This document shows positions 1-64,000 of a stretch of DNA of 64,000 bases, piece after piece (the stretch's first letter is position 1; each line of letters opens with the position of its first letter). The stretch comes from Streptomyces violaceusniger Tu 4113 (GTDB taxonomy: Bacteria > Actinomycetota > Actinomycetes > Streptomycetales > Streptomycetaceae). The stretch covers positions 10,230,001-10,294,000 of the forward strand of contig NC_015957.1 of the NCBI RefSeq assembly GCF_000147815.2. Direction: 5' to 3'. Below the pieces are notes generated by a model. The model searched no databases. It saw only the letters and a program-made list of their open reading frames with translations, and was not told the DNA's origin. Made by a program: the position numbers and the translations under genes.

Positions 1-489
1 CAGGGCGACGCATGGGGTGCGGAAGCGGCAGCGCGCGGGAGGCGTGGGACGCAGCGCATCGTGCATGCCGGGGAGGTTTCCGCTCCGGCTGCCGTGGCCC
101 GCCTTCTGGGACTCGACGACGGGGATACGGTCGTCGTACGGCGCCGGATCATGTACCTCGACGAGGAGCCGTGCGAGCTGACCGACTCCTATTACCCGGC
201 GCACATCGCGGCAGGCACCGGCCTCGCGGGCACCGCGAAGATCCGTGGGGGCGCGGTGGCGCTGCTCGCCGAGTTGGGGCATGTGGGCCAGCGGGTGCGT
301 GAGGACGTGACGGCGCGGATGCCTGGCGCGGACTCGGAGGAGCGGGAGCTGCTGCGGATCGGTGCGGACGAGCCGGTGCTATGTCTGGAGCGGGTCGTGC
401 TCGACGGAGCCGACCGGGCCATTCAGGCCGACCTGATCACCATGCCCGCCAGGCGCCAGCGCCTGCGCTACGAACTCAGGATGGGATGA
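1..489 (+). CDS. GntR-family regulator, UTRA domain (5' end outside window)
   Basis: The frame is open back to base 1 with no convincing start, so the N-terminal winged helix probably lies upstream; the ATG at 61 is internal to the domain. What is visible is a UTRA ligand-binding domain: an early LGLDDGDTVVVRRR strand, then DSYYP, LLAELGH and a C-terminal RYELRMG. These are the landmarks of the HutC subfamily of GntR regulators, which bind small effectors and release DNA. The stop codon overlaps the start of the next gene (ATGA, 486-489). That gene encodes a second UTRA protein with the same landmarks, so the two are tandem paralogues, probably co-translated. Ligand unknown. Confidence 0.8.
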   Translation, partial: QGDAWGAEAAARGRRGTQRIVHAGEVSAPAAVARLLGLDDGDTVVVRRRIMYLDEEPCELTDSYYPAHIAAGTGLAGTAKIRGGAVALLAELGHVGQRVREDVTARMPGADSEERELLRIGADEPVLCLERVVLDGADRAIQADLITMPARRQRLRYELRMG

Positions 490-1265
490 CCGTGCCGAAG
501 GCCGAACAGGACGCAGTCGACCAGCGTTCGCTGCATGAGCGGATCGCCGCCGACCTGCGCGACGAGATCATGTCCGGCGACCTTCCTCCGAGCGCCAAGC
601 TTCCCTCGACCGCCCAGCTCAAGGAGCGATTCACCGCCTCGAACGCGACCGTGCAGAAAGCCCTGCAGCTCCTGAAGGACGAAGGGCTGGCGGTCGGCCG
701 CGCCGGAGCGGCCGTCACCGTACGCGAACACCGGCAGCGCACCATGCGGCCCGCCTCCTACATGGCCCCGGCCGCGCCCGGAGCACCGTACCGATGGATC
801 AGCGAGGCCGCGGGCCACCAGGCTCGTGGAAGCAGCCGGCTCCTCGACGTCACCGAGATCCGCCCGCCCGCCGACGTCGCCGAAGCCCTGCGCCTCCCGG
901 AGGACGGCACGGCGCTGCTGCGGGCACAGGTGCTGCTCATGGACGATGAGCCGGTGGAGCTGGTGAAGTCGTACTACCCGCTGGAGCTGGCACGGGGGAC
1001 GGCGATGATGGACCGCCGCAAGATCAAGGGTGGCACCCCGGCCCTCCTCGCGGAACTGGGCTACCCGCCCCGCCTCAGCGTCGACAAGGTCTCCGCGCGG
1101 GTACCGACCCAGGAGCAGTACGCGGTGCTCGACCTACCGGGAAACCTTCCGGTCCTGCGGACGCTGCGCGTCGTCTACAGCGACGACCAGCGCCCCATCG
1201 AAGCCACGGTGATGGCCAAGGCCGGTCACCTCTACGAGCTGCAATACGAGTTCACTCCTTCCTGA
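486..1265 (+). CDS. GntR-family transcriptional regulator with UTRA domain
   Basis: A 259-residue DNA-binding repressor-type protein. The start is the ATG at 486 in the ATGA overlap with the preceding gene; in-frame codons further upstream lie inside that gene. Residues about 15-75 form a GntR winged helix (LHERIAADLRDEIMSGDLPP, then PSTAQLKERF and ATVQKALQLL). Residues about 95-255 form a UTRA domain with SYYPLELARGT, KIKGGTPALLAELG and a terminal LQYEF strand. HutC-type regulators often control sugar, amino-acid or antibiotic genes, but the only neighbour is its own paralogue, so no target is evident. Translational coupling to the upstream gene is inferred from the overlap. Confidence 0.85.
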   Translation: MTVPKAEQDAVDQRSLHERIAADLRDEIMSGDLPPSAKLPSTAQLKERFTASNATVQKALQLLKDEGLAVGRAGAAVTVREHRQRTMRPASYMAPAAPGAPYRWISEAAGHQARGSSRLLDVTEIRPPADVAEALRLPEDGTALLRAQVLLMDDEPVELVKSYYPLELARGTAMMDRRKIKGGTPALLAELGYPPRLSVDKVSARVPTQEQYAVLDLPGNLPVLRTLRVVYSDDQRPIEATVMAKAGHLYELQYEFTPS

Positions 1266-1338
1266 CCGGGGGAGATTCGGGGGTCGCCTCCGACGGCGAG
1301 TACGTCCGCGAGGAGCCGCCGGTGCAGGTCTGTGAGGT

Positions 1339-1686
1339 TCACGCGACAGCGGTCGTGTTGGGAGCCAGCTCGGTGAAGGTGCTTTCCCAGGTGTCGCGGA
1401 TATCGCGGCTGATCAAGGTGCGGAGGACGGGCCACATGCTGATCAGCAGGTCTTGGTTGAGGAACTGCACCAGATCGTCGCGCATGCCCTCGGCCAGGAC
1501 GATCCGATAGAAGCTCATCTTCAGGCGAGGCTGCTCGAGGTCGAACTGGGTGAGCCCGGACCATGCCATGTGCAGCGGCAGGCTGACGGTGCCGTGAGCC
1601 GGGCCGGCAAGCTGTGAGAGCTCGGCGGGGAGCCGCCGAGCGAACTTGGCGCGGCGGAACTCGGAGACGCTGGGCGTTGATGCCAT
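1339..1686 (-). CDS. Small conserved-looking protein, function unknown
   Basis: A 115-residue product starting MASTPSVSEFRRAK. The ATG at 1686 is preferred over an upstream in-frame codon because the extra 19 residues look like untranslated sequence. The protein is mildly basic, with no signal peptide or membrane segment; the C-terminal half is probably helical (DDLVQFLNQDLLISMWPVL). It resembles, from memory, small actinobacterial proteins encoded beside AbiEii-type nucleotidyltransferase toxins, but no such toxin gene is next to it. It faces the GntR pair convergently across 73 bp. The resemblance is weak and no function is assigned. Confidence 0.5.
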   Translation of the reverse strand: MASTPSVSEFRRAKFARRLPAELSQLAGPAHGTVSLPLHMAWSGLTQFDLEQPRLKMSFYRIVLAEGMRDDLVQFLNQDLLISMWPVLRTLISRDIRDTWESTFTELAPNTTAVA

Positions 1687-1867
1687 GCCTCGATTATTCC
1701 GCAGAGACGAGTCGCCTGGTTCGGTGGAGAGCAAAGCAGGCACCAGCTCTGGGTGCCCAGCTGCGTGGTAGGTGGTTCGCCATTGACCGGCTAAGGATTC
1801 TCGGCTGGTCGGTGGCCTTGGCGTTTCCGCTGGTGAGGGTCCTGAGATGGCGCCAGGGCAGCGACAA

Positions 1868-1902
1868 GCCCCCTACTCGCGGTGAAACCGCAGGTAGGGG
1901 GC
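1868..1902 (-). terminator. Hairpin downstream of SDR gene
   Basis: Perfect 9-bp arms (GCCCCCTAC / GTAGGGGGC) at 1868-1876 and 1894-1902, continued inward by GCGGT/ACCGC around a GAA loop. It lies 24 bp past the stop of the leftward SDR gene and fits a factor-independent terminator. There is no long U tract, as is usual in Streptomyces. Confidence 0.7.
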
Positions 1903-1925
1903 CCGAGCCTGTTGGCCCGGGGCCG

Positions 1926-2690
1926 TCAGGTCAGTTCCAGGCCGCCGTCGATGGTGAGGATCTGCCCGGTGAGCCAGGTTGTGGCTGGATCGGCCAGGCG
2001 CAGGATCCAGGCGGCTACCTCGTCGGGGTCGCCGCGGCGGCCGAGGGGGATGCGCGAGGCTTCTTCGTGCTTGATCTGTTCGATGGTCGCCTCGGGGAGT
2101 CCGGCAGCGGCAAGGGCCTGGCTTTCCGTCGGGCCGGGGGCGAGGGCATTGACGCGGATGCCGTCGGCGGCGAGTTCCACTGCCCAACTGCGGGTGAGCT
2201 GTTCGAGGGCGGCCTTGGACGCCGCGTAGTGGGCGCCGCCCGGCAACGGCCGGTGGCCGTAGGTGCTCGAGATGTTGACTATCGAGCCCCGGCTCCGGCG
2301 CAGGTGCGGCAGCGCCTCACGGGCCAGCAGGCTGGGGGCGACGACGTTGAGGCCGAACAGGTCGGTAATGGCCCTGTCGGTGGTGTCGGCCAGCGGCATG
2401 ATCTTGGTGGCTCCGGCGTTGTTGACCAGCACGTCCACCTGCCCCCAGCGATCAACCGCGGCGTTGACCACTTCCTCCGGTGCTCCTGGGCCGCTCAGGT
2501 CGGCCGAATGGGCGACGATCGCGGGATGCCCGGCGGCGGTCTCCTCAAGAGCGTCGATTCGGCGGCCGACTCCCAGGACCCGGGCACCGGCTTGGGCGAA
2601 GGCGCGCGCCGTGGCCCGGCCGATACCGGATCCGGCGCCGGTGACGATGACCACGCGTTCGGCGAGATCTGCGGGGGGCTTGACGCTCAT
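1926..2690 (-). CDS. SDR-family NAD(P)-dependent oxidoreductase
   Basis: A 254-residue classical short-chain dehydrogenase/reductase. The Rossmann motif TGAGSGIG is at 17-24, NNAG at about 90-93, the catalytic Ser at 141-142, and YxxxK at Y155/K159; the C-terminal TGQILTIDGG strand is typical of the FabG-like branch. Substrate cannot be deduced. The start at 2690 has a GAGGTG Shine-Dalgarno sequence overlapping the palindrome at 2698-2723. It is divergent from an ArsR-type regulator with 44 bp between start codons, so repression by that protein is the obvious inference. A clean hairpin follows the stop. Confidence 0.93.
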   Translation of the reverse strand: MSVKPPADLAERVVIVTGAGSGIGRATARAFAQAGARVLGVGRRIDALEETAAGHPAIVAHSADLSGPGAPEEVVNAAVDRWGQVDVLVNNAGATKIMPLADTTDRAITDLFGLNVVAPSLLAREALPHLRRSRGSIVNISSTYGHRPLPGGAHYAASKAALEQLTRSWAVELAADGIRVNALAPGPTESQALAAAGLPEATIEQIKHEEASRIPLGRRGDPDEVAAWILRLADPATTWLTGQILTIDGGLELT

Positions 2691-2697
2691 GACACCT

Positions 2698-2723
2698 CGA
2701 TGTTCGTCGTTCGTAGAACATCG
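2698..2723. promoter_or_regulatory. Palindromic operator candidate between SDR and ArsR genes
   Basis: CGATGTTC and GAACATCG are perfect 8-bp inverted arms separated by 10 bp, placed within the 44-bp gap between the divergent SDR and ArsR starts. Size and symmetry fit a dimeric ArsR-type regulator that could shut off both directions. Binding is inferred. Confidence 0.65.
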
Positions 2724-2734
2724 AATAATGTAAC

Positions 2735-3097
2735 ATGGTCTCCGTGAAACAGGCGCGACAACCCACTCCGGACGAGATCACCCTCATCGACGTGATAGGG
2801 GCGCTCAACGACCCCATCCGGGTCGGCCTGATACGGGTACTCGCCGACGACCGCGAACACGGATGGGGCGAACTGCGTGCGCCAGTGGCCAAGTCCACCC
2901 TCAGCCATCACCTGCGCGTGCTCCGGGACGCAGGCGTCACCCGCACCCGGCAGGAAGGCACCCGCTGCTTCGTCACACTACGCAGCGACGACCTCAACAC
3001 CCGCTTCCCAGGGCTGCTGAACGCCGTTCTCGACGCCGCCCACCGCGACGACGTCGGCTCCCACGTCGGCCTCGCCGACGACCCGCCGGCCGCCTGA
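2735..3097 (+). CDS. ArsR-family winged-helix transcriptional regulator
   Basis: A 120-residue protein. Residues about 18-95 carry the ArsR winged helix (IGALNDPIRVGLIRVL, recognition helix STLSHHLRVLRDAGV, wing QEGTRCFVTL). There is no Cys-rich metal site of the classical ArsR/SmtB type, so it probably senses an organic or redox signal. The ATG at 2735 lacks a clear Shine-Dalgarno and follows an AT-rich TAATGT; the message may be leaderless, or the GTG at 2744 may be used. It is divergent from the SDR gene across a palindrome and is related to the ArsR protein at 49963. Confidence 0.88.
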   Translation: MVSVKQARQPTPDEITLIDVIGALNDPIRVGLIRVLADDREHGWGELRAPVAKSTLSHHLRVLRDAGVTRTRQEGTRCFVTLRSDDLNTRFPGLLNAVLDAAHRDDVGSHVGLADDPPAA

Positions 3098-3192
3098 CCG
3101 ACACCGGAGCCCACGAAGATCTCTGGACATCAACGGAGAGCGGCCCACAGCCGGCCGCGTCCGGGGCCCCAGAGTGGGCCCAGACCGTGAAA

Positions 3193-3231
3193 ACGCCCCC
3201 GATCCGCGCCATAAGCGCAGGTCGGGGGCGT
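3193..3231. terminator. Hairpin between convergent ArsR and gpmA
   Basis: Ten-bp arms ACGCCCCCGA (3193-3202) and TCGGGGGCGT (3222-3231), with an inner GCGC/GCGC pairing. It sits 12 bp after the leftward gpmA stop and could also end the rightward ArsR transcript; on the minus strand it is followed by TTT. Confidence 0.75.
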
Positions 3232-3242
3232 GATCACAAAGG

Positions 3243-4004
3243 CTACTTCTTCTTGCCCTGATTCTTTACCGCCTCGATGGCGGCCTTCGCGGCCTCCGGG
3301 TCGAGGTAGGTGCCGCCCGGGTTGACGGGGCGGAAGTCGGTGTCCAGGTCGTAGGAGAGCGGGATGCCGGTGGGGATGTTCAGGCCCGCGATGTCGGCGT
3401 CGGAGATGCCGTCGAGGTGCTTGACCAGGGCGCGGAGGGAGTTGCCGTGGGCGGCGACCAGGACGGTGCGGCCGGTGAGGAGGTCCGGGACGATGTTGTC
3501 GTACCAGTACGGCAGCATGCGCTCGACGACGTCCTTGAGGCACTCGGTGCGGGGGCGCAGCTCGGGCGGGATGGTCGCGTAGCGCGGGTCGTCGCTCTGG
3601 GACCACTCGGCGCCGTCCTCGAGCGGGGGCGGCGGGGTGTCGTACGAGCGGCGCCACAGCATGAACTGCTCCTCGCCGAACTCGGCGAGGGTCTGGGCCT
3701 TGTCCTTGCCCTGCAGCGCGCCGTAGTGGCGCTCGTTGAGGCGCCAGGAGCGGCGGACCGGGATCCAGAGGCGGTCGGCGGCCTCGAGGGCGAGCTGCGC
3801 GGTGCGGATGGCGCGCTTCTGGAGGGACGTGTGGACCACGTCGGGGAGCAGGCCGGCGTCCTGCAGCAGCTCACCGCCGCGGACAGCCTCCTTCTCGCCC
3901 TTCTCGTTCAGATTGACGTCCACCCAGCCGGTGAACAGGTTCTTCGCGTTCCACTCGCTCTCACCATGGCGGAGGAGGATCAGCTTGTACGGTGCGTCGG
4001 CCAT
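3243..4004 (-). CDS. gpmA: 2,3-bisphosphoglycerate-dependent phosphoglycerate mutase
   Basis: Interconverts 3- and 2-phosphoglycerate in glycolysis/gluconeogenesis in the cytoplasm. The 253-residue length is normal for the cofactor-dependent dPGM family. Landmarks are the [10 protein letters not shown] phosphohistidine motif (H13), [11 protein letters not shown] (90-100), and the second catalytic His in [10 protein letters not shown] (H186). The start at 4004 (MADAPYKL) matches the family; an in-frame extension upstream to 4082 has no family resemblance. It is divergent from the MFS gene and ends just before a hairpin. The C-terminus is a short lysine-rich tail, as in other actinobacterial enzymes. 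Confidence 0.97.
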
Positions 4005-4110
4005 GCTGCCGAGCCTACTGGACCGGTCCGAGGGGGTCGGTTGACGGACCCCGTCAATTCGCTGGCGGTGCGGGGGCGGCATCGGTAAGTTGCGGATGCT
4101 GGTTGTGCCG

Positions 4111-4146
4111 CTTACAGATGTCGCTTACAGATGTCACTTACAGATG
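4111..4146. repeat. Three 13-bp direct repeats upstream of MFS gene
   Basis: CTTACAGATG occurs at 4111-4120, 4124-4133 and 4137-4146, each separated by 3 bp (TCG, TCA). The array lies in the gpmA/MFS intergenic region, 32 bp before the preferred MFS start. Spacing of 13 bp is not a full helical turn. It could be an iterated operator for an unknown regulator or a local slippage product. Confidence 0.75.
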
Positions 4147-4178
4147 CGGCTTGTGTCGCGCACAGGGGGGGTCGTCCG

Positions 4179-5588
4179 GTGTCCGTCGCTCGACTGAAAC
4201 AGGCCGCGAAGGAGAGCGTCTCGGGGTTGCCCCGGGAGTTCTGGTGGCTGTGGACCTCCACGCTGGTCAATCGGCTGGGCGGGTTCGTGGCCACCTTTCT
4301 CGCCATGTACCTGACCGCGGACCGGGGCTATTCGCCGATGTTCGCCGGGCTGGTCGGGGCGCTCTACGGGCTGGGCGGGGCGGTGTCGGCGGTGGTCTCC
4401 GGGGTGCTGACCGACCGGCTGGGGCGGCGGCCCACGCTGCTGGTCTCGCAGGTGTCGACGGCGGTCACGGTCGCCGTGCTCGGCTTCGTCCAGGATCCGG
4501 TCTCCATTGCCGTCGTGACCTGTCTGGTGGGGATGACCAGCAACGCGTCACGGCCCGCCGTGCAGGCGATGATCGCCGACATCGTCCGCCCCGAGGACCG
4601 GGTGCGGGCCTTCGCGCTCAACTACTGGGCCATCAACCTCGGCTTCGCCGTCTCCGCGGCGGCGGCCGGGCTGATCGCGAGCCACGGCTATCTCACGCTC
4701 TTCCTGGGCGACGCCGGGATGACGCTGCTGTGCGCGGTCATCGTCTTCGCCAAGGTGCCGGAGTCCCGTCCGGAGCGGGGCGTCGTCCCCACCGGGAGTG
4801 GGGGTGTGGACGAGCCGGAGGTCGGGCTGGGCTCGGTGCTGCGGGACCGGCGGTTCATGGCCGTGGTCGGGCTGTCGTATCTGGTCGCGACCCTCATCCA
4901 GCAGGCGTTCGTGGCGCTGCCCGTGGCGATGGGGGCGGAGGGGCTGTCCAGCACGGACTACGGCATCGCGATCGCGACCAACGGCGCGCTGATCGTGGCC
5001 GTACAGATCCCGGTGACGCGATTCCTCGAACATCGCGACCCGGCGCCGCTGCTGATGGCCTCCGCGCTGCTGACCGGAGGGGGCTTCGGGCTGACCGCCT
5101 TCGCCGGGTCGGTCGGGATGTACACGGTGGCCGTGACCGTCTGGACGCTCGGCGAGATCATCAACTCCCCCACTCAGATGGGGCTCGTGGCCCGGCTCTC
5201 CCCGACCCATGCGCGCGGCCGCTACCAGGGGATGTACAGCCTGTCGTGGTCCCTCGCCTCGCTCACCGCACCGCTGGTGGGTGGCGCGGTCATGGACCGC
5301 TTCGGGGCGGACACCCTGTGGGCGAGCAGCGCCGTGGTGGGGATCGTGGCGGCCGGGGGGTACGCGGCACTGGGGCGTGCGATGCGGAACCGGCCTGTGG
5401 GCGGGACGTCTGAGGGCGGGACGTCTGAGGGCGGGACGTCTGACGGCGGGACCTCTGAGGGCGGGACGTCTGAGGGCGACGTGGCTGCTGGGGTGGGTGC
5501 TGAGGTGGCTGCTGAGGTGGCTGCTGAGGGTGTGGTGGGTGCTGGGGGCGGCGTCCGGGCCGGGGTGGGCGAGGGTGGCGGTGGCTAG
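4179..5588 (+). CDS. MFS transporter
   Basis: A 469-residue inner-membrane transporter with about 12 hydrophobic segments and MFS-typical motifs: LTDRLGRRPTLL after TM2 (motif A) and the second-half loop VMDRFGADTL. The GTG at 4179 (VSVARLKQ) is preferred over the ATG at 4131, because 4131 sits inside the direct-repeat array while an AGGGGGG tract precedes 4179. The family exports drugs or metabolites; substrate unknown. The C-terminus is unusual: a low-complexity GGTSE tail encoded by five 15-bp repeats (5401-5475), then Ala/Val/Gly-rich sequence after the last transmembrane segment. It is divergent from gpmA and convergent with the M48 peptidase gene. Confidence 0.88.
   Translation: MSVARLKQAAKESVSGLPREFWWLWTSTLVNRLGGFVATFLAMYLTADRGYSPMFAGLVGALYGLGGAVSAVVSGVLTDRLGRRPTLLVSQVSTAVTVAVLGFVQDPVSIAVVTCLVGMTSNASRPAVQAMIADIVRPEDRVRAFALNYWAINLGFAVSAAAAGLIASHGYLTLFLGDAGMTLLCAVIVFAKVPESRPERGVVPTGSGGVDEPEVGLGSVLRDRRFMAVVGLSYLVATLIQQAFVALPVAMGAEGLSSTDYGIAIATNGALIVAVQIPVTRFLEHRDPAPLLMASALLTGGGFGLTAFAGSVGMYTVAVTVWTLGEIINSPTQMGLVARLSPTHARGRYQGMYSLSWSLASLTAPLVGGAVMDRFGADTLWASSAVVGIVAAGGYAALGRAMRNRPVGGTSEGGTSEGGTSDGGTSEGGTSEGDVAAGVGAEVAAEVAAEGVVGAGGGVRAGVGEGGGG
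5401..5475 (+). repeat. Five 15-bp tandem repeats in MFS C-terminal tail
   Basis: Units of GCGGGACGTCTGAGG run in perfect 15-bp register from 5401 to 5475 with single-base variants; the reading frame is kept, giving a GGTSE/GGTSD cytoplasmic tail. Confidence 0.9.
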
Positions 5589-5606
5589 GGGCGCGGCCCG
5601 CAGCGA

Positions 5607-7763
5607 TTACGGCGCAGGCCTGGGGATTACGGGGTCGATGTGGATGGGCGGGGGCAGTGGGATCTGGTAGGTCGGGACCGTCGGCCGGTCCGGGAAAGTG
5701 GGCCGCTGGTAGGTCGGATAGGGAGCGGGATCCGTGCCGGTGCCGCCGCCCGGCTGGTAGCGGTCGTTCCACCGGGTCACCGGGATCCGGGGGTAGCTCG
5801 GCTCGTCCTTGTTCGCCCACAGCGCGAACGTCAGCCCCGTCATCCCCACCAGCACGGTGAGCGCCAGCGCCCCCACGCCGATGATGCGCCGGCGCGCGGG
5901 GCCGGTGACCTCGGGCGCGATGCTGATCCGCCGCGCCTTCTCCCCCGGCACCGGCCCAGCCGCCGTGCCCCCGGCCGGGCCGGGCAGGGGCGCGCGTTCG
6001 TCCACGCCCAGGGCGGCCAGGTGCAGCCCCAACCGCTGGGTCTGGCCGGGCAGCCGCACGGCGGTGTCGGCCCAGGTGCGAATGGTTTCGGGGGCGATGC
6101 CGTCGGGCGGTACGAGGATGCTGGGGCCGGTCCAGTTCATGGCCCAGTACGCGGTCCCCTGCGCGACCAGTTGCGCTCCGATCAGCACGGCCAGGGCGTC
6201 GGCCAGGGAGCTGAGCGGATCGTCGCCTTCGGTCTGCTCGGGGTGGGGTGTCCGCTCACCGTTCGACAGACGGGAGTACAGACGGGAGTTGAGGGCGCGG
6301 GCGAGGGGCATACGGCGGCCGCTCTCCAGCAGCCGCAGCACTCGCTGGATCGTCAGCGCGTCCGGCTGGGCGGCTGGTTCCACGACCGGTCCCGCTTCCG
6401 GCTCCCCGGCCCACCTCGCGTCCGGCTCCGCGACGGGCTCCGCGTTCGGCCCCGCTTCCGGCTCCCCGACCCACCTCGCGTCCGGCTCCGCGACGGGCTC
6501 CGCGTTCGGCCCCGCCTTCTGGCGTCCCATCCCCTCGGCCGCCTCGACCCCGCGCACCGCCTCGGCCAGCGGGGTCAGGATCCGCGTCGCGCGGTGCTCG
6601 GCCAGTTCGGTGAGCCAGTCCCGCCACGGCACCCGCTTACCCGCGTCCGGGCCGGACAGCATCACGCGGCCCATCGCGACCGCGTACCGCGACCGTAGCG
6701 AGAGGGGGTCCGGGGCGAGGGGATCCGGGGACAGGGAGCCCGGGAAAAGAGGTTCGGCGCCGGGCTCCGGGGCGGGCAGGCGCGCCAGCCGTTCCAAGCG
6801 GGTGGCCAGCGCCGGATGCGCGTCGTCGGGGTCGGCGGGCCGCTCTACGGCGCGGGCGCGTAACGCGGCCAGCGGCTCCCGTACTTCGGGGGCCTCGACC
6901 ATATGGGCGAAGGCGCGGAACGGATCGTCAGGAATCCGGCCCGTCGCCCGGCGCATCGGGGCGAGGAAGTCCGCGAGGAACTCCTGCCACGCCGCCTCCA
7001 GCGCCGCCGTCGAGCGCAGCGCGTCGGCCATGGCGCCCGGACCGGCCACCCGGGCGGCCTCGCGATCGGCCTCCAGTTCCTGCCGTCGCCGGACCGGGCG
7101 GGTGAGCCAGCGGAAGACGTGGGTGTAGAGGCCGAGCAGCAGCAGGGGCCAGCCCGCGTACAACCGCACCAGGTCATTGGCTGCCGACGCGTCCTGGATC
7201 GCCTGCCGGGCGGCGACCAGCCCCGCCGCGCCCCGGTGGGCGACCGCGCCGAAGCGGCTGTGGCGGCGGGAGAAGTGGCCCAGCTCATGGGCGAGGACGG
7301 CGCGCAGTTCGGCGGATGACAGACAGGCCAGCAGGGGCATTCCGAGGTAGAGGACGCGTCGGCCGGGGGCGAGCCCGAGGAGCGGTGCGTCCTCGGTGAC
7401 GGAGGCGTTGACCTCGGCGGTCAGCCGGATACGGGCGGGCGGCCGGGTGCCGACGGCGAGGGCCAGCTCCTCGACCGTGCGCCATAACTCCGGCGCCCCG
7501 CGCCGGGTCACCGGCACCGCGTCCTCGCGCGATACGGCGGGGCGGGCGGTGCGGATCACCGCCCACACCATGCCGAAGACGATCGGGGCGAACGCCGCGC
7601 AGGCGGTGACGACGCTCATGGGCGGCGTCTGGACCCCCGGCTCTGCGGCGGTCCATAAGGCCGCCGCGAGGAAGGCGCCCCAGAGCAGCACCATGGCCGC
7701 GACCAGCGCGTAGAAGACGGCGAGCAGGGCGAGGGCGAGGAGGGCGCGGGCGGCGGCGATCAT
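5607..7763 (-). CDS. M48-family membrane zinc metallopeptidase
   Basis: A 718-residue membrane protein. Two N-terminal hydrophobic segments (about 1-40 and 50-72) precede the gluzincin motif HELGH at 159-163, whose His residues bind zinc and Glu acts in catalysis. A further hydrophobic segment lies near residue 625, then a Pro-rich tail. HtpX/Ste24-type enzymes degrade membrane or misfolded proteins; the substrate here is unknown. Around residues 410-460 is a repeated EAGPNAEPVAEPDARW module encoded by a 60-bp tandem repeat (6421-6515). Its start overlaps the sigma-factor stop by 3 bp, so the two are probably co-translated, which suggests a regulated envelope-proteolysis unit. Confidence 0.88.
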   Translation of the reverse strand: MIAAARALLALALLAVFYALVAAMVLLWGAFLAAALWTAAEPGVQTPPMSVVTACAAFAPIVFGMVWAVIRTARPAVSREDAVPVTRRGAPELWRTVEELALAVGTRPPARIRLTAEVNASVTEDAPLLGLAPGRRVLYLGMPLLACLSSAELRAVLAHELGHFSRRHSRFGAVAHRGAAGLVAARQAIQDASAANDLVRLYAGWPLLLLGLYTHVFRWLTRPVRRRQELEADREAARVAGPGAMADALRSTAALEAAWQEFLADFLAPMRRATGRIPDDPFRAFAHMVEAPEVREPLAALRARAVERPADPDDAHPALATRLERLARLPAPEPGAEPLFPGSLSPDPLAPDPLSLRSRYAVAMGRVMLSGPDAGKRVPWRDWLTELAEHRATRILTPLAEAVRGVEAAEGMGRQKAGPNAEPVAEPDARWVGEPEAGPNAEPVAEPDARWAGEPEAGPVVEPAAQPDALTIQRVLRLLESGRRMPLARALNSRLYSRLSNGERTPHPEQTEGDDPLSSLADALAVLIGAQLVAQGTAYWAMNWTGPSILVPPDGIAPETIRTWADTAVRLPGQTQRLGLHLAALGVDERAPLPGPAGGTAAGPVPGEKARRISIAPEVTGPARRRIIGVGALALTVLVGMTGLTFALWANKDEPSYPRIPVTRWNDRYQPGGGTGTDPAPYPTYQRPTFPDRPTVPTYQIPLPPPIHIDPVIPRPAP

Positions 7764-8557
7764 CGGCGCTCCCGGGTGCCGTCGTGGGCGCCGCCGTTGC
7801 GGGTGCCGTCGTGGACGCCGTTGCGGGTGCCGTCGTGGACGCCGTTGCGGGTGCCGTCACGGGCGCCGCGCCGGGCGTCAGGCCGGAAGCCCTTCCGCGC
7901 GTCGAGCCGGAAGCCATCCCGCGCGTCGCCCCGGAAGCCGTCCGACAGCCACTCCGCGGCCCCGTACAGCGCCGCCGTCAGCGGGTCCTCCGGCGTGCGG
8001 GTCAGCAGGCGCTCGGTCGGGCGGCCGAGCTCCGGGGAGACGTCCAGCATCAGGCTCAGCCGGGCGCGGGCCTTGTTGAGGTTGCTGCCGACGCTGCCGA
8101 CCGAGATCCCCAGCTCGGCGGAGATCGCCCGATAGCTCATGCCCTCGAGCGAATGCATGACGACCACCTGGCGCTGGCGCGGCGGCAGCGTGCCGAGGGC
8201 GCGCAGCGCGGCCAGTGCCTCGGCGGTCTCCTCCACGGTGGCGGTCGTGGCGGCCGGGACGGTCGTCCCGGCCATCTCGACCGGCTTCCAGCGGAACCAC
8301 CACCGCCGCCCGTCCTTCGAGAGCTTGCGCCGCATGGTGGTGGTCACCCATGCCTCGGGCGAGGCGTACGCCCTGACCTCGGGCCAGCGGCGCATCGCCT
8401 CGATGTACGCCTCCTGCACGGCGTCCTCGGCGTTCTGCCGATTGCCGCTGAGCATCACCGCGCGGGCGGCCAGCCAGGGGTAGGTGCGGGCGTAGAAGGC
8501 GTCGAACTCCTCCTCGAACTCGCCGCCACGCGCGGTCTCCTCGACGGTGTCACTCAC
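7760..8557 (-). CDS. ECF-type RNA polymerase sigma factor
   Basis: A 265-residue sigma-70-family protein. Region 2 is at about 18-85 (FYARTYPWLAARAVML, AEDAVQEAYIEAMRRWPEV) and region 4 at about 110-170 (LPPRQRQVVVMHSLEGMSYR, then ISVGSVGSNLNKARARL). It resembles the SigE-like ECF group found with membrane peptidases in Streptomyces. After region 4 comes a 70-residue basic tail of GFRxDAR and GTRNGVHD repeats, the latter encoded by 24-bp units at about 7780-7860; this is longer than normal for an ECF factor. It overlaps the upstream 81-codon gene by 8 bp and the M48 gene by 3-4 bp. No anti-sigma gene is recognisable, though the small upstream protein is a candidate. Confidence 0.88.
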   Translation of the reverse strand: MSDTVEETARGGEFEEEFDAFYARTYPWLAARAVMLSGNRQNAEDAVQEAYIEAMRRWPEVRAYASPEAWVTTTMRRKLSKDGRRWWFRWKPVEMAGTTVPAATTATVEETAEALAALRALGTLPPRQRQVVVMHSLEGMSYRAISAELGISVGSVGSNLNKARARLSLMLDVSPELGRPTERLLTRTPEDPLTAALYGAAEWLSDGFRGDARDGFRLDARKGFRPDARRGARDGTRNGVHDGTRNGVHDGTRNGGAHDGTRERR

Positions 8558-8795
8558 CCCGATCGCCCCCGTCCCGCTCCTCCACCCGCCGCCTTATGGT
8601 CAGCGCCGTGCCGTCGGGGCGGCGGTCGGTGAGCACCGTGCCCGGCGCCGTTCTGCTCACCAACTCGGCCAGCGTGCGCGCCCGGAGCCGTTCGCCCGAG
8701 CGCGCCGCCAGCCAGCGGATGACGTCCCCCATCAGCCGTAGCACCCCCACCGTCACGACCGTTGCCACCGTGAGCCACGGATTGTCCATGAGCAC
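8550..8795 (-). CDS. Small membrane-associated protein upstream of sigma factor
   Basis: An 81-residue product with an N-terminal hydrophobic stretch (PWLTVATVVTVGVLRLMG) and a charged Arg-rich C-terminus. The GTG at 8795 is chosen because AGGAG lies 8 nt upstream; the ATG at 8789 would be 14 nt away. It overlaps the sigma-factor start by 8 bp, so it is very likely the first gene of the operon. A role in holding or modulating the sigma factor at the membrane is possible from position only. No family is recognised. Confidence 0.7.
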   Translation of the reverse strand: MLMDNPWLTVATVVTVGVLRLMGDVIRWLAARSGERLRARTLAELVSRTAPGTVLTDRRPDGTALTIRRRVEERDGGDRGE

Positions 8796-8901
8796 CGTTG
8801 TGTCTCCTCTTCATGGTTCCCGGCCGGAGCCGGTTCACCATGTAGAGGCGTCATGGACCGTATTTCTTCACCGCGTTTCGCACCGTGTTTTCCGGGGGAT
8901 G

Positions 8902-10659
8902 TCAGCCGATCGCGCGCTGCGCCTCGTACAGATTGCGGGGGTGGACGGCCTCAGGGTGGCCATAGGACTCGATACGGGAGTGAAGCGGACCGGTGAAGTC
9001 CGGGACGTCGATCTGGCCGAACTGCCGGACCTCGCTGATCCCGACCGTCGCGCTGTACGGCGCGATGTCGTCGACCTTGACACACCCGGCCCGCTGATTG
9101 CCGACCGTGACGTTCCAGTGGGTGAACCGCGCACCGTAGAGCGGGCCCGCGCTCGCGTCGCCGCCGTGCGCCCCCGTGTTGTCCACGGTGATCTCCGTAC
9201 GGACGTTGGCGAAGGGCATCCCGCGGTGGGTGTCGAAGGTGCCCATCTCCATCCGGCCGCGCGACCAGACGTTGTAGCTGGACAGCCCCTCCACGTTGAT
9301 GCCGTGCAGTGACGTCCCCGCCGGGGCCGGGACGGTGCGCCGGGCCAGGACGAAGTCCTCCACGAGGTTGTCGTGCGAGCCCTCGCGGCAGCAGTAAGGA
9401 TGATGGCTGCCGCGCCCCGTCACCCGGGTGCGGCGCAGGGTGCACGCCTTGGCGGCGACCAGCAGGAAGCCGTTGTCGACGTTGTTGACGGTCACGTCGT
9501 CCACCCAGCAGTCCCACGCGCACTGCAGCGCGACGCCGTTGTACCCCTTGTCCAGCAGATGCTGCGACTGCGGGGTCTCGACGACGTCGAGGGTGATGCC
9601 CTCGACCCCGGAGCCGGTGACCGGGCGTACGAGCGTGGTGAACCGGGGCTTCCAGGCGGGCCGGGCATCCAGCGGCAGCGGACGGTCGAGGGTCACCCGG
9701 CGGCGCCACCGGTCGACGGAGACGACGCGGCACGGCCATTCGTAAGGGACGTACGAGGTGAGCTTGGTCTTGTCGGCCCAGACGTAGTCGGCGGCGCCCT
9801 CGAGATCACCGGCCATATGACGCAGGAGGGAGTGGGTGTCGTCGTCGGCGAGCTGGAACAGCACGCGGTCGCCGCGGCGCAGGGCGGACGGGTCCTCGAC
9901 GGTCACCGTCCAGTCGCCGCGGCGGGCCGGGGCGGCGAGATCGGTAAGGGTGTGCCACTCGTCGCGCTTGTTGCCCGTCCAGCCCTCGAACGGCCAGGCC
10001 TGGGCCCGGATCGCGTCGGTCAGGGAGCGCCAGCGGGCGTCCGGGCAGATCCAGATGAGGCCGCCGGCCCAGGACCAGGACGACTTGTTCCCGCCGTAGC
10101 GGCTGCCGTACGGGCCGATCAGCTCGGTGAGGCTGCGGGTCGCGTGGAGGGTGGTGCGGCCGCTGCCCGCGCCGCGCAGCACGACGTTGTCGTAGCCGAG
10201 GCGGATGACGTCGTCCACGCGGTACGTCCCGGGCGGCACCAGCACCGTGCCACCGCCGCGCCGACCGGCCGCGGCGATGGCGCGGTTGATCGCGGGGGCG
10301 GCGTCCGTGGAGCCGTCGGGCCGGGCGCCGTAGTCGCGGACGTCGGCGACGACGGGCAGGCGGGGGAATTGGTTGCGCCCGCCGAGGAATCCGGCGCGGC
10401 CGATGTACGGGATCTGCGGATGGGTGTACGGCCGGGCGCGGAACTCACGCCAGAGGGGGGACGTACGCGCCCCGCCCGAGGCGCCCGCCCCGCCGGAGGT
10501 GTCCGCCCCGCCCGAGGCGCCCGGTCCGGCGGCGGTACGCGGCGCGGCGGCCGCGTCCGTGGCGGTCAGGAACGGGGTGCCCGTCCCCAGGAACGTGGCG
10601 CCCGCCGCCACGCCCATCGCGCCGCCGAGCAGCCGCCTTCTGTTGATCTCCGTGCCCAT
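8902..10659 (-). CDS. Tat-secreted right-handed beta-helix protein (pectate-lyase superfamily)
   Basis: A 585-residue exported protein. The N-terminus has a twin-arginine signal (NRRRLLGG at 6-13), a hydrophobic core and an Ala-rich cleavage region, then a Gly/Ala/Ser-rich linker (about 40-65). Residues about 100-160 hold the pectate-lyase superfamily opening (VRDYGARPDGSTDAAPAINR, GGTVLVPPGTY); the remainder fits parallel beta-helix coils (GVEGITLDVVETPQ, GVALQCAWDCWVDDVTVNNV). Such proteins cleave polysaccharides or are phage-tailspike-like. The substrate cannot be named. It is monocistronic, separated by 175 bp from the YbjN-like gene's 3' end. Confidence 0.85.
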   Translation of the reverse strand: MGTEINRRRLLGGAMGVAAGATFLGTGTPFLTATDAAAAPRTAAGPGASGGADTSGGAGASGGARTSPLWREFRARPYTHPQIPYIGRAGFLGGRNQFPRLPVVADVRDYGARPDGSTDAAPAINRAIAAAGRRGGGTVLVPPGTYRVDDVIRLGYDNVVLRGAGSGRTTLHATRSLTELIGPYGSRYGGNKSSWSWAGGLIWICPDARWRSLTDAIRAQAWPFEGWTGNKRDEWHTLTDLAAPARRGDWTVTVEDPSALRRGDRVLFQLADDDTHSLLRHMAGDLEGAADYVWADKTKLTSYVPYEWPCRVVSVDRWRRRVTLDRPLPLDARPAWKPRFTTLVRPVTGSGVEGITLDVVETPQSQHLLDKGYNGVALQCAWDCWVDDVTVNNVDNGFLLVAAKACTLRRTRVTGRGSHHPYCCREGSHDNLVEDFVLARRTVPAPAGTSLHGINVEGLSSYNVWSRGRMEMGTFDTHRGMPFANVRTEITVDNTGAHGGDASAGPLYGARFTHWNVTVGNQRAGCVKVDDIAPYSATVGISEVRQFGQIDVPDFTGPLHSRIESYGHPEAVHPRNLYEAQRAIG

Positions 10660-10834
10660 GAACCAGCCCCGCCTTCCATGGATGTGAACGCAGTTCAGGT
10701 GAGAGACGGCGTGAGAATGCCATGGGGCAGGGGTGCGCGGAAGGGGTCGCGTCAGGATGGACGTACGTCAGGCATGGCAAGGAGGCACATCAGCGCCGTG
10801 CATCAGGCGCGCGCGGAACGCGCCCCGCCGACGT

Positions 10835-11356
10835 TCACTTCGCCGCGTCCCGGGTCAGATTGCTGAACGCCTCAAGATTACGAGTGGATTCGCCGCGCGC
10901 CGTGCGCCAGGCGTACTCCTTGCGGATGGCGGTCGCGAACCCCATCTCCAGCAGGGTGTTGAAGCTGCCGTCCGCGTTCTCCAGCACCGTGCCGAGCAGC
11001 CGGTCCACTTCCTCCGGGATGACCGCGGCGAGCGGCAGCTTGCCCACCAGATAGATGTCGCCGAGCTGGTCGATCGCGTAACTCACCCCATAGAGCCGGG
11101 TGTTGCGCTCCAGCAGCCAGCGGTGGACGGCCTCGTGGTTCTCGTCGGGATGGCGGACGACGAAGGCGTTGACCGAGAGGGAGTGCCGGCCGACCCGCAG
11201 CGAGCAGGTGGTCGACAGCTTGCGGGTGCCCGGGAGCGTGACGACGTAGGTGCCGTCCTCCGGGCTCTCCCACTCCAGTTCGGCGTCGTTCAGCGTCCGC
11301 TCGATGACGGCCCGGGGGTCGGTCTTGGGCGCGATGTCAGCCTTGGGGTCAGCCAT
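10835..11356 (-). CDS. YbjN domain-containing protein
   Basis: A 173-residue protein of the YbjN/type-III-chaperone-like fold (PF10722), recognised by the [20 protein letters not shown] and [17 protein letters not shown] segments. No enzymatic function is established for the family in actinobacteria. The ATG at 11356 lies inside the end of mshA (8-bp overlap), so it is the distal gene of an mshA operon; upstream in-frame codons fall inside mshA. No signal peptide or membrane segment. Confidence 0.87.
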
Positions 11357-12710
11357 GGGCCGATCGTAGGCGACGCCGCTCACGCATCGCCTCCGCGTAG
11401 ACGTCCGCCGTCGCCGCGGCGGCCGTGTCCCACCCGAAGGACTCCGCATGCCGGGCCGCCGCCGCGCCCATCCGTTCCACCCTCCCCGCCTCGCTCGCGA
11501 AGGGGCGCAGGGCGCGGGCGTAGTCGGCGGGGTCGTGGCCCTGGATCAGCGTGCCGCTGACCCCGTCCCGTACGGCCACCGGCAGACCGCCCACCGAGGC
11601 CGCCACGACCGGCGTGCCGCATGCCTGGGCCTCGATGGCCACCAGCCCGAACGATTCGCTGTACGACGGCATGACCAGCACGGACGCCGCCCGGTACCAG
11701 TCCGCGAGCTCGTCCTGCGTACACGGCGGCCGGAACCGGACCACATCGCAGATCCCCAGCCGCGCCGCCAGCTTGTGCAGCCCCTCGGGCTTGGCCAGGC
11801 CGCTGCCGCTGGGGCCGCCCACCACGGGCACGACCATGCGCTCGCGCAGCGAGGGGTCCTCCTCCAGGAGGTGGGCGACCGCGTGCAGCAGGATGTCGGG
11901 GGCCTTGAGCGGCTGTATGCGCCCGGCGAAGAGGGGTATGAGCGCGTCGGCCGGGAGTCCCAGCCGGGCCCGGGCGGCGGCCCGGCCGTCGGCGGGGCGG
12001 AAGCGGTCGAGGTTCACCCCGGGGTGGACGACCGCGACCAGCTCGCGGGCCGCCTCGTAGTGGTGCACCAGCTCGTCGGCCTCCCCGCCGGTGTTGGCGA
12101 TCAGCCGGTCGGCGGCGCGGACGATCTGCTGCTCGCCGATCACGCGGGCCGCGGGCTCGGGGGTGTCGCCCGCCGCCAGCGCGGCGTTCTTGACCTTGGC
12201 CATGGTGTGCATGGCATGCACCAGCGGCACTCCCCAGCGCTCGGTGGCCAGCCAGCCGACGTGGCCGGAGAGCCAGTAGTGGGAGTGGACGAGATCGTAG
12301 TAGCCCGGCCGGTGCCCGGCCCACGCCCGCATGACCCCGTGGGTGAACGCGCAGAGCTGCGCCGGCAGCTCCTCCTTCGCCAGCCCCTCGTAGGGCCCCG
12401 CGTCCACATGCCGTACGAGCACACCGGGGGCGAGCTCGACGGATGGGGGCAGCGCGGCGGTGGTGGCCCGGGTGAAGATCTCCACCTCGATGTCGATCGC
12501 GGCCAGGCGCTTGGCCAGCTCGACGATGTAGACGTTCATCCCCCCGGCGTCGCCGGTGCCGGGCTGATGCAGCGGCGAGGTGTGCACACTGAGCATCGCG
12601 ATCCGCCGCGGCCGCCGTGGAATGCGGCGAAGCCGCTGGTGGGGCGGGGCGCCGAACGGTATATGGGACCGGCCTCGCAGACCGCCGAGCCGGGACGCGT
12701 GCTGGCTCAC
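11349..12710 (-). CDS. mshA: D-inositol-3-phosphate glycosyltransferase (mycothiol step 1)
   Basis: Transfers GlcNAc from UDP-GlcNAc to 1D-myo-inositol 3-phosphate, the first step of mycothiol synthesis. The 453-residue GT4/GT-B protein has [12 protein letters not shown] at about 51-62 (nucleotide-sugar loop), HSHYWLSG and [11 protein letters not shown] in the acceptor domain, and the C-terminal E-x7-E signature in [20 protein letters not shown]. The GTG start at 12710 has AGGAGG 8 nt upstream; an Arg-rich extension of about 35 residues precedes the core. mshD at 22444 supplies the last pathway step. A GGAAC/GTTCC palindrome lies in the promoter region. Confidence 0.97.
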
Positions 12711-12760
12711 CGAGCGTTACCTCCTTGACGGGGCGGGCTCCCTCCTCGGGCGTTAACACC

Positions 12761-12775
12761 GGAACTCATGGTTCC
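12761..12775. promoter_or_regulatory. Palindrome in mshA / methyltransferase intergenic region
   Basis: GGAAC-TCATG-GTTCC, a perfect 5-bp inverted repeat 51 bp upstream of the mshA start, next to a GTTAAC. In S. coelicolor mshA responds to thiol stress through SigR, whose promoters contain GGAA and GTT elements; these pieces are present but the spacing is not convincing. Recorded as a regulatory candidate only. Confidence 0.35.
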
Positions 12776-12839
12776 CATTTCCGCTTTGCCAAAGCGTGAC
12801 GTTCCGATCCCCGTCGACCACGCCCCGTCCGCCCCCGCA

Positions 12840-12845
12840 TAGGCT
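12840..12845 (+). promoter_or_regulatory. -10-like TAGGCT just before methyltransferase start
   Basis: TAGGCT ends 7 nt before the ATG at 12853 and no Shine-Dalgarno is present, the usual arrangement of leaderless Streptomyces transcripts. The same hexamer and spacing precede folP at 63224. Confidence 0.45.
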
Positions 12846-12852
12846 CTGCGCC

Positions 12853-13665
12853 ATGCCCGCCCGCGTTCCCCCGCCGTCCCGTCCGATCGGTTCGGCGACC
12901 CGCGGGACGACCAATCCCAATCGGCTGCGCCGGATGGACCGGTGGATCGCGGCGGCGCACGGGGCCGCGCTGCGGCGGGCCGGGGAGGCGCCGGTGGCGG
13001 TGGATCTGGGGTACGGGGCGGCTCCGTGGACCGCCGTCGAGCTGCTGGACCGGCTACGGACCGTACGGGCCGGGGCGCGCGTCGTGGGGGTCGAGATCGA
13101 CCCCGGACGGGTGGCCGCCGCGCGGCCGTACGAGCGCGAGGGGCTCGCCTTCGCGCACGGCGGCTTCGAGGTGCCGCTGCCCGGCGGGGCGCGCCCGGCG
13201 CTCATCCGGGCGGCCAATGTGCTGCGGCAGTACGAGGAGGGCGAGGTCGCCGCCGTATGGCGGCGGCTGTGCGCCCGGCTGGCGCCCGGCGGACTGCTCG
13301 TGGAGGGCACCTGCGACGAGATCGGGCGGCGCCACGTCTGGGTCGCGCTCGACGCGGCGGGCCCGCGCACCGTCACCTTCGCGGCCCGCCTCGGCTCCCT
13401 GGAACGCCCCTCCGACCTGGCCGAACGGCTCCCCAAGGCGCTGATCCACCGCAATGTGCCGGGCGAGGCGGTGCACACCTTCCTGCGCGACTTCGACCGC
13501 GCCTGGGCGGCCGCCGCCCCGTACGCCCCGCTCAGCGCGCGTCAGCGCTGGATACGCAGCGCCCAGACGCTCCGCGCACAGGGCTGGCCGCTCGCCGACG
13601 GGCCACGGCGCTGGCGGCAGGGCGAGGTCACGGTGCGGTGGGAGGCACTGGCACCCCGGGGCTGA
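12853..13665 (+). CDS. Class I SAM-dependent methyltransferase-like protein
   Basis: A 270-residue cytoplasmic protein with a Rossmann-like methyltransferase core: VDLGYGAAPWT (about 50-60, motif I), VVGVEIDPGRVAAA (motif II), and LAPGGLLVEGTCDE later. Substrate unknown. The start is the ATG at 12853; a longer reading from 12796 adds only low-complexity residues. No ribosome-binding site, with TAGGCT close upstream, suggests a leaderless message. It is divergent from mshA with 142 bp between starts, an arrangement I recall in other Streptomyces, though no link to mycothiol is shown. A minisatellite follows its stop. Confidence 0.8.
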   Translation: MPARVPPPSRPIGSATRGTTNPNRLRRMDRWIAAAHGAALRRAGEAPVAVDLGYGAAPWTAVELLDRLRTVRAGARVVGVEIDPGRVAAARPYEREGLAFAHGGFEVPLPGGARPALIRAANVLRQYEEGEVAAVWRRLCARLAPGGLLVEGTCDEIGRRHVWVALDAAGPRTVTFAARLGSLERPSDLAERLPKALIHRNVPGEAVHTFLRDFDRAWAAAAPYAPLSARQRWIRSAQTLRAQGWPLADGPRRWRQGEVTVRWEALAPRG

Positions 13666-13722
13666 CAGCTCCGGGGCGGGCCGAGGCCGGTGGTGGTCCG
13701 GACGTGCCCCCTGGGCGTTCGC

Positions 13723-13822
13723 CGTGGCGCCCGTGGCGGACGTCGTGGCGGACGTGGCGGACGTGGCGGACGTCGTGGCGGACGTCGTGGCGCCCGTGGC
13801 GACCGTGGCGACCGTGGCGACC
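13723..13822 (+). repeat. GTGGCG minisatellite (9/12-bp units)
   Basis: Ten copies of GTGGCG followed by GAC, CCC or ACC, some with an extra GTC, in a non-coding gap between the methyltransferase stop and the permease stop. The units are multiples of 3 bp, but the stretch is not part of a convincing gene. No gene is seen in 13666-13933. Confidence 0.85.
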
Positions 13823-13933
13823 TGAAGGGGCGCGGGGCTGTGTCGCCGTGCGGCTCCGCCGCGTAGGCGCGCGGCCGGCCGCGGCGGCGCCGCAGACGAT
13901 CGACGGCCCCTCAGCGCCCTTCCAGCGGAGCGC

Positions 13934-15436
13934 TCAGGCGTCCCCCGTGCCGCCCTGGGCCTTCGCCACGCCCGGCGTGCCCGGGGTGCCCCCTTCCGCG
14001 TCGGGGTCGGCGCCCGCCGCGTACTCCTCGCTGATCTCCTTCGGCCCGAACGGCCACACCTTCTCCGCCCGCGCCCACAGCACGAACGCCACGCACCCCG
14101 CCGCGACCCAGGCCAGCGACCATTCGATGGGGTGCCGTCCGGGGGAGTTCTTGTCCGCGTAGCCGTAGATCACCACCCAGCCGACCAGCGCCACCACGCT
14201 CGGCAGCGGATAGAGCCACATCCGGTACGGCCGCCGCAGCCCCGGCTGGCGGCGGCGCAGCACCGTGAGGGCGACGATCTGCGCCAGGGCCTGCACGATC
14301 ACCATGACCGTGGTCAGCAACTGGATCAGCGTGGCCAGATCGGTGTGGCGGCCGATCAGGAAGCCGATCCCGGTGACGACGCCCATCGTGGCCAGGCCCA
14401 GCACGGGGAAGCGATGGCGCGGGTGGAGCTTGCCGTACGGACGGAAGAAGACCCGTTCGCGGGCGGCGTCGTACGGCACCCGCGAGCCGCCCAGCAGCCC
14501 GGCGAAGACGGATGCGAAGGCCGTGATCAGGATGAGCACGGTGACGACGTCGGCCGCGACCTTCCCCCAGGTCTCCTCCATCACCGCCGACGCGACGGAC
14601 TGGGAGGCCACCGAGCCGGGCTCGGTCATCTCGTGCCAGTCGACGACGCCGAGGGTGCCGATCTGCAGCAGCAGATAGATCCCCATGATTCCGACGATCG
14701 AGGTGACGATCGCCCGCGGCAGGGTGCGGCCGGGGTCCTTGATCTCGGCGCCCATGTACGCGGCGGTGTTGTAGCCGAGGTAGTCGTAGATCCCGATGGT
14801 CAGGCCCGCGGCGAACCCGGTCCAGAAGTGACCGCTGCTCAGCTCGAAGGCGTGGTCCGGATAGGTGAACGCCTGCCCCGCGTCGAAGTGGCTGAAGGCG
14901 GCGACGATGACCAGGACCACGGAGGCGATCATCACGCACCACATGACGGCCGTGATCCGGGCGATGTGCTCGACCCCCCGCCACAGCAGCCCGATCACCA
15001 GGACGATGACGCCGAGTCCGACCAGATCGCCCTGGGTCTGCGTCATATCGGGCCACAGATAGCCCAGATACTGCACCAGACCGACCACGCCCGTGGACAT
15101 GATCAGCGGGATGAACAGCATCGCCGTCCAGACGAACAGGAACGGCATCAGCTTGCCGCTGCGGTACTGGAACGCCTGGCGCAGATACACATAGCTGCCC
15201 CCGGCCCCCGGCAGCGAGGCGCCCAACTCGGCCCAGATCAGCCCGTCGGCGAGCGCGAGCACCGCGCCCGCGACAAAGCCGATGACGGCCTGCGGTCCGC
15301 CGAAGGCGGCGACCATGAGGGGGATGGTGACGAACGGCCCGATGCCGCACATCTGGCTCATGTTGATGGCTGTCGCCTGGAACAGGCCGATACGGCGGAC
15401 GAATCCGCCCTCGGTGCCGGACATCCGGACCTCCAT
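13934..15436 (-). CDS. APC-family amino-acid permease
   Basis: A 500-residue integral membrane protein with about 12 hydrophobic segments. The APC N-terminal signature is clear: FQATAINMSQMCGIGPFVTIPL in TM1 with the unwound glycine region, and AELGASLPGAGGSYVYLRQA in TM2-3. It probably imports an amino acid or polyamine by H+ symport; specificity cannot be read. The C-terminal cytoplasmic tail (about 460-500) is Gly/Asp/Glu-rich and low complexity. The start at 15436 (MEVRMSGTEGG) could equally be the Met five codons in. The downstream repeat tract separates it from the convergent methyltransferase. Confidence 0.92.
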   Translation of the reverse strand: MEVRMSGTEGGFVRRIGLFQATAINMSQMCGIGPFVTIPLMVAAFGGPQAVIGFVAGAVLALADGLIWAELGASLPGAGGSYVYLRQAFQYRSGKLMPFLFVWTAMLFIPLIMSTGVVGLVQYLGYLWPDMTQTQGDLVGLGVIVLVIGLLWRGVEHIARITAVMWCVMIASVVLVIVAAFSHFDAGQAFTYPDHAFELSSGHFWTGFAAGLTIGIYDYLGYNTAAYMGAEIKDPGRTLPRAIVTSIVGIMGIYLLLQIGTLGVVDWHEMTEPGSVASQSVASAVMEETWGKVAADVVTVLILITAFASVFAGLLGGSRVPYDAARERVFFRPYGKLHPRHRFPVLGLATMGVVTGIGFLIGRHTDLATLIQLLTTVMVIVQALAQIVALTVLRRRQPGLRRPYRMWLYPLPSVVALVGWVVIYGYADKNSPGRHPIEWSLAWVAAGCVAFVLWARAEKVWPFGPKEISEEYAAGADPDAEGGTPGTPGVAKAQGGTGDA

Positions 15437-15554
15437 TGCCCTAGCGCGCCACCGTGGGAGGAGTTGAAAGTAAGGAAACTTTCCAGTCGCGTCAAGGAGG
15501 TGGACGAAACCGAGTTGCGGCAGAGCGCGGGGCGCGGGGCGGCGGCTCGGGCCG

Positions 15555-16400
15555 TCAGACCACCGCCGCCGTGCCCGCCAGCACCGTCAGCGCCTCCGCC
15601 GTCGCCGACCCCTCGTCGGCCGTGTACGTGCACAGCATCTGCCCCGGGTCGGCGGGCAGGACGAACGCCTCGAACCGCAGCACCAGCTCCCCCATCTCCG
15701 GATGGCGGAACCGCTTGACGCCCCGCGTCCGCTCCTGCACCTCCTGCGCCTCCCACCGCCGCCGGAACTCCTCGCTCCGCTCCAGCAGCTCATGGGTCAC
15801 CCGGCACACCCGTGAACTGCCGGGGTGGCGCCCGACCTCCGCGCGCAGCCCGGCCACCGTGTCGTCGGCGACCTCGGCCCAGTTCGGATGGATCTCCTTG
15901 AGCCGGGGGTCGAGGAAGACCAGCAGCGGGCCGTTGCGCCGCTCCTCGGGGATCGCGGGGTAGTCGATGCCGAGCCGGGTGCCGAGCCGGTTCCAGGCCA
16001 GGACGTCCATCGCCGGGCCGTAGACATAGGCCGGGACATTGCCGTCCATCGCGTTCAGCAGTTGCTGGATCTCCGGCCGTACGCGCGGCCGCGGATCAGG
16101 GTCGGTCGCTCCGCGCCGCCGCGGCAGGGTGATGTTGCGCAGATAGGTGTGCTCGGACGGGGTCAGCCGCAGCGCCCGCGCCAGTCCGTCGACCACCGAG
16201 TCCGAGATGGCCGGGGCCCGGCCCTGCTCGATACGGGTGTAGTAGTCGACGCTGATCCCGGCGAGCTGGGCGACCTCCTCACGGCGCAGCCCCCGCACCC
16301 GGCGCCGTACGACCCCCTCCGGCAGCCCCAGCTCGGCCGGGTCGAGCGCGGCGCGGCGCGCCTTGAGAAACGACTTGATCTCCGGTTCGGCATGGCCCAT
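15555..16400 (-). CDS. HTH transcriptional regulator with MmyB-like C-terminal domain
   Basis: A 281-residue regulator. Residues about 30-85 form a Cro/C1-type HTH (LRREEVAQLAGISVDYYTRI, GRAPAISDSVVDGLARALRL). The rest is the MmyB-like ligand-binding region (YGPAMDVLAWNRLGTRLGID, then EIHPNWAEVADDTVAGLRAE), a PAS-like fold reported to bind fatty acids. This architecture is very common in Streptomyces, typically divergent from an oxidoreductase it represses. Here the divergent gene is the aldo/keto reductase at 16587 with a 186-bp gap, so that is the likely target. The start at 16400 (MGHAEPEIKS) matches the family; longer upstream readings are non-coding. Confidence 0.92.
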   Translation of the reverse strand: MGHAEPEIKSFLKARRAALDPAELGLPEGVVRRRVRGLRREEVAQLAGISVDYYTRIEQGRAPAISDSVVDGLARALRLTPSEHTYLRNITLPRRRGATDPDPRPRVRPEIQQLLNAMDGNVPAYVYGPAMDVLAWNRLGTRLGIDYPAIPEERRNGPLLVFLDPRLKEIHPNWAEVADDTVAGLRAEVGRHPGSSRVCRVTHELLERSEEFRRRWEAQEVQERTRGVKRFRHPEMGELVLRFEAFVLPADPGQMLCTYTADEGSATAEALTVLAGTAAVV

Positions 16401-16586
16401 CCGTCCATTATCCGCGCGCCGCCCGTTTCTGGGCCGGTCTGGGCCGGACAGGTGGTTCTGGCAGACCCAGGTTGAGCCGGGCCTGGTGAGGTGTCCGCCG
16501 GGACCCGAGGCTGAAGGCGCATAAGGCCATGGAAAACAGACGCCATGGACAGCGGACGCCATGGGAAGCAGAGGAAGGCACCAGCC

Positions 16587-17612
16587 ATGAAGCGCAGGAT
16601 CCTCGGTGGGACGGGCATCTCGGTGAGCGAGTACGCCCTGGGCGCGATGATGTTCGGCGCCCTGGGCAACCCCGACCACGACGACTCGGTACGGATCATC
16701 CACCGCGCCCTCGACGCGGGCATCAACTTCGTCGACACCGCCGACGTCTACTCCGAGGGCGAGTCCGAGGAGATCGTCGGCAAGGCCCTCAAGGGCCGCC
16801 GCCACGACATCGTCCTGGCCACCAAGGCCCATTTCCCGATGGGCGAGGACCCCAACGAAGGCGGCAACTCACGACGCTGGATCACCCAGGAGATCGAGAA
16901 CAGCCTGCGCCGCCTGGGCACGGACTACATCGACCTCTACCAGATCCACCGGCCGGACCCCACGACGGACATCGACGAGACGCTGTCGGTCCTGTCCGAC
17001 CTGGTCCGGGCGGGCAAGGTGCGCGCCGTCGGATCCTCCACCTTCCCGGCCGAGCAGATCGTGGAGGCCCAGTGGGTCTCCGACCGGCGCGGGCACGTAC
17101 GGTTCCGCAGCGAGCAGCCGCCGTACTCGATCCTGGCGCGGGGCGTGGAGGCGGCGGTGCTGCCGACCGCGCAGAAGTACGGGATGGGCGTGCTGAGCTG
17201 GGGCCCGCTCTCCGCGGGCTGGCTCACGGGCCGCTACACCAAGGCGTCCGACGTCGATCTGTCGGGCGGCCGGGCGGCCGTGGAGAAGCGCAAGTTCGAC
17301 CCAACGCTGCCCGGCAACGCGCGCAAGCTGGAGGCGGTCGGCGTACTGTCCGAGCTGGCGTCCGACGCCGGGCTCTCGCTGCCGCATCTGGCCATCGCCT
17401 TCGTACGGGCCCATCCGGCCATCACCTCGGTGATCATCGGCCCGCGCACCATGGAGCAGCTCGAGGATCTGCTCGCCGGGTCCGAGACGGAGCTGAGCGA
17501 GGACGTCCTGGACCGGATCGACGAGATCGTCCCGCCGGGCACGGACCTCAACAAGAGCGACAGCTACTACCTGCCGCCGGCGCTCGCGGACAAGAGCCTG
17601 CGCCGCCGCTGA
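16587..17612 (+). CDS. Aldo/keto reductase
   Basis: A 341-residue NADPH-dependent oxidoreductase with a TIM-barrel AKR fold. The catalytic tetrad is visible: D50 and Y55 in FVDTADVYSEGESEE, K80 in LATKAHF, and H121 in YQIHRPDP; the C-terminal cofactor segment is SVIIGPRTMEQLEDLL. It reduces aldehydes or ketones; specificity unknown. The ATG at 16587 follows AGGAAGG. The divergent MmyB-type regulator at 16400 is the probable repressor. Only 16 bp separate its stop from the convergent NUDIX gene. Confidence 0.95.
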   Translation: MKRRILGGTGISVSEYALGAMMFGALGNPDHDDSVRIIHRALDAGINFVDTADVYSEGESEEIVGKALKGRRHDIVLATKAHFPMGEDPNEGGNSRRWITQEIENSLRRLGTDYIDLYQIHRPDPTTDIDETLSVLSDLVRAGKVRAVGSSTFPAEQIVEAQWVSDRRGHVRFRSEQPPYSILARGVEAAVLPTAQKYGMGVLSWGPLSAGWLTGRYTKASDVDLSGGRAAVEKRKFDPTLPGNARKLEAVGVLSELASDAGLSLPHLAIAFVRAHPAITSVIIGPRTMEQLEDLLAGSETELSEDVLDRIDEIVPPGTDLNKSDSYYLPPALADKSLRRR

Positions 17613-17628
17613 CCCGGTCGAGGGCGGT

Positions 17629-18078
17629 TCACGACGGCCGCAGGGCGTGCAGCAGCGCGTCGATGAGCGTGCGGTCGTGGTCGTAGGAGAGGCGGCGGCG
17701 GGCCGCGTCCGGGGGCAGCCAGAGCAGGCGGTCGACCTCGCGGTTGGGCACGAAAATATCGTCGTCGACGGCCTCCGCCGCCCAGTAGCGGACCTCCTTG
17801 GGGCGGCCCTTGGCCAGGTAGTGGAGGGTGGGCAGCACCGCCCCCGGGGCGCAGCCCATACCGGTCTCCTCGACGACCTCGCGCACCGCGCCGTGCAGCG
17901 CGTCCTCGCCGGGCTTCAGCTTGCCCTTGGGGTGGGACCAGTCGTCGTAGCGGGGGCGGTGGACGAGGGCGATCTCCAGCCCGCCGCCGTGCGGGGACCG
18001 TCGCCACAGCACACAGCCCGCCGCCAGGACCGTCCCGGTGTCCGCTCCCCCGTCATCACGGGAATCCGACCGGTTCAT
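17629..18078 (-). CDS. NUDIX hydrolase
   Basis: A 149-residue phosphohydrolase with an intact 23-residue Nudix box from G52 to M74 (GKLKPGEDALHG followed by AVREVVEETGM), including the REVxEE metal-binding core. Preceding DDWSHPKG is typical of the MutT1/diadenosine-polyphosphate branch. It is the third gene of a leftward cluster with ppk and a CHAD protein, which points to hydrolysis of (di)nucleoside polyphosphates or sanitation linked to polyphosphate metabolism. It lacks the C-terminal histidine-phosphatase domain of mycobacterial MutT1. Confidence 0.93.
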   Translation of the reverse strand: MNRSDSRDDGGADTGTVLAAGCVLWRRSPHGGGLEIALVHRPRYDDWSHPKGKLKPGEDALHGAVREVVEETGMGCAPGAVLPTLHYLAKGRPKEVRYWAAEAVDDDIFVPNREVDRLLWLPPDAARRRLSYDHDRTLIDALLHALRPS

Positions 18079-18168
18079 CCGCCGTCTCCCTCCCCGGTCT
18101 CCAATGTCCGCCGCATTCTTCGTGCGTCTGCGCCGTCTCTTGTTGCCGCTCGCCCCGGGCGTCCGCCG

Positions 18169-19977
18169 TCAGGAGGTTCTGGTGGCCACCCGCCGCCAGA
18201 TCCTGCCGAACGCGAAGCGGGCCGCCTCGACCTCATGCCGCTGATCGGCATGGAGCACGCCCAAGGCGTACGCCGTCGCCGGGGCGATCCGGGGCGTACG
18301 GGCGGCTGCCGCCGCGGCGGCGGCAGCCTCGGCCGCGTCGCGGTGGCGCTCCAGCGCCTGTCCGGCGGCCAGCAGCCGTACGGACAGCGGCGGCTCGGCC
18401 TCCACGGGGCCGGACCCACCTGGCCCGGACCCACCTGGCCCGGACCCACCTGGCCCGCCTGCCCCGTCCGGCTGCTGCCACACCTGGTCGAGCACCTCCT
18501 GGGCGTACCGCCGCAGCCGCAGCAGATGGCGCACCTGGTGCCAGGGGGCGTCCTGGCGCTCGCTGGCGGGCGGGGCGTCCGCCGCCGAGGTCGCGGCCAG
18601 GCCGTGGACCAGCGCCTCCGCGTTGTACGGACGTCCGGCGCGGATCAGCGGCAGCGCCTCCACCGCCTCGGCCAGCCGCCGGTTCGCCAGCTCGGCGAGC
18701 GGCGGCAGCACCTGCCCGGCGGGGCGGGCGGCGTTGGCCTCGTCGAGCGGGGCGTCGGAGGCGAGCAGGGCGACGGTGTCGGCGACCGCGTGGAAGCGGG
18801 AGGAGCCGAGCGCCTCCAGGGCCGCGGTGTGGGCCCGGGTCCGGGCCAGGGTGAGCTGGCGCTCCAGCAGCGCTCCGGCGCGGGCCGCGCCCACGGTCAG
18901 CGCCCCGCCGCGGGCCTCCTCCTCGGCACCGGCGCGCTGATGGGCCGCGCCCGGCTGGCCGGGCCGGTCGGCCTTCTCGCCCTTGGCGCCCCGGCCGTTC
19001 TTGTCACCGCGCTCACCGCGCTCACCGCGCTCACCGCGCCGCCGTCCGGCCGCCCGGCCCTCGTCCCTGGACGTCCCGGCCGCGCCCTCGGCGCCACCGC
19101 CCGCATCGGCCTGACCGGGCCGGGCACCCTGCCCCCCGACAGGGTCCACGGCCCCGCTTCCCTGTGCACCGGCGGCCAGGGAGACACTGCGGCGTGTGGC
19201 ACGGGTGGAACGAGGCGGGACGGAGGCGGCGGCGCCGCCAGGGCCTGCGGTACCAGCAGCGCCCGCGGGGCCGCCCGCGCCGTCGACCGCGATCGTGACC
19301 CCGCCGCGCGCGGTGTGCGCCGCGCTCGTGGCATGCGCGGCGTTCGTGGCGCCCTCGGCGGGCCACTCACCGGGGCTCGCGACCTCGGCGGCCGTCCCCT
19401 CGTCCTGCGACGACCGGTCCGAGGGGCCGCCCGCGCCCGAGAGCCGGTGCAGGGCGCCGCGCAGCCGGTCCAGCCGCTCGGCGTAGGCGTGCTCCCGCGC
19501 CAGGGTGCCCGACAGCCAGGCCAGCTCGGTCCGGAGCTGATCGGACCAGGCCGTGTCGGTGAGCGGGCGGTAGACGTAGAGTGCGCCGCTGATCCGCCGC
19601 GCGGCGCGGCGCAGCAGCCGGGCGGCCTCGGCCGCCTCATGGACATCGGAGCCGCTCTCGCGGTGCAGCCGCAGGCTCCGGAGGAAGTCCCCGGCCTGGG
19701 CGTGCAGATACGCCGACAGCACCTCACCGGCCGTCGCCGACTCCCACGAAGGTGCCGCCGCGGCCTCCGCCGCCCGGTCCGTCACCGCACCGCGCTCCGG
19801 CACAACCCGATCGGCCGCGCCCCGGCCCGACACACCCCGGCCCGTCATCGCACCGCCATCCGTCGCCGCATCCCGGTCCGTCGTCGCACCGCGATCCGTC
19901 ATGCCGTCCGCCGCCCCTGGGCAGGGCTGGGCGGCGCCCGTCATCCCGGCCGGTGACAGGTCATGTCGTTGAACCAC
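18169..19977 (-). CDS. CHAD domain polyphosphate-associated protein
   Basis: A helical protein whose CHAD (conserved histidine alpha-helical domain) binds polyphosphate. The first CHAD half is recognisable near residues 70-145 ([40 protein letters not shown]) and the second half near the C-terminus ([18 protein letters not shown] and [16 protein letters not shown]). Between them are long low-complexity insertions: [13 protein letters not shown] and [14 protein letters not shown] repeats. The GTG at 19977 is preferred because GGAGGC precedes it and it overlaps the end of ppk by 17 bp; the ATG at 19944 is the alternative. CHAD genes beside ppk are usual in actinobacteria. Confidence 0.85.
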
Positions 19978-22312
19978 GCCGTCGCCTCCGGGCGTCGATG
20001 AGCATCTCCTGAACGTTCCGCAGCGGCTGGCCTTCGGCGTCCGTCGCATGCCGTGTCCACTCGCCGTCCGGGCCCAGATGCCAGGAGGAGGTGGAGTCGG
20101 ACATCCCGGTCTCCAGCAGGCGGTTGAGGGCGGCGCGGTGGCCGGGGTCGGTGACCCGCACCAGCGCCTCGATCCGGCGGTCGAGATTGCGGTGCATCAT
20201 GTCGGCGCTGCCGATCCACACCTCCGGCTCGCCGCCGTTACCGAACGCGAATACGCGCGAATGCTCCAGGAAGCGTCCGAGGATCGAGCGGACCCGGATG
20301 TTCTCCGAGAGCCCGGGGACGCCCGGCCGCAGCGCGCAGATGCCGCGCACCCACACATCGACCGGCACTCCGGCCTGCGAGGCCCGGTAGAGGGCGTCGA
20401 TGATGGCCTCGTCGACCATCGAGTTGACCTTGATCTTGACGTAGGACGGGCGCCCCGCCCGATGGTGGGTGATCTCCTTGTTGATCCGGGTGATCAGCCC
20501 GTCGCGCAGCGACTTGGGGGCGACCAGCAGCCGCCGGTAGTTCTCCCGCCGGGAGTAGCCGCTCAGCCGGTTGAAGAGGTCGGAGAGGTCGGCGCCGACC
20601 TGGGAGTTCGCCGTCAGCAGCCCCAGGTCCTCGTACAGCCGGGCGGTCTTGGGGTGGTAGTTGCCGGTGCCCACATGCGAGTAGCGGGTCAGGGTGTCGC
20701 CCTCCTGGCGGACCACCAGCGACAGCTTGCAGTGGGTCTTCAGGCCGAGGAGGCCGTAGACGACATGACAGCCGGCCTCTTCCAGCTTGCGCGCCCACTT
20801 GATGTTGGCGTGCTCGTCGAAACGGGCCTTGATCTCGACGAGCACCAGCACCTGCTTGCCGGACTCGGCGGCGTCTATCAGCGCGTCGACGATCGGCGAT
20901 TTGCCGGAGGTGCGGTAGAGCGTCTGCTTGATCGCCAGCACGTCCGGATCGGCGGCCGCCTGCTCCAGGAACGCCTGCACGGAGGTGGAGAAGGAGTCGT
21001 ACGGGTGGTGGAGGAGGACGTCCCGCTCGCGCAGCGCCGCGAAGATGTCGGGCGGGGACGCGGACTCCACCTCGGCGAGGTCCCGGTGGGTGCCCGCCAC
21101 GAACTTGGGGTACTTCAGCTCCGGCCGGTCCAGCGCGGCTATCCCGAACAGCCCGGTGAGGTCGAGCGGCCCCGGCAGCGGATAGACCTCGGCGTCCGAG
21201 ATCTTCAGCTCGCGCACCAGCAGGTCCAGCACATACGGGTCGATGGACTCCTCGACCTCCAGCCGCACCGGGGGCCCGAAGCGGCGGCGCAACAGCTCCT
21301 TCTCCAGGGCCTGCAGGAGGTTCTCGGCGTCGTCCTCCTCGACCTCGAGGTCCTCGTTGCGGGTCACCCGGAACATGTGGTGCGCGAGCACCTCCATCCC
21401 CGGGAAGAGCGACTCCAGATGCGCCGCGATCACGTCCTCCAGCGGCACATACCGCTGCGGCGACGCCTCCAGGAACCGGGCGAGCGACGGCGGGACCTTC
21501 ACACGTGCGAAGTGATCATGCCCGCTCACGGGGTTGCGCACCACGACCGCGAGATTGAGCGAGAGCCCGGAGATATAGGGGAAGGGGTGTGCCGGGTCCA
21601 CCGCGAGCGGGGTCAGCACGGGGAAGATCTGCTGCCGGAAGAGGGTGAAGAGGCGGGACTGCTCCTTCTCGGTGAGATCCGGCCAGCGGACCAGATGGAT
21701 GCCCTCCTCCGCGAGCGCCGGGGCGACGTCCTGCTGATAGCAGGCGGCGTGCCGGGCCATGAGCTCACGGGACCGGTTCCAGATCAGATCCAGCACCTCG
21801 CGCGGCTGCAGCCCGGAGGCCGAGCGGGTGGCGACCCCCGTCGCGATGCGCCGCTTGAGGCCGGCGACCCGCACCATGAAGAACTCGTCCAGATTGCTGG
21901 CGAAGATCGCCAGGAAGTTGGCCCGCTCCAGCAGCGGGGTGGACGGGTCCTCGGCCAGCTCCAGCACCCGCTCGTTGAACGCCAGCCAGCTACGCTCCCG
22001 GTCCAGGAACCGCCGCTGCGGCAGCTCCCCGCCCGCCACGTCGGGCCCGGCCTCCTCCTCGTACGAGTCCAGGTCCGCGTCGAGGTCGGGATCGAGCGAC
22101 CGCACCGGTGGCCCGGCGACAGCATGCGGCCGGTGGGCCGCGATGGACCCGACCGAGGGCTGGGACTGGGGCTGGGGGGAAACCGATGCCTGACCGCTGC
22201 TTTCGCTCATGAATTCATTGTTCCGCGCCGGAGACGAAGACGGCGTGGCGGAGGCGGGTGCGGAAACGGCACGGAGCCTCCGGTTCGACGAATTCGGCAC
22301 AGCGGGCTGCAT
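19961..22312 (-). CDS. ppk: Polyphosphate kinase 1
   Basis: Reversibly transfers the ATP gamma-phosphate to polyphosphate. The 783-residue length suits Streptomyces PPK1. Landmarks in order: N-domain [17 protein letters not shown] with [12 protein letters not shown]; catalytic domains with [42 protein letters not shown] and the phosphohistidine region [17 protein letters not shown]; the PLD-like C-terminal half ends in [13 protein letters not shown]. The start is uncertain: ATG 22312 gives a low-complexity N-terminus and ATG 22210 (MSESSGQ) is possible; neither has a strong Shine-Dalgarno. A degenerate TTAC/TTCAACC stretch at 22333-22350 is too weak to call a PHO box. Confidence 0.96.
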
Positions 22313-22443
22313 TCAGTGATGCTCGCAACCAAGGTTGAATCGCCGGTAACGGACACATGGCGCGTAGGAAATCGGGACCCATCCCCCAGGGGTCCGGCCC
22401 CCAGGGGTTCCGCCCTCCTAAGCCCCCCGGGGGCGGGGCCGGC

Positions 22444-23376
22444 TCAGGTCTCGGTCCGGTACATCAGGTCCGTCTCATGGGTGACGAAGCCGAGCCGTTC
22501 GTAGACCGCGACCGCGGCGAAGTTGTCGGCGTCCACGTAGAGCATCGCGGTCGGCAGCCCCTGGGCGGCAAGATGCCGCAGCCCGACCGACGTGAGCGCC
22601 TTACCGAGGCCGCCACCCTGCGCGTCCGGCCGCACCCCGACGACGTACACCTCCCCCAGCCGCTCCTCGGCATGCACCTTGGTCCAGTGGAAGCCGACGA
22701 TCTGCCCCTCGCGCTCGGCCAGGAAGAACCCCGCCGGATCGAACCACGGCTCGCCCTTACGGTCGTCCAGGTCACGCTGGGCGAGCGAGCCCTGCTCGGG
22801 GTGGTGGGCGAAGGCCGCCGCGTTCGCCGCCAGCCAGGCGGCGTCGTCCTCACCCGGCCGGAAGGTCCTTACGGTCACGCCCTCCGGCCACGTGGGCTCC
22901 GCGAAGCCCGGCTCCGTGAGCGACCCCAGGGGCCGGCGCATCTGGCGCAGCTCCCGGAACAGCGTCAGCCCCAGCACCTGGGCCAGATGGCGCGCCGAGG
23001 CATGCCCCCCGTGCGCCCACACCCGCAGCCGCTTCCCCGACTCCCTCAGCAGGGTCACTCCCAGCGCCCGGCCATGCCCCTGCCCGCGGTGCGCCGGGTG
23101 CACGACCAGCTCGGCGGCCGGGGCCTCCACCGGGTCGGTGTCCTCGAGCTGCGCGTATCCCACCAGCTCCCCGCTCGGCTCCCGCAGCACCAGATGCCGC
23201 ACCCCCTCCCGCCGCCCCCGCAACTGCAGCCGCCCCTGCTCGGACACGGCCTGCTGACCATCGGCGCGCGCGGACTCCGCGACCAGCCGCAGCACATCCT
23301 GCGCCTCGGTGGGCGCCAGCTCCTCCAGCACATCGAGCCGCCGGGCACCGGATGTCTCGTTCACCACGTCATTCAT
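22444..23376 (-). CDS. mshD: Mycothiol synthase (tandem GNAT acetyltransferase)
   Basis: Acetylates Cys-GlcN-Ins in the last step of mycothiol synthesis. The 310-residue protein has two GNAT modules. The N-terminal one is at about 1-135 (LVVHPAHRGQGHGRALGVTL), the C-terminal at about 145-310 (EVYVVGVRPDAQGGGLGKAL with an intact acetyl-CoA loop, DADNFAAVAVYERLGF). The ATG at 23376 is the family start. Upstream is a perfect 12-bp-arm palindrome (23399-23425) that could act on its promoter or terminate the nuclease-like gene behind it. ppk follows downstream after a G-rich gap containing GCCCCCCGGGGGC. Confidence 0.96.
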   Translation of the reverse strand: MNDVVNETSGARRLDVLEELAPTEAQDVLRLVAESARADGQQAVSEQGRLQLRGRREGVRHLVLREPSGELVGYAQLEDTDPVEAPAAELVVHPAHRGQGHGRALGVTLLRESGKRLRVWAHGGHASARHLAQVLGLTLFRELRQMRRPLGSLTEPGFAEPTWPEGVTVRTFRPGEDDAAWLAANAAAFAHHPEQGSLAQRDLDDRKGEPWFDPAGFFLAEREGQIVGFHWTKVHAEERLGEVYVVGVRPDAQGGGLGKALTSVGLRHLAAQGLPTAMLYVDADNFAAVAVYERLGFVTHETDLMYRTET

Positions 23377-23398
23377 GGGGCCGAGCCTACGGCGGCCC

Positions 23399-23425
23399 AA
23401 TTGGCCAGCAAGCTGCTGGCCAATT
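23399..23425. promoter_or_regulatory. 27-bp perfect palindrome between DUF1016 gene and mshD
   Basis: AATTGGCCAGCA-AGC-TGCTGGCCAATT, 12-bp arms and a 3-bp centre, directly followed by TGTT. It lies 14 bp past the nuclease-like gene's stop and 23 bp upstream of mshD. It may be a terminator, an operator, or a dispersed palindromic element: a near-copy lies inside the nuclease-like gene at 24157-24183. Confidence 0.8.
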
Positions 23426-23438
23426 TGTTACCGGCGGG

Positions 23439-24536
23439 TCACCCGGCTGCCCCATCCCCGTCGAGGATGTCGTCGGCGATACGTGAGAGATCCTCGGCGC
23501 TGGGCATCAGCTCCCGCACATGGGGCGGCAGCGCTGCGTAGGTGCTCACGGCGAGCGGTGCGTTGTTGCTCCGCAGGGCGTATTCGATCGTCCCCTTGTC
23601 GCGGCTCTTGGCGATGAGGATCCCGAGCGTCGGATCATCGCGCTCCTTGTCCCGCAACAGGTCGTCGACGACGGTGACGTAGAAGCCGAGCTGGCCTAGG
23701 TGCGCGGGGCGGGCCTTGTCGGTCTTCAACTCGATGACGACGTAGCGGTGCAGCTTGCAGTGATAGAAGAGCAGGTCGATCCGGAACTCCTCGTCCCCGA
23801 CCTTGATCGGGTACTGGCGTCCGACGAAGGCGAAGCCGACCCCGAGCTCGGTCAGGAACCGGACGAGCTGCTGTACCAGCGCGTCCTCGAGGTCGCGCTC
23901 TGCCACCTTGCCCGACAGCCGGGTGAAGTCGACTCGGTACGGGTCCCTGACGGCCTCATTGACCGCGTCGGAATCCTCCGGGACCGTGGCGTCGAAGTTG
24001 TTGAGCGCGGCGCCCTGGGTGAGGTGCAACTGAGCGTCGATCCAGTGGTCGAGCATGACGCGGGACCACCCCTGCTGCACGGCCCGCTGAGCGTAGAAGT
24101 CCAGCTCGGGGCGAGTCTTGCAGCGGCCCATCAGCAGGGTGATGTGACCCCAGGGCAATTGGGCAACAGCTTGTTGCCCAATTTGTTCGGGCCATGTTCG
24201 AGCCATCTGCTGCATGTACTTGAGATTCCGCGCGCCGAAGCCTCGCTGGTTCGGAAAGGCCGTACGCAATTCGGTCGAGACCCGGTCGATGACCTTGGAG
24301 CCCCACCTCTCCCTCTCAGCCCGCTCAAGGATCGTCCGGCCGACTTCCCAGTACATCTTGATCATCTCGGTGTTGACCTTGAGCTGAGCGCGCACGCTCG
24401 CCTTCGTGACGATCGCCTTGAGGTCATCGACCAGTTCGAAGAAGCCCGGCGGGAGCTCGGATCCCTGTGCGGGGATGGGCGTCTGCTTCGTGAGTTCGTT
24501 CTGCATGATCCGCACGCTCACATATCGAACCGCCAC
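23439..24536 (-). CDS. DUF1016 / YhcG-type PDDEXK nuclease-like protein
   Basis: A 365-residue protein. The N-terminal DUF1016 segment is at about 25-190 (VNTEMIKMYWEVGRTILERA, FGARNLKYMQQMARTWPEQI, LPWGHITLLM). The C-terminal PD-(D/E)XK domain is at about 230-345, with EFRIDLLFYHCKLHRYVVIELKTDK giving the D...ExK core. Relatives occur near restriction and defence loci, and some have been implicated in Holliday-junction cleavage or anti-plasmid activity; role unproven. The GTG at 24536 has GAGGGG 5 nt upstream; ATG 24506 is possible. It contains an internal copy of the palindrome found downstream. Accessory in character between mshD and the 5'-nucleotidase. Confidence 0.9.
   Translation of the reverse strand: MAVRYVSVRIMQNELTKQTPIPAQGSELPPGFFELVDDLKAIVTKASVRAQLKVNTEMIKMYWEVGRTILERAERERWGSKVIDRVSTELRTAFPNQRGFGARNLKYMQQMARTWPEQIGQQAVAQLPWGHITLLMGRCKTRPELDFYAQRAVQQGWSRVMLDHWIDAQLHLTQGAALNNFDATVPEDSDAVNEAVRDPYRVDFTRLSGKVAERDLEDALVQQLVRFLTELGVGFAFVGRQYPIKVGDEEFRIDLLFYHCKLHRYVVIELKTDKARPAHLGQLGFYVTVVDDLLRDKERDDPTLGILIAKSRDKGTIEYALRSNNAPLAVSTYAALPPHVRELMPSAEDLSRIADDILDGDGAAG
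24157..24183. repeat. Near-copy of the 27-bp palindrome inside DUF1016 gene
   Basis: AATTGGGCAACA-GCT-TGTTGCCCAATT: same length, centre size and AATTGG ends as 23399-23425, also followed by TGTT. It encodes the EQIGQQAVAQL stretch of the DUF1016 protein without breaking the frame. Confidence 0.8.
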
Positions 24537-24694
24537 CCAAACCCCTCATGCGGACCTTTCCGCCGAACGGGGCGAAGTCGTCCCACACCGTTGACCATCG
24601 GCCACCAGCTCTTAACCTCCCGCCCCTGCCCCGCTACGCGCGTTGACCGTAAGCTGCGCCCCACCATCCACCACGGGGCACACAAGGGGACGAC

Positions 24695-26515
24695 ATGCCA
24701 GCGAGACCTCAACGGCGCGGGGCGGCACGCCGGTTGGCCACGGGAGTCGCGGTGCTGGCCGCCGCGGCCGGGGTACTGACCGCCGTGGGCCCGGCGGGCG
24801 CGGGCACCGCCGCCGCCTCGGACAAGCACCGGCCCGGGCGCACCGTCGACGTACAGCTGCTGTCCTTCAACGACCTGCACGGAAACCTGGAGCCCCCGCA
24901 GGGCTCCTCGGGCACCGTCACCGAGACCCAGCCGGACGGCACCACCAAGACCATCCCGGCGGGAGGCACCGAATACCTCGCCACCTCCCTCCGTAACGCC
25001 CGTAAGGGCCACGACTACTCCGTCACCGCCGCCGGCGGCGACATGATCGGCGCCAGCCCGCTGCTGTCCGGTCTCTTCCACGACGAGCCGACCGTCGAGG
25101 CGCTCAACAAGCTGGACCTCGACGTCACCGCGGTCGGCAACCATGAATTCGACGAGGGCCGCGCCGAGCTGAACCGGATCCAGAACGGCGGCTGCCACCC
25201 CAAGGAGGGCTGCTACGAGAAGGGCAAGACCTTCCCGGGCGCCGACTTCCCCTACCTCGCCGCGAACGTCACCGACGAGAAGACCGACAAGCCCATCCTC
25301 AAGCCGTACACCGTGTGGAAGCACAAGGGCGTGAAGATCGGCTTCATCGGAGTCACCCTCGAGGGCACCCCGGACATCGTCACCGCCGAGGGCGTCAAGG
25401 GCCTGAAGTTCCACGACGAGGTCGAGACGGTCAACAAGTACGCCAAGGAGCTGCAGCGCAAGGGCGTGAAGTCGATCGTCGCGCTCATCCACGAGGGCGG
25501 GCTGCCCGCCTCCTCCTCGTACAACGACGACTGCGACAACGGCGGTGCGGGCAAGGGCATCTCCGGCCCCATCGTCGACATCGCCAAGAACATCTCGCCC
25601 ACGGTCGACGCCCTGGTCACCGGCCACACCCACCAGGCGTACACCTGCACCGTCCCGGACCCGTCCGGCACTCCGCGCACCGTGACCTCCGCGGCCTCCT
25701 TCGGCCGCCTCTACACGGACACCACGCTCACCTACGACCGCCGCACCGGCGACATCGTGCGGACGAGCGTGAAGGGCGCCAACGCGGCGAACCACGTCGT
25801 GGACCGCGAGCAGCCCAAGGCCCCCGACATGACGTCGCTCATCGGGCGCTGGAACAAGCTGGCCGCCCCGATCGCCAACAAGCCCGTCGGCTACATCTCC
25901 GCCGACGTCAACGGTCGCGGCTCCACCGCGTACGAGACGCCCCTGGGCGACGTCATCGCCGACGGCCAGCTCGAAGCGCTCGCCCCGGCCGACAAGGGCG
26001 GCGCCCAACTCGCCTTCATGAACCCCGGCGGCATCCGCTCCGACCTCGCCCACAAGGCGTCGGGCAGTGAGGGCGACGGGGTGGTGACCTACGGCGAGGC
26101 GTTCACCGTCCAGCCGTTCACCAACATGATGAACGTGCTCGACCTGACCGGCTCCCAGCTCATCACCGCGCTCCAGCAGCAGGTCAGCGGCTCCAACGAG
26201 GCGTCCCCGAAGATCCTCCAGGTCTCCAAGAGCCTCACCTACACCCTGGATCCGACCAAGTCGGGCAAGGACCGGATCGTCACGGACACGGTGAAGCTGA
26301 ACGGTGAGCCGATCGACCCCGCCAAGACCTACCGCGTCGCGATGAACGAGTTCCTCGCGGGCGGCGGCGACGGCTTCCCCGCCTTCAAGGACGGCAAGAA
26401 CAAGCTCGTCGGCGCCTCCGACCTGGACGCGTTCACGGCCTACCTGGGCGCGCACTCGTCGCAGTCCTCGCCCCTGGACCCGCCGAAGGCGGACCGCATC
26501 ACGATCGTGAAGTAG
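24695..26515 (+). CDS. Secreted bifunctional metallophosphatase / 5'-nucleotidase
   Basis: A 606-residue exported phosphoesterase acting on extracellular nucleotides or related phosphate esters. The N-terminus has an Arg-rich start, hydrophobic core and Ala-rich cleavage region (about 1-42). The calcineurin-like metal site is intact: FNDLHGN (D60, H62), GGDMIGAS, GNHEFDEG, and GHTHQAY. The C-terminal 5'-nucleotidase substrate domain (about 390-590) contains FMNPGGIRSDL, GEAFTVQPF and GGGDGFPAF. No cell-wall sorting signal is visible, so it is probably released. A strong hairpin follows the stop, between it and the convergent glycosyltransferase gene. Confidence 0.95.
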   Translation: MPARPQRRGAARRLATGVAVLAAAAGVLTAVGPAGAGTAAASDKHRPGRTVDVQLLSFNDLHGNLEPPQGSSGTVTETQPDGTTKTIPAGGTEYLATSLRNARKGHDYSVTAAGGDMIGASPLLSGLFHDEPTVEALNKLDLDVTAVGNHEFDEGRAELNRIQNGGCHPKEGCYEKGKTFPGADFPYLAANVTDEKTDKPILKPYTVWKHKGVKIGFIGVTLEGTPDIVTAEGVKGLKFHDEVETVNKYAKELQRKGVKSIVALIHEGGLPASSSYNDDCDNGGAGKGISGPIVDIAKNISPTVDALVTGHTHQAYTCTVPDPSGTPRTVTSAASFGRLYTDTTLTYDRRTGDIVRTSVKGANAANHVVDREQPKAPDMTSLIGRWNKLAAPIANKPVGYISADVNGRGSTAYETPLGDVIADGQLEALAPADKGGAQLAFMNPGGIRSDLAHKASGSEGDGVVTYGEAFTVQPFTNMMNVLDLTGSQLITALQQQVSGSNEASPKILQVSKSLTYTLDPTKSGKDRIVTDTVKLNGEPIDPAKTYRVAMNEFLAGGGDGFPAFKDGKNKLVGASDLDAFTAYLGAHSSQSSPLDPPKADRITIVK

Positions 26516-26530
26516 TCGCCCGACGCCTGC

Positions 26531-26565
26531 CGATGGCCCGGCCGCTTGTGGCAGCCGGGCCATCG
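26531..26565. terminator. Bidirectional hairpin between 5'-nucleotidase and glycosyltransferase
   Basis: Twelve-bp perfect arms CGATGGCCCGGC (26531-26542) and GCCGGGCCATCG (26554-26565) with an 11-nt loop, 15 bp past the rightward stop and 5 bp before the leftward stop. Confidence 0.88.
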
Positions 26566-26570
26566 TCGTG

Positions 26571-27755
26571 TCACCGCAGCGCGTCCTCGATCAGCTCGGC
26601 GGCCCGCCCGGTGCCGCCCTCGGCCCGCACCTCGTCCCGCAGCCGCGCCGAGACGCGCGCGACCTCCGGATCCGTGGTGAGTTCGAGCAGCGCGGCACGC
26701 AGCACCTCGGCGCTGGCATCCGCCGTGTCGATACGGCGGGCCACGCCCAGCTCCACCAGCCGGTCGGCGTTCATCGGCTGCTCGGCACTCTGCGGTACGG
26801 CGATCATCGGCAGCCCGCAGTACAGCCCTTCGCCGCTGCTGCCCATCCCGGCATGGGTCACGAAGGCGTCGGCCTGTTCCAGGATCGCCAGTTGCGGCAC
26901 CCAGCGGTGCACCTCGATGTTGCCCGGGACCTCCCCCAGCTCGGCCGGGTCGACGTACTTCCCGATCTGCAACACCACATGCCACCCGGGCAGCTCCCCG
27001 AAGGCCGCGACGCACTCCCGGTAGAAGCCGGGCTGCCGGGTGAAGGCCGAGCCCAGCGAGACCAGCAGCACCTTCTCCGCCCCGGCGGGCCGTTCCCACC
27101 GGCCCTGCCCGGCCCGGTCCCCGAGGCACGGCCCGACGAACGTCACCACCTCCTCGTCCACTCGGTCCGCGTTCGGCTGCATGGCCCGGGGGATCACCGC
27201 GACGGCCCGCTCGGGCCGCCCGCTGAAAACATCGGGGTCGAGCGTGGTCGCCCCGCAACCGGCCAGCCACGACGCGAACTTCTCCTGATACGCATCGGCC
27301 CCCGGCAGCGCCTTGAGCGCCGCCGCGACCTCCTCCGCGTAGCCCTCCCAGGCCACGAAGGACGGCGACAGCTGAACCGTCGGCCGCCCCTGCGCCTCGG
27401 CCAGGGCACGCCCGGCGTAGCCGCCGATGTCGTAGAGATAGAGGTCGGCCGGATCGTCGTCATACGCGGCGCGCAACTGCGGCAGCGCCTGGATCGCGTC
27501 GTCCAGGAAGACGGTGCCGGCGGCGATGGGGTCCTCGGGCCAGCTGTTGTCCGCGACGGGCAGCGTGGACCGGTACGGCACCAACGCGGCACCGGTGGGC
27601 TCGATGACGTCCGCGACGAAGGGATCGTTGGCGTAGGTCACCCGGTGACCGCGCGCCACGAGCTCGCGGATGACCTCGAGGCTGGGCAGTACATGGCTGA
27701 TGGCGGGAATGCCGACCATCGCGATATGGGCACGACGACGGGACGGACGTGACAT
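26571..27755 (-). CDS. Macrolide-type UDP-glycosyltransferase (MGT/OleD family)
   Basis: A 394-residue GT1 enzyme. The N-terminal acceptor domain opens RRAHIAMVGIPAISHVLPSL with EVIRELVARGHRVTY. The C-terminal donor domain has LLVSLGSAFTRQPGFYREC, VHRWVPQLAILEQADAFVTH and the signature HAGMGSSGEGLYCGLP with PQSAEQPMNADRL. OleD and the S. lividans Mgt, which this resembles, inactivate macrolides by glucosylating the desosamine 2'-OH. HG is replaced by PAIS in the usual AxHGHVNPSLEV segment, with the catalytic His kept in SHVLP. Upstream lie a 9-codon leader ORF and arms complementary to the region just before this start, suggesting drug-induced expression. Confidence 0.9.
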   Translation of the reverse strand: MSRPSRRRAHIAMVGIPAISHVLPSLEVIRELVARGHRVTYANDPFVADVIEPTGAALVPYRSTLPVADNSWPEDPIAAGTVFLDDAIQALPQLRAAYDDDPADLYLYDIGGYAGRALAEAQGRPTVQLSPSFVAWEGYAEEVAAALKALPGADAYQEKFASWLAGCGATTLDPDVFSGRPERAVAVIPRAMQPNADRVDEEVVTFVGPCLGDRAGQGRWERPAGAEKVLLVSLGSAFTRQPGFYRECVAAFGELPGWHVVLQIGKYVDPAELGEVPGNIEVHRWVPQLAILEQADAFVTHAGMGSSGEGLYCGLPMIAVPQSAEQPMNADRLVELGVARRIDTADASAEVLRAALLELTTDPEVARVSARLRDEVRAEGGTGRAAELIEDALR

Positions 27756-27764
27756 GAGAGATCA

Positions 27765-27871
27765 CTCGTTTCAGATCTACGGCGAGATGGACACGACGAT
27801 CCAGCGCACCGGGCGTGGTCACCGGTGCGCCGGAGAGAGCGGCGTGTCAGCCGTAGATCTGCAGAAACGAG
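27765..27871 (-). promoter_or_regulatory. Putative attenuator: leader complementary to glycosyltransferase start region
   Basis: In the minus-strand transcript, 27871-27850 lies inside the leader ORF. It is complementary over 19 nt, apart from a 3-nt bulge, to 27783-27765, ending 9 nt before the glycosyltransferase ATG. Between these arms a separate hairpin has 9-bp perfect arms GCGCACCGG (27804-27812) and CCGGTGCGC (27822-27830). The four-segment layout matches erm-type translational attenuators: a ribosome stalled on the leader would free the start region. The AACGAG just upstream of the start, the best available Shine-Dalgarno, sits in the sequestered arm. Confidence 0.6.
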
Positions 27872-27876
27872 TCCAT
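27847..27876 (-). CDS. Leader peptide candidate MDSFLQIYG
   Basis: An ATG-to-TGA reading frame of nine codons (M-D-S-F-L-Q-I-Y-G), about 90 nt upstream of the glycosyltransferase. Its codons 3-9 form one arm of the long-range pairing described for 27765-27871. TACCGT, a -10-like hexamer, ends 7 nt before the ATG, so the transcript may begin at the leader itself. There is no strong Shine-Dalgarno. Too short for coding statistics: the case rests on position, frame and RNA complementarity. Confidence 0.55.
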   Translation of the reverse strand: MDSFLQIYG

Positions 27877-28025
27877 GCGGATGACGGTACCCCGGCCGCC
27901 ACCCGGCCCGCCTCCCCTTTTTCCGGCCTCAGCAAGCGCTAAGTGCCCGCTCAGTGCCCGATCGTAGGGTCGCGCAGGCGACGGGCCGTCTGTTCTCCCT
28001 CCCTCTCCGACGGGCCGTCGCCCCC

Positions 28026-28343
28026 TTACGCCCCGCCCCCGTGGATGCGATCGAACGCACCGGCCTTGGCACCACGTATGAAGGCGCGCAGGGCGGCGGA
28101 GGTGGTGGTCAGGATGACGTCGGGGTCGTCGCTCTCCCTGAGCAGGACGGCGCGCTCGCTCGCGGCGACGTCCACGCAGTTGCCCGCGTCCGCGCTGTAA
28201 GTGGACTTCCGCCAGTCAGCGGCGACGTTCACGCAGTTGCCCGCGTCCCCGCTGTAAGAGGACTTCCTCCACTCGACCCCGACGTTGACGCAGTTGGACG
28301 AGTCTCCGCTGTACGAAGGCTTCCGCCACTGGTACGTGGACAC
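28026..28343 (-). CDS. DUF397 protein with triplicated WRKSSYSG motif
   Basis: A 105-residue protein. DUF397 proteins usually have one WRKSSYS...GNCVEVA unit followed by a short strand-rich half. Here the N-terminal unit is present three times in tandem (WRKPSYSGDSSNCVNV, WRKSSYSGDAGNCVNV, WRKSTYSADAGNCVDV) before a single C-terminal half (VLLRESDDPDVILTTT, FIRGAKAG). It is encoded 9 bp downstream of the Scr1-type regulator. DUF397/Scr1 pairs in Streptomyces behave like antitoxin-type or developmental regulator pairs. The triplication could alter stoichiometry with the regulator. Confidence 0.9.
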   Translation of the reverse strand: MSTYQWRKPSYSGDSSNCVNVGVEWRKSSYSGDAGNCVNVAADWRKSTYSADAGNCVDVAASERAVLLRESDDPDVILTTTSAALRAFIRGAKAGAFDRIHGGGA

Positions 28344-28352
28344 GCTTCTCCT

Positions 28353-29204
28353 TCACATAGTGCGCAAGATGCCGTGGATGAAGTCCCGCGACTCTCGCGG
28401 CTTGAGGGCGGTCATCTCCATCCGTTCCAAGACAGCCCGATACTTGGCCAACTCGGCCTCTGCATCCATGAACTGGGTTCCTTGGGCAGAGTCGAGCTGC
28501 ACCGTGTCGAGCTGCGGTACAGGCCCCACGACATAGTCGAACGATTGCCCGGTCCCAGGGAAGGTTCCGCCGCCGAACGGAATCACCAGGATGGTGACGT
28601 TGTCCATCTCGCTCATGGCGAGGAGGTGTTCAAGCTGGGCGCGGACCGTCTCCATTCCGCCGAATTCCATCCGCAGAGCGGCCTCATGGATGACCGCGGT
28701 GTACGGCACCGGCTTGTCGCCGTAGAGGATCGCCTGGCGCTTCATCCGGTGCGATAGTCGATGCTCCACCTCATATGCCCGCAACGGCGGAGCTACTTCC
28801 CGGATCACCGCGCGGGCGTGGTCCACGGTCTGGAGCAGGCCCGGGATGTGGATGACCAGAGCGACGCGCAGCGCTCGGGCCCGATGCTCCAACTCGGCCA
28901 TATCCGCGAAGCTGGCCGGGAGGTGTTCCCGGTATTCGTCCCACCAGCCCCGCGCACGTCCGCCCGTCATGTCCGCCAGCGCATCCACGAGGTCCTCATC
29001 GGCGCACGTGTAGGTGCGAGCCATCACGCGCACACGATCGGCACCCACGGCGTACCGGCCCGCCTCGATCATGCTCACGCGGGCCTGCTGGACACCCAAC
29101 TCGGCGGCGGCCGCAGTGGAGGTCAGACCCGCGCGCTCACGAAGCTTCCGCAACTCGGCTCCGAGCCGTCGCTGCTTGAGCGTAGGACTACTGGTGGTCG
29201 CCAT
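28353..29204 (-). CDS. Scr1-family HTH regulator
   Basis: A 283-residue protein. Residues about 12-68 form a Cro/C1 HTH (LGAELRKLRERAGLTSTAAA, VQQARVSMIEAGRYAVG). The remainder is the DUF5753/Scr1 domain (YREHLPASFADMAELEHRA, HIPGLLQTVDHARAVIRE, ILVIPFGGGTFPGTGQSF). It pairs with the DUF397 gene immediately downstream and is divergent from an ATPase-domain gene with a 126-bp gap between starts. This three-gene module is one of the most repeated paralogous sets in Streptomyces. It is sometimes annotated as toxin-antitoxin-like; S. coelicolor Scr1/Scr2 stimulate antibiotic production when overexpressed. Confidence 0.93.
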   Translation of the reverse strand: MATTSSPTLKQRRLGAELRKLRERAGLTSTAAAAELGVQQARVSMIEAGRYAVGADRVRVMARTYTCADEDLVDALADMTGGRARGWWDEYREHLPASFADMAELEHRARALRVALVIHIPGLLQTVDHARAVIREVAPPLRAYEVEHRLSHRMKRQAILYGDKPVPYTAVIHEAALRMEFGGMETVRAQLEHLLAMSEMDNVTILVIPFGGGTFPGTGQSFDYVVGPVPQLDTVQLDSAQGTQFMDAEAELAKYRAVLERMEMTALKPRESRDFIHGILRTM

Positions 29205-29330
29205 CGGTCTCCCTTGTCACCCACACGAGGGCAATCGTGAGCCATATCTCTGTATCGACGTTAGAACTAACACGACTGGCCCTACTGTGTGGCCCACGCC
29301 ACCCAACTTCGCCCGACCGAGGGAGACTCC

Positions 29331-29822
29331 ATGGCCAACGTACCGCCGTCCTCCGACCCCTGGACGTACTCCCTCCGCCTCCCCAACGACCCACGGGCGG
29401 CCAGGATCTCGCGGGTCACCCTCCGAGCCGTCCTCTCCTCCCACGGCATGGCCGAGCTGACCGACACGGCGGAACTCCTCACCTGCGAGCTGGTCACCAA
29501 CGCCGTCCGCCACTCCGACGGCCCCGCTCAACTCCGCATCCGCCACCTCTGCGAAAACCGCCTCCGCGTGAGCATCTGGGACACCAACCCGACCATCCCC
29601 GCACCCTTCGACGCCCCGCCCAGCCCCCTCGACCGCTTCACCGCCCTCACCGAGGCCGCCGCCCGCCTGGACGCGACCTCCGGCCGTGGCCTGCTCATCG
29701 TCCGGCTGTGCGCCGACAACTGGGGCGGCTACCCCCTCGCCGACGACCTCTTCGGCATCAGCGGCAAGCTGCTCTGGTTCGAACTCACCCCGCAGCAGAA
29801 CGCCTACGAGATCGCGGCCTGA
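29331..29822 (+). CDS. RsbW-like ATP-binding protein (HATPase_c_2)
   Basis: A 163-residue single-domain GHKL ATPase related to anti-sigma kinases. Landmarks are the N-box ELVTNAVRHSDG (about 52-63), G1 box RVSIWDTNP and G2 region SGRGLLIVRLCADNWG. The start ATG at 29331 follows GGGAGA. It lies divergent to the Scr1-type regulator gene, the usual partner arrangement. Whether it binds a sigma factor or acts on the regulator is unknown. Confidence 0.92.
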   Translation: MANVPPSSDPWTYSLRLPNDPRAARISRVTLRAVLSSHGMAELTDTAELLTCELVTNAVRHSDGPAQLRIRHLCENRLRVSIWDTNPTIPAPFDAPPSPLDRFTALTEAAARLDATSGRGLLIVRLCADNWGGYPLADDLFGISGKLLWFELTPQQNAYEIAA

Positions 29823-29906
29823 CCCCACCCCGACCCTTTCCCCCAATCGGGTGATCACCGGTCATTTGCCCCGTGCACATGCCCCGATGACCCTACGTTC
29901 ACACGC

Positions 29907-30836
29907 ATGGTCAGTTCGCGGCACGAGGCCGCACATCGCATCTTTCAAGAACGACCGGAGTTACTCGCTCCGGTGTTCCGCATCCTGGATCTGCCGCTCC
30001 CCGAGAAGGCAGCGGTCGAAGTACTCACCCCGGACGCCACCGAGATCCGTCCGCTGGAACGTCGCGTGGACAGCGTGCTACGCGTCAATCCACTCGAAGG
30101 GGACGGCTTCCTCCTGGCCATCGAGGCACAGGGACGCCGCGACGAGGCAAAGGGGCCCAGTTGGGCGTACTACCTGAGCTACCTGACGGCGAAGTACGAG
30201 CGCCCGGCTTTGCTGCTCGTGGTCTGTCAGGACAAGGCAACAGCCGATTGGGCCATGGGGCCCTTCCAACTCGGCCTGGACGACTGGACAGCGCTGTCCG
30301 TACACCCACTGGTCCTGGGCCCCGGAAACGTCCCGGTGATCCTCGACCCCGAAGAGGCCGCCCAAGACCTGACCCTGGCGACCTTCTCGGCCTTGACACA
30401 TGGCAGCCACCGGGACGCCCCGGCCATACTGAAGGCCCTGGCTCGCGCCATGGGAACGGGCGACCCGGACTCTGTCCGCTACTACACGGAATTGCTGGAG
30501 ATCGGTCTGGGGAGTACTACCCCAGCGGGAATCACTTGGAGGAACGAGATGAGCGCGGGTACCTACTTCCCTGGCCGTGGCACCCTCATCGAGGAGACCT
30601 TCCTGAAGGGGAAGGCAGAGGGCATGGCAGAAGGCATGGCAGAAGGCATGGCAGAGGGCGAAGCCCATGGGCGGGCCCAGGGCGTACTGCGCGTCCTGGA
30701 AAAGCGGGGGATCCCGACCCTGGCAGAGAGCCGCGACCGCATCACCAACTGCACCGACATCGACACCCTGGACCGCTGGCTCGACCGGGCCGTCACCGTC
30801 TCCACGGCCGATCAGCTCTTCGCCGAGGACGACTGA
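29907..30836 (+). CDS. Rpn/PD-(D/E)XK nuclease-transposase-family protein
   Basis: A 309-residue protein of the RpnC/YadD superfamily. The N-terminal fold has a predicted PD-(D/E)XK core: D55 in RRVDSVLRV and IEAQGRRDE (E73, Q75), with Gln in place of the usual Lys. The C-terminal third contains FPGRGTLIEETFLKGKAEG, a repeated GMAE run encoded by 12-bp units (30622-30656), and RDRITNCTDIDTLDRWLDRA. Rpn proteins promote recombination-like DNA breakage in E. coli; Streptomyces carries many copies. Five bp downstream an independent ORF repeats the C-terminal 85 residues, indicating a tandem duplication. Confidence 0.85.
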   Translation: MVSSRHEAAHRIFQERPELLAPVFRILDLPLPEKAAVEVLTPDATEIRPLERRVDSVLRVNPLEGDGFLLAIEAQGRRDEAKGPSWAYYLSYLTAKYERPALLLVVCQDKATADWAMGPFQLGLDDWTALSVHPLVLGPGNVPVILDPEEAAQDLTLATFSALTHGSHRDAPAILKALARAMGTGDPDSVRYYTELLEIGLGSTTPAGITWRNEMSAGTYFPGRGTLIEETFLKGKAEGMAEGMAEGMAEGEAHGRAQGVLRVLEKRGIPTLAESRDRITNCTDIDTLDRWLDRAVTVSTADQLFAEDD

Positions 30837-30841
30837 CAACC

Positions 30842-31105
30842 ATGGCCGTAGTGGGTAGCTATTTCCCCGGCCGGGGGACCCTCATCGAGGAGACCTTCCT
30901 CAAGGGCAAAGCGGAGGGCGAAGTCCATTCGCGGGTACAAAGCGTGCTGCGCGCCCTGGAGAGGCGAGGGATCACCACCCCGCCCGAGGCCCGCGACCGC
31001 ATCACCAATTGCACCGACCTCGACACCCTGGACCGCTGGTTCGACCGCGCCTTCACCGTCTCCTCCGCCGATGAGCTCTTCGCGGAGGAGGAGCCGGGCC
31101 AGTAG
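30842..31105 (+). pseudogene. Duplicated C-terminal fragment of the Rpn-type gene
   Basis: An 87-codon frame starting ATG at 30842, which parallels the last part of the preceding protein almost residue for residue (YFPGRGTLIEETFLKGKAEG, then ALERRGITTPPEARDRITNC). It lacks the GMAE repeat and the whole nuclease domain. The frame and protein sequence are intact despite many silent or conservative differences, so the fragment may be expressed as a small protein instead of simply decaying. There is no good Shine-Dalgarno; reinitiation after the upstream stop 5 bp away is possible. Confidence 0.65.
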
Positions 31106-31605
31106 TCACCGATCAGGGCCGGGACCGAGCCGGGGGCCGGGGCCACCGGCGGGTGGCCGCAGGACGGCGGGAGGGGGTGGGGTCGCAGGGGTGGTGTCCT
31201 GGACGCTTTCGCATATTTGTGGCGCCAACCCCCGGCCCACACCACGCCCCCGGGCACCGGCGCCGTAAATATGCGGTCCAGGGCGCCGCACCGGAGGCCC
31301 CGCCCCCGGCTCCCACCACGAACAGCGGGCGCACCCCGAACGCACCGCACCGGAGGCCCCGCCCCCGGGCACCCACCACGCACCCCACCCCGCCCCCGGG
31401 CACCCACCCACGGACCCACCACGCCCGCACCGCGCCCGCACCACGCCCGCACCGCGCACCCACCGCGCCCGCACCGCGCACCCACCCCGTGCCCCCGCCC
31501 GCCCCCGGAACCCACGCCGAACCCCCACCCTCCCCGGGCCGACCCCGCCTACCCTGGTGGCTTCTTCGATACGGCCGGCAACAGTCACCGGGGGGACGGG
31601 GCCTC
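31106..31605. other. 500-bp non-coding, C-rich repeat tract before NACHT gene
   Basis: No gene is supported. The tract holds a long imperfect inverted repeat with AT-rich cores (31198-31226 / 31259-31282, GCATATTT ... AAATATGC) and a 34-bp direct repeat (31287-31320 and 31346-31380). It also holds about 200 bp of C-rich sequence with repeated CCCACCACGC and CCCGCACCGCG blocks up to about 31540. A -10-like TACCCT at 31550-31555 is a possible start for the NACHT transcript. Confidence 0.75.
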
Positions 31606-34101
31606 ATGGATCCCGCAGCGATACACACACTGGTCCAGGAACTCTTCGTCGCCGAGGGGCCGGTGGACCGGCCCGTGCGCATCGCCTCCCTGGTCGCCTT
31701 CCAGGGCGACCGCCGCACGCTCACCGAACGCGACCTGCCCCGGATCGCCTCCGCACTCGTCAACGCGGAACAACAACAGGGACAGGGTCAGCAACACCCC
31801 GCGCCCGAGCAAGCGCAAACGCCAGCGCAAGCGCGCCCCGAACTCACCGACGCCCTCGCCCGCACCCTCCACGCCCTCGGCACCGTCGACCTGGACGACC
31901 TGCGGGCCGTCCGCCTCGGCCCCGAAGCCTTCGCCCGCCACCTCGCCATCGCCGCCCCCGACGCCGACGAAGGGCTGGACGCGGACGACGCCCGGACGCA
32001 CGCCTCGCTGCGGGAGGCCGTCTGCGCGCACATCCTGCGCTTCCTCGTCCGGCGCTCCCCCTTCGTCACGGCCGCCGAGGACGCCGCGTTCGAGGAGCGC
32101 TACGCCCGGGACATCGTGGCCGCCCACGACCATCTGACGATCTACGGCATCGATCTGGCCCACTCCCCCGACAGTTGGCCGCTGGACGCCGCCTATCTCA
32201 GCCTGGAGACCGAGGCCGACGGCGGAGGCCCGAGCGCCCCCGCCGAACAGGCCCTCGCCGGACGCGAACGGGTGCTGCTGTGGGGCGTGGCGGGGTCGGG
32301 CAAGACCACGCTGGTGCAGCGGCTCGCGGTGTCCGTGGCGCGCGGTGATCTCCCGACCCCGCTGGCGGGGCTGCGCGGGCGGGTCCCCTTCGTGCTCCCC
32401 GTGCGCCGGTTCCGCCGCGACGGCTTCCCGGAGCCGGACGGCTTCCTGTCCGCCGTCCGCCATCCGCACACCGCCGCCCAGCCGCCGGGGTGGGCCGAGC
32501 GGGTGCTGTCCCACGGGCGCGGGCTGCTGCTCGTGGACGGGGTGGACGAGGCCCCGGAGGACGAGCGTGAGCGGCTCCGCGAAGCACTGCGCGAGCTTCC
32601 GGCGCGCTATCCGGGAAATGTCTGGCTGGTCACCTCGCGCCCCTCGGCCGTACGGGAGAACTGGCTGGCCTCGGAGCTGGCCTCGGAGCGCTTCACCGAG
32701 CTGAAACTCTCCCCGCTCAGCCGCGAGGGGGTCACCGCGTTCATCCGGCGCTGGCATGCGGCCGCCCGCCAGGACATCACCGACCGTGCCGATCTGGACC
32801 GGCTGAGTGGTGACGAGGAAACGCTGCTGGACGCCGTAAGGATTACCCGGGACCTCGGCCGGCTGGCCACCAATCCACTGATGTGCGGTCTGCTGTGCGC
32901 GCTGCACCGGGACCGCCGCGGCTATCTGCCGCGCGGCCGGAAAGCCCTCTATGACGCGGCACTTTCCATGCTGCTGGAACGGCGCGACCGCGAGCGCGCC
33001 ATGCTGCCGCCGGAGGGAATCGACCTCCCCCAGGAACCGAAGATCCAGCTTCTGCAGAAGCTGGCGCACTGGATGCTCGTCAACGGCCGGTCCGAAATGG
33101 ACCGGGCCACCGCCGTCGAGACGCTCGGCCGGCACCTCCCGGCCATTCCGCACGCGGCGCGGCAGGGCGGGCCGGAGGAGATCTACCGACATCTGCTCAA
33201 CCGGACCGGTCTATTGCGCGAGCCCACACCCGGTTCGGTCGATTTCGTGCACCGAACGTTCCAGGACTATCTCAGCGCGAGAGCGGTCGTCGAACGGCAC
33301 GATTTTGACTTCCTGATCGACCACGCACACCTGGACGACTGGGAAGAAGTGATCAGAATGTCGGTCGCTCTCGCCCGCCCCGATGAATGCGGCTACCTCC
33401 TGGAGGGGCTGCTGGCGGCCCGTAAAGACGCCCGGCCGGTCCATGCCCGCCATCGCAAACTCCTGGCGGCCGCATGTCTGGAACACGCGACGGAGCTGGA
33501 CCCCGAGGTGCGTTCCCGGGTGCATCGCTATACCCGCGATCTGGTACGCCCGACCTCGCTGGAAGCGGCCCGCGCGCTGGGCTGGATCGGGCCTATCGTG
33601 CTGGAAATGCTGCCCGATCCCAGCGGCGTATCCGATGAGGAAGCCCACCGGCTGGCCGTCACCGCCACCTCGATAGCCGACGACCGCGCCATCGACTATC
33701 TGGTCCGGCTGCGGGACCGCGGCTCCTGGGCGGTACGGGCGCAGCTCGCGGGCGCGTGGCGGCGATATGACACCGATCGTTACGCCGAGGAAATCATCGG
33801 CCATCTCGATGAGCGGGAACTCGACTTTCCGGTGTCGGACCTGGAGGAACTGCGGGCCCTGCGCCGGCTCGGCGGCCGCCCCTGCGTCCAGATAGCCGGT
33901 GCGCTCGCCCCGGACCAGTTGGCCGAGGGCCTGGTGGCGGAGCGGCTGACCGAGCTGTGGCTCGCCTACGACCTGGGCGCGGACCTGGACCTGAGCTGGC
34001 TGGCCGCCTTCCCCCGGCTGCACACCCTGCGGCTGAGCCACCGCAACACGGGGGTGACGGGGGTCCCGGAAGGCGTCCAGGTGATCGTGGCGGGCGCGTA
34101 A
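31606..34101 (+). CDS. NACHT-domain STAND NTPase, bacterial immune type
   Basis: An 831-residue protein. The N-terminal 215 residues are of unknown fold and include a Gln-rich stretch near 45-70. The NTPase core has Walker A GVAGSGKT (227-234), Walker B LLLVDGVDEAPEDE (307-320; D311, D314, E315 fit the extended NACHT motif), LVTSRPS sensor 1, and the winged-helix and helical-domain segments. Residues about 520-830 are helical repeats ending in a leucine-rich strip (WLAAFPRLHTLRLSH). Bacterial NACHT proteins (bNACHT) are NLR-like anti-phage sensors. No effector gene is adjacent, so any effector would have to be the N-terminal domain. The ATG at 31606 follows GGGGGACGGGG. Confidence 0.9.
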   Translation: MDPAAIHTLVQELFVAEGPVDRPVRIASLVAFQGDRRTLTERDLPRIASALVNAEQQQGQGQQHPAPEQAQTPAQARPELTDALARTLHALGTVDLDDLRAVRLGPEAFARHLAIAAPDADEGLDADDARTHASLREAVCAHILRFLVRRSPFVTAAEDAAFEERYARDIVAAHDHLTIYGIDLAHSPDSWPLDAAYLSLETEADGGGPSAPAEQALAGRERVLLWGVAGSGKTTLVQRLAVSVARGDLPTPLAGLRGRVPFVLPVRRFRRDGFPEPDGFLSAVRHPHTAAQPPGWAERVLSHGRGLLLVDGVDEAPEDERERLREALRELPARYPGNVWLVTSRPSAVRENWLASELASERFTELKLSPLSREGVTAFIRRWHAAARQDITDRADLDRLSGDEETLLDAVRITRDLGRLATNPLMCGLLCALHRDRRGYLPRGRKALYDAALSMLLERRDRERAMLPPEGIDLPQEPKIQLLQKLAHWMLVNGRSEMDRATAVETLGRHLPAIPHAARQGGPEEIYRHLLNRTGLLREPTPGSVDFVHRTFQDYLSARAVVERHDFDFLIDHAHLDDWEEVIRMSVALARPDECGYLLEGLLAARKDARPVHARHRKLLAAACLEHATELDPEVRSRVHRYTRDLVRPTSLEAARALGWIGPIVLEMLPDPSGVSDEEAHRLAVTATSIADDRAIDYLVRLRDRGSWAVRAQLAGAWRRYDTDRYAEEIIGHLDERELDFPVSDLEELRALRRLGGRPCVQIAGALAPDQLAEGLVAERLTELWLAYDLGADLDLSWLAAFPRLHTLRLSHRNTGVTGVPEGVQVIVAGA

Positions 34102-34468
34102 GGGGAGACCCCTGGAGGGGCGGCCCCCCGGAGGGCGGACCCCGGAGAAGCAGGCGCCCTACGGCCCCCGGAGGTGCGGAACCCCGGAGGTGCCGACCCC
34201 CGGAGAAGCAGGCCCCCGACGGCCTCGGAGGGGCGGACCCCGGAGGGCGGACCCGCGCCAGCCCCCGGAGAGGCGGACCCCCTGAGGGTGGCAGCCAGCC
34301 GCCAGAGCGGCCCCTGCCTCCCGTTCGCCCCCGCGACAGACCGGAAGTCCAGGGAAACCCCCAGGGCCCGGAGAGCCCCGCCAGAGCCCGCAGAGCCCCG
34401 CCAGGGCCCCTCAGGGGCCGCGCCTACGCGAAAGGGCACTGCTCCGCCCGCACAACGCACAGAAAAAG
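34102..34468. other. Non-coding purine/C-rich repeat tract after NACHT gene
   Basis: About 370 bp with no supportable gene. It is built of repeated ACCCCGGAG / GGAGGGGCGGACC words, including two related blocks of about 40 bp starting near 34139 and 34195 (CCGGAGAAGCAGGC ... GGAGG). It mirrors the low-complexity tract on the other side of the NACHT gene. Confidence 0.7.
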
Positions 34469-34505
34469 GGGGCCGCCCCGGACCGAAACGGTCCGGGGCG
34501 GCCCC
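34469..34505 (-). terminator. Strong terminator of clpC
   Basis: Seventeen-bp perfect arms (34469-34485 and 34489-34505) with an AAA loop; on the minus strand the stem is followed by TTTTT. It lies 37 bp beyond the clpC stop and may also stop the rightward NACHT transcript. Confidence 0.93.
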
Positions 34506-34542
34506 GTGGCGATGGACGACGCCGCGTTGCCGCGGCTCCGCG

Positions 34543-37068
34543 TCACGCCTCCTTGCTGAGGTTCGGGCCCGCGCCACCGGCGGCGGACTCGATCGGCGGG
34601 GTGTCCGGCAGCGCCGACTTCTCCTCGCCGCGGAAGGTGAACTTCTTCTCCTCACCCTCGCCCTCGGTGTCCACGACCACGATGTGGCCCGAACGCAGCT
34701 CGCCGAAGAGGATCTTCTCCGAGAGCACGTCCTCGATCTCGCGCTGGATCGTCCGGCGCAGCGGCCGGGCGCCCAGCACGGGGTCGTAGCCCCGCTTGGC
34801 GAGCAGCTTCTTGGCCTCGCCACTGAGCTCGATGCCCATGTCGCGGTCCTTGAGCCGCTCGTCCACCTTGGTGGTCATGAGGTCGACGATCTGGATGATG
34901 TCTTCCTCGGTGAGCTGGTGGAAGACGACCGTGTCGTCGACACGGTTGAGGAACTCGGGCCGGAAGTGCTGCTTGAGCTCCTCGTTGACCTTGTTCTTCA
35001 TCCGCTCGTAGCCGGTCTTCACATCGCCCTGGGCCGCGAAGCCCAGGTTGAAGCCCTTGGAGATGTCCCGGGTGCCGAGGTTGGTGGTCATGATGATCAC
35101 CGTGTTCTTGAAGTCCACGACCCGGCCCTGGGAGTCGGTCAGCCGACCGTCCTCCAGGATCTGCAGCAGCGAGTTGAAGATGTCCGGGTGGGCCTTCTCG
35201 ACCTCGTCGAAGAGGACCACGGAGAACGGCTTGCGGCGCACCTTCTCGGTGAGCTGGCCGCCCTCCTCATAGCCCACGTATCCGGGCGGGGAGCCGAAGA
35301 GCCGCGAGACGGTGTGCTTCTCGCTGAACTCCGACATGTCGAGCGAGATCATCGCGTCCTCGTCGCCGAAGAGGAATTCGGCGAGAGTCTTGCTGAGCTC
35401 GGTCTTACCGACACCGGACGGGCCCGCGAAGATGAACGAGCCACCGGGGCGCTTGGGGTCCTTGAGGCCCGCACGCGTGCGCCGGATGGCCTGGGAGAGC
35501 GCCTTGATGGCGTCCTTCTGGCCGATGACGCGCTTGTGCAGCTCGTCCTCCATGCGCAGCAGCCGGGAGGACTCCTCCTCGGTCAGCTTGAAGACCGGGA
35601 TGCCGGTGGCCGTGGCCAGGACCTCGGCGATCAGCTCCTCGTCGACCTCGGCGACGACGTCCATGTCGCCGGCCTTCCACTCCTTCTCCCGCTTCGCCTT
35701 GGCGGCCAGGAGCTGCTTCTCCTTGTCGCGCAGGCCCGCGGCCATCTCGAAGTCCTGCGAATCGATCGCGGACTCCTTCTCCCGGCGCACATCGGCGATC
35801 TTCTCGTCGAATTCGCGCAGGTCCGGCGGTGCGGTCATCCGGCGGATCCGCATCCGGGAACCGGCCTCGTCGATCAGGTCGATCGCCTTGTCCGGCAGGA
35901 AGCGGTCCGAGATGTAGCGGTCGGCCAGGGTGGCGGCCGCGACCAGGGCCGAGTCCGTGATCGAGACGCGGTGGTGCGCCTCGTAGCGGTCCCGCAGGCC
36001 CTTGAGGATCTCGATGGTGTGGGGCAGCGACGGCTCGGCGACCTGGATGGGCTGGAAGCGGCGCTCCAGGGCCGCGTCCTTCTCCAGGTACTTGCGGTAC
36101 TCGTCGAGCGTGGTCGCGCCGATGGTCTGCAGCTCGCCCCGCGCCAGCATCGGCTTGAGGATGCTGGCGGCATCGATCGCGCCCTCGGCGGCGCCCGCAC
36201 CCACCAGGGTGTGGAGCTCGTCGATGAACAGGATGATGTCGCCGCGGGTGCGGATCTCCTTGAGCACCTTCTTCAGGCGCTCCTCGAAATCACCGCGGTA
36301 GCGGGAGCCGGCGACCAGGGCGCCCAGGTCCAGGGTGTAGAGGTGCTTGTCCTTGAGGGTCTCGGGCACCTCGCCCTTGACGATCGCCTGGGCCAGTCCC
36401 TCGACGACCGCCGTCTTGCCGACGCCGGGCTCGCCGATGAGGACCGGGTTGTTCTTGGTGCGGCGCGAAAGCACCTGCATGACCCGCTCGATCTCCTTCT
36501 CGCGCCCGATGACCGGGTCGAGCTTGGATTCGCGGGCGGCCTGCGTGAGATTGCGGCCGAACTGGTCCAGGACGAGCGAGGTGGAGGGAGTGCCCTCCGC
36601 CGGGCCGCCGGCGGTGGCGGCCTCCTTGCCCTGGTAGCCGGAGAGCAGCTGGATGACCTGCTGCCGCACCCGGTTCAGATCGGCACCCAGCTTCACGAGG
36701 ACCTGGGCGGCGACGCCCTCGCCCTCGCGGATCAGGCCGAGCAGGATGTGCTCCGTACCGATGTAGTTGTGGCCGAGCTGAAGGGCCTCGCGGAGCGACA
36801 GCTCCAGGACCTTCTTGGCACGGGGGGTGAAGGGGATGTGCCCGGACGGGGCCTGCTGGCCCTGCCCGATGATCTCCTCCACCTGCTGGCGGACCGCCTC
36901 GAGCGAAATCCCGAGGCTCTCCAGGGCCTTAGCGGCGACACCCTCACCCTCGTGGATCAGGCCCAGGAGGATGTGTTCGGTGCCGATGTAGTTGTGGTTG
37001 AGCATCCGGGCTTCTTCCTGAGCCAGGACGACAACCCGCCGCGCGCGGTCGGTGAACCTCTCGAACAT
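34543..37068 (-). CDS. clpC: ClpC AAA+ unfoldase of the Clp protease
   Basis: An 841-residue class I Clp/Hsp100 ATPase that unfolds substrates for ClpP. The N-domain has two repeats ([19 protein letters not shown] and again LIREGEG). AAA-1 has Walker [10 protein letters not shown], then a UVR middle region near 430-460 ([20 protein letters not shown]). AAA-2 has GPSGVGKTE and the pore loop [12 protein letters not shown] near NLGFAAQGD is a likely ClpP contact. The start ATG at 37068 ([11 protein letters not shown]) follows AGGAG. A strong terminator follows. Two CGCC-N3-RGCG elements upstream resemble ClgR sites. Confidence 0.98.
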
Positions 37069-37544
37069 CGTTAATCGCTCCTCAGAGCGGTCAGAAAGAT
37101 CGGGGACGATCCCCTCCCTGTCCTTCCGCATGCTAGTCCCGCAACCCGGGACAGCTCATTCCAACTGCCGACAACCGTCCGGATCACCCCCGCTCGCGCG
37201 GGGGTAACAGCCACTGGCTTCCTGCCCGAACAGCCGACAACTGCCTTAACCCGATGGTGCGAGACGATGTTCCCGCAGGCCAGGCATCTACGCCCACCGC
37301 CAGTACGCCGATGGCGAACGCCGCTTCCTCCCGACACGCGGACCGCCCCTCCCCACTAGGGATGTCTTACCCGCAAGCACAGATGGTCCATGCCGTAGGG
37401 GCCGGTTCCCTCCGCTACGGGCGAACAACCTTGCGCCCGTTCACCGGCCCTGCACGGCTCCTTACGGGCACAGTGCGCGCACGGGCCCGCACGGTAGGTC
37501 ATCCGGGGCGTAACCAAGCGGGACGGCGGAGAGTTCTGCCGGGC
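37069..37544. other. 476-bp divergent intergenic region, clpC / SCO3374-like
   Basis: No gene is supported. Visible elements are a hairpin ACCCCCGC-TCGC-GCGGGGGT at 37186-37205; GCCGACAAC direct repeats near 37168 and 37231; and two ClgR-like motifs reading GTTCGCCATCGGCG (minus strand, 37306-37319) and GTTCGCCCGTAGCG (minus strand, 37413-37426). An in-frame upward extension of the SCO3374-like gene to 37254 shows no family features. Confidence 0.6.
37306..37426 (-). promoter_or_regulatory. Two ClgR-like sites upstream of clpC
   Basis: On the minus strand GTTCGCC-ATC-GGCG (37306-37319) and GTTCGCC-CGT-AGCG (37413-37426) both fit CGCY-N3-RGCG, the core I recall for ClgR, the activator of clpC, clpP and lon genes in actinobacteria. 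They are 238 and 345 bp from the clpC start, so a long 5' UTR or a role at the divergent gene would be needed. Confidence 0.4.
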
Positions 37545-38174
37545 ATGATCCACAGGGCCCACGGCGCGAGGCCGGCCGCACCGACGCCGGCCCCCTCTTC
37601 ACGCTGGTACGAGCGGGAGCTGGGCTGGCCGACGGCCGGCAGCGATCCCGTCGAATTGCTCACGGGGGTGGCCTTCGACGTCATCGAACTGCCGGCCGTG
37701 GCCGGATGGGCGATGCTGCGGCGCGTACCGCGGACCGGTCCGGTCGCGGTGGAGGGCGCCTGGATGCGACTCCTGGTGGCCCCTGGCAGCGCCGACGAGC
37801 TTCCGGGGCTGCTCGACTGGCTGGAGTGGGGCGGTGTGGCCCTGGACCTGGGCGCGATCGGCGCCGGAGGCCGGATCACCGCGCCATGCCCCTCCCGCTC
37901 CTGGCCGCCGCCCCTGGCCGCCGGGGCGTCCGGAGCCGGGGCGTCCGGAGCCGGGGCGTCCGGAGAGCGATGCCCGCAGGAGGCCGCCGTATGGCTGCGA
38001 CCTCCCGACCCGAGGGGCGAGGTGGAGCCAACGCTGCCGAGGACAGGCTTCGGGGGCGATGGGGGCGCCCCCGATCTCGTACGGCTCGTGAGCGCGGCGG
38101 CTACCGAATGCCTCCGCACCCGATTGGTGCGCGCCCGGCCGCTGCCGAGGCAGCGGCGAGCCGGGAAAGGCTGA
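37545..38174 (+). CDS. SCO3374-family protein, function unknown
   Basis: A 209-residue protein resembling a Streptomyces family named after SCO3374, which sits between clpC and lsr2. Conserved features are the opening SSRWYERELGWPTAG, ELLTGVAFDVIELPA and a mid-protein WLEWGGVALDLGAIG; the fold recalls the N-terminal bifunctional primase-polymerase-like module but without catalytic residues I can identify. A GASGAGASGAGASG low-complexity insertion lies near 125-140. The ATG at 37545 follows GGAGAG. It is convergent with lsr2, only 5 bp apart. Confidence 0.8.
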   Translation: MIHRAHGARPAAPTPAPSSRWYERELGWPTAGSDPVELLTGVAFDVIELPAVAGWAMLRRVPRTGPVAVEGAWMRLLVAPGSADELPGLLDWLEWGGVALDLGAIGAGGRITAPCPSRSWPPPLAAGASGAGASGAGASGERCPQEAAVWLRPPDPRGEVEPTLPRTGFGGDGGAPDLVRLVSAAATECLRTRLVRARPLPRQRRAGKG

Positions 38175-38179
38175 CGCGC

Positions 38180-38515
38180 TCAGCCGTTGGCCTTCTCGTA
38201 CGCCTCACGAACGGTCGCCGGAACACGGCCGCGGTCGTTGACCTCGTAGCCGTTCTCCTTCGCCCAGGCGCGGATCTTCGCGGTGTCCTGGCCGCCGGCC
38301 GACGCCGCGCGCGCCTTGCCCCGGCCGCCGGCGGCCCGGCCACCGGTGCGCCGGCCGCCCTTGGTGTAGGGCTCCAGGGCGTCACGGAGCTTGTCCGCGT
38401 TGTTGGTGGTGAGGTCGATCTCGTAGCTCTTGCCGTCAAGGGAGAACGTCACGGTCTCGTCCGCCTCGCCGCCGTCGAGGTCGTCGACAAGAAGGACCTG
38501 AACCTTCTGTGCCAT
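38180..38515 (-). CDS. lsr2: Lsr2 nucleoid-associated xenogeneic silencer
   Basis: A 111-residue DNA-bridging protein that coats and silences AT-rich, often horizontally acquired DNA. The N-terminal dimerisation/oligomerisation half (AQKVQVLLVDDLDGGEADET, TVTFSLDGKSYEIDLTTNNA) is linked by an Ala/Gly/Arg-rich segment to the C-terminal DNA-binding domain, whose AT-hook-like RGR is in EVNDRGRVPATVREAYEKA. The start ATG at 38515 is normal. The 220-bp region upstream (38516-38735) carries its promoter and is comparatively AT-rich near 38580-38640, consistent with autoregulation. Confidence 0.97.
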   Translation of the reverse strand: MAQKVQVLLVDDLDGGEADETVTFSLDGKSYEIDLTTNNADKLRDALEPYTKGGRRTGGRAAGGRGKARAASAGGQDTAKIRAWAKENGYEVNDRGRVPATVREAYEKANG

Positions 38516-38735
38516 GGGGTTCCTTTCAGGGAAAACGGGGGGTTCGGGGGTGCGGCGTTAGCCGCTGATGACTCACCCCCAGGTAATTACACTACGAGAG
38601 AATAGGAAACCGCCTTTCCCGGAAAAACACAAACCCCCCGGGAAGGTTCGACCGATCCACCAAGCGGGAAGCCTCGTGGAAGGTCATGTTCCGGAGCTAT
38701 GTGATAGGGGCGCGATTCGGACATAGGGCCCGCGA

Positions 38736-39257
38736 TCACAGTTGCAGAAGCATCCGGCTGTTGCCAAGGGTGTTCGGCTTCACCCGTTCGAGACCAAGGA
38801 ACTCGGCGACGCCCTCGTCATAGGAACGCAGCAGCTCGCTGTACACATCGCCGTCGACCGGCGTCTCGCCGATCTCCACGAAGCCGTGCCTGGTGAAGAA
38901 GTCGACTTCGAAGGTGAGGCAGAAAATGCGCCGCACCCCCAGCCAGCGCGCCGTCTGCAACAGCTTGTCGAGCACCAGGTGGCCTACGCCGGTGCCCTTG
39001 AGAGTCCGATCGACGGCGAGAGTGCGGACCTCCGCGAGGTCTTCCCACATGACGTGCAGCGCTCCACAGCCAATGACCTCAGCGTCCTCGTCGCGCTCGG
39101 CGACCCAGAACTCCTGGATGTCCTCGTAAAGCGTCACGGTGGCTTTGTCGAGCAGGATGCGATCGTCCACGTACGAGTCGATGAGGCGGCGCACCGCCCG
39201 TACATCGCCGGTCCGGGCACGGCGGACGGTGACTACTTTTGATAGTGGGGAGGACAT
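38736..39257 (-). CDS. Amino-acid N-acetyltransferase (short ArgA-like GNAT)
   Basis: A 173-residue GNAT protein. The core VRRARTGDVRAVRRLIDSYV, EVRTLAVDRTLKGTGVGHLV (acetyl-CoA loop RxxGxG/A as K-GTGVG) and the C-terminal FEVDFFTRHGFVEIGETPVD match the single-domain N-acetylglutamate synthases of actinobacteria, which start arginine synthesis without the amino-acid-kinase domain of E. coli ArgA. The start at 39257 could also be a GTG a few codons in. It follows the BlaI-type gene by 22 bp in the same direction. Confidence 0.88.
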   Translation of the reverse strand: MSSPLSKVVTVRRARTGDVRAVRRLIDSYVDDRILLDKATVTLYEDIQEFWVAERDEDAEVIGCGALHVMWEDLAEVRTLAVDRTLKGTGVGHLVLDKLLQTARWLGVRRIFCLTFEVDFFTRHGFVEIGETPVDGDVYSELLRSYDEGVAEFLGLERVKPNTLGNSRMLLQL

Positions 39258-39279
39258 GACCGGACGCTATCGCCCTGGG

Positions 39280-39675
39280 TCATCGCCCCGACTCACCGGG
39301 GCTCTCCCCGGTCTCCCCCAGTTGTGCGACGCGCATGGCATCCCGTAGTTGGTCACGCTGCTCTTCGGACATCATCCCGAAGAACGCGACGAGAGCGGCC
39401 GCGGGGTTGTCACTGGTCGACCACGCTTCGTTCATCAGTGCGGCCGAGTAGGCGGCGCGCGTAGAGACCGCGGCATATCGATAGGCGCGGCCTTCGACCT
39501 CCCGGCGCAGCCAGCCCTTGTGATGGAGGTTGTCCATTACGGTCATGACGGTGGTGTAGGCGATCGAGCGTTCCCGCTGAAGGTCTTCCAGCACTTCGCG
39601 GACCGTGACCGGGCGGTTCCACTTCCACACCCGCGTCATGACCGCGTCTTCGAGATCTCCCAATGGCCTAGGCAC
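39280..39675 (-). CDS. BlaI/MecI/CopY-family repressor
   Basis: A 131-residue winged-helix repressor: LGDLEDAVMTRVWKWNRPVT, the recognition helix region AYTTVMTVMDNLHHKGWLRR and the dimerising C-terminus (AALVAFFGMMSEEQRDQLRD). The Asn-Leu proteolysis site of BlaI/MecI is not obvious. No membrane BlaR-like sensor is adjacent, so the signal is unknown. TCCCGA-ATG-TCGGGA at 39699-39713, 24 bp upstream, is a small palindrome that could be its operator. Confidence 0.9.
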   Translation of the reverse strand: MPRPLGDLEDAVMTRVWKWNRPVTVREVLEDLQRERSIAYTTVMTVMDNLHHKGWLRREVEGRAYRYAAVSTRAAYSAALMNEAWSTSDNPAAALVAFFGMMSEEQRDQLRDAMRVAQLGETGESPGESGR

Positions 39676-39733
39676 ACCGAGAATAATAGTGGGAGATGTC
39701 CCGAATGTCGGGAGGTCTGCGCGGGAAAAGCCA

Positions 39734-39766
39734 CACGCCCCGGAACGCGATGCGTCCCGGGGCGTG
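39734..39766 (-). terminator. Hairpin downstream of small membrane protein gene
   Basis: Ten-bp perfect arms CACGCCCCGG (39734-39743) and CCGGGGCGTG (39757-39766) with a 13-nt loop. On the minus strand it lies 64 bp after the stop of the 60-residue gene and is followed by TTTT. Confidence 0.75.
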
Positions 39767-39829
39767 GTCCGGCGTGCTGCCGCCGTGGGGTGCGGGGGTG
39801 GCGGCGCCCGATGGGCCCGATCGATCCGA

Positions 39830-40012
39830 TCAGGCCGTCTCGCGCTCCGGGGCCGGGCCCTCGGCCTCGGTGCGGGCCGCCAGCGCCGCGTCCACCGCGG
39901 CGTCCTCCTTGGACTTGTTGGCGCCGCCCTGGCTCTTCACCATCGTCACGATGAGCGCGGTGAAGGCCACGGCCATCACGACGGGCGGGATCAGCGCGGA
40001 GACATAATCCAT
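39830..40012 (-). CDS. Small single-pass membrane protein
   Basis: A 60-residue product starting MDYVSALIPPVVMAVAFTAL, one hydrophobic helix (about 5-28) followed by an acidic/Ala-rich soluble tail (GANKSKEDAAVDAALAARTE). A perfect AGGAGG precedes the ATG at 40012, which decides the start. It resembles a short protein conserved across Streptomyces genomes. No function known. It is followed by a hairpin. Confidence 0.8.
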   Translation of the reverse strand: MDYVSALIPPVVMAVAFTALIVTMVKSQGGANKSKEDAAVDAALAARTEAEGPAPERETA

Positions 40013-40143
40013 GGCTCTCGGCCTCCTTTTGCTCGAGACCACCAGATTACGCGGCGCGCCGCGGCCCTCCGGAGCCGGGCACCGGTCCCGGGCGCGGCGG
40101 CCCGGGGGCCGGGCGAGGGCAGGGGCGGGGCCCAGGCCCGGGT

Positions 40144-40920
40144 TCAGGCCGAACGGGCCCCGGCGCCGAGCCGCGACTCCTGCTCCGGCGGCGGCGAGGG
40201 GCGGCGCTTGGGCGGGAAGACCTCCGCCGGCGTGGGCACCGGACGCCCCGGGCGCGGCGCCCGGCGGCCCGGTTCCCGTCGGTTCGGCTCCTCGCGGTCG
40301 CCGTGCTCCGGCGCCGCGGGCTTCTTGCGCGGCTGCGGCTTGGGCTCGTCGGCCTTCTGGAGCGCCTCCAGCACGATCTCCGACCCCTTCCGTACCGTCC
40401 CCTGCGCGGCCGCCCTGGGCGCCGTCGAGACCCCGCCCGGCAGGGCGCGCAGCCGGGGCCCCACGGGGCTTGTGCGCGGCTGTACGACGGCGCCGGCGCG
40501 CTCCGCGAGCCGGGCGCGCACGCCCCGCTCGGCAAGGCGCTCGCAGTGGCTCAGCAGCGCGCGTCGGCGCGTCGCCTCACCACCCCCGGCGGCCGACCCG
40601 CACAGCGCGCGGAGCGCGGCCAGATCCTCGGCCAGCGGCTCGTAACCGGCCGCGAGGGCGCCCTGGAGCTGCTCGAGATAGCCGACGGCGGCGCCGGGCA
40701 GGGCGGCGCGGTAGCGGGCGAGCTCGTCGAGCAGGAACGCTCGCAGCCGCCCGCCCTCGCGGACCGCTTCGTCCACGGCCTCGGCGAGCCGGAGACAGTC
40801 CTGGACCTCCTCCGCCCGGTCCGGGCCGAGGGGGCCGGCAGAGGGAGTGACGGGGTCGGGTCGGAGGGCGATGGCGAGGGCGCGTCGGAGCACACGCAGC
40901 TCATCCGCACTGAACGCCAT
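40144..40920 (-). CDS. Hypothetical protein with helical N-terminal half
   Basis: A 258-residue protein. The first about 150 residues are Ala/Leu/Arg-rich and likely helical (FSADELRVLRRALAIAL, VQDCLRLAEAVDEAVREGGR, LLDELARYRAALPGAAVGYL); the remainder is a disordered, Pro/Arg-rich basic tail. No signal peptide or membrane segment. No family is recognised beyond a resemblance to Streptomyces hypothetical proteins. The ATG at 40920 is chosen for GGCGGA just upstream; ATG 40950 adds 10 residues. Confidence 0.65.
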   Translation of the reverse strand: MAFSADELRVLRRALAIALRPDPVTPSAGPLGPDRAEEVQDCLRLAEAVDEAVREGGRLRAFLLDELARYRAALPGAAVGYLEQLQGALAAGYEPLAEDLAALRALCGSAAGGGEATRRRALLSHCERLAERGVRARLAERAGAVVQPRTSPVGPRLRALPGGVSTAPRAAAQGTVRKGSEIVLEALQKADEPKPQPRKKPAAPEHGDREEPNRREPGRRAPRPGRPVPTPAEVFPPKRRPSPPPEQESRLGAGARSA

Positions 40921-41297
40921 TCCGCCGCGGGATCCATATGGCGTGGGCATGGGGCGACTTTAAGTGCTAAGCGGACAAATTTCGCTCAGCGCCGGACGGT
41001 GCGGCGCGTTGCGGACGCCGAGCCGCCATACGGGGGAAGCGCCGGACGGGGCCGCGTCGAGGCGGCCCCGTCCGGACCCGGCACCCGGGGCGGACCGTCG
41101 CATCCGGGTGCCGGTGTACGTGGTCGACGGCCCTTCCGCTTGTCAATACGGAATTCGCAGTGCCGTCTTTCCCTTGACCGCTCCGTGACCAATGGCGAAG
41201 AGCGATCGGCGCCCCCGGCGAATCCAGAGCGCGGGAATTCGTTTCGGAATGCCGTCAATACGGTCGAGCACGCAGGTGAAGAGCTGATCGCCGGTGC
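40921..41297. other. 377-bp intergenic region with coaX-side hairpin
   Basis: No gene is supported; a 90-codon antisense frame here has no family features. The only clear element is the hairpin at 41042-41075. Confidence 0.6.
41042..41075 (-). terminator. Hairpin downstream of coaX operon
   Basis: Fourteen-bp perfect arms CCGGACGGGGCCGC and GCGGCCCCGTCCGG around a GTCGAG loop, about 220 bp past the coaX stop. No U tract. The likely end of the DUF2520-panC-nadB-nadC-coaX transcript. Confidence 0.65.
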
Positions 41298-42095
41298 TCA
41301 GCCGCGCGAGACGTTCCGCTCGTAGACCAGTCTGAGGCCGATCAGGGTCAACCAGGGTTCATGCTCATCGATCACTGAGGATTCTCCTAGCACCATGGGC
41401 GCCAGCCCGCCGGTGGCGATCACGGTGACGTCCTCCGGGTCCTGGGTCAGCTCCCGCGCCATTCGCCGGACGATCCCGTCCACCTGGCCCGCGAAGCCGT
41501 AGAGGATGCCGGACTGCATGGCCTCCACCGTGTTCTTCCCGATCACGCTGCGCGGGCGGGCCAGCTCGATCTTGCGCAATTGCGCCCCGCGTACGCCCAG
41601 CGCCTCGACCGAGATCTCGATGCCCGGCGCGATCACCCCGCCCACGTACTCTCCGCGCGCGCTGACCGCGTCGAAGGTCGTCGCGGTGCCGAAGTCGACG
41701 ACCACGCACGGACCCTCGTACAGCTCGACGGCGGCCAGCGCGTTGATGATCCGGTCGGCGCCGACCTCCTTGGGGTTGTCCATCAGGATCGGCACACCGG
41801 TCTTCACGCCCGGCTCGACCAGGACGGACGGCACATCGCCGTAGTAGCGGCGGGTCACCTCGCGCAGCTCGTGGAGCACCGAGGGGACGGTGGAGCAGAT
41901 GGAGATGCCCGCGATGCCGTCGCCCAGCTCCTCGCCGAGCAGCGGATGCATGCCCATCAGGCCCTGCAGCAGGACGGCGAGTTCATCGGCGGTGCGGCGG
42001 GCGTCGGTGGAGATCCGCCAGTGCTCGACGATCTCCTCGCCGTCGAACAGCCCCAGCACGGTGTGGGTGTTTCCGACGTCGATGGTCAGCAGCAT
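41298..42095 (-). CDS. coaX: Type III pantothenate kinase
   Basis: Phosphorylates pantothenate, the first step of CoA synthesis. The 265-residue ASKHA-fold enzyme has LLTIDVGNTHT (D6), VLVEPGVKTG, and the second acidic motif CVVVDFGTATTFDAV, with GGVIAPGIEIS. It is the last gene of the operon that also makes pantothenate (panC). The ATG at 42095 gives the correct N-terminus but has no good Shine-Dalgarno. Its first 27 bp are duplicated 104 bp upstream, directly after nadC, where a proper ribosome-binding site remains, so translation may depend on the short frame from the duplicate start. Confidence 0.97.
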   Translation of the reverse strand: MLLTIDVGNTHTVLGLFDGEEIVEHWRISTDARRTADELAVLLQGLMGMHPLLGEELGDGIAGISICSTVPSVLHELREVTRRYYGDVPSVLVEPGVKTGVPILMDNPKEVGADRIINALAAVELYEGPCVVVDFGTATTFDAVSARGEYVGGVIAPGIEISVEALGVRGAQLRKIELARPRSVIGKNTVEAMQSGILYGFAGQVDGIVRRMARELTQDPEDVTVIATGGLAPMVLGESSVIDEHEPWLTLIGLRLVYERNVSRG

Positions 42096-42199
42096 GGGCG
42101 GCACCGCTTCCGGGCGGGCTGACGGCCGAGGACGAGCCCTGGGGTGGTGGGTGGGGCGACGGGCGGGCGGGGGTTTCCGACGTCGATGGTCAGCAGCAT
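42069..42199 (-). repeat. 27-bp direct repeat: duplicated coaX start
   Basis: Positions 42069-42095 (coaX codons 1-9) recur exactly at 42173-42199, starting 3 nt after the nadC stop. The 77 bp between are GC-rich and non-homologous to either gene. The arrangement suggests an insertion or unequal duplication that displaced coaX from its original position. Confidence 0.93.
42086..42199 (-). CDS. Upstream ORF from duplicated coaX start (37 codons)
   Basis: Begins ATGCTGCTGACC at the duplicate start with AGGGGAAG upstream inside nadC. It reads nine coaX residues (MLLTIDVGN), then a Pro/Arg-rich stretch, and ends at TGA within coaX codons 3-4. Its ribosomes would terminate 10 nt into coaX, close enough to reinitiate. 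Whether the peptide itself matters is unknown. Confidence 0.4.
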   Translation of the reverse strand: MLLTIDVGNPRPPVAPPTTPGLVLGRQPARKRCRPCC

Positions 42200-42202
42200 C
42201 GC

Positions 42203-43233
42203 TTACTTCCCCTCGGACTCGCGCAGGTCCAGGCCGATGTCCAGGATCGGGGAGGAGTGGGTGAGCGCGCCGACCGCCAGATAGTCGACGCCCGTCTCGG
42301 CGTACGTACGGGCGCCTGCGAGCGTCAGCCGCCCCGAGGACTCCAGCGCGGCGCGCCCGGCGACCAGCTCGACGGCCTCGCGGGTCCGCTCCGGGGTGAA
42401 GTTGTCCAGCAGGATGAGGTCCGCGCCCGCCTCCAGGACCGGCGGGATCTGGTCGAGGGTGTCGACCTCCACCTCGATCGGCACGTCCGGGAACTCGGCC
42501 CGCACGGCGCCGAACGCCTCCGCCACGCCGCCCGCCGCGATCACGTGGTTGTCCTTGACCAGCGCGGCGTCCGAGAGCGACATCCGGTGGTTGACCCCGC
42601 CGCCGCAGCGCACCGCGTACTTCTCCAGGGCGCGCAGCCCCGGGGTGGTCTTACGGGTGTCACGGACCTTGGTCTTCGTCCCGTCGAGGGCGTCCGCCCA
42701 CGCACGGGTCGCCGTCGCGATACCGGAGAGCCGGCACAGGAGGTTCAGCGCGCTGCGCTCACCGGTGAGCAGGTCGCGGGTGCGGGTACGGACGCTGAGC
42801 AGCTTCTGGCCCGCCGCCACCCGGTCGCCGTCCTCGGCATGCCGCTCGACCTCGAACTCGTCCGTACAGACGACGGACAGGATCGCCTCGGCGATCCGCA
42901 GCCCCGCGACGGTGCCCGCCTCACGGGCCGTGAAGTCACCGGTGGCGAAGGCGTCCTCGGGGACGGTGGCCACGGTGGTGACGTCCACGCCCTGGTCGAG
43001 GTCCTCCTCGATGGCCATGTGCGCGACGTCCTCGACCTGGATGGGGTCGAGTCCGGCACTGATCAGCAGCTCGGCCAGGTCGGGGTCCAGACCGCACTCC
43101 ATCGGGTCGAGCCCGGAGCCGTCGGCGTCGTCGCCGCAGCCGCAGGCGTCGCCGCAGCCCGCCGCCTCGCCGGGGCGGCCGATCTGCAGCAGCGGCAGGG
43201 ACACGGATGGCTGGCGGTCTTCGGAGGTGCTGC

Positions 43234-43237
<4 letters not shown>
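42203..43237 (-). CDS. nadC: Nicotinate-nucleotide pyrophosphorylase (carboxylating)
   Basis: Converts quinolinate and PRPP to nicotinate mononucleotide. Of 344 residues, the core has MAIEEDLDQGVDVTT, ALNLLCRLSGIATATR, RDTRKTTPGLRALEKYAVRC with GGGVNHRMSLSDAALVKDNH, and the barrel end DLILLDNF. The N-terminal 55 residues are an extension containing a Cys cluster C-x3-C-x-C (28, 32, 34) and C48 in an Asp/Gly-rich context, not part of the catalytic fold. The GTG at 43237 overlaps the nadB stop (GTGA). It is followed by the duplicated coaX start. Confidence 0.96.
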
Positions 43238-45056
<1,819 letters not shown>

Positions 45057-45060
<4 letters not shown>

Positions 45061-46028
45061 CGGGCGGCTCCGATCCACAGGCGGATGTTGTCTATCAGGC
45101 GGGTGGCGCCGACCTTGGCCGCGACGGCCAGCACGGCCTCGCCGATGTATCCGTCGGAGACCTCGGTGAAGTCGGCGGGATCGGCCAGGCCCAGATAGTC
45201 GAGGACGAGCGGCGGTTCGAGCCGTGCCGCCTCGTCGAGCACCACCCGCGCCGCGGACCGCACCGCGGCGGGGGACGCGACCCGTATGAGCTCGTGCTCC
45301 TCGGCCCCGGCCGGGCCCTCCCCGGCCGCCAGCAGCCCCGCGTAACGCCCCGCGAACAGCGCCCGGGACAGGGCCAGCGCGGTGTCCCGCTCCTGGGCCG
45401 ACAGATAGCGGTTACGGCTGGAGAGGGCGAGCCCGTCGCCCTCCCGGACGGTGGGGACGCCGACGATCTCGACCGGGAAGTCCAGGTCGCGCGCCATCCG
45501 GCGGACCAGCGCCAGTTGCTGGGCGTCCTTCTCGCCGAAGAAGGCGGCATCGGGGCGGGTGAGCTGGAGCAGCTTGGCGACGACGGTGAGCATCCCGTCG
45601 AAGTGGCCGGGCCGCGAGGCGCCCTCATAGCGCTCGCCCATGGAGCCCGCGGTGATCCGGATGTGCGGCTCGCCGCCCGGATACATCTCCTCGGCCGCCG
45701 GGGCGAAGACGATGTCCGCACCCGCCTCGGCCGCGACCTTCAGGTCGGCGTCGAGGGTGCGCGGATAGCGGTCGAGGTCCTCGCCCGCGCCGAACTGCAG
45801 CGGATTGACGAAGACGGTGACGGTCACCAGGCCCTTGGCGCCCACCCGGGCGCGGGCGGCGCGGATGAGCGAGGCGTGCCCGTCGTGCAGCGCGCCCATG
45901 GTCATCACGACGGCCGTGCGCCCCGGCACGGCGAAGTGGGCGAGCGCCGCGTCCAGCTCCGAGCGATGGCGGAACAGCTCCACATCCGGCTCCCCAGGAA
46001 GCGCCTTGGTCCACAGCTTCGGGCTCAT
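45057..46028 (-). CDS. panC: Pantothenate synthetase
   Basis: ATP-dependent ligase joining pantoate and beta-alanine. The 323-residue cytidylyltransferase-fold enzyme shows [20 protein letters not shown] (HDGH nucleotide motif), [36 protein letters not shown] and [11 protein letters not shown]. It overlaps DUF2520 upstream and nadB downstream by 4 bp each. A short acidic insertion near 250 ([12 protein letters not shown]) is the only oddity. Confidence 0.97.
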
Positions 46029-46960
46029 GTCTCACTGCCTCCCCGGCCCCGTGCGTCGGTCACATCCGAGAGCACGCCCAGCAGGTCCTCCGCGAGCTCC
46101 GGCTTGAGCAGGCCGTGCGCGAGCGCCCGGTCCGCGGTCGTACGGGCCATGGCCAGATAGCCGGCGACGGCGTGCGGGGCGTGCCGCCGCAGCTCGGCGA
46201 CATGGGCGGCGACCGTGCCCGCGTCGCCGCGCGCGACCGGGCCGGTCAGCGCGGCGTCGCCACTGCGCAGCGCGTTGTCCAGCGCGGCGCCGAGGAGGGG
46301 GCCGAGCATCCGGTCGGGGGCCTCGACCCCGGACGCGCGCAGCAGCTCCAGGGACTGGGCGACCAGCGTGGTGAGGTGGTTGGCGCCGATGGCCAGGGCG
46401 GCGTGATAGAGCGGGCGGGACTCCTCCGCGATCCACTCGGGCTCCCCGCCCATCTCGATGACCAGCGCCTGGGCCGCCAGCCGCAGCTCCTCGGGGGCGG
46501 TGACGCCGAAGGAGCAGCCGGCCAGCCGCTGGACGTCGATCGGGGTGCCGGTGAAGGTCATGACAGGGTGCAGCGCGAGCGGCAGCGCACCGGCCCGCAG
46601 CGCGGGCTCCAGCACACTGACGCCATAGCGGCCGGAGGTGTGCACCAGGAGCTGGCCGGGGCGCACCGCACCGGTTTCGGTGAGGCCCGCGATCAGCTCG
46701 GGGAGCGCGTCGTCGGGGACGGTGAGCAGCACCAGCTCGGCCCGCGCCAGCACCTCGGAGGGCGGGACGATCGGGACCTCGGGGAGCAGGGCGGCGGCCC
46801 GGCGCACGGAGGCGTCGGAGACACCGGAGGCGGCGACCGGGCGGTGTCCGGCCAGCCGCAGCGAGGCGGCGAGTGCGGGGCCGACGCGGCCCGCGCCGAC
46901 GACCCCGACGGTGAGCCGGGCCGGCCGGTCCTGCGGCTCGGGAAGTGGTTGTGCGTTCAC
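46025..46960 (-). CDS. Rossmann/DUF2520 protein, probable NADP-dependent oxidoreductase-like
   Basis: A 311-residue protein with an N-terminal Rossmann fold ([20 protein letters not shown]) and a helical C-terminal DUF2520 domain ([40 protein letters not shown]). The architecture resembles pyrroline-5-carboxylate or ketopantoate reductases. It heads the panC-nadB-nadC-coaX operon, so a part in pantoate supply (in place of panE) is a reasonable inference from position, but unproven. The GTG at 46960 has a weak GGAAGG upstream. Confidence 0.88.
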
Positions 46961-47107
46961 GCGACAGCGGCCTTCCGTTCCAGTCCTCAGGGGGTACCGG
47001 ACGATTCCCCGCCATGCTACGCGAGTGTTTCCGGGGGAGATTGGCCGCAGCCCGGGCCTGTGGACAACTCTGTGGTCCGATGGACACCCGTACGACATGA
47101 TCGGCCC

Positions 47108-48382
47108 ATGAAGGACAGGACGGGCGAGGCAGACGAGACGGACGGCACGCGCATCACCGCGGACGGGACGGCGGACGGGACGGCAGACGAGACTCCAACC
47201 GGGGCGGACGACGCCACCGGCGACACGGAGCGGGCCGCGCGAGTGCGCCGCCGCGCGGCCTGGCACGGCTCCGAGCGGACGCTCACCCGCGGGCCCGCGG
47301 AGGGGCGGATCACCGAGCGGCTGGCCGGCCTCACGGCCGCCCTTACGGCCGACCCCTCGCCATATGGCGGGGACGGCTGGGTGGACATCTACGGGGACGG
47401 CATCGTCGAGGAGCTGGAGCGGCGGGTCGCCGCACTGCTCGGCATGGAGGCCGCGGCGTTCTTCCCCACCGGCACCATGGCGCAGCAGGTCGCGCTGCGC
47501 TGCTGGGCGGGGCGCACCGGCAATCCGGTGGTGGCGGTGCATCCGCTGGCGCATCTGGAGGTGCATGAGCGGGACGCGTATCTGACGGTGAGCGGGCTGC
47601 GCGCGGTGCATCCGACGAGCGAGCCGCGGCCGCTCACCGCCGAGGAGGTCCTCGGCCTCGACGAGCCGTTCGGCACGCTCGCCCTCGAGCTCCCGCTGCG
47701 CGACGCCGGATTCGTGCTGCCCGAGTGGGACGAGCTGGTCGCGGTCGTGGAGGCGGCCCGGGAGCGGGACGCGGTGGTGCACTTCGACGGTGCGCGGCTG
47801 TGGGAGTGCACGGCCCACTTCGGCCGGGAGCTGCCGGAGATCGCCGCCCTGGCGGACTCCGTCTATGTGTCCTTCTACAAGTCGGTGGACGGGATCTCGG
47901 GAGCGGCGCTGGCCGGGCCCGAGAGCCTGGTGGCGGAGGCCAGGGCGTGGCGCCACCGGTACGGCGGCCAGCTTTTCCAGCAGTGGCCGGCGGCGCTGGC
48001 CGCGCTGGACGGCCTGGACCGCGAGCTGCCGAGGCTCCCGTCGTACGTGGCGCACGCGCGGGTGGTGGCGCAGGCGCTGCGGACGGCGTTCACGGCCGAG
48101 GGGGTGGGCTGGTCCCGGGTACATCCCGAGGTGCCGCACACCCACCAGTTCCAGGTGTGGCTGCCGTATCCGGCGGCGGTGCTGGACGAGGCGGGGGTGC
48201 GGCTGGCGGAGGAGACCGGGACGACGCTGTTCCGTCGCTGGCGGGAGCCGGGGCCGCCCGGTCTGGCCACGACGGAGCTGACGGTCGCCTCACCCGCACT
48301 CGACTGGACGGCCGACGACGTCACGGCCGCGGCCGGTGCCTTCCTCGCCCGGGTCCGGGAGCTCATGGAGAGGGACGGCTGA
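47108..48382 (+). CDS. Threonine-aldolase/beta-eliminating-lyase family PLP enzyme
   Basis: A 424-residue fold-type I PLP enzyme. Residues about 1-45 are an acidic Thr/Asp/Gly extension. The catalytic fold shows IYGDGIVEELERRVAALLGM, FFPTGTMAQQVALRCWAG, HFDGARLWECTAHFG and the Schiff-base region SVYVSFYKSVDGISGAALAG (Lys in SFYKSVDG). It probably cleaves L-threonine or a related beta-hydroxy amino acid to glycine. It is divergent from the DUF2520 operon across a 147-bp gap. Confidence 0.9.
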   Translation: MKDRTGEADETDGTRITADGTADGTADETPTGADDATGDTERAARVRRRAAWHGSERTLTRGPAEGRITERLAGLTAALTADPSPYGGDGWVDIYGDGIVEELERRVAALLGMEAAAFFPTGTMAQQVALRCWAGRTGNPVVAVHPLAHLEVHERDAYLTVSGLRAVHPTSEPRPLTAEEVLGLDEPFGTLALELPLRDAGFVLPEWDELVAVVEAARERDAVVHFDGARLWECTAHFGRELPEIAALADSVYVSFYKSVDGISGAALAGPESLVAEARAWRHRYGGQLFQQWPAALAALDGLDRELPRLPSYVAHARVVAQALRTAFTAEGVGWSRVHPEVPHTHQFQVWLPYPAAVLDEAGVRLAEETGTTLFRRWREPGPPGLATTELTVASPALDWTADDVTAAAGAFLARVRELMERDG

Positions 48383-48665
48383 CCGGCGCCGCAGGGCGGC
48401 CAGCGTCTCCCTGACCGCCCTTACGGCGCGCGGCATCGCCCCTTACGGCATGCGACATCGCCCTTACGGCGCCCGGCGCGTCCGTAAGGCGGTCACGGCG
48501 GCCGCGGCGGCGGGCCGGGCGCCCCGCCGTCACGGCCCGGACGTCGCGGTACTCGCGCAGCTCCCGGACGGTGCGCCAGTCGTGGCGGCCCGGTGCGGGC
48601 GGGGCGGGCTCGCCGCGCCGGGCGGCCCGGTACAGGTCGAGTGCGTACTGCTCGGTGAGGGACAT
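48363..48665 (-). CDS. Small hypothetical protein, overlaps end of aldolase gene
   Basis: A 100-residue product whose N-terminal half (MSLTEQYALDLYRAARRGEP, then HDWRTVRELREYRDVRAV) resembles a short Streptomyces protein I recall; the C-terminal half is Arg-rich and may be read through TTACGGCG-type repeats at 48417-48476. It overlaps the aldolase 3' end by 20 bp in antisense. Start ATG at 48665 is the family-like Met. Only the first 45 residues are convincing. Confidence 0.5.
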   Translation of the reverse strand: MSLTEQYALDLYRAARRGEPAPPAPGRHDWRTVRELREYRDVRAVTAGRPARRRGRRDRLTDAPGAVRAMSHAVRGDAARRKGGQGDAGRPAAPVSRPSP

Positions 48666-48764
48666 GGCTCTACGGTCCGCCGGACCCCGGGCGCCCGTCA
48701 CGCCGATTGACGGCGGCCGTCAAACGAGGGCGGCGCCGGGGGCGGGCTCCCGCACCATGGGCTC

Positions 48765-49847
48765 ATGGCCAATGTCATCGACATCGCCGGGCTGCCGCCC
48801 GAGCGCATCGTCTTTTGCCCGTCCCCGCTCGCCGAGCTGGGCGCCGCGCTCCATGTGCTGTCCGAGCCCGGCCACCATCCCGGGCTGCACGGCTGGGCCA
48901 CCGCCACCGCCTCGGCGCTCAAGCCGGACCTCGCGGACCGGCTCTGCGAGGCGGACTTCCTGTGGCGCACCGCCCGCTCCGACCTGCTGCTCCCGGCCGC
49001 CCCCGGGGCGACGCTCGCCGAGGAGCTGGACGCGCTGGACCGGATCGACGACGAGACGTTCGTGGCGGCCGCCTTCGAGATCGCCTGCTCCGCCTCGTAC
49101 ACCCGGCACACCCCCTCGCCGCTGGTCGACGCGGGCGAACGGGCCCGGGTCCGCGAGATGGCCGCCGCCCGGGGACCGCGGCAGGCGGCCTTCACCGACC
49201 GCATGCTGGAGGACCCGGACGGGCTGCGGGTCTGGCTGCGGCGGCTGCTGGAGGACTGCGACGAAGCGTTCTTCGCCGACACCTGGCGGCGGACGCGGAT
49301 CCAGCTTGCCGCCGACGCCCGCCACAAGGCGGAACTGCTGCAGCGCAAGGGGCTCGGGGAGGCTCTGGCGTCGGCCTCCGCCGCGCTGTCGCTGTCGGAG
49401 GACGGGCACAGCATCCTGGCCGACAAGCTGGCGGGCGGCCGGACTACGGCCTACGGAGAGGGCATCACCTTCATCCCGACCGCCTTCGGCTGGCCGCATC
49501 TCATCGTCCTGCACGCCCCCGGCTGGCGCCCGGTGATCCAGTACCCGGTGGCCGCCCCCGAGCTGCCCCCGCCCGCCGCCCTGGAACTCGTCCAGCGCCG
49601 CCTCGAGGCCCTGGCCCACCCGATGCGGATGCGGCTGTGCCGCACCCTGGCCCGCGGCCCGCACACCACCGGTGAGCTCTCCGAGTCGTACGGCATCACG
49701 CCCCCGGAGGTCTCCCGCCATATCGCCGTGCTGAAGAAGGCCGGTCTCCTCACCACCCGCCGCCGCGGCCGCTATGTGCTGCACCAACTCGACCTGCCGT
49801 CGGTGGCCCGCCTGGGCAGCGACTTCCTGGAAAGCGTGCTGCGGTAG
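48765..49847 (+). CDS. DUF5937-ArsR-type regulator
   Basis: A 360-residue protein: an N-terminal DUF5937 region (about 1-250; ERIVFCPSPLAELGAALHVL, FLWRTARSDLLLPAAP) and a C-terminal ArsR winged helix (about 275-345; LEALAHPMRMRLCRTLARGP, ISP-like TPPEVSRHIAVLKKAGLL, wing RRGRYVLHQL). These proteins are common in Streptomyces and often sit beside an MFS exporter; here none is adjacent. The ATG at 48765 is used. Operator not identified. Confidence 0.9.
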   Translation: MANVIDIAGLPPERIVFCPSPLAELGAALHVLSEPGHHPGLHGWATATASALKPDLADRLCEADFLWRTARSDLLLPAAPGATLAEELDALDRIDDETFVAAAFEIACSASYTRHTPSPLVDAGERARVREMAAARGPRQAAFTDRMLEDPDGLRVWLRRLLEDCDEAFFADTWRRTRIQLAADARHKAELLQRKGLGEALASASAALSLSEDGHSILADKLAGGRTTAYGEGITFIPTAFGWPHLIVLHAPGWRPVIQYPVAAPELPPPAALELVQRRLEALAHPMRMRLCRTLARGPHTTGELSESYGITPPEVSRHIAVLKKAGLLTTRRRGRYVLHQLDLPSVARLGSDFLESVLR

Positions 49848-49889
49848 GGCTCTGTCGGTAGCGTGCGGCCCCAGGGGCTCCGCCTAAAA

Positions 49890-49909
49890 TGTTCACCCCA
49901 GAGTGAACA
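49890..49909. promoter_or_regulatory. Palindromic operator candidate for downstream ArsR gene
   Basis: TGTTCAC-CCCAGA-GTGAACA, perfect 7-bp arms, 54 bp upstream of the ArsR start and 43 bp after the DUF5937 stop. It suits autoregulation by a dimeric winged-helix protein. Confidence 0.65.
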
Positions 49910-49962
49910 CAGACCGGGCCACAAACGGCACGGGCCATAAGCGGCAGAGGAGCAGAGCAGCG

Positions 49963-50310
49963 ATGAGCAACCGAAGCCACCGGGCCGCACCCGAGCACAC
50001 CCACCCCGACGACGTCCCGGTGCAGACCGCGCTCGCGGCACTCGCCGACCCCGTGCGGCTTCAGCTCGTCCGCGAACTGGCCACCACGGCCGACTGGGAG
50101 CACACCTGCGGCACCTTCGACGTCCCCGTGGGCAAGGCGGCGCTCAGCCACCACTTCTCGGTGCTGCGCGCGGCCGGGCTGATCGAACAGCGCGACATGG
50201 GCCCCAAGCGGGTCAACCGGCTCCGCCGCCCGGAGTTCGACCGGCGCTTCCCCGGACTGCTCGACCTGGTGCTGCGCGACCGGCGGGAGAACGGCGAGAA
50301 CGAACGGTAG
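49963..50310 (+). CDS. ArsR-family winged-helix transcriptional regulator
   Basis: A 115-residue protein with ALAALADPVRLQLVRELATT, recognition helix AALSHHFSVLRAAGLIEQRD and a C-terminal PEFDRRFPGLLDLVL. It lacks obvious metal-binding Cys pairs. It is related to the ArsR protein at 2735 (same FPGLL ending), but controls no adjacent gene other than itself. The ATG at 49963 follows GAGGAGCAGAGCAGCG. A 20-bp tandem repeat starts just after its stop. Confidence 0.9.
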   Translation: MSNRSHRAAPEHTHPDDVPVQTALAALADPVRLQLVRELATTADWEHTCGTFDVPVGKAALSHHFSVLRAAGLIEQRDMGPKRVNRLRRPEFDRRFPGLLDLVLRDRRENGENER

Positions 50311-50320
50311 ACGGCCGTCC

Positions 50321-50410
50321 CCACCGTAAGGACGCCGCAGCCACCGTAAGGACGCCGCTTCCACCGTAAAGACGCCGCAGCCACCGTAAAGACGTCACCG
50401 TAAGGACGCC
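50321..50410. repeat. 20-bp tandem repeat between convergent genes
   Basis: Units of CCACCGTAAGGACGCCGCAG start at 50321, 50341 and 50361 in exact 20-bp register with few changes, then degenerate 15-bp copies at 50381 and 50396. No gene lies here (50311-50433). Confidence 0.88.
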
Positions 50411-50433
50411 CCCGCAAGAAAGGCCGCCGCGCC

Positions 50434-51123
50434 TCAGCGAGACGGGCCCGCCGAGCCCCCGGCCCGCACCAGCCCGGTCTCGTAGGCCATCACCACCACC
50501 TGCACCCGGTCCCGCAGCTCCAACTTGGTGAGGATGCGCCCCACATGGGTCTTCACGGTCGCCTCCGAGAGCACCAGCCGCGCCGCGATCTCGCCGTTCG
50601 ACAGCCCCTGCGCGACCAGCAGCACCACCTCGCGCTCCCGGTCGGTGAGCCGCTCCAGCTCCGGACGGACCCGTCCGCCGCTTCCCCCACCGCCCGGCAG
50701 CATCGGCGCGAACCGGTCCAGCAGCCGGCGCGTCGTGCTGGGCGCGACCACCGCGTCACCGCTGTGCACCGCGCGGATCGCCGCGAGCAGCTCCGCGGGC
50801 GGCACGTCCTTGAGCATGAAGCCGCCCGCCCCGGCCTTGAGCGCGGAGAAGGCGTACTCGTCCAGATCGAACGTGGTCAGGATGATGACCTTCGGCGCCC
50901 CTTCCCGCTCGCATATCAGCCGGGTCGCCTCCACCCCGTCCAGCTTCGGCATCCGGACGTCCATGAGGACGACGTCCACCTCCGTGGAGCGCACCGCCTG
51001 CAGCGCCTCCACCCCATCGCCCGCCTCGGCGACGATCTCCATATCGGGCTGGGCCGCGAGCACCATCCGGAAGCCGGTACGCAGCAGCACTTGGTCATCG
51101 ACGAGCATGACGCGAATCGACAT
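50434..51123 (-). CDS. NarL/LuxR-type response regulator
   Basis: A 229-residue regulator. Receiver domain (about 3-120) with acidic pocket D9/D10, phosphoacceptor D55 in VVLMDVRMPKLDG, Thr in ILTTFDLDEY and Lys in MLKDVPPAEL; then LuxR HTH (about 155-215; LTDREREVVLLVAQGLSNGE, ATVKTHVGRILTKL). Its cognate kinase is encoded 110 bp upstream in the same direction. Target genes unknown; nothing next to it suggests the signal. Confidence 0.95.
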   Translation of the reverse strand: MSIRVMLVDDQVLLRTGFRMVLAAQPDMEIVAEAGDGVEALQAVRSTEVDVVLMDVRMPKLDGVEATRLICEREGAPKVIILTTFDLDEYAFSALKAGAGGFMLKDVPPAELLAAIRAVHSGDAVVAPSTTRRLLDRFAPMLPGGGGSGGRVRPELERLTDREREVVLLVAQGLSNGEIAARLVLSEATVKTHVGRILTKLELRDRVQVVVMAYETGLVRAGGSAGPSR

Positions 51124-51138
51124 TCCGGACGGGTCCTT

Positions 51139-51170
51139 TCCTCTGGCCGACAGCTCCTCTGGCCGACAGC
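51139..51170. repeat. 16-bp tandem duplication between kinase and regulator genes
   Basis: TCCTCTGGCCGACAGC occurs twice head-to-tail (51139-51154, 51155-51170) in the 110-bp gap upstream of the response-regulator start. Confidence 0.85.
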
Positions 51171-51233
51171 CGGCTTACAGCGGCCATGGCGCGACGTTAC
51201 GGCTGCGCATACGGGTCATGATGCGCCCACCGC

Positions 51234-52448
51234 TCAACGGGCCGGCTTCAGCGGCAGCAGTGCGCTGATCCGGAAGCCGCCGCCCGGCCGCGGTCCCGCG
51301 TCGAGCGTGCCGCCCACCATGCCGACGCGCTCGCGCATCCCGATCAGCCCGTGGCCGCTGCCGTCGGCGCCGCCGTCCTGGTACATCTCGCGCTGTGCGC
51401 CCCGCCCGTCGTCCTCGACCAGCAGCCCGAGCCCGTCGTCGAAGTAGGTGAGGCGGACGCTCGCGCCCACGTCCGGGCCCCCGTGCTTACGGGTGTTGGT
51501 GAGCGCCTCCTGCACGATGCGGTACGCGGTCAGCTCGACCCCGCTGGGGAGCTGGCGCGGGCTGCCCACCACCTTGAAGTCCACCGGGAGCCCGGCGCCG
51601 CGCACCTGCTCCACGAGCTCGTCGATCTGCTCGACGTCCGGCTGGGGGACGTAGTCGTTCTCCTCGCCCGGCTCCCCGGTGCGCAGCACGCCCAGCAGCC
51701 GCCGCATCTCGGCGAGCGCCTGGCGGCCGGTGCCGGAGATCGTCTCCAGCGCCTGCCGGGCCTGTTCGGGGGAGGCGTCCATGACGTACGCGGCGCCGTC
51801 CGCCTGCACCACCATCACCGACACGTTGTGTGCCACCACATCGTGCAGCTCCCGCGCGATCCGGGCGCGCTCGGCGGCCACCGCGACCTTGGACTGCGCC
51901 TCGCGCTCCTTTTCCAGCCGGGCGGCCCGCTCCTCGAGTTGGGCGTAGTAGGCGCGGCGGGTGCGGATCGAGTCGCCGAGCACCCAGGCCAGTACGAACG
52001 GGATGGAGACGAAGACCGCCGAGACGACGTCCTCCCACCAGCCCTGCTGGGAATGCGGCCAGCGGAGGGTGGCGAGGGGGGCCGCGCTGATCGCCACGCC
52101 CAGCGCGAAGCGGGAGGCCCGGCGCGCGGAGGCGACCGCCACCGTGTAGACGATCACCAGCATGGCGAAGTCGGCCAGATTGGGCTTGACGCTGGTGGCG
52201 AGCTGGGCGACACCGCACAGGATGGCCAGCACCAGCATCTTCTCGGGGGCGCGGCGGCGCAGCGCGACCGTCGTCCCCAGCGCCAGGACGATCGGCACGG
52301 CCGCGAAGCGGGAACCCCGGCTCATCTCCGCCTCCACGACCCACAGGAAACCGAAGCCGACGAGGAGGACGGCCCAGAAGGTGTCCACCCCTGTCGGATG
52401 CCTGCGGAGAAATTCGTAGAGGCGCTGCACGTCACCCAGCGTAGGCAC
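51234..52448 (-). CDS. NarL-type sensor histidine kinase
   Basis: A 404-residue membrane kinase. About four to five hydrophobic segments lie within residues 22-155; the HisKA_3 domain has RIARELHDVVAHNVSVMVVQ with the phosphoacceptor H202; a HATPase domain follows (QEALTNTRKHGGPDVGASVR, VEDDGRGAQREM, GHGLIGMRERVGMVGGTL). No periplasmic domain is visible, so sensing is within or at the membrane. The GTG at 52448 follows AGAGGG at 7 nt; GTG 52430 is an alternative. Cognate to the response regulator downstream. Confidence 0.93.
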   Translation of the reverse strand: MPTLGDVQRLYEFLRRHPTGVDTFWAVLLVGFGFLWVVEAEMSRGSRFAAVPIVLALGTTVALRRRAPEKMLVLAILCGVAQLATSVKPNLADFAMLVIVYTVAVASARRASRFALGVAISAAPLATLRWPHSQQGWWEDVVSAVFVSIPFVLAWVLGDSIRTRRAYYAQLEERAARLEKEREAQSKVAVAAERARIARELHDVVAHNVSVMVVQADGAAYVMDASPEQARQALETISGTGRQALAEMRRLLGVLRTGEPGEENDYVPQPDVEQIDELVEQVRGAGLPVDFKVVGSPRQLPSGVELTAYRIVQEALTNTRKHGGPDVGASVRLTYFDDGLGLLVEDDGRGAQREMYQDGGADGSGHGLIGMRERVGMVGGTLDAGPRPGGGFRISALLPLKPAR

Positions 52449-52526
52449 CGCCGAACCCTCTCGGGTCAACCCGAGGGGCGATCCGTATCGCCCGGCCCTA
52501 CTCCCCAAGGTGGAGACCATTCCACA

Positions 52527-52532
52527 TAGCGT
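52527..52532 (+). promoter_or_regulatory. -10-like TAGCGT before methyltransferase
   Basis: TAGCGT ends 6 nt before the GTG at 52539 with no Shine-Dalgarno in between, again suggesting a leaderless transcript. Confidence 0.4.
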
Positions 52533-52538
52533 GGCGGT

Positions 52539-53561
52539 GTGGCGACCGAGAAGCATGAGTGGAGCGGATGGCGTACGGCGGCCGAACAGGCGCTGTACGG
52601 AGCGGGCGGATTCTTCCGCCGCCCGGAGGGCCCGGCCGGGCATTTCCGCACGTCGGTGCATGCCTCACCGCTTTTCGCCCGGGCGGTCGCGGAGCTGCTG
52701 CGCCGGGTGGACGAGGCGCTGGGGCACCCCGCCGAGCTGGCCCTGGTGGACCTGGGCGCCGGCCGCGGCGAGCTGCTCACACGGGTCCTCGCCCTGGCCC
52801 CCGGCCTGCCCGACGACCTGGACCGGCGGCTGCGACCCTACGCGGTGGAGCGGGCGGAGCGGCCGGCGGGCCTGGCGGAGCGGATCGCCTGGCTCGACGC
52901 CCCGCCCGAGGGGTGCACGGGGCTGCTGTTCGCCAATGAGTGGCTCGACAACGTGCCCGTGGACGTCGCCGAGACCGACGAGGACGGGGTGCCGCGCCGG
53001 GTCGAGGTGGACCTCGCGGCCCGGGACGGCACCGAGCGGCTGGGCGACCCGGTGGACGGCGAGGACGCCGCGTGGCTGGCCCGCTGGTGGCCCCTGGCGG
53101 ACGCCGAACCGGGGCTGCGCGCCGAGATCGGCCATCCGCGCGAGGCGGCCTGGGCGGGGGCCGTGCGCTCCCTGCGGGCGGGCCTCGCGGTCGCCGTCGA
53201 CTACGGCCACGAACGCGCCGCCCGGCCCCCCTTCGGCACGCTGACCGGCTTCCGCGAGGGGCGCGAGGTCCGGCCCGTACCGGACGGCTCCCGTGATCTG
53301 ACGGCGCATGTCGCGATGGACGCGTGCGCCGCCGCGGCCGGGCCCGGCGCCGGGCTGATGACCCAGCGCGAGGCGCTGCGCGCGCTCGGCCTCGACGCCC
53401 GCCGCCCCCCGCTCGCCCTGGCCTCCACCGATCCCGCCGGCTACGTCCGCGCCCTCGGCACGGCGGGCGAGACCGCGGAGCTGACCGACCCCGCCGGTCT
53501 CGGCGCCTTCACCTGGCTCCACCACCCGGTGGGCCTGCCGCACGACCCGCTGCGGCCGTAA
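52539..53561 (+). CDS. SAM-dependent methyltransferase of the MidA/NDUFAF7 family
   Basis: A 340-residue protein. Motif I is [10 protein letters not shown] (70-79), the family-typical [13 protein letters not shown] is at 132-144, and AVDYGHERA follows near 225. In mitochondria NDUFAF7 symmetrically dimethylates an Arg of the complex I subunit NDUFS2 (NuoD). Here the next gene, 74 bp downstream, encodes a NuoD paralogue, so the two may form an enzyme-substrate pair; the HRGAEKL motif expected to carry the target Arg is present there. GTG start at 52539, probably leaderless. Confidence 0.88.
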
Positions 53562-53635
53562 GGGCCCCTCATCGCGTCCCGGGCGGGGTCACGAGCCCCC
53601 GCGGGGGCCCTCGGGGGAGCTGAGAGACTGGGGGC

Positions 53636-54778
53636 ATGACGGAGACGACAGTCGGCATCGGCGGCGCCGCGGAGAGCACCGACATGGTGCTCAACATCGG
53701 CCCACAGCACCCCTCCACTCACGGAGTGCTACGGCTGCGGCTGGTCCTCGACGGAGAGCGGATCCAGAGCGCCGAACCGGTCATCGGCTATATGCACCGG
53801 GGCGCGGAGAAGCTCTTCGAGGCGCGCGACTACCGCCAGATCATCATGCTCGCCAACCGCCACGACTGGCTCTCCGCCTTCTCCAACGAACTCGGCGTCG
53901 TACTCGCCGTCGAGCGGATGCTGGGCATGGAGGTCCCGGAGCGGGCGGTGTGGACCCGTACGCTGCTCGCCGAGCTCAACCGGATCCTGAACCATCTGAT
54001 GTTCCTCGGCTCCTACCCCCTGGAACTGGGCGGCATCACGCCGATCTTCTACGCGTTCCGGGAGCGCGAGGACCTCCAGCACGTCATGGAGGAGATCTCC
54101 GGCGGCCGGATGCACTACATGTTCAACCGGGTCGGCGGCCTCAAGGAGGACCTCCCGGCGGGCTGGCTGGGCCGGGCCCGGCAGGCCGTGGCCGAGGTGC
54201 GCTCCCGGATGAACGTGTACGACGACCTGGTACTCGGCAACGAGATCTTCCGGGGCCGCACCCGCGACGTCGGCGTCCTGGCCCGCGAGGCGGTGCACGC
54301 GTACGGCGTCAGCGGCCCCATCGCCCGGGCCTCGGGGGTCGACTTCGATCTGCGGCGCGACGAGCCGTATCTGGCCTACCCGGAGCTCCAGGACGTCCTC
54401 AAGGTCGTCACCCGGCAGGAGGGCGACTGCCTCGCCCGGTTCGAATGCCTGCTGGAGCAGGCGCACAACTCCCTGGCGCTGGCGGACGCCTGCCTGGACC
54501 GGCTCGACGAGCTCCCGGCGGGGCCGATCAACCAGCGGCTGCCGAAGGTGCTCAAGGCGCCCGAGGGCCACACCTACGCCTGGACCGAGAACCCGCTCGG
54601 CCTCAACGGCTACTACCTCGTCTCCAAGGGCGAGAAGACGCCGTACCGGCTGAAGCTCCGCTCGGCCTCGTTCAACAACATCCAGGCGATCACCGAACTG
54701 CTGCCGGGCACTCTCGTCGCCGACATGGTGGCGATCCTGGGGTCGCTCTTCTTCGTCGTCGGCGACATCGACAAGTAG
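53636..54778 (+). CDS. nuoD: NADH-quinone oxidoreductase subunit D-like protein (lone paralogue)
   Basis: A 380-residue NuoD/49-kDa-type subunit: [76 protein letters not shown] and the C-terminal [12 protein letters not shown]. In Streptomyces the main nuo operon encodes another NuoD; this copy stands alone, with no nuoA-C or nuoE-N genes around it. Hydrogenase-type Ni-Fe Cys ligands are absent, as expected. The upstream methyltransferase is of the NuoD-modifying family. Directly after the stop, the last codons are repeated (GDIDK-stop / GDIEK-stop), a 17-bp tandem duplication. Confidence 0.93.
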
Positions 54779-54808
54779 GCGACATCGAAAAGTAGTCGGC
54801 GACGCCAA

Positions 54809-54846
54809 CCCGCCGCGCGGGCGCGATCCCGGACCCGCTGCGCGGG
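54809..54846. terminator. Paired hairpins between nuoD-like and coiled-coil gene
   Basis: CCCGC-CGC-GCGGG at 54809-54821 and CCCGC-TGC-GCGGG at 54834-54846, within a 25-bp direct repeat (ACCCGC ... GATCCC), between convergent genes. Confidence 0.5.
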
Positions 54847-54854
54847 CGATCCCG

Positions 54855-55982
54855 TTACGAGATCGCGCTGCGCAGCTCCCCGAGGTCGATCTGTTCCGTC
54901 TCATCGTGCGCGGTGAGGTCGATGACCTCGCCCACCGCGCCCTTCCTGGTCTCCGCGAGGGTCTCGTCGCCGATCACATCGGCGAGGTCCTCCTCGGCGG
55001 GTTCGGGCTCCCGCTTCTGCTTCTTCGGGTGCTTCTTCTGGGTGCCGAAGTAGTCGAAGCCGCTCTCCGAACGGGAGGCGGCCCGGCGTGCCGCGGCATA
55101 CGGCACCACCGCCGAGGCGGCCGTACGGGTGTGGACGGGCGGCTCCTGGGGGCCGTCGTCGTCCTGCCCGCCGGCCGCCGGGGGCTTCCCCAGCGTGGCG
55201 GCACCGCCCTTGTCGCGGCTCTCGCGACGGCCCTTGTGCCCGTCGCGCTCCGCGTCCTTCTCGGCGTCCATCGCGGGGGCCGGGGTGTCGGATCGGGCGC
55301 CCGCGGCGGCCTGCTCCCGGCGCTCCTTCTGCCGTCGCGCGCTCTCCCTGAGCCGGCTGAGCGCCTCGTCGGCCTTGGCGTACGCGGTGGCCGACGGCAT
55401 GACGCGCCCGGAGGCGGTGCCGTCCGGCTCGTTCGACTCGACGCTCGACCCGGCAGATTCGGCGGGTTCGGCGGGTTCGGCGGGTTCGGCGGGCCTGGTC
55501 GCCGCCTCCAGCGCCTTCGCCGGGGACGCGGCCTCCAGCGCGAGCCGGCGGCGGCCCTCCAGGGCGGTGGCCCGCTCGGTCTCGGCCGTGGCGTAGCGGC
55601 GCAGCAGCTCGGCGTGCTCGTTGCGCAGCCGGGCGAGCTCGGCGCGCTTGGCGCGCAGCCGGGTGTTGAGCGCGGTGCGGAGCTCGCTCGCCTTCTCGGC
55701 GTCCGCCTCGAGCTCCGCGATCCGCTCCTCGTACTTCATCTCCTGGCGCGCGGCCTCGCTCGCGGCCTCCGCGACGCGGCGGCCGGCCGAGCGGTCCCAA
55801 CGGCGCATCAGGAAGGCGCCGACGACCGCGGCGGCGGCCGCGGTCGCGGCAAGCCCGCGGATCACGACCGTATCGCCGACCAGCCAGGCTCCGGCGGCGC
55901 AGGTTATTGACGCGACTGCGACCGAAGCGGAGGGAAGAAGCCTGTGCAGGGGTGGGGATTGGCGGTGGCGTCCACGTGGCAT
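54855..55982 (-). CDS. Membrane-anchored coiled-coil protein, function unknown
   Basis: A 375-residue protein. Two adjacent hydrophobic segments at about 15-60 (LLPSASVAVASITCAAGAWL, AATAAAAAVVGAFL), then a coiled coil at about 65-145 (EMKYEERIAELEADAEKASE, RLRAKRAELARLRNEHAELL). The C-terminal half is disordered, acidic/basic mixed, with PAEPAEPAES repeats and KKHPKKQKREPEPAEED. It resembles a conserved Streptomyces protein beside the lone nuoD; role unknown. The ATG at 55982 (MPRGRHRQ) is the family-like start. Confidence 0.8.
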   Translation of the reverse strand: MPRGRHRQSPPLHRLLPSASVAVASITCAAGAWLVGDTVVIRGLAATAAAAAVVGAFLMRRWDRSAGRRVAEAASEAARQEMKYEERIAELEADAEKASELRTALNTRLRAKRAELARLRNEHAELLRRYATAETERATALEGRRRLALEAASPAKALEAATRPAEPAEPAEPAESAGSSVESNEPDGTASGRVMPSATAYAKADEALSRLRESARRQKERREQAAAGARSDTPAPAMDAEKDAERDGHKGRRESRDKGGAATLGKPPAAGGQDDDGPQEPPVHTRTAASAVVPYAAARRAASRSESGFDYFGTQKKHPKKQKREPEPAEEDLADVIGDETLAETRKGAVGEVIDLTAHDETEQIDLGELRSAIS

Positions 55983-56114
55983 GGCCCGAAACTTACCGTG
56001 CAAAGGGGTCGCTTGGGTGCCCGCCGGGCCAGATCTGTTGTCAATCCGTTGGCAAATAGCGGCGGTCGCGCGGCCGTGATCCCTTGCCAAGCCCTCCCGA
56101 GCGGGGTTTTGATC

Positions 56115-57074
56115 CTACTTCACCAGTCCCTTGTCCCGCAGGTAGTCGGCGGCGACATCCGTCGGCTTGAGCCGCTCGGCGTCAACTTTCTTGTTGAGTT
56201 CCCGCAGATCGGCGGTCGTCAGCACCTTGGTGAGCTTGTTCAGCGAGTCCGCGATCTTCTGCGAGCCGGCGGACTTCGCATTCACCACGGGAAGTACATT
56301 GTCGGCATTCTGCAGATTTTTGTCGTCGTCGAGCAGGACGAGCCCGAACTGATCCAGCGTGCTGTCCGTGGTCGTGGTCAGGACCATCTGGTCCTTACCG
56401 TCCTTGACGGCCTGCTTGGCCTGGACGCTGCCGATGTCCAGCGGGTCGATGCCGGCGATGTCGATGCCGTACTTCTTCTCCAGACCCGGCTGGCAGAAGG
56501 GCCGCTTGGGGCATTCGTCGCCCGCCGCCAGGGTGACCTTCTGCTTCGACTTCCCGAGGTCGGAGAGCGTCTTGAGATCATGTTCCTTCGCGAAGTCACC
56601 GCCGACCGCGAAGGCGTTCTGGTCCACGGCCTTGCCGGGGTCCAGCACCTTCAGCCCGCGCGGTTCGGCGAGCTTCTTCAGCGCCGTGACCGTCTCGTCG
56701 ACGTCCGAGGAGGCCACCGGGGCGGCATTCGACCCGTTCTTCTTCTGGTTGAGGAATTCGGCCAGCGTCGCCGCGTACTCCGGCACGACATCCATCTGGC
56801 CCTTCTCCAGGGCCGGTTCATACAGCTCGCGGGCGTCCACGGTCTTGATCGAAGTGGAATAGCCGGCGTCCTTCAGAACGCCCGCGTACAGCTCCGCGAG
56901 GATCTTCGACTCGGAGAAGGAGGCGGATCCGATCACCAGCGAGCCCTTGCCCGGTTTCCCGGTGCTGTCACCGCCGCTCGACTTCTCCAGGCTGTCCCCG
57001 CCACACGCGGTCAGCCCGGCCGTCAGCGCGGCGACCCCCGCCACGGCCGCCGCCGCCCGATAGATCTTGCTCAT
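56115..57074 (-). CDS. Osmolyte-type ABC transporter substrate-binding lipoprotein
   Basis: A 319-residue exported lipoprotein with signal peptide and lipobox LTAC (Cys about 24). The mature part is an OpuAC/ProX-type type II binding protein (LVIGSASFSESKILAELYAG, MDVVPEYAATLAEFLNQ, DECPKRPFCQPGLEKKYGID, VADYLRDKGLVK). It probably binds glycine betaine, choline or carnitine. The gene is last in a leftward cluster after two permeases, separated from them by a 206-bp repeat-rich gap; the ATPase is divergent. Confidence 0.94.
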   Translation of the reverse strand: MSKIYRAAAAVAGVAALTAGLTACGGDSLEKSSGGDSTGKPGKGSLVIGSASFSESKILAELYAGVLKDAGYSTSIKTVDARELYEPALEKGQMDVVPEYAATLAEFLNQKKNGSNAAPVASSDVDETVTALKKLAEPRGLKVLDPGKAVDQNAFAVGGDFAKEHDLKTLSDLGKSKQKVTLAAGDECPKRPFCQPGLEKKYGIDIAGIDPLDIGSVQAKQAVKDGKDQMVLTTTTDSTLDQFGLVLLDDDKNLQNADNVLPVVNAKSAGSQKIADSLNKLTKVLTTADLRELNKKVDAERLKPTDVAADYLRDKGLVK

Positions 57075-57280
57075 GGTTCCCCATCCGTAGTTGTCCGCGT
57101 CGTCGCGTCTGCTGCGTCGGCCGCGTTTCTGCGTGTTCCGCGTTTTTCCGCGTCGTCGGCGCTCTGTGGGTTGTCCGCGCTCTCTGCGTCGGCCGCGCCA
57201 TCCGCGTCACCCGCGCGGTCCGCGCTGGGTGTCCGCACGCGCGTGCGTCCGGTCGCGGGAGGACTCGGCGCCCGCGGGTG
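57075..57280. repeat. CGCGTC-rich imperfect repeat gap in ABC operon
   Basis: A 206-bp spacer between permease and binding-protein genes made of imperfect copies of TCTGCGTCGGCCGCG / TCCGCGTC. No gene is supported. It may act as an untranslated spacer or transcript-processing region. Confidence 0.6.
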
Positions 57281-58018
57281 CTACGTCGTCAGCGCCGGTG
57301 AGGCCGGGGCCTGGTCGGCGGGCGGGCGCCGGGCGGCGGCCGGCCGCCGCCCCGTCCTGCGCCGCATCGGGTCGAGCAGCAGCCCCAGCACCACGAAGAC
57401 GCCCTCGACCACCAGCGCGAGGGCCGCGACCAGCACCGCCCCGGCCACCACCTGCGGGGTGTCGGTGAGCCGGAAGCCCGCCGTGATGATCCGGCCGAGA
57501 CCGCCGCCGCCGGGCAGCGCGGCCAGCGTCGCGGTGGCCACGACCTGCACCGCGGCCGTCCGAACGCCCGTCATGATGAGCGGGAACGCCAGCGGCAGCT
57601 CGACCCTGCGGATGAGCTGGCCGCCCGTCATCCCCATCCCGCGGGCCGCCTCCACGACTTCCCGGTCCGCCTCGTGCACTCCGACGTAGGCGTTGGTGAG
57701 CAGCGGCGGGATGGCGAACAGCACCAGCGCGATGATCGTGGGCCACTCGCCGTGCGTCCCCAGCGGGCTGAGCAGCAACAGCACCAGCACCGCGAAGGTG
57801 GGCACGGCGCGCCCCGCGTTGGAGATGTTGACCGCGAGCGCGCCGCCCTTGCCGATATGGCCGAGGGCCACGGCGATCGGCAGCGCCACCGCGCAGGCGA
57901 TGGCCAGGCAGGCGAAGGTCAGGAACAGATGCTGGCCCAGCCGGTGCCACACCCCGTCGGGGCCCGCCCAGTGCGACCCGGTGGCCAGCCAGGTCCACGC
58001 CTTGGCGACGACGTCCAT
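57281..58018 (-). CDS. Osmolyte ABC transporter permease (second)
   Basis: A 245-residue inner-membrane permease with about 5-6 hydrophobic segments and the ProW/OpuAB-type EAA loop EAARGMGMTGGQLIRRVELP. The ATG at 58018 overlaps the stop of the other permease (ATGA). The C-terminal 30 residues are Arg/Pro-rich. It forms the heteromeric membrane channel with its neighbour. Confidence 0.93.
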   Translation of the reverse strand: MDVVAKAWTWLATGSHWAGPDGVWHRLGQHLFLTFACLAIACAVALPIAVALGHIGKGGALAVNISNAGRAVPTFAVLVLLLLSPLGTHGEWPTIIALVLFAIPPLLTNAYVGVHEADREVVEAARGMGMTGGQLIRRVELPLAFPLIMTGVRTAAVQVVATATLAALPGGGGLGRIITAGFRLTDTPQVVAGAVLVAALALVVEGVFVVLGLLLDPMRRRTGRRPAAARRPPADQAPASPALTT

Positions 58019-58701
58019 CAGGTGGTGCCCTTCCGACTCTTGCGCGCCCACGGCGTCAGCAGCCGCTGGAGGGCGAGCAGCAGCAGATCCGCCACCACCG
58101 CCAGCGCCACGCACAGCACCGAGGCGGTGAGCACCTCGGCCTTGAAGAAGCTGCGCATGCCCTCGTAGATGAGGTTGCCGAGGCCGCCGTATCCGATGAT
58201 CGCGCCCACTGTGGTGAGCGAGACCGTGGAGACGGTGGTGATCCGCAGCCCGGCCATCACCGCGGGCAGCGCGAGGGGCAGTTCCACGCCGAACAGCAGC
58301 CGCAGCGGGCCGTACCCCATGCCCCGGGCCGCCTCCCGCGCCTCTTCGGGCACCGAGGCGAGACCGGCCATGATGTTGCGCACCAGGATCGTGAGCGAAT
58401 AGAGCACCAGACCGGTGATCACCACCGCGACCGAGACCCCGAACACGGGCAGCAGCAGCGAGAACATCGCCAGCGACGGCACCGTGTAGAGGATCGTGGT
58501 CAGCCCCAGCACCGGCCCCGACACCACCTTCCACCGGCGGGCCAGCAGCGCCAGCGGAAGGGCGACCAACAGACCGATCGCGACCGAGGCGAGCGTGATC
58601 CACACATGCTCGAGCGTCGCGTCCGTCAGCTCCTGACCACGTGTGCGTACATACTCACCGCATATCCACTCGTTACTGATCAGACAGTTTCCGTCGGCCA
58701 T
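58018..58701 (-). CDS. Osmolyte ABC transporter permease (first)
   Basis: A 227-residue permease with segments such as VWITLASVAIGLLVALPLAL and the EAA loop EAREAARGMGYGPLRLLFGV. The cluster layout (two permeases, binding protein, divergent ATPase with CBS-like tail) is that of an OpuC/OpuB-like importer. It lies opposite the ATPase gene across a 139-bp promoter region. Confidence 0.93.
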   Translation of the reverse strand: MADGNCLISNEWICGEYVRTRGQELTDATLEHVWITLASVAIGLLVALPLALLARRWKVVSGPVLGLTTILYTVPSLAMFSLLLPVFGVSVAVVITGLVLYSLTILVRNIMAGLASVPEEAREAARGMGYGPLRLLFGVELPLALPAVMAGLRITTVSTVSLTTVGAIIGYGGLGNLIYEGMRSFFKAEVLTASVLCVALAVVADLLLLALQRLLTPWARKSRKGTT

Positions 58702-58767
58702 ACGCTCACCTCCCCCGTCGGGTCACGGCCCGTTGCTCTTCACAATTCCTGGTGACCCTAACCCCGA

Positions 58768-58833
58768 GAGATGACAATCTCGTCCGATCGCCACACAACA
58801 GCAACAATGTCTGCCACGAATGCGGCAACAATG
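58768..58833. promoter_or_regulatory. Inverted and direct repeats between ABC permease and ATPase genes
   Basis: GAGAT-GACA-ATCTC (58768-58781) and two GCAACAATG copies (58801-58809, 58825-58833) lie in the divergent promoter region. They could bind a shared osmotic regulator; no known consensus is claimed. Confidence 0.4.
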
Positions 58834-58840
58834 AGGAGCC

Positions 58841-59998
58841 ATGATCCGTTTCGAGCATGTCACCAAGCGCTACCCCGATGGCACGACGGCCGTGGACGAC
58901 CTCTCCTTGGAGGTGGCGGAGGGTGAGCTGGTCACCCTGGTCGGCCCCTCGGGCTGCGGCAAGACCACGACGATGAAGATGGTGAACCGGCTCATCGAGC
59001 CGACATCGGGGCGGATCCTGGTGGACGGCGAGGACATCGCCGAGGCCGATCCGGTCGCCCTGCGCCGCCGTATCGGCTATGTCATCCAGCAGGTCGGGCT
59101 GTTCCCGCACAAGACCGTGCTCGAGAACACCTCCACCGTGCCGCATCTTCTGGGCTGGCAGCGGAAGAAGGGGCGGGAGCGCGCCGCCGAGCTGCTCGAC
59201 CTGGTCGGCCTCGACCCGTCCGTCTACGGCGACCGCTACCCCGACCAGCTCTCCGGCGGCCAGCGGCAACGCGTCGGCGTGGCCCGCGCGCTGGCCGCGG
59301 ATCCGCCGGTGCTGCTGATGGACGAGCCGTTCGGCGCGGTCGACCCGGTCGTACGCGAGCATCTGCAGAACGAATTCCTGCGACTTCAGTCACAGGTGCG
59401 CAAGACCGTGCTCTTCGTCACCCATGACATAGAGGAGGCGGTCCGGCTCGGGGACCGCATCGCGGTCTACGGCTCGGGGCGGATCGAGCAGTTCGACACC
59501 CCGGCCACGGTGCTGGGCGCGCCCGCCACCCCGTATGTGGCCGACTTCGTCGGCGCGGACCGCGGGCTGAAGCGGCTGTCGGTCACCCCCATCGAGCCGG
59601 GCGACCTGGAGCAGCCGCCCGTCGTCCACCTGGACGACCCGCTCGCCAAGGCGGCCGCCCGGCTGGCCTCGGAGGGGGCGCGCTGGGCCGTCGTCCTGGA
59701 CGACGCGGAGCGGCTGCACGGCTGGATCCCGGCGGACGCGGCCGACAACCCGAAGGGGACCGTACGGGACCAGGCGCGCCGGATGGAGGCGTGGCTGCCG
59801 GTCGGGGCGCCGCTCAAGCAGGCGTTCAGCACGATGCTGCAGCATGACGCGGGCTGGATCGCGGTCCTGGACGAGGACCGCTTCCTCGGCGTCCTCACCC
59901 CGGCCCGGCTCCATGAGGCCCTCCGCCGCTCGATCGACGCCGACGCGGGCGGCATCGCCCGCGGGGACGTGCAGTTGCAGACCGTCGCCGACGTCTAG
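58841..59998 (+). CDS. Osmolyte ABC transporter ATP-binding protein
   Basis: A 385-residue ATPase with Walker A GPSGCGKT (35-42), signature LSGGQ (137-141), Walker B LLMDEP (158-163) and H-loop in FVTHDIEEA. Residues about 250-375 form the CBS-pair regulatory region of ProV/OpuAA-type proteins (VHLDDPLAKAAARLASEGAR, AGWIAVLDEDRFLGVLTPAR), which senses ionic strength or nucleotides in relatives. The ATG at 58841 follows AGGAG. Drives the two divergently encoded permeases. Confidence 0.95.
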   Translation: MIRFEHVTKRYPDGTTAVDDLSLEVAEGELVTLVGPSGCGKTTTMKMVNRLIEPTSGRILVDGEDIAEADPVALRRRIGYVIQQVGLFPHKTVLENTSTVPHLLGWQRKKGRERAAELLDLVGLDPSVYGDRYPDQLSGGQRQRVGVARALAADPPVLLMDEPFGAVDPVVREHLQNEFLRLQSQVRKTVLFVTHDIEEAVRLGDRIAVYGSGRIEQFDTPATVLGAPATPYVADFVGADRGLKRLSVTPIEPGDLEQPPVVHLDDPLAKAAARLASEGARWAVVLDDAERLHGWIPADAADNPKGTVRDQARRMEAWLPVGAPLKQAFSTMLQHDAGWIAVLDEDRFLGVLTPARLHEALRRSIDADAGGIARGDVQLQTVADV

Positions 59999-60030
59999 GA
60001 CGCCCCCGGGCCCTCCGGACCTCCCCCGCA

Positions 60031-60072
60031 CTCCCCCGACGCCTTCCGGAGGCTTTCGGGGGTTCGGGGGAG
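60031..60072. terminator. Hairpin between convergent ATPase and esterase genes
   Basis: Nine-bp arms CTCCCCCGA (60031-60039) and TCGGGGGAG (60064-60072) with an inner GCCT/AGGC stem, between the rightward ATPase stop (59998) and leftward esterase stop (60083). Confidence 0.7.
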
Positions 60073-60082
60073 CCCCGGAGGC

Positions 60083-61213
60083 TCAGCGGTCGCCGAGGCG
60101 GCCGCCGAGCCACTCCAGCGCGGCGGGGACCTCCCGCTTCCAGGTGTTGAAGTTGTGGCCGCCGGTGCCCAGGATGATCGACGAGATGCGGGTCGGCTCC
60201 CCGCGCCGGTTCAGCCGCTTCACCTTGTTCACGAAGCGCACGGTGTCCCGGTAGTTCTCCTCACCGTGCTCACTGCTGGAGACCAGCAGCGACACCGGCG
60301 GCGCCGGCTTGCGGGACAGCCGCCACATCAGGTCGTTCTCCCGCTCCAGCCGCTTGTTGCCGCCGAAGAGATCGCCCGTGGTCGCGTCGATCGGGGCCTT
60401 GTACGACGGGGAGAGCCCGGCCGCCGCGGAGAAGGCGTCGGGGTGGCGCATCGCCATCTTCAGGGCGCAGTAGCCGCCGGTGGAATTTCCGATGACGCCC
60501 CAGTTACGGGCCCGCTGGCCCACTCGGTAGTGGTCGGCCACCGCCTTCGGCACGTCCTTGGTGAAGAACGTCTCGGTCCGCGGCCCATCCGGCACGTCCA
60601 CGCACTCGGTGTCGCGCGGCGACGCGACCGTCGGCCGCATCATCACCAGGACGAGGGGCTGCATCCTCCCCGCTTTGACCAGCTTGTACGAGTTCTGGGG
60701 GTATTTCAGGCCATTGATGAGGGCTTCGGTGGTGCCCGGGTATCCGGTCAGCACCAGCGCGGCGGGGAAGGTCCGCCGGGCGTACTCGGGCCGGAAGTAC
60801 TCTGGCGGCAGATAGATGTACGCGGGGCTCGCGATCCCGGAGACCGGCCCCTGGATGTTCACCTTCTCGACCCGCCCGGCGACCCTGGGCGACGAGCCGC
60901 CGTCCCCGGCCAGGTGACGGGTCTCGGTGACCTTCACCCGGGTACCGGGGGTGTCGTGGTCCACCACGACACCCGGCTCGTCCTGCGTACCGAAGAGGTC
61001 GGACCAGGAACCGTAGAAGCCGAACGACTGATTGGCGAACAATCCGAACGCCGCGAACACGGTGAGCTGTGTCCCCAGTAACATGCCGACCCGGCCGAGC
61101 ACGGGAGCCACTCCGCGCCCGGACAACCGGGGCCACAGCCATATCGTGGCCGCGAACAGCAGCAACGCCGCTACGACCGCCGCGATCACGAGGTTGTTGC
61201 TCGTGAGACCCAT
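60083..61213 (-). CDS. Membrane-anchored alpha/beta-hydrolase (esterase D/antigen 85-like)
   Basis: A 376-residue protein. One or two N-terminal hydrophobic segments (about 8-30 and 42-60) anchor an extracytoplasmic esterase-fold domain: ASPAYIYLPPEYF, FPAALVLTGYPGTTEALING, nucleophile in GNSTGG (Ser about 244), and a late GGHNFNTW His region. The fold is shared with mycobacterial antigen 85 mycolyltransferases and esterase D; Streptomyces has no mycolates, so the substrate is unknown. The ATG at 61213 suits AGAAAG 6 nt upstream; GTG 61216 is possible. Confidence 0.88.
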   Translation of the reverse strand: MGLTSNNLVIAAVVAALLLFAATIWLWPRLSGRGVAPVLGRVGMLLGTQLTVFAAFGLFANQSFGFYGSWSDLFGTQDEPGVVVDHDTPGTRVKVTETRHLAGDGGSSPRVAGRVEKVNIQGPVSGIASPAYIYLPPEYFRPEYARRTFPAALVLTGYPGTTEALINGLKYPQNSYKLVKAGRMQPLVLVMMRPTVASPRDTECVDVPDGPRTETFFTKDVPKAVADHYRVGQRARNWGVIGNSTGGYCALKMAMRHPDAFSAAAGLSPSYKAPIDATTGDLFGGNKRLERENDLMWRLSRKPAPPVSLLVSSSEHGEENYRDTVRFVNKVKRLNRRGEPTRISSIILGTGGHNFNTWKREVPAALEWLGGRLGDR

Positions 61214-61356
61214 CACTATCTTTCTGCCGGGCGGCCGGCTCCCCCGTGCCGCGGTTGGAACCCCGCCGCCTCAAACGGCGTCTACCAGGGCGCAAATCGT
61301 GCGGATGCCACGCAACAGAACCAAAGATCCTCTTGACCGAAGCGACGGGAATACAG

Positions 61357-63189
61357 ATGCCTGACAGTCAAGATGCCGAAACGTCCGGAGAGGTTCCCAA
61401 CCGGATACGGCGCCTGCTGCGCGGCCCCAGGCCGGAGGCCATGCCCACGGTCGTCGGCACAGCCTGCACGCTCATCGGGCTGATGGACATCGTCTTCCCC
61501 CGGCTGCGCCACAGCAGGGTGCACGCGCTGGCCGAGCTGCTGCCGGGCGCCGTGAGCTCCCTGGCCGCCGCCGCCTCGATCGTGGTCGGTCTGCTGCTGC
61601 TGATGCTGGCCCACGGCCTCAAGCGGCGTAAGCGGCGGGCCTGGGTCGCGGCCGTGGGGCTGCTGCCCGTCGGCGCGGCCGCCCAGCTCCTCTACCGGCA
61701 CTCGGTCATCGGCATGGTCCTCTCCCTCGTCCTGATGGGGGTGCTGATCCGCTACCGCGCCGAGTTCGCGGCGCTGCCCGATCCGCGCAGCCGCTGGATG
61801 GCGCTGGCCAACTTCGTGGTCATGGGCGCGGTCAGCCTCGGCGTGGGACTGCTCATCGTCCGTTCCCATCCGGACGCCATCGAAGGAAATCCGTCGCTCA
61901 GCGAGCAGCTGGAACATGTCCTGTGGGGCCTGTTCGGCTTCGAGGGGCCGGTCGGCTACCGCCACGGCGCGGACTACACCGTCGGCTACTCGCTCGGCGC
62001 GCTCGGCCTGCTGACCGTCGCCACCACCGCCTATCTCGCCTTCCGCCCCGAACACCCCGCCGCCCGCCTCACCCCCGGGGACGAGGAGCGGCTGCGGGAG
62101 CTGCTCGCCGCCCACGGGCGCCGCGACTCGCTCGGCCACTTCGCGCTCCGCCGCGACAAGGCCGTGGTCTTCTCCCCCAGCGGCAAGGCCGCGGTCTGCT
62201 ACCGCGTGGTCTCCGGGGTGATGCTCGCCAGCGGCGACCCGGTCGGCGACGTGGAGGCGTGGCCCGGCGCGATCGCCTGCTTCATGGAGGAGGCGCGGGC
62301 CCACTCCTGGACCCCGGCGGTGATGGGGTGCAGCGAGACCGGCGGCGAGGTGTGGACCCGGGAGACCGGCCTGGACGCGCTCGAACTCGGCGACGAGGCC
62401 ATCGTCGATGTGGCGGACTTCACCCTGTCCGGGCGCGCCATGCGCAACGTACGCCAGATGGTCAAGCGGATCGAGCGGGCCGGCTACCAGACCCGGGTGC
62501 GGCGCGCCGCCGACCTGGGCCCCGAGGAACTGGAGGCCATCCGGCGCGCCGCCGCCGACTGGCGGGGCACCGACACCGAGCGCGGCTTCTCGATGGCGCT
62601 GGGCCGGATCGGCGACCCGGCGGACGGGGACGCGGTCATCGCCACCGCCCACAAGGCCGCCGGCGAGGACGCCGAGGAGGGCCCGTACGGGGACCTCAAG
62701 GCCGTGCTGCACTTCGTGCCGTGGGGCCCGGACGGAATGTCCCTGGAGCTGATGCGGCGCGACCGGAGCGCCGACCCGGGCATGAACGAGCTGCTGATCG
62801 TGGCCGCCCTGCAGGCCGCCCCCGAGCTGGGCGTGGAGCGGGTGTCGCTGAACTTCGCGATGTTCCGCTCGGCGCTGGCGCGCGGCGAGAAGCTGGGCGC
62901 GGGCCCGGTGCTGCGCGGCTGGCGGGCGCTGCTGGTGTTCCTCTCCCGCTGGTTCCAGATCGAATCGCTGTACAAGTTCAACGCCAAGTTCCAGCCGCGC
63001 TGGGAGCCGCGCTTCGTGGTCTTCCGCAACACCCGGGACCTGCCCCGGATCGGCCTGGCCGCGATGCAGGCCGAGGGCTTCGTCTCGTTCGCCCTGCCCC
63101 GGCTGCTGCGCCGCGGACCGCGCCCCGAGCCCCGGCCCTGCGCCCATCGGCGGCTGGCCGACGGGCGGGGGCTGCAGCAGGCGGCCTGA
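61357..63189 (+). CDS. MprF-like DUF2156 phosphatidylglycerol lysyltransferase-domain protein
   Basis: A 610-residue membrane protein. About six hydrophobic segments lie within residues 28-245, followed by a cytosolic tandem-GNAT DUF2156 domain (about 260-590; LASGDPVGDVEAWPGAIACF, VADFTLSGRAMRNVRQMVKR, MSLELMRRDRSADPGMNELL, KFNAKFQPRWEPRFVVF). MprF-type proteins move an amino acid from aminoacyl-tRNA to phosphatidylglycerol, altering membrane charge and drug resistance; some act without the flippase half. The ATG at 61357 is the first sensible start. It is separated by 34 bp from folP. Confidence 0.9.
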   Translation: MPDSQDAETSGEVPNRIRRLLRGPRPEAMPTVVGTACTLIGLMDIVFPRLRHSRVHALAELLPGAVSSLAAAASIVVGLLLLMLAHGLKRRKRRAWVAAVGLLPVGAAAQLLYRHSVIGMVLSLVLMGVLIRYRAEFAALPDPRSRWMALANFVVMGAVSLGVGLLIVRSHPDAIEGNPSLSEQLEHVLWGLFGFEGPVGYRHGADYTVGYSLGALGLLTVATTAYLAFRPEHPAARLTPGDEERLRELLAAHGRRDSLGHFALRRDKAVVFSPSGKAAVCYRVVSGVMLASGDPVGDVEAWPGAIACFMEEARAHSWTPAVMGCSETGGEVWTRETGLDALELGDEAIVDVADFTLSGRAMRNVRQMVKRIERAGYQTRVRRAADLGPEELEAIRRAAADWRGTDTERGFSMALGRIGDPADGDAVIATAHKAAGEDAEEGPYGDLKAVLHFVPWGPDGMSLELMRRDRSADPGMNELLIVAALQAAPELGVERVSLNFAMFRSALARGEKLGAGPVLRGWRALLVFLSRWFQIESLYKFNAKFQPRWEPRFVVFRNTRDLPRIGLAAMQAEGFVSFALPRLLRRGPRPEPRPCAHRRLADGRGLQQAA

Positions 63190-63211
63190 TCCAGAAGGCA
63201 CCCCCTACGCC

Positions 63212-63217
63212 TAGGCT
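63212..63217 (+). promoter_or_regulatory. -10-like TAGGCT before folP
   Basis: TAGGCT ends 6 nt before the ATG at 63224 with no Shine-Dalgarno, matching the leaderless pattern seen at 12840. Confidence 0.45.
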
Positions 63218-63223
63218 GGGCAC

Positions 63224-64000
63224 ATGAGCACGTTGCATGGGCGGGGCCGGGTGGCCGGACTGCCGGAGTGGGACCGGTGCGCGGTGATGGGCGTGGTGAA
63301 CGTCACACCGGACTCCTTCTCCGACGGCGGCCGGTGGTTCGACACCGAACTGGCCGTCAAGCACGGTCTCGATCTGGTCGCCGCCGGGGCCGACCTGGTG
63401 GACGTCGGCGGTGAGTCGACCCGGCCCGGCGCGGCGCGCGTCGACGAGGCCGAGGAGCTGCGCCGGGTGATCCCCGTCGTCCGGGAGCTGGCCGCGACCG
63501 GTGCCGTGATCAGCGTGGACACCATGCGGGCCACGGTGGCCGAGCGGGCCGTGGCGGCCGGGGCCCGGCTGGTCAACGACGTCAGCGGCGGCGGCGCCGA
63601 CCCCGCGATGGTGCCCGCGGTGGCCGCGGCGGAGGTGCCGTTCGTGGTGATGCACTGGCGCGGCCAGTCGATCGACATGAACAACCGAGCGGTGTACGCG
63701 GACGTGGTCGGCGAGGTCGTCGCCGAGCTGCGCACCGGCCTGGAGCAGGCCGTCGCGGGCGGTATCGACCCGGAACGGATCGTGATCGACCCGGGCCTGG
63801 GCTTCGCCAAGGACGCCGGGCACGACCTGACTCTGGTCGCCCATCTGTCCGCGCTGCGGGAGCTGGGCCGCCCGCTGCTGGTGGCGGCCTCCCGCAAGCG
63901 GTTCCTGGGGCGCGTCCTGGCCGGCGACGGCGGCAGCCCGCCGCCCGCGCGTGAGCGGGACGCCGCCACGGCGGCGGTCACCGCGCTCGCGGCGCGTGAG
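63224..64000 (+). CDS. folP: Dihydropteroate synthase (3' end outside window)
   Basis: Condenses 6-hydroxymethyl-dihydropterin pyrophosphate with p-aminobenzoate in folate synthesis; the sulphonamide target. The open frame runs from ATG 63224 off the window edge, 259 codons visible. DHPS landmarks are intact: NVTPDSFSDGG (26-36), DVGGESTRPGA, ISVDTMRATVAERA, NDVSGG, VMHWRG, IDPGLGFAKD and SRKRFLGR. The family is normally about 270-290 residues, so only the last 10-30 are missing. It probably begins a folate operon rightwards. Confidence 0.96.
   Translation, partial: MSTLHGRGRVAGLPEWDRCAVMGVVNVTPDSFSDGGRWFDTELAVKHGLDLVAAGADLVDVGGESTRPGAARVDEAEELRRVIPVVRELAATGAVISVDTMRATVAERAVAAGARLVNDVSGGGADPAMVPAVAAAEVPFVVMHWRGQSIDMNNRAVYADVVGEVVAELRTGLEQAVAGGIDPERIVIDPGLGFAKDAGHDLTLVAHLSALRELGRPLLVAASRKRFLGRVLAGDGGSPPPARERDAATAAVTALAARE

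Follow-up and report, generated by a model that had tools for sequence, protein, structure and literature searches.

A predicted leaderless leader peptide with a conserved end at its stop codon before glycosyltransferase and DUF6243 genes of Actinomycetes

Attenuators of the erm type, among them those with the leader peptides ErmCL and ErmBL, alternate between an arrangement in which the RNA segments 1:2 and 3:4 are paired (OFF) and one in which 2:3 are paired (ON). With the locus from Streptomyces violaceusniger Tu 4113 described here (NC_015957.1; the stretch of 64,000 nt that was analyzed is called the window and all coordinates are window positions) they share a leader peptide encoded upstream and base pairing of the RNA close to where a macrolide-type resistance gene starts. 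They differ from it in that the rearrangement from 1:2/3:4 to 2:3 was not found here, that the peptide motif is another one and is anchored at the stop codon, that there is no room for a Shine-Dalgarno sequence before the leader and that the downstream gene encodes a glycosyltransferase of the MGT family instead of a 23S rRNA methyltransferase.

A second relative is MsrDL (MYLIFM followed by a stop codon), the leader of streptococcal msrD, for which erythromycin-dependent arrest at the stop codon has been proven, with Leu3 and Ile4 being essential (PMC10314930). Both leaders are very short and end with isoleucine, an aromatic residue, one further residue and the stop, and it is a macrolide resistance gene that follows MsrDL (PMC10314930). 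However, MsrDL has its own ribosome-binding site, whereas the glycosyltransferase leader is predicted to be leaderless, and MsrDL acts on an intrinsic terminator that precedes an ABC-F gene, whereas none was found at 27700-28030 of the window. Furthermore, the glycosyltransferase leaders are longer (7-10 aa), end with G, E or Q before any of the three stop codons, and the leaders studied here are predicted to pair around the ribosome-binding site of the gene that follows, which encodes a glycosyltransferase or a DUF6243 protein. Since neither an erm-type switch nor an MsrDL-type terminator was found, the leader is set apart from both known types.

Short upstream open reading frames are also present in Streptomyces itself, before ARE ABC-F genes (lmrC; are5scL1, MLV; tiaAL, MVGDDDISG) and before wblC, and these are antibiotic-induced (PMC12421871, PMC8546547, PMC7157823). 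Their peptide sequences are unlike those of the glycosyltransferase leaders. The frames are5scL1 and tiaAL act by stalling at the start codon with lincosamide, streptogramin A or pleuromutilin drugs (PMC12421871), and lmrC uses a terminator. The open-access literature, outside of which most subscription journals lie, yielded no report of such a leader for a macrolide glycosyltransferase and none on DUF6243.

The leader and the layout of the locus

The features of the locus are the following:

27847..27876, minus strand: leader open reading frame MDSFLQIYG-stop, ATG to TGA, with a conserved C-terminal QIYG-stop (sequence and homologues)
27884..27889, minus strand: -10 box TACCGT, its end 7 nt before the leader ATG (from the -10 spacing in the family)
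27917..27923, minus strand: AT-rich GAAAAAG upstream of the -35 region, resembling the WblC element GAAAWY
27850..27872, minus strand: segment 1, the leader codons that pair with segment 4, consisting of ACTCGTTT and CAGATCTACGGC with CTG bulged
27764..27783, minus strand: segment 4, GCCGTAGATCTGAAACGAGT, complementary to the leader
27760..27767, minus strand: Shine-Dalgarno-like GAGTGATC of the glycosyltransferase gene, partly within segment 4 (sequence)
27843..27848, minus strand: 5' arm GACACG of helix 2, beginning in the leader stop codon (predicted fold)
27790..27795, minus strand: 3' arm CGTGTC of helix 2, a helix of 6 bp (predicted fold)
27804..27830, minus strand: inner hairpin (segments 2:3) with 9-bp arms, GCGCACCGG at 27830-27822 and CCGGTGCGC at 27812-27804
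26571..27755, minus strand: OleD-like MGT-family glycosyltransferase of 394 aa (profile search and alignment)

The nine-codon frame MDSFLQIYG, which a preliminary description made from the sequence had placed before the glycosyltransferase gene, is present at 27876-27847 of the minus strand (ATG GAC TCG TTT CTG CAG ATC TAC GGC TGA, 30 nt), and codons 2-9 are those complementary to segment 4. The complementarity with its 3-nt bulge is there as well but comprises 20 bp instead of the 19 given before: leader nucleotides 27872-27865 and 27861-27850 match 27764-27783 over 8 and 12 bp with CTG bulged out. It ends close to the glycosyltransferase ATG (27755), as had been stated, at a distance of 8 and not 9 nt. 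While the inner hairpin with its 9-bp arms was likewise recovered, the proposed four-segment layout of the erm type was not supported. In the predicted fold of the 124 nt from leader ATG to glycosyltransferase ATG (MFE -65.5 kcal/mol) 2:3 is already paired inside 1:4, and an alternative ON fold was not found. A leaderless start, a motif anchored at the stop codon, a WblC-type promoter and a second gene family had no place in the preliminary description.

No Rfam match at E of at most 1 was obtained for 27600-28100, and no terminator-like site was detected on either strand of 27700-28030 in the window. The upstream neighbors on the minus strand encode a protein of 105 aa that contains three repeats of the WRKxxYS type and has no NCBIfam match (28026-28343) and a Sco1979-like regulator scoring 191 bits, below cut-off (28353-29204); neither has an evident link to the leader.

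Conservation of the leader, its promoter and its pairing

The upstream regions of glycosyltransferase relatives came from the genus (295 genomes searched by DNA, 392 by protein), from GTDB species contigs (80 loci), from the class (345 genomes) and from two more families (150 and 35 genomes). A first set of 191 loci with a match gave 162 regions once identical ones had been merged and those with less than 80 nt upstream left out, and 70 of these 162 distinct regions contain a short open reading frame ending with [QE][ILF]Y(G) before the stop. The wider set comprises 213 upstream regions, with some genomes counted twice, and 101 of them carry a leader of the form M-x(2-5)-Q[IL]Y[G/E]-stop. These represent 99 distinct leaders, 86 distinct DNA sequences and 74 distinct peptides and occur before related glycosyltransferases in three family-level groups of Actinomycetes (f1, f17 and f18).

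The leaders vary in length by whole codons (7 aa in 8, 8 aa in 52, 9 aa in 37 and 10 aa in 2 of the 99), and as in MsrDL the conserved residues, here Q[IL]Y[G/E], stand directly before the stop. Counted back from the stop codon in the 86 distinct leaders, codon -1 is GGC in 77, GAG in 6, CAG in 2 and TAC in 1, codon -2 is TAC in 84, codon -3 is ATC in 66 and CTC in 15, and codon -4 is CAG in 78. Further from the stop, at -5 to -7, the codons are diverse; the N-terminus is variable and the C-terminus fixed to the stop. Glycine at -1 is always encoded by GGC (77/77) and leucine at -3 nearly always by CTC (15/16), a uniformity which suggests a constraint on the RNA in addition to that on the peptide. 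The stop itself is TGA in 87, TAG in 10 and TAA in 2 of the 99 leaders, so that no single release factor is addressed.

The preliminary description had made conservation of the leader frame one of its touchstones, and the frame is indeed kept. When leaders were defined by DNA alone (CAGMTCTACGG in the collected regions, n=83), 82 showed TANNNT, a spacing of 6-7 nt and then ATG or GTG, and this start is in frame in 82/82. The exception is a Nocardiopsis locus (L099:2682-2716), where a -10-like box and the QIYG codons are kept with start codon and stop not in place; by its sequence it is a decayed leader. A scan of the genus with CAGMTCTACGGCTGA returned 60 places in 58 of 392 genomes as compared with 3 in the backward control, and 55 of the 60 lie at most 450 nt upstream of a glycosyltransferase gene. 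The other five were rejected as leaders, four being ends of long open frames and the fifth (L240) resembling two of these four, with stops in that frame. MAGIQIGG-stop was discarded too, since all three loci that were read have it as the last part of a long frame.

All 70 leaders of the first set are preceded by TANNNT ending 6 nt (26) or 7 nt (44) before the leader start, and among the 95 distinct promoters of the wider set the spacing is 6 nt in 36 and 7 nt in 59. Most transcription starts are reported to lie 7 or 8 bp downstream of the -10 box (PMC7157823). By the distance of the -10 box, the start of the mRNA is predicted at the A of the leader AUG, not downstream of 27847 where it would have spoken against the preliminary proposal, and the mRNA is thus probably leaderless. 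Promoters dependent on WblC consist of GAAAWY, 3 bp, TKGMNN, 16-19 bp and TANNNT (PMC7157823). A WblC/WhiB7-type pattern with at most 2 mismatches in 10 was present in 54 of the 95 promoters versus 0.5% of shuffled promoters, and 76 of the 95 have an AT-only tetranucleotide whose first base lies at -33 to -29 relative to the -10 box. The promoter in the window is weaker, its best placement (AAAAAG) having 3/10 mismatches in element and -35 together. As judged from these patterns, the leader promoters resemble the WblC/WhiB7 type of antibiotic stress.

The pairing of the leader with the region of the downstream start was assessed by tests that all, including the permutations, count related sequences as independent. 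Finding arms by consensus misassigned them in several divergent sequences and MFE folding was used instead. In these folds the last leader codons pair downstream (at least 8 of 12 nt) in 69/70 regions as compared with 194/700 dinucleotide-shuffled downstream stretches, and they do so within 50 nt of the estimated glycosyltransferase start in 63/70 regions as against 66/700 shuffles. Tests relative to assigned starts were confined to 49 regions with a consensus-matching arm and a gap of 10-22 nt to the start. Here, at least 10 nt of the stretch from -28 to -9 are predicted to pair with the leader in 49/49 cases versus 126/980 shuffled leaders, which bears out the arm-pairing conservation expected in the preliminary description, and at least 6 nt of -16 to -1 in 41/49 versus 283/980. 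Arms permuted between 99 regions never paired as well as the own arms (0/2000 permutations), and for 17 divergent regions 206/5000 permutations were as good, kinship being ignored in both comparisons.

A segment 4 core CCGTAGAnCTG recurs in many leader-bearing homologues. Its strict form CCGYAGNNCTG lies near the start in 42/70 leader regions versus 2/92 regions without leader, the two being L086, where it is inside the coding tail of a Vat-like gene, and L191, where the upstream sequence is masked; 28 of the 70 first-set leader regions do not have the strict pattern. Shifts of whole helices lend some support to the pairing at the level of sequence: the arm GGATCTG in L275 (MFFQILLYG) matches a displaced CAGATCC, GATCTG in L278 (MSFQILIYG) a displaced CAGATC, and CCGTAGACAG in L259 matches CTG-A-TCTACGG. 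Covariation in both arms, a further check named in the preliminary description, is weak. Compensatory base changes are scarce in an alignment of 50 sequences because the leader side is almost invariant. Changes in arm 4 lead to uncompensated A.C mismatches at one pair in 10/50 rows, one arm position is mismatched in most rows, and RNAalifold gave no useful consensus fold for this alignment. It had been built from the 53/70 leader regions whose arm scores at least 9/11 to the consensus, leaving out L150, L037 and L173 (two long inserts and one doubtful arm). Several divergent leaders (L180, L254, L281, L286) have weak arms. When the leader was masked in ensemble folding, arm 4 opened in 49/49 regions, and the window from Shine-Dalgarno sequence to start in only 29/49, its mean unpaired fraction rising from 0.47 to 0.50.

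The genes behind the leader

The glycosyltransferase is like OleD and Mgt in that it falls into the MGT family (TIGR01426, 384 bits with a cut-off of 260) and is identical to OleD (2iyf) in 229 of 384 aligned residues. It differs from them in scoring 524.5 bits and thus below the cut-off of 700 for NF033129 (Mgt, macrolide-inactivating) and in its active site. The histidine in the OleD sequence AAHGHV, which we take to be the catalytic base and to form the catalytic dyad with an aspartate, is replaced by isoleucine, PAISH standing where OleD has AAHGH. The same position is occupied by Val in 47, Ile in 22, Thr in 1 and Pro in 1 of 71 leader-bearing glycosyltransferases, mostly within PA[VI]SH, and by His in none, while the partner aspartate is kept in 71/71; among glycosyltransferases without leader, 55/85 have the histidine. 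Substrate or chemistry of the leader-bearing enzymes may, as judged from these residues, differ from that of OleD. Since the histidine is missing from them, naming a macrolide goes beyond the enzyme family itself and the drug class is uncertain.

On a FastTree tree of 156 glycosyltransferases the distribution of the leader needs 9 changes as compared with about 51 in shuffles. Twelve leader-less relatives were examined, of which eight lie directly behind the coding tail of a Vat-like gene and three behind an ABC-F gene. A Vat-like acetyltransferase or a TlrC/CarA/OleB-like ABC-F gene adjoins the leader-less glycosyltransferase gene upstream in L079, L080, L093, L089, L091, L092, L095 and L097. 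The Vat-like gene that was scanned matched NF000311 (Vat) best with 245 bits, below the cut-off of 300, and the scanned ABC-F gene matched NF000171 (TlrC/CarA/OleB/SrmB) best with 643 bits, below the cut-off of 800. Such neighbors fit a role in resistance. In the 12 loci, a stretch of 320 nt ahead of the gene that lies before the glycosyltransferase gene, taken as the putative operon start, contained no candidate for a leaderless short open reading frame, with the start of the frame in L085 being doubtful.

Many of the more distant OleD-like loci (L102-L148) carry a palindrome like ACGAGACGTMTCGTCTCG at the promoter, before the glycosyltransferase start. This is probably a repressor site and would mean a different control of the OleD-like genes. 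One enzyme family is wired either by the leader or otherwise. The second glycosyltransferase homologue of the genome (53% identity) has no such leader in the stretch read. Nine further relatives, in which CCGTAGACCTCTA precedes the start (L195-L198, L200, L202, L205, L207 and L208), contain neither TCTACGG nor TCTACAG in about 490 nt upstream, except for L200 at -445; these nine share a conserved block GCGTT...CGGCGTTT...GTAGACCTCTA...CAAGG-like before the start.

A second gene family emerged from a two-mismatch scan of 295 genomes, in which, among the matches listed, MNLFQIYE-stop and MTLFQIYE-stop precede a gene that does not encode a glycosyltransferase. It encodes a DUF6243 protein (PF19756, 92.3 bits, cut-off 25), unrelated to the glycosyltransferases. 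DUF6243 was matched in 51/91 genomes and had no match in the genome of the window. Among the best 30 matches, 27 have a leaderless open reading frame ending with YE or DE, and three (L359, L363 and L365) are without leader, the start codon of the leader having been lost in L365. Addition of L335 brings the count to 28/31 loci, which include both L335, chosen because its leader was known, and the discovery locus L336. MSSFFQIYE is the commonest of these leaders (10); 26/28 end with [QP]IYE and two with QIDE or PVDE. Their -10 box is spaced by 6 nt in 10 and by 7 nt in 18 cases, and 24/28 have a WblC-type promoter with at most 2 mismatches. At least 6 nt of -16 to -1, and thus the ribosome-binding site directly, are predicted to pair with the leader in 26/28 loci versus 114/560 shuffled leaders; when only the four final codons of the leader were considered, pairing close to the start was less pronounced, with 17/28 versus 78/560 shuffles. 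A shared peptide ending combined with different arms and an unrelated gene is our strongest argument that it is the end of the peptide that matters. DUF6243 is accordingly regarded, on the strength of these sequence comparisons, as a candidate antibiotic-response protein.

A proposed mechanism and the alternatives to it

Frame, C-terminal motif, promoter distance and complementarity are conserved by comparison of the leader regions; translation of the leader, arrest and its position, the drug and the translational read-out are what we infer. We consider it reasonably probable that the leader is part of an attenuator on a leaderless upstream open reading frame, in which drug-dependent arrest at the leader end, on a transcript from a WblC-type promoter, would free the glycosyltransferase start. 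The WblC/WhiB7-type promoter, belonging to the general response to ribosome-targeting antibiotics, would start the mRNA at the leader AUG. When the drug is absent, ribosomes would complete MDSFLQIYG and depart, and the leader codons would re-pair with the sequence just before and over the glycosyltransferase Shine-Dalgarno sequence, so that the start would be closed. A tunnel-binding drug, most likely a macrolide, would halt the ribosome at the leader end, most likely at the stop codon, and the last two residues, Tyr-Gly (or Tyr-Glu), would then lie close to the peptidyl-transferase center. Arrest at the stop codon is suggested by the fixation of the motif to the stop together with the precedent of MsrDL. 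A chain of 7-10 residues has about the length at which nascent peptides meet a macrolide. Since a ribosome stalled there would shield the leader as well as about 12 nt that follow it, helices 1 and 2 could not form, the leader would stay single-stranded and the glycosyltransferase start would be freed.

The best surviving alternative, which we nevertheless regard as unlikely, is that what the leader senses is not a drug in the tunnel but slow decoding or termination at Gln-Ile-Tyr-Gly/Glu-stop upon shortage of an amino acid or a release factor, or that it responds to another class of ribosome-targeting antibiotics. An active site unlike that of OleD, the lack of a known drug link for DUF6243 and the similarity of one scanned gene upstream of a leader-less glycosyltransferase to Vat streptogramin A acetyltransferases (closest match, below cut-off) are in line with it. 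On the other hand, the leaders contain no runs of a single codon and use three stop codons, and the WblC-type promoters together with the glycosyltransferase family point to ribosome-targeting antibiotics. As to other drug classes, lincosamide, streptogramin A and pleuromutilin drugs stall two Streptomyces upstream open reading frames at the start codon (PMC12421871), and stalling at that place would presumably not need a conserved C-terminus.

Somewhat less probable still is a transcriptional read-out, where the stalled ribosome would block a terminator or a Rho-dependent stop before the glycosyltransferase gene in the manner of lmrC and msrD. Known antibiotic-responsive upstream frames of Streptomyces and streptococci work in this way (PMC8546547, PMC12421871, PMC10314930), and a strong GC-rich hairpin does lie between leader and glycosyltransferase gene. 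However, the search of both strands of 27700-28030 in the window, to which Rho-dependent stops are invisible, returned no terminator-like site, and it is the ribosome-binding site region itself to which the leader codons are complementary, also in the DUF6243 set. An inverted repeat that serves as an operator on the DNA, or as a hairpin merely stabilizing the mRNA, next to a short frame without significance appears very improbable. The complementarity does rank with the best conserved DNA features there, but the first set shows distances between 78 and 230 nt from leader stop to estimated first glycosyltransferase residue, the frame is kept in 82/82 cases with an N-terminal part that changes codon by codon, and the [QP]IYE ending recurs with different arms before an unrelated gene.

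Release of the downstream start by an arrested ribosome is the explanation we retain, and our best reading of the sequences is a new family of leaderless, probably drug-responsive peptides that would arrest at or near the stop codon. Its generalization is more tentative, and we hold it with slightly less than even confidence: a general leaderless class with the ending [QP][IL]Y[G/E]-stop would exist in Actinomycetes, in which 70S ribosomes load directly at the 5'-terminal AUG of transcripts from WblC-type promoters, sense the drug after at least seven residues and freeze at termination, and in which the leader codons lock the ribosome-binding site of any gene that follows, at least those of an MGT subclade with an altered active site and of DUF6243.

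If this is true, it would be the first control by a leader peptide described for a glycosyltransferase resistance gene within the literature searched. Arrest peptides that act at the stop codon and have no ribosome-binding site for the leader would extend the known sensing range of drug-bound ribosomes. DUF6243 would be a new antibiotic-response protein, which points to a first function for this family, and the motif supplies a compact DNA marker with which to look for drug-responsive genes of Actinomycetes.
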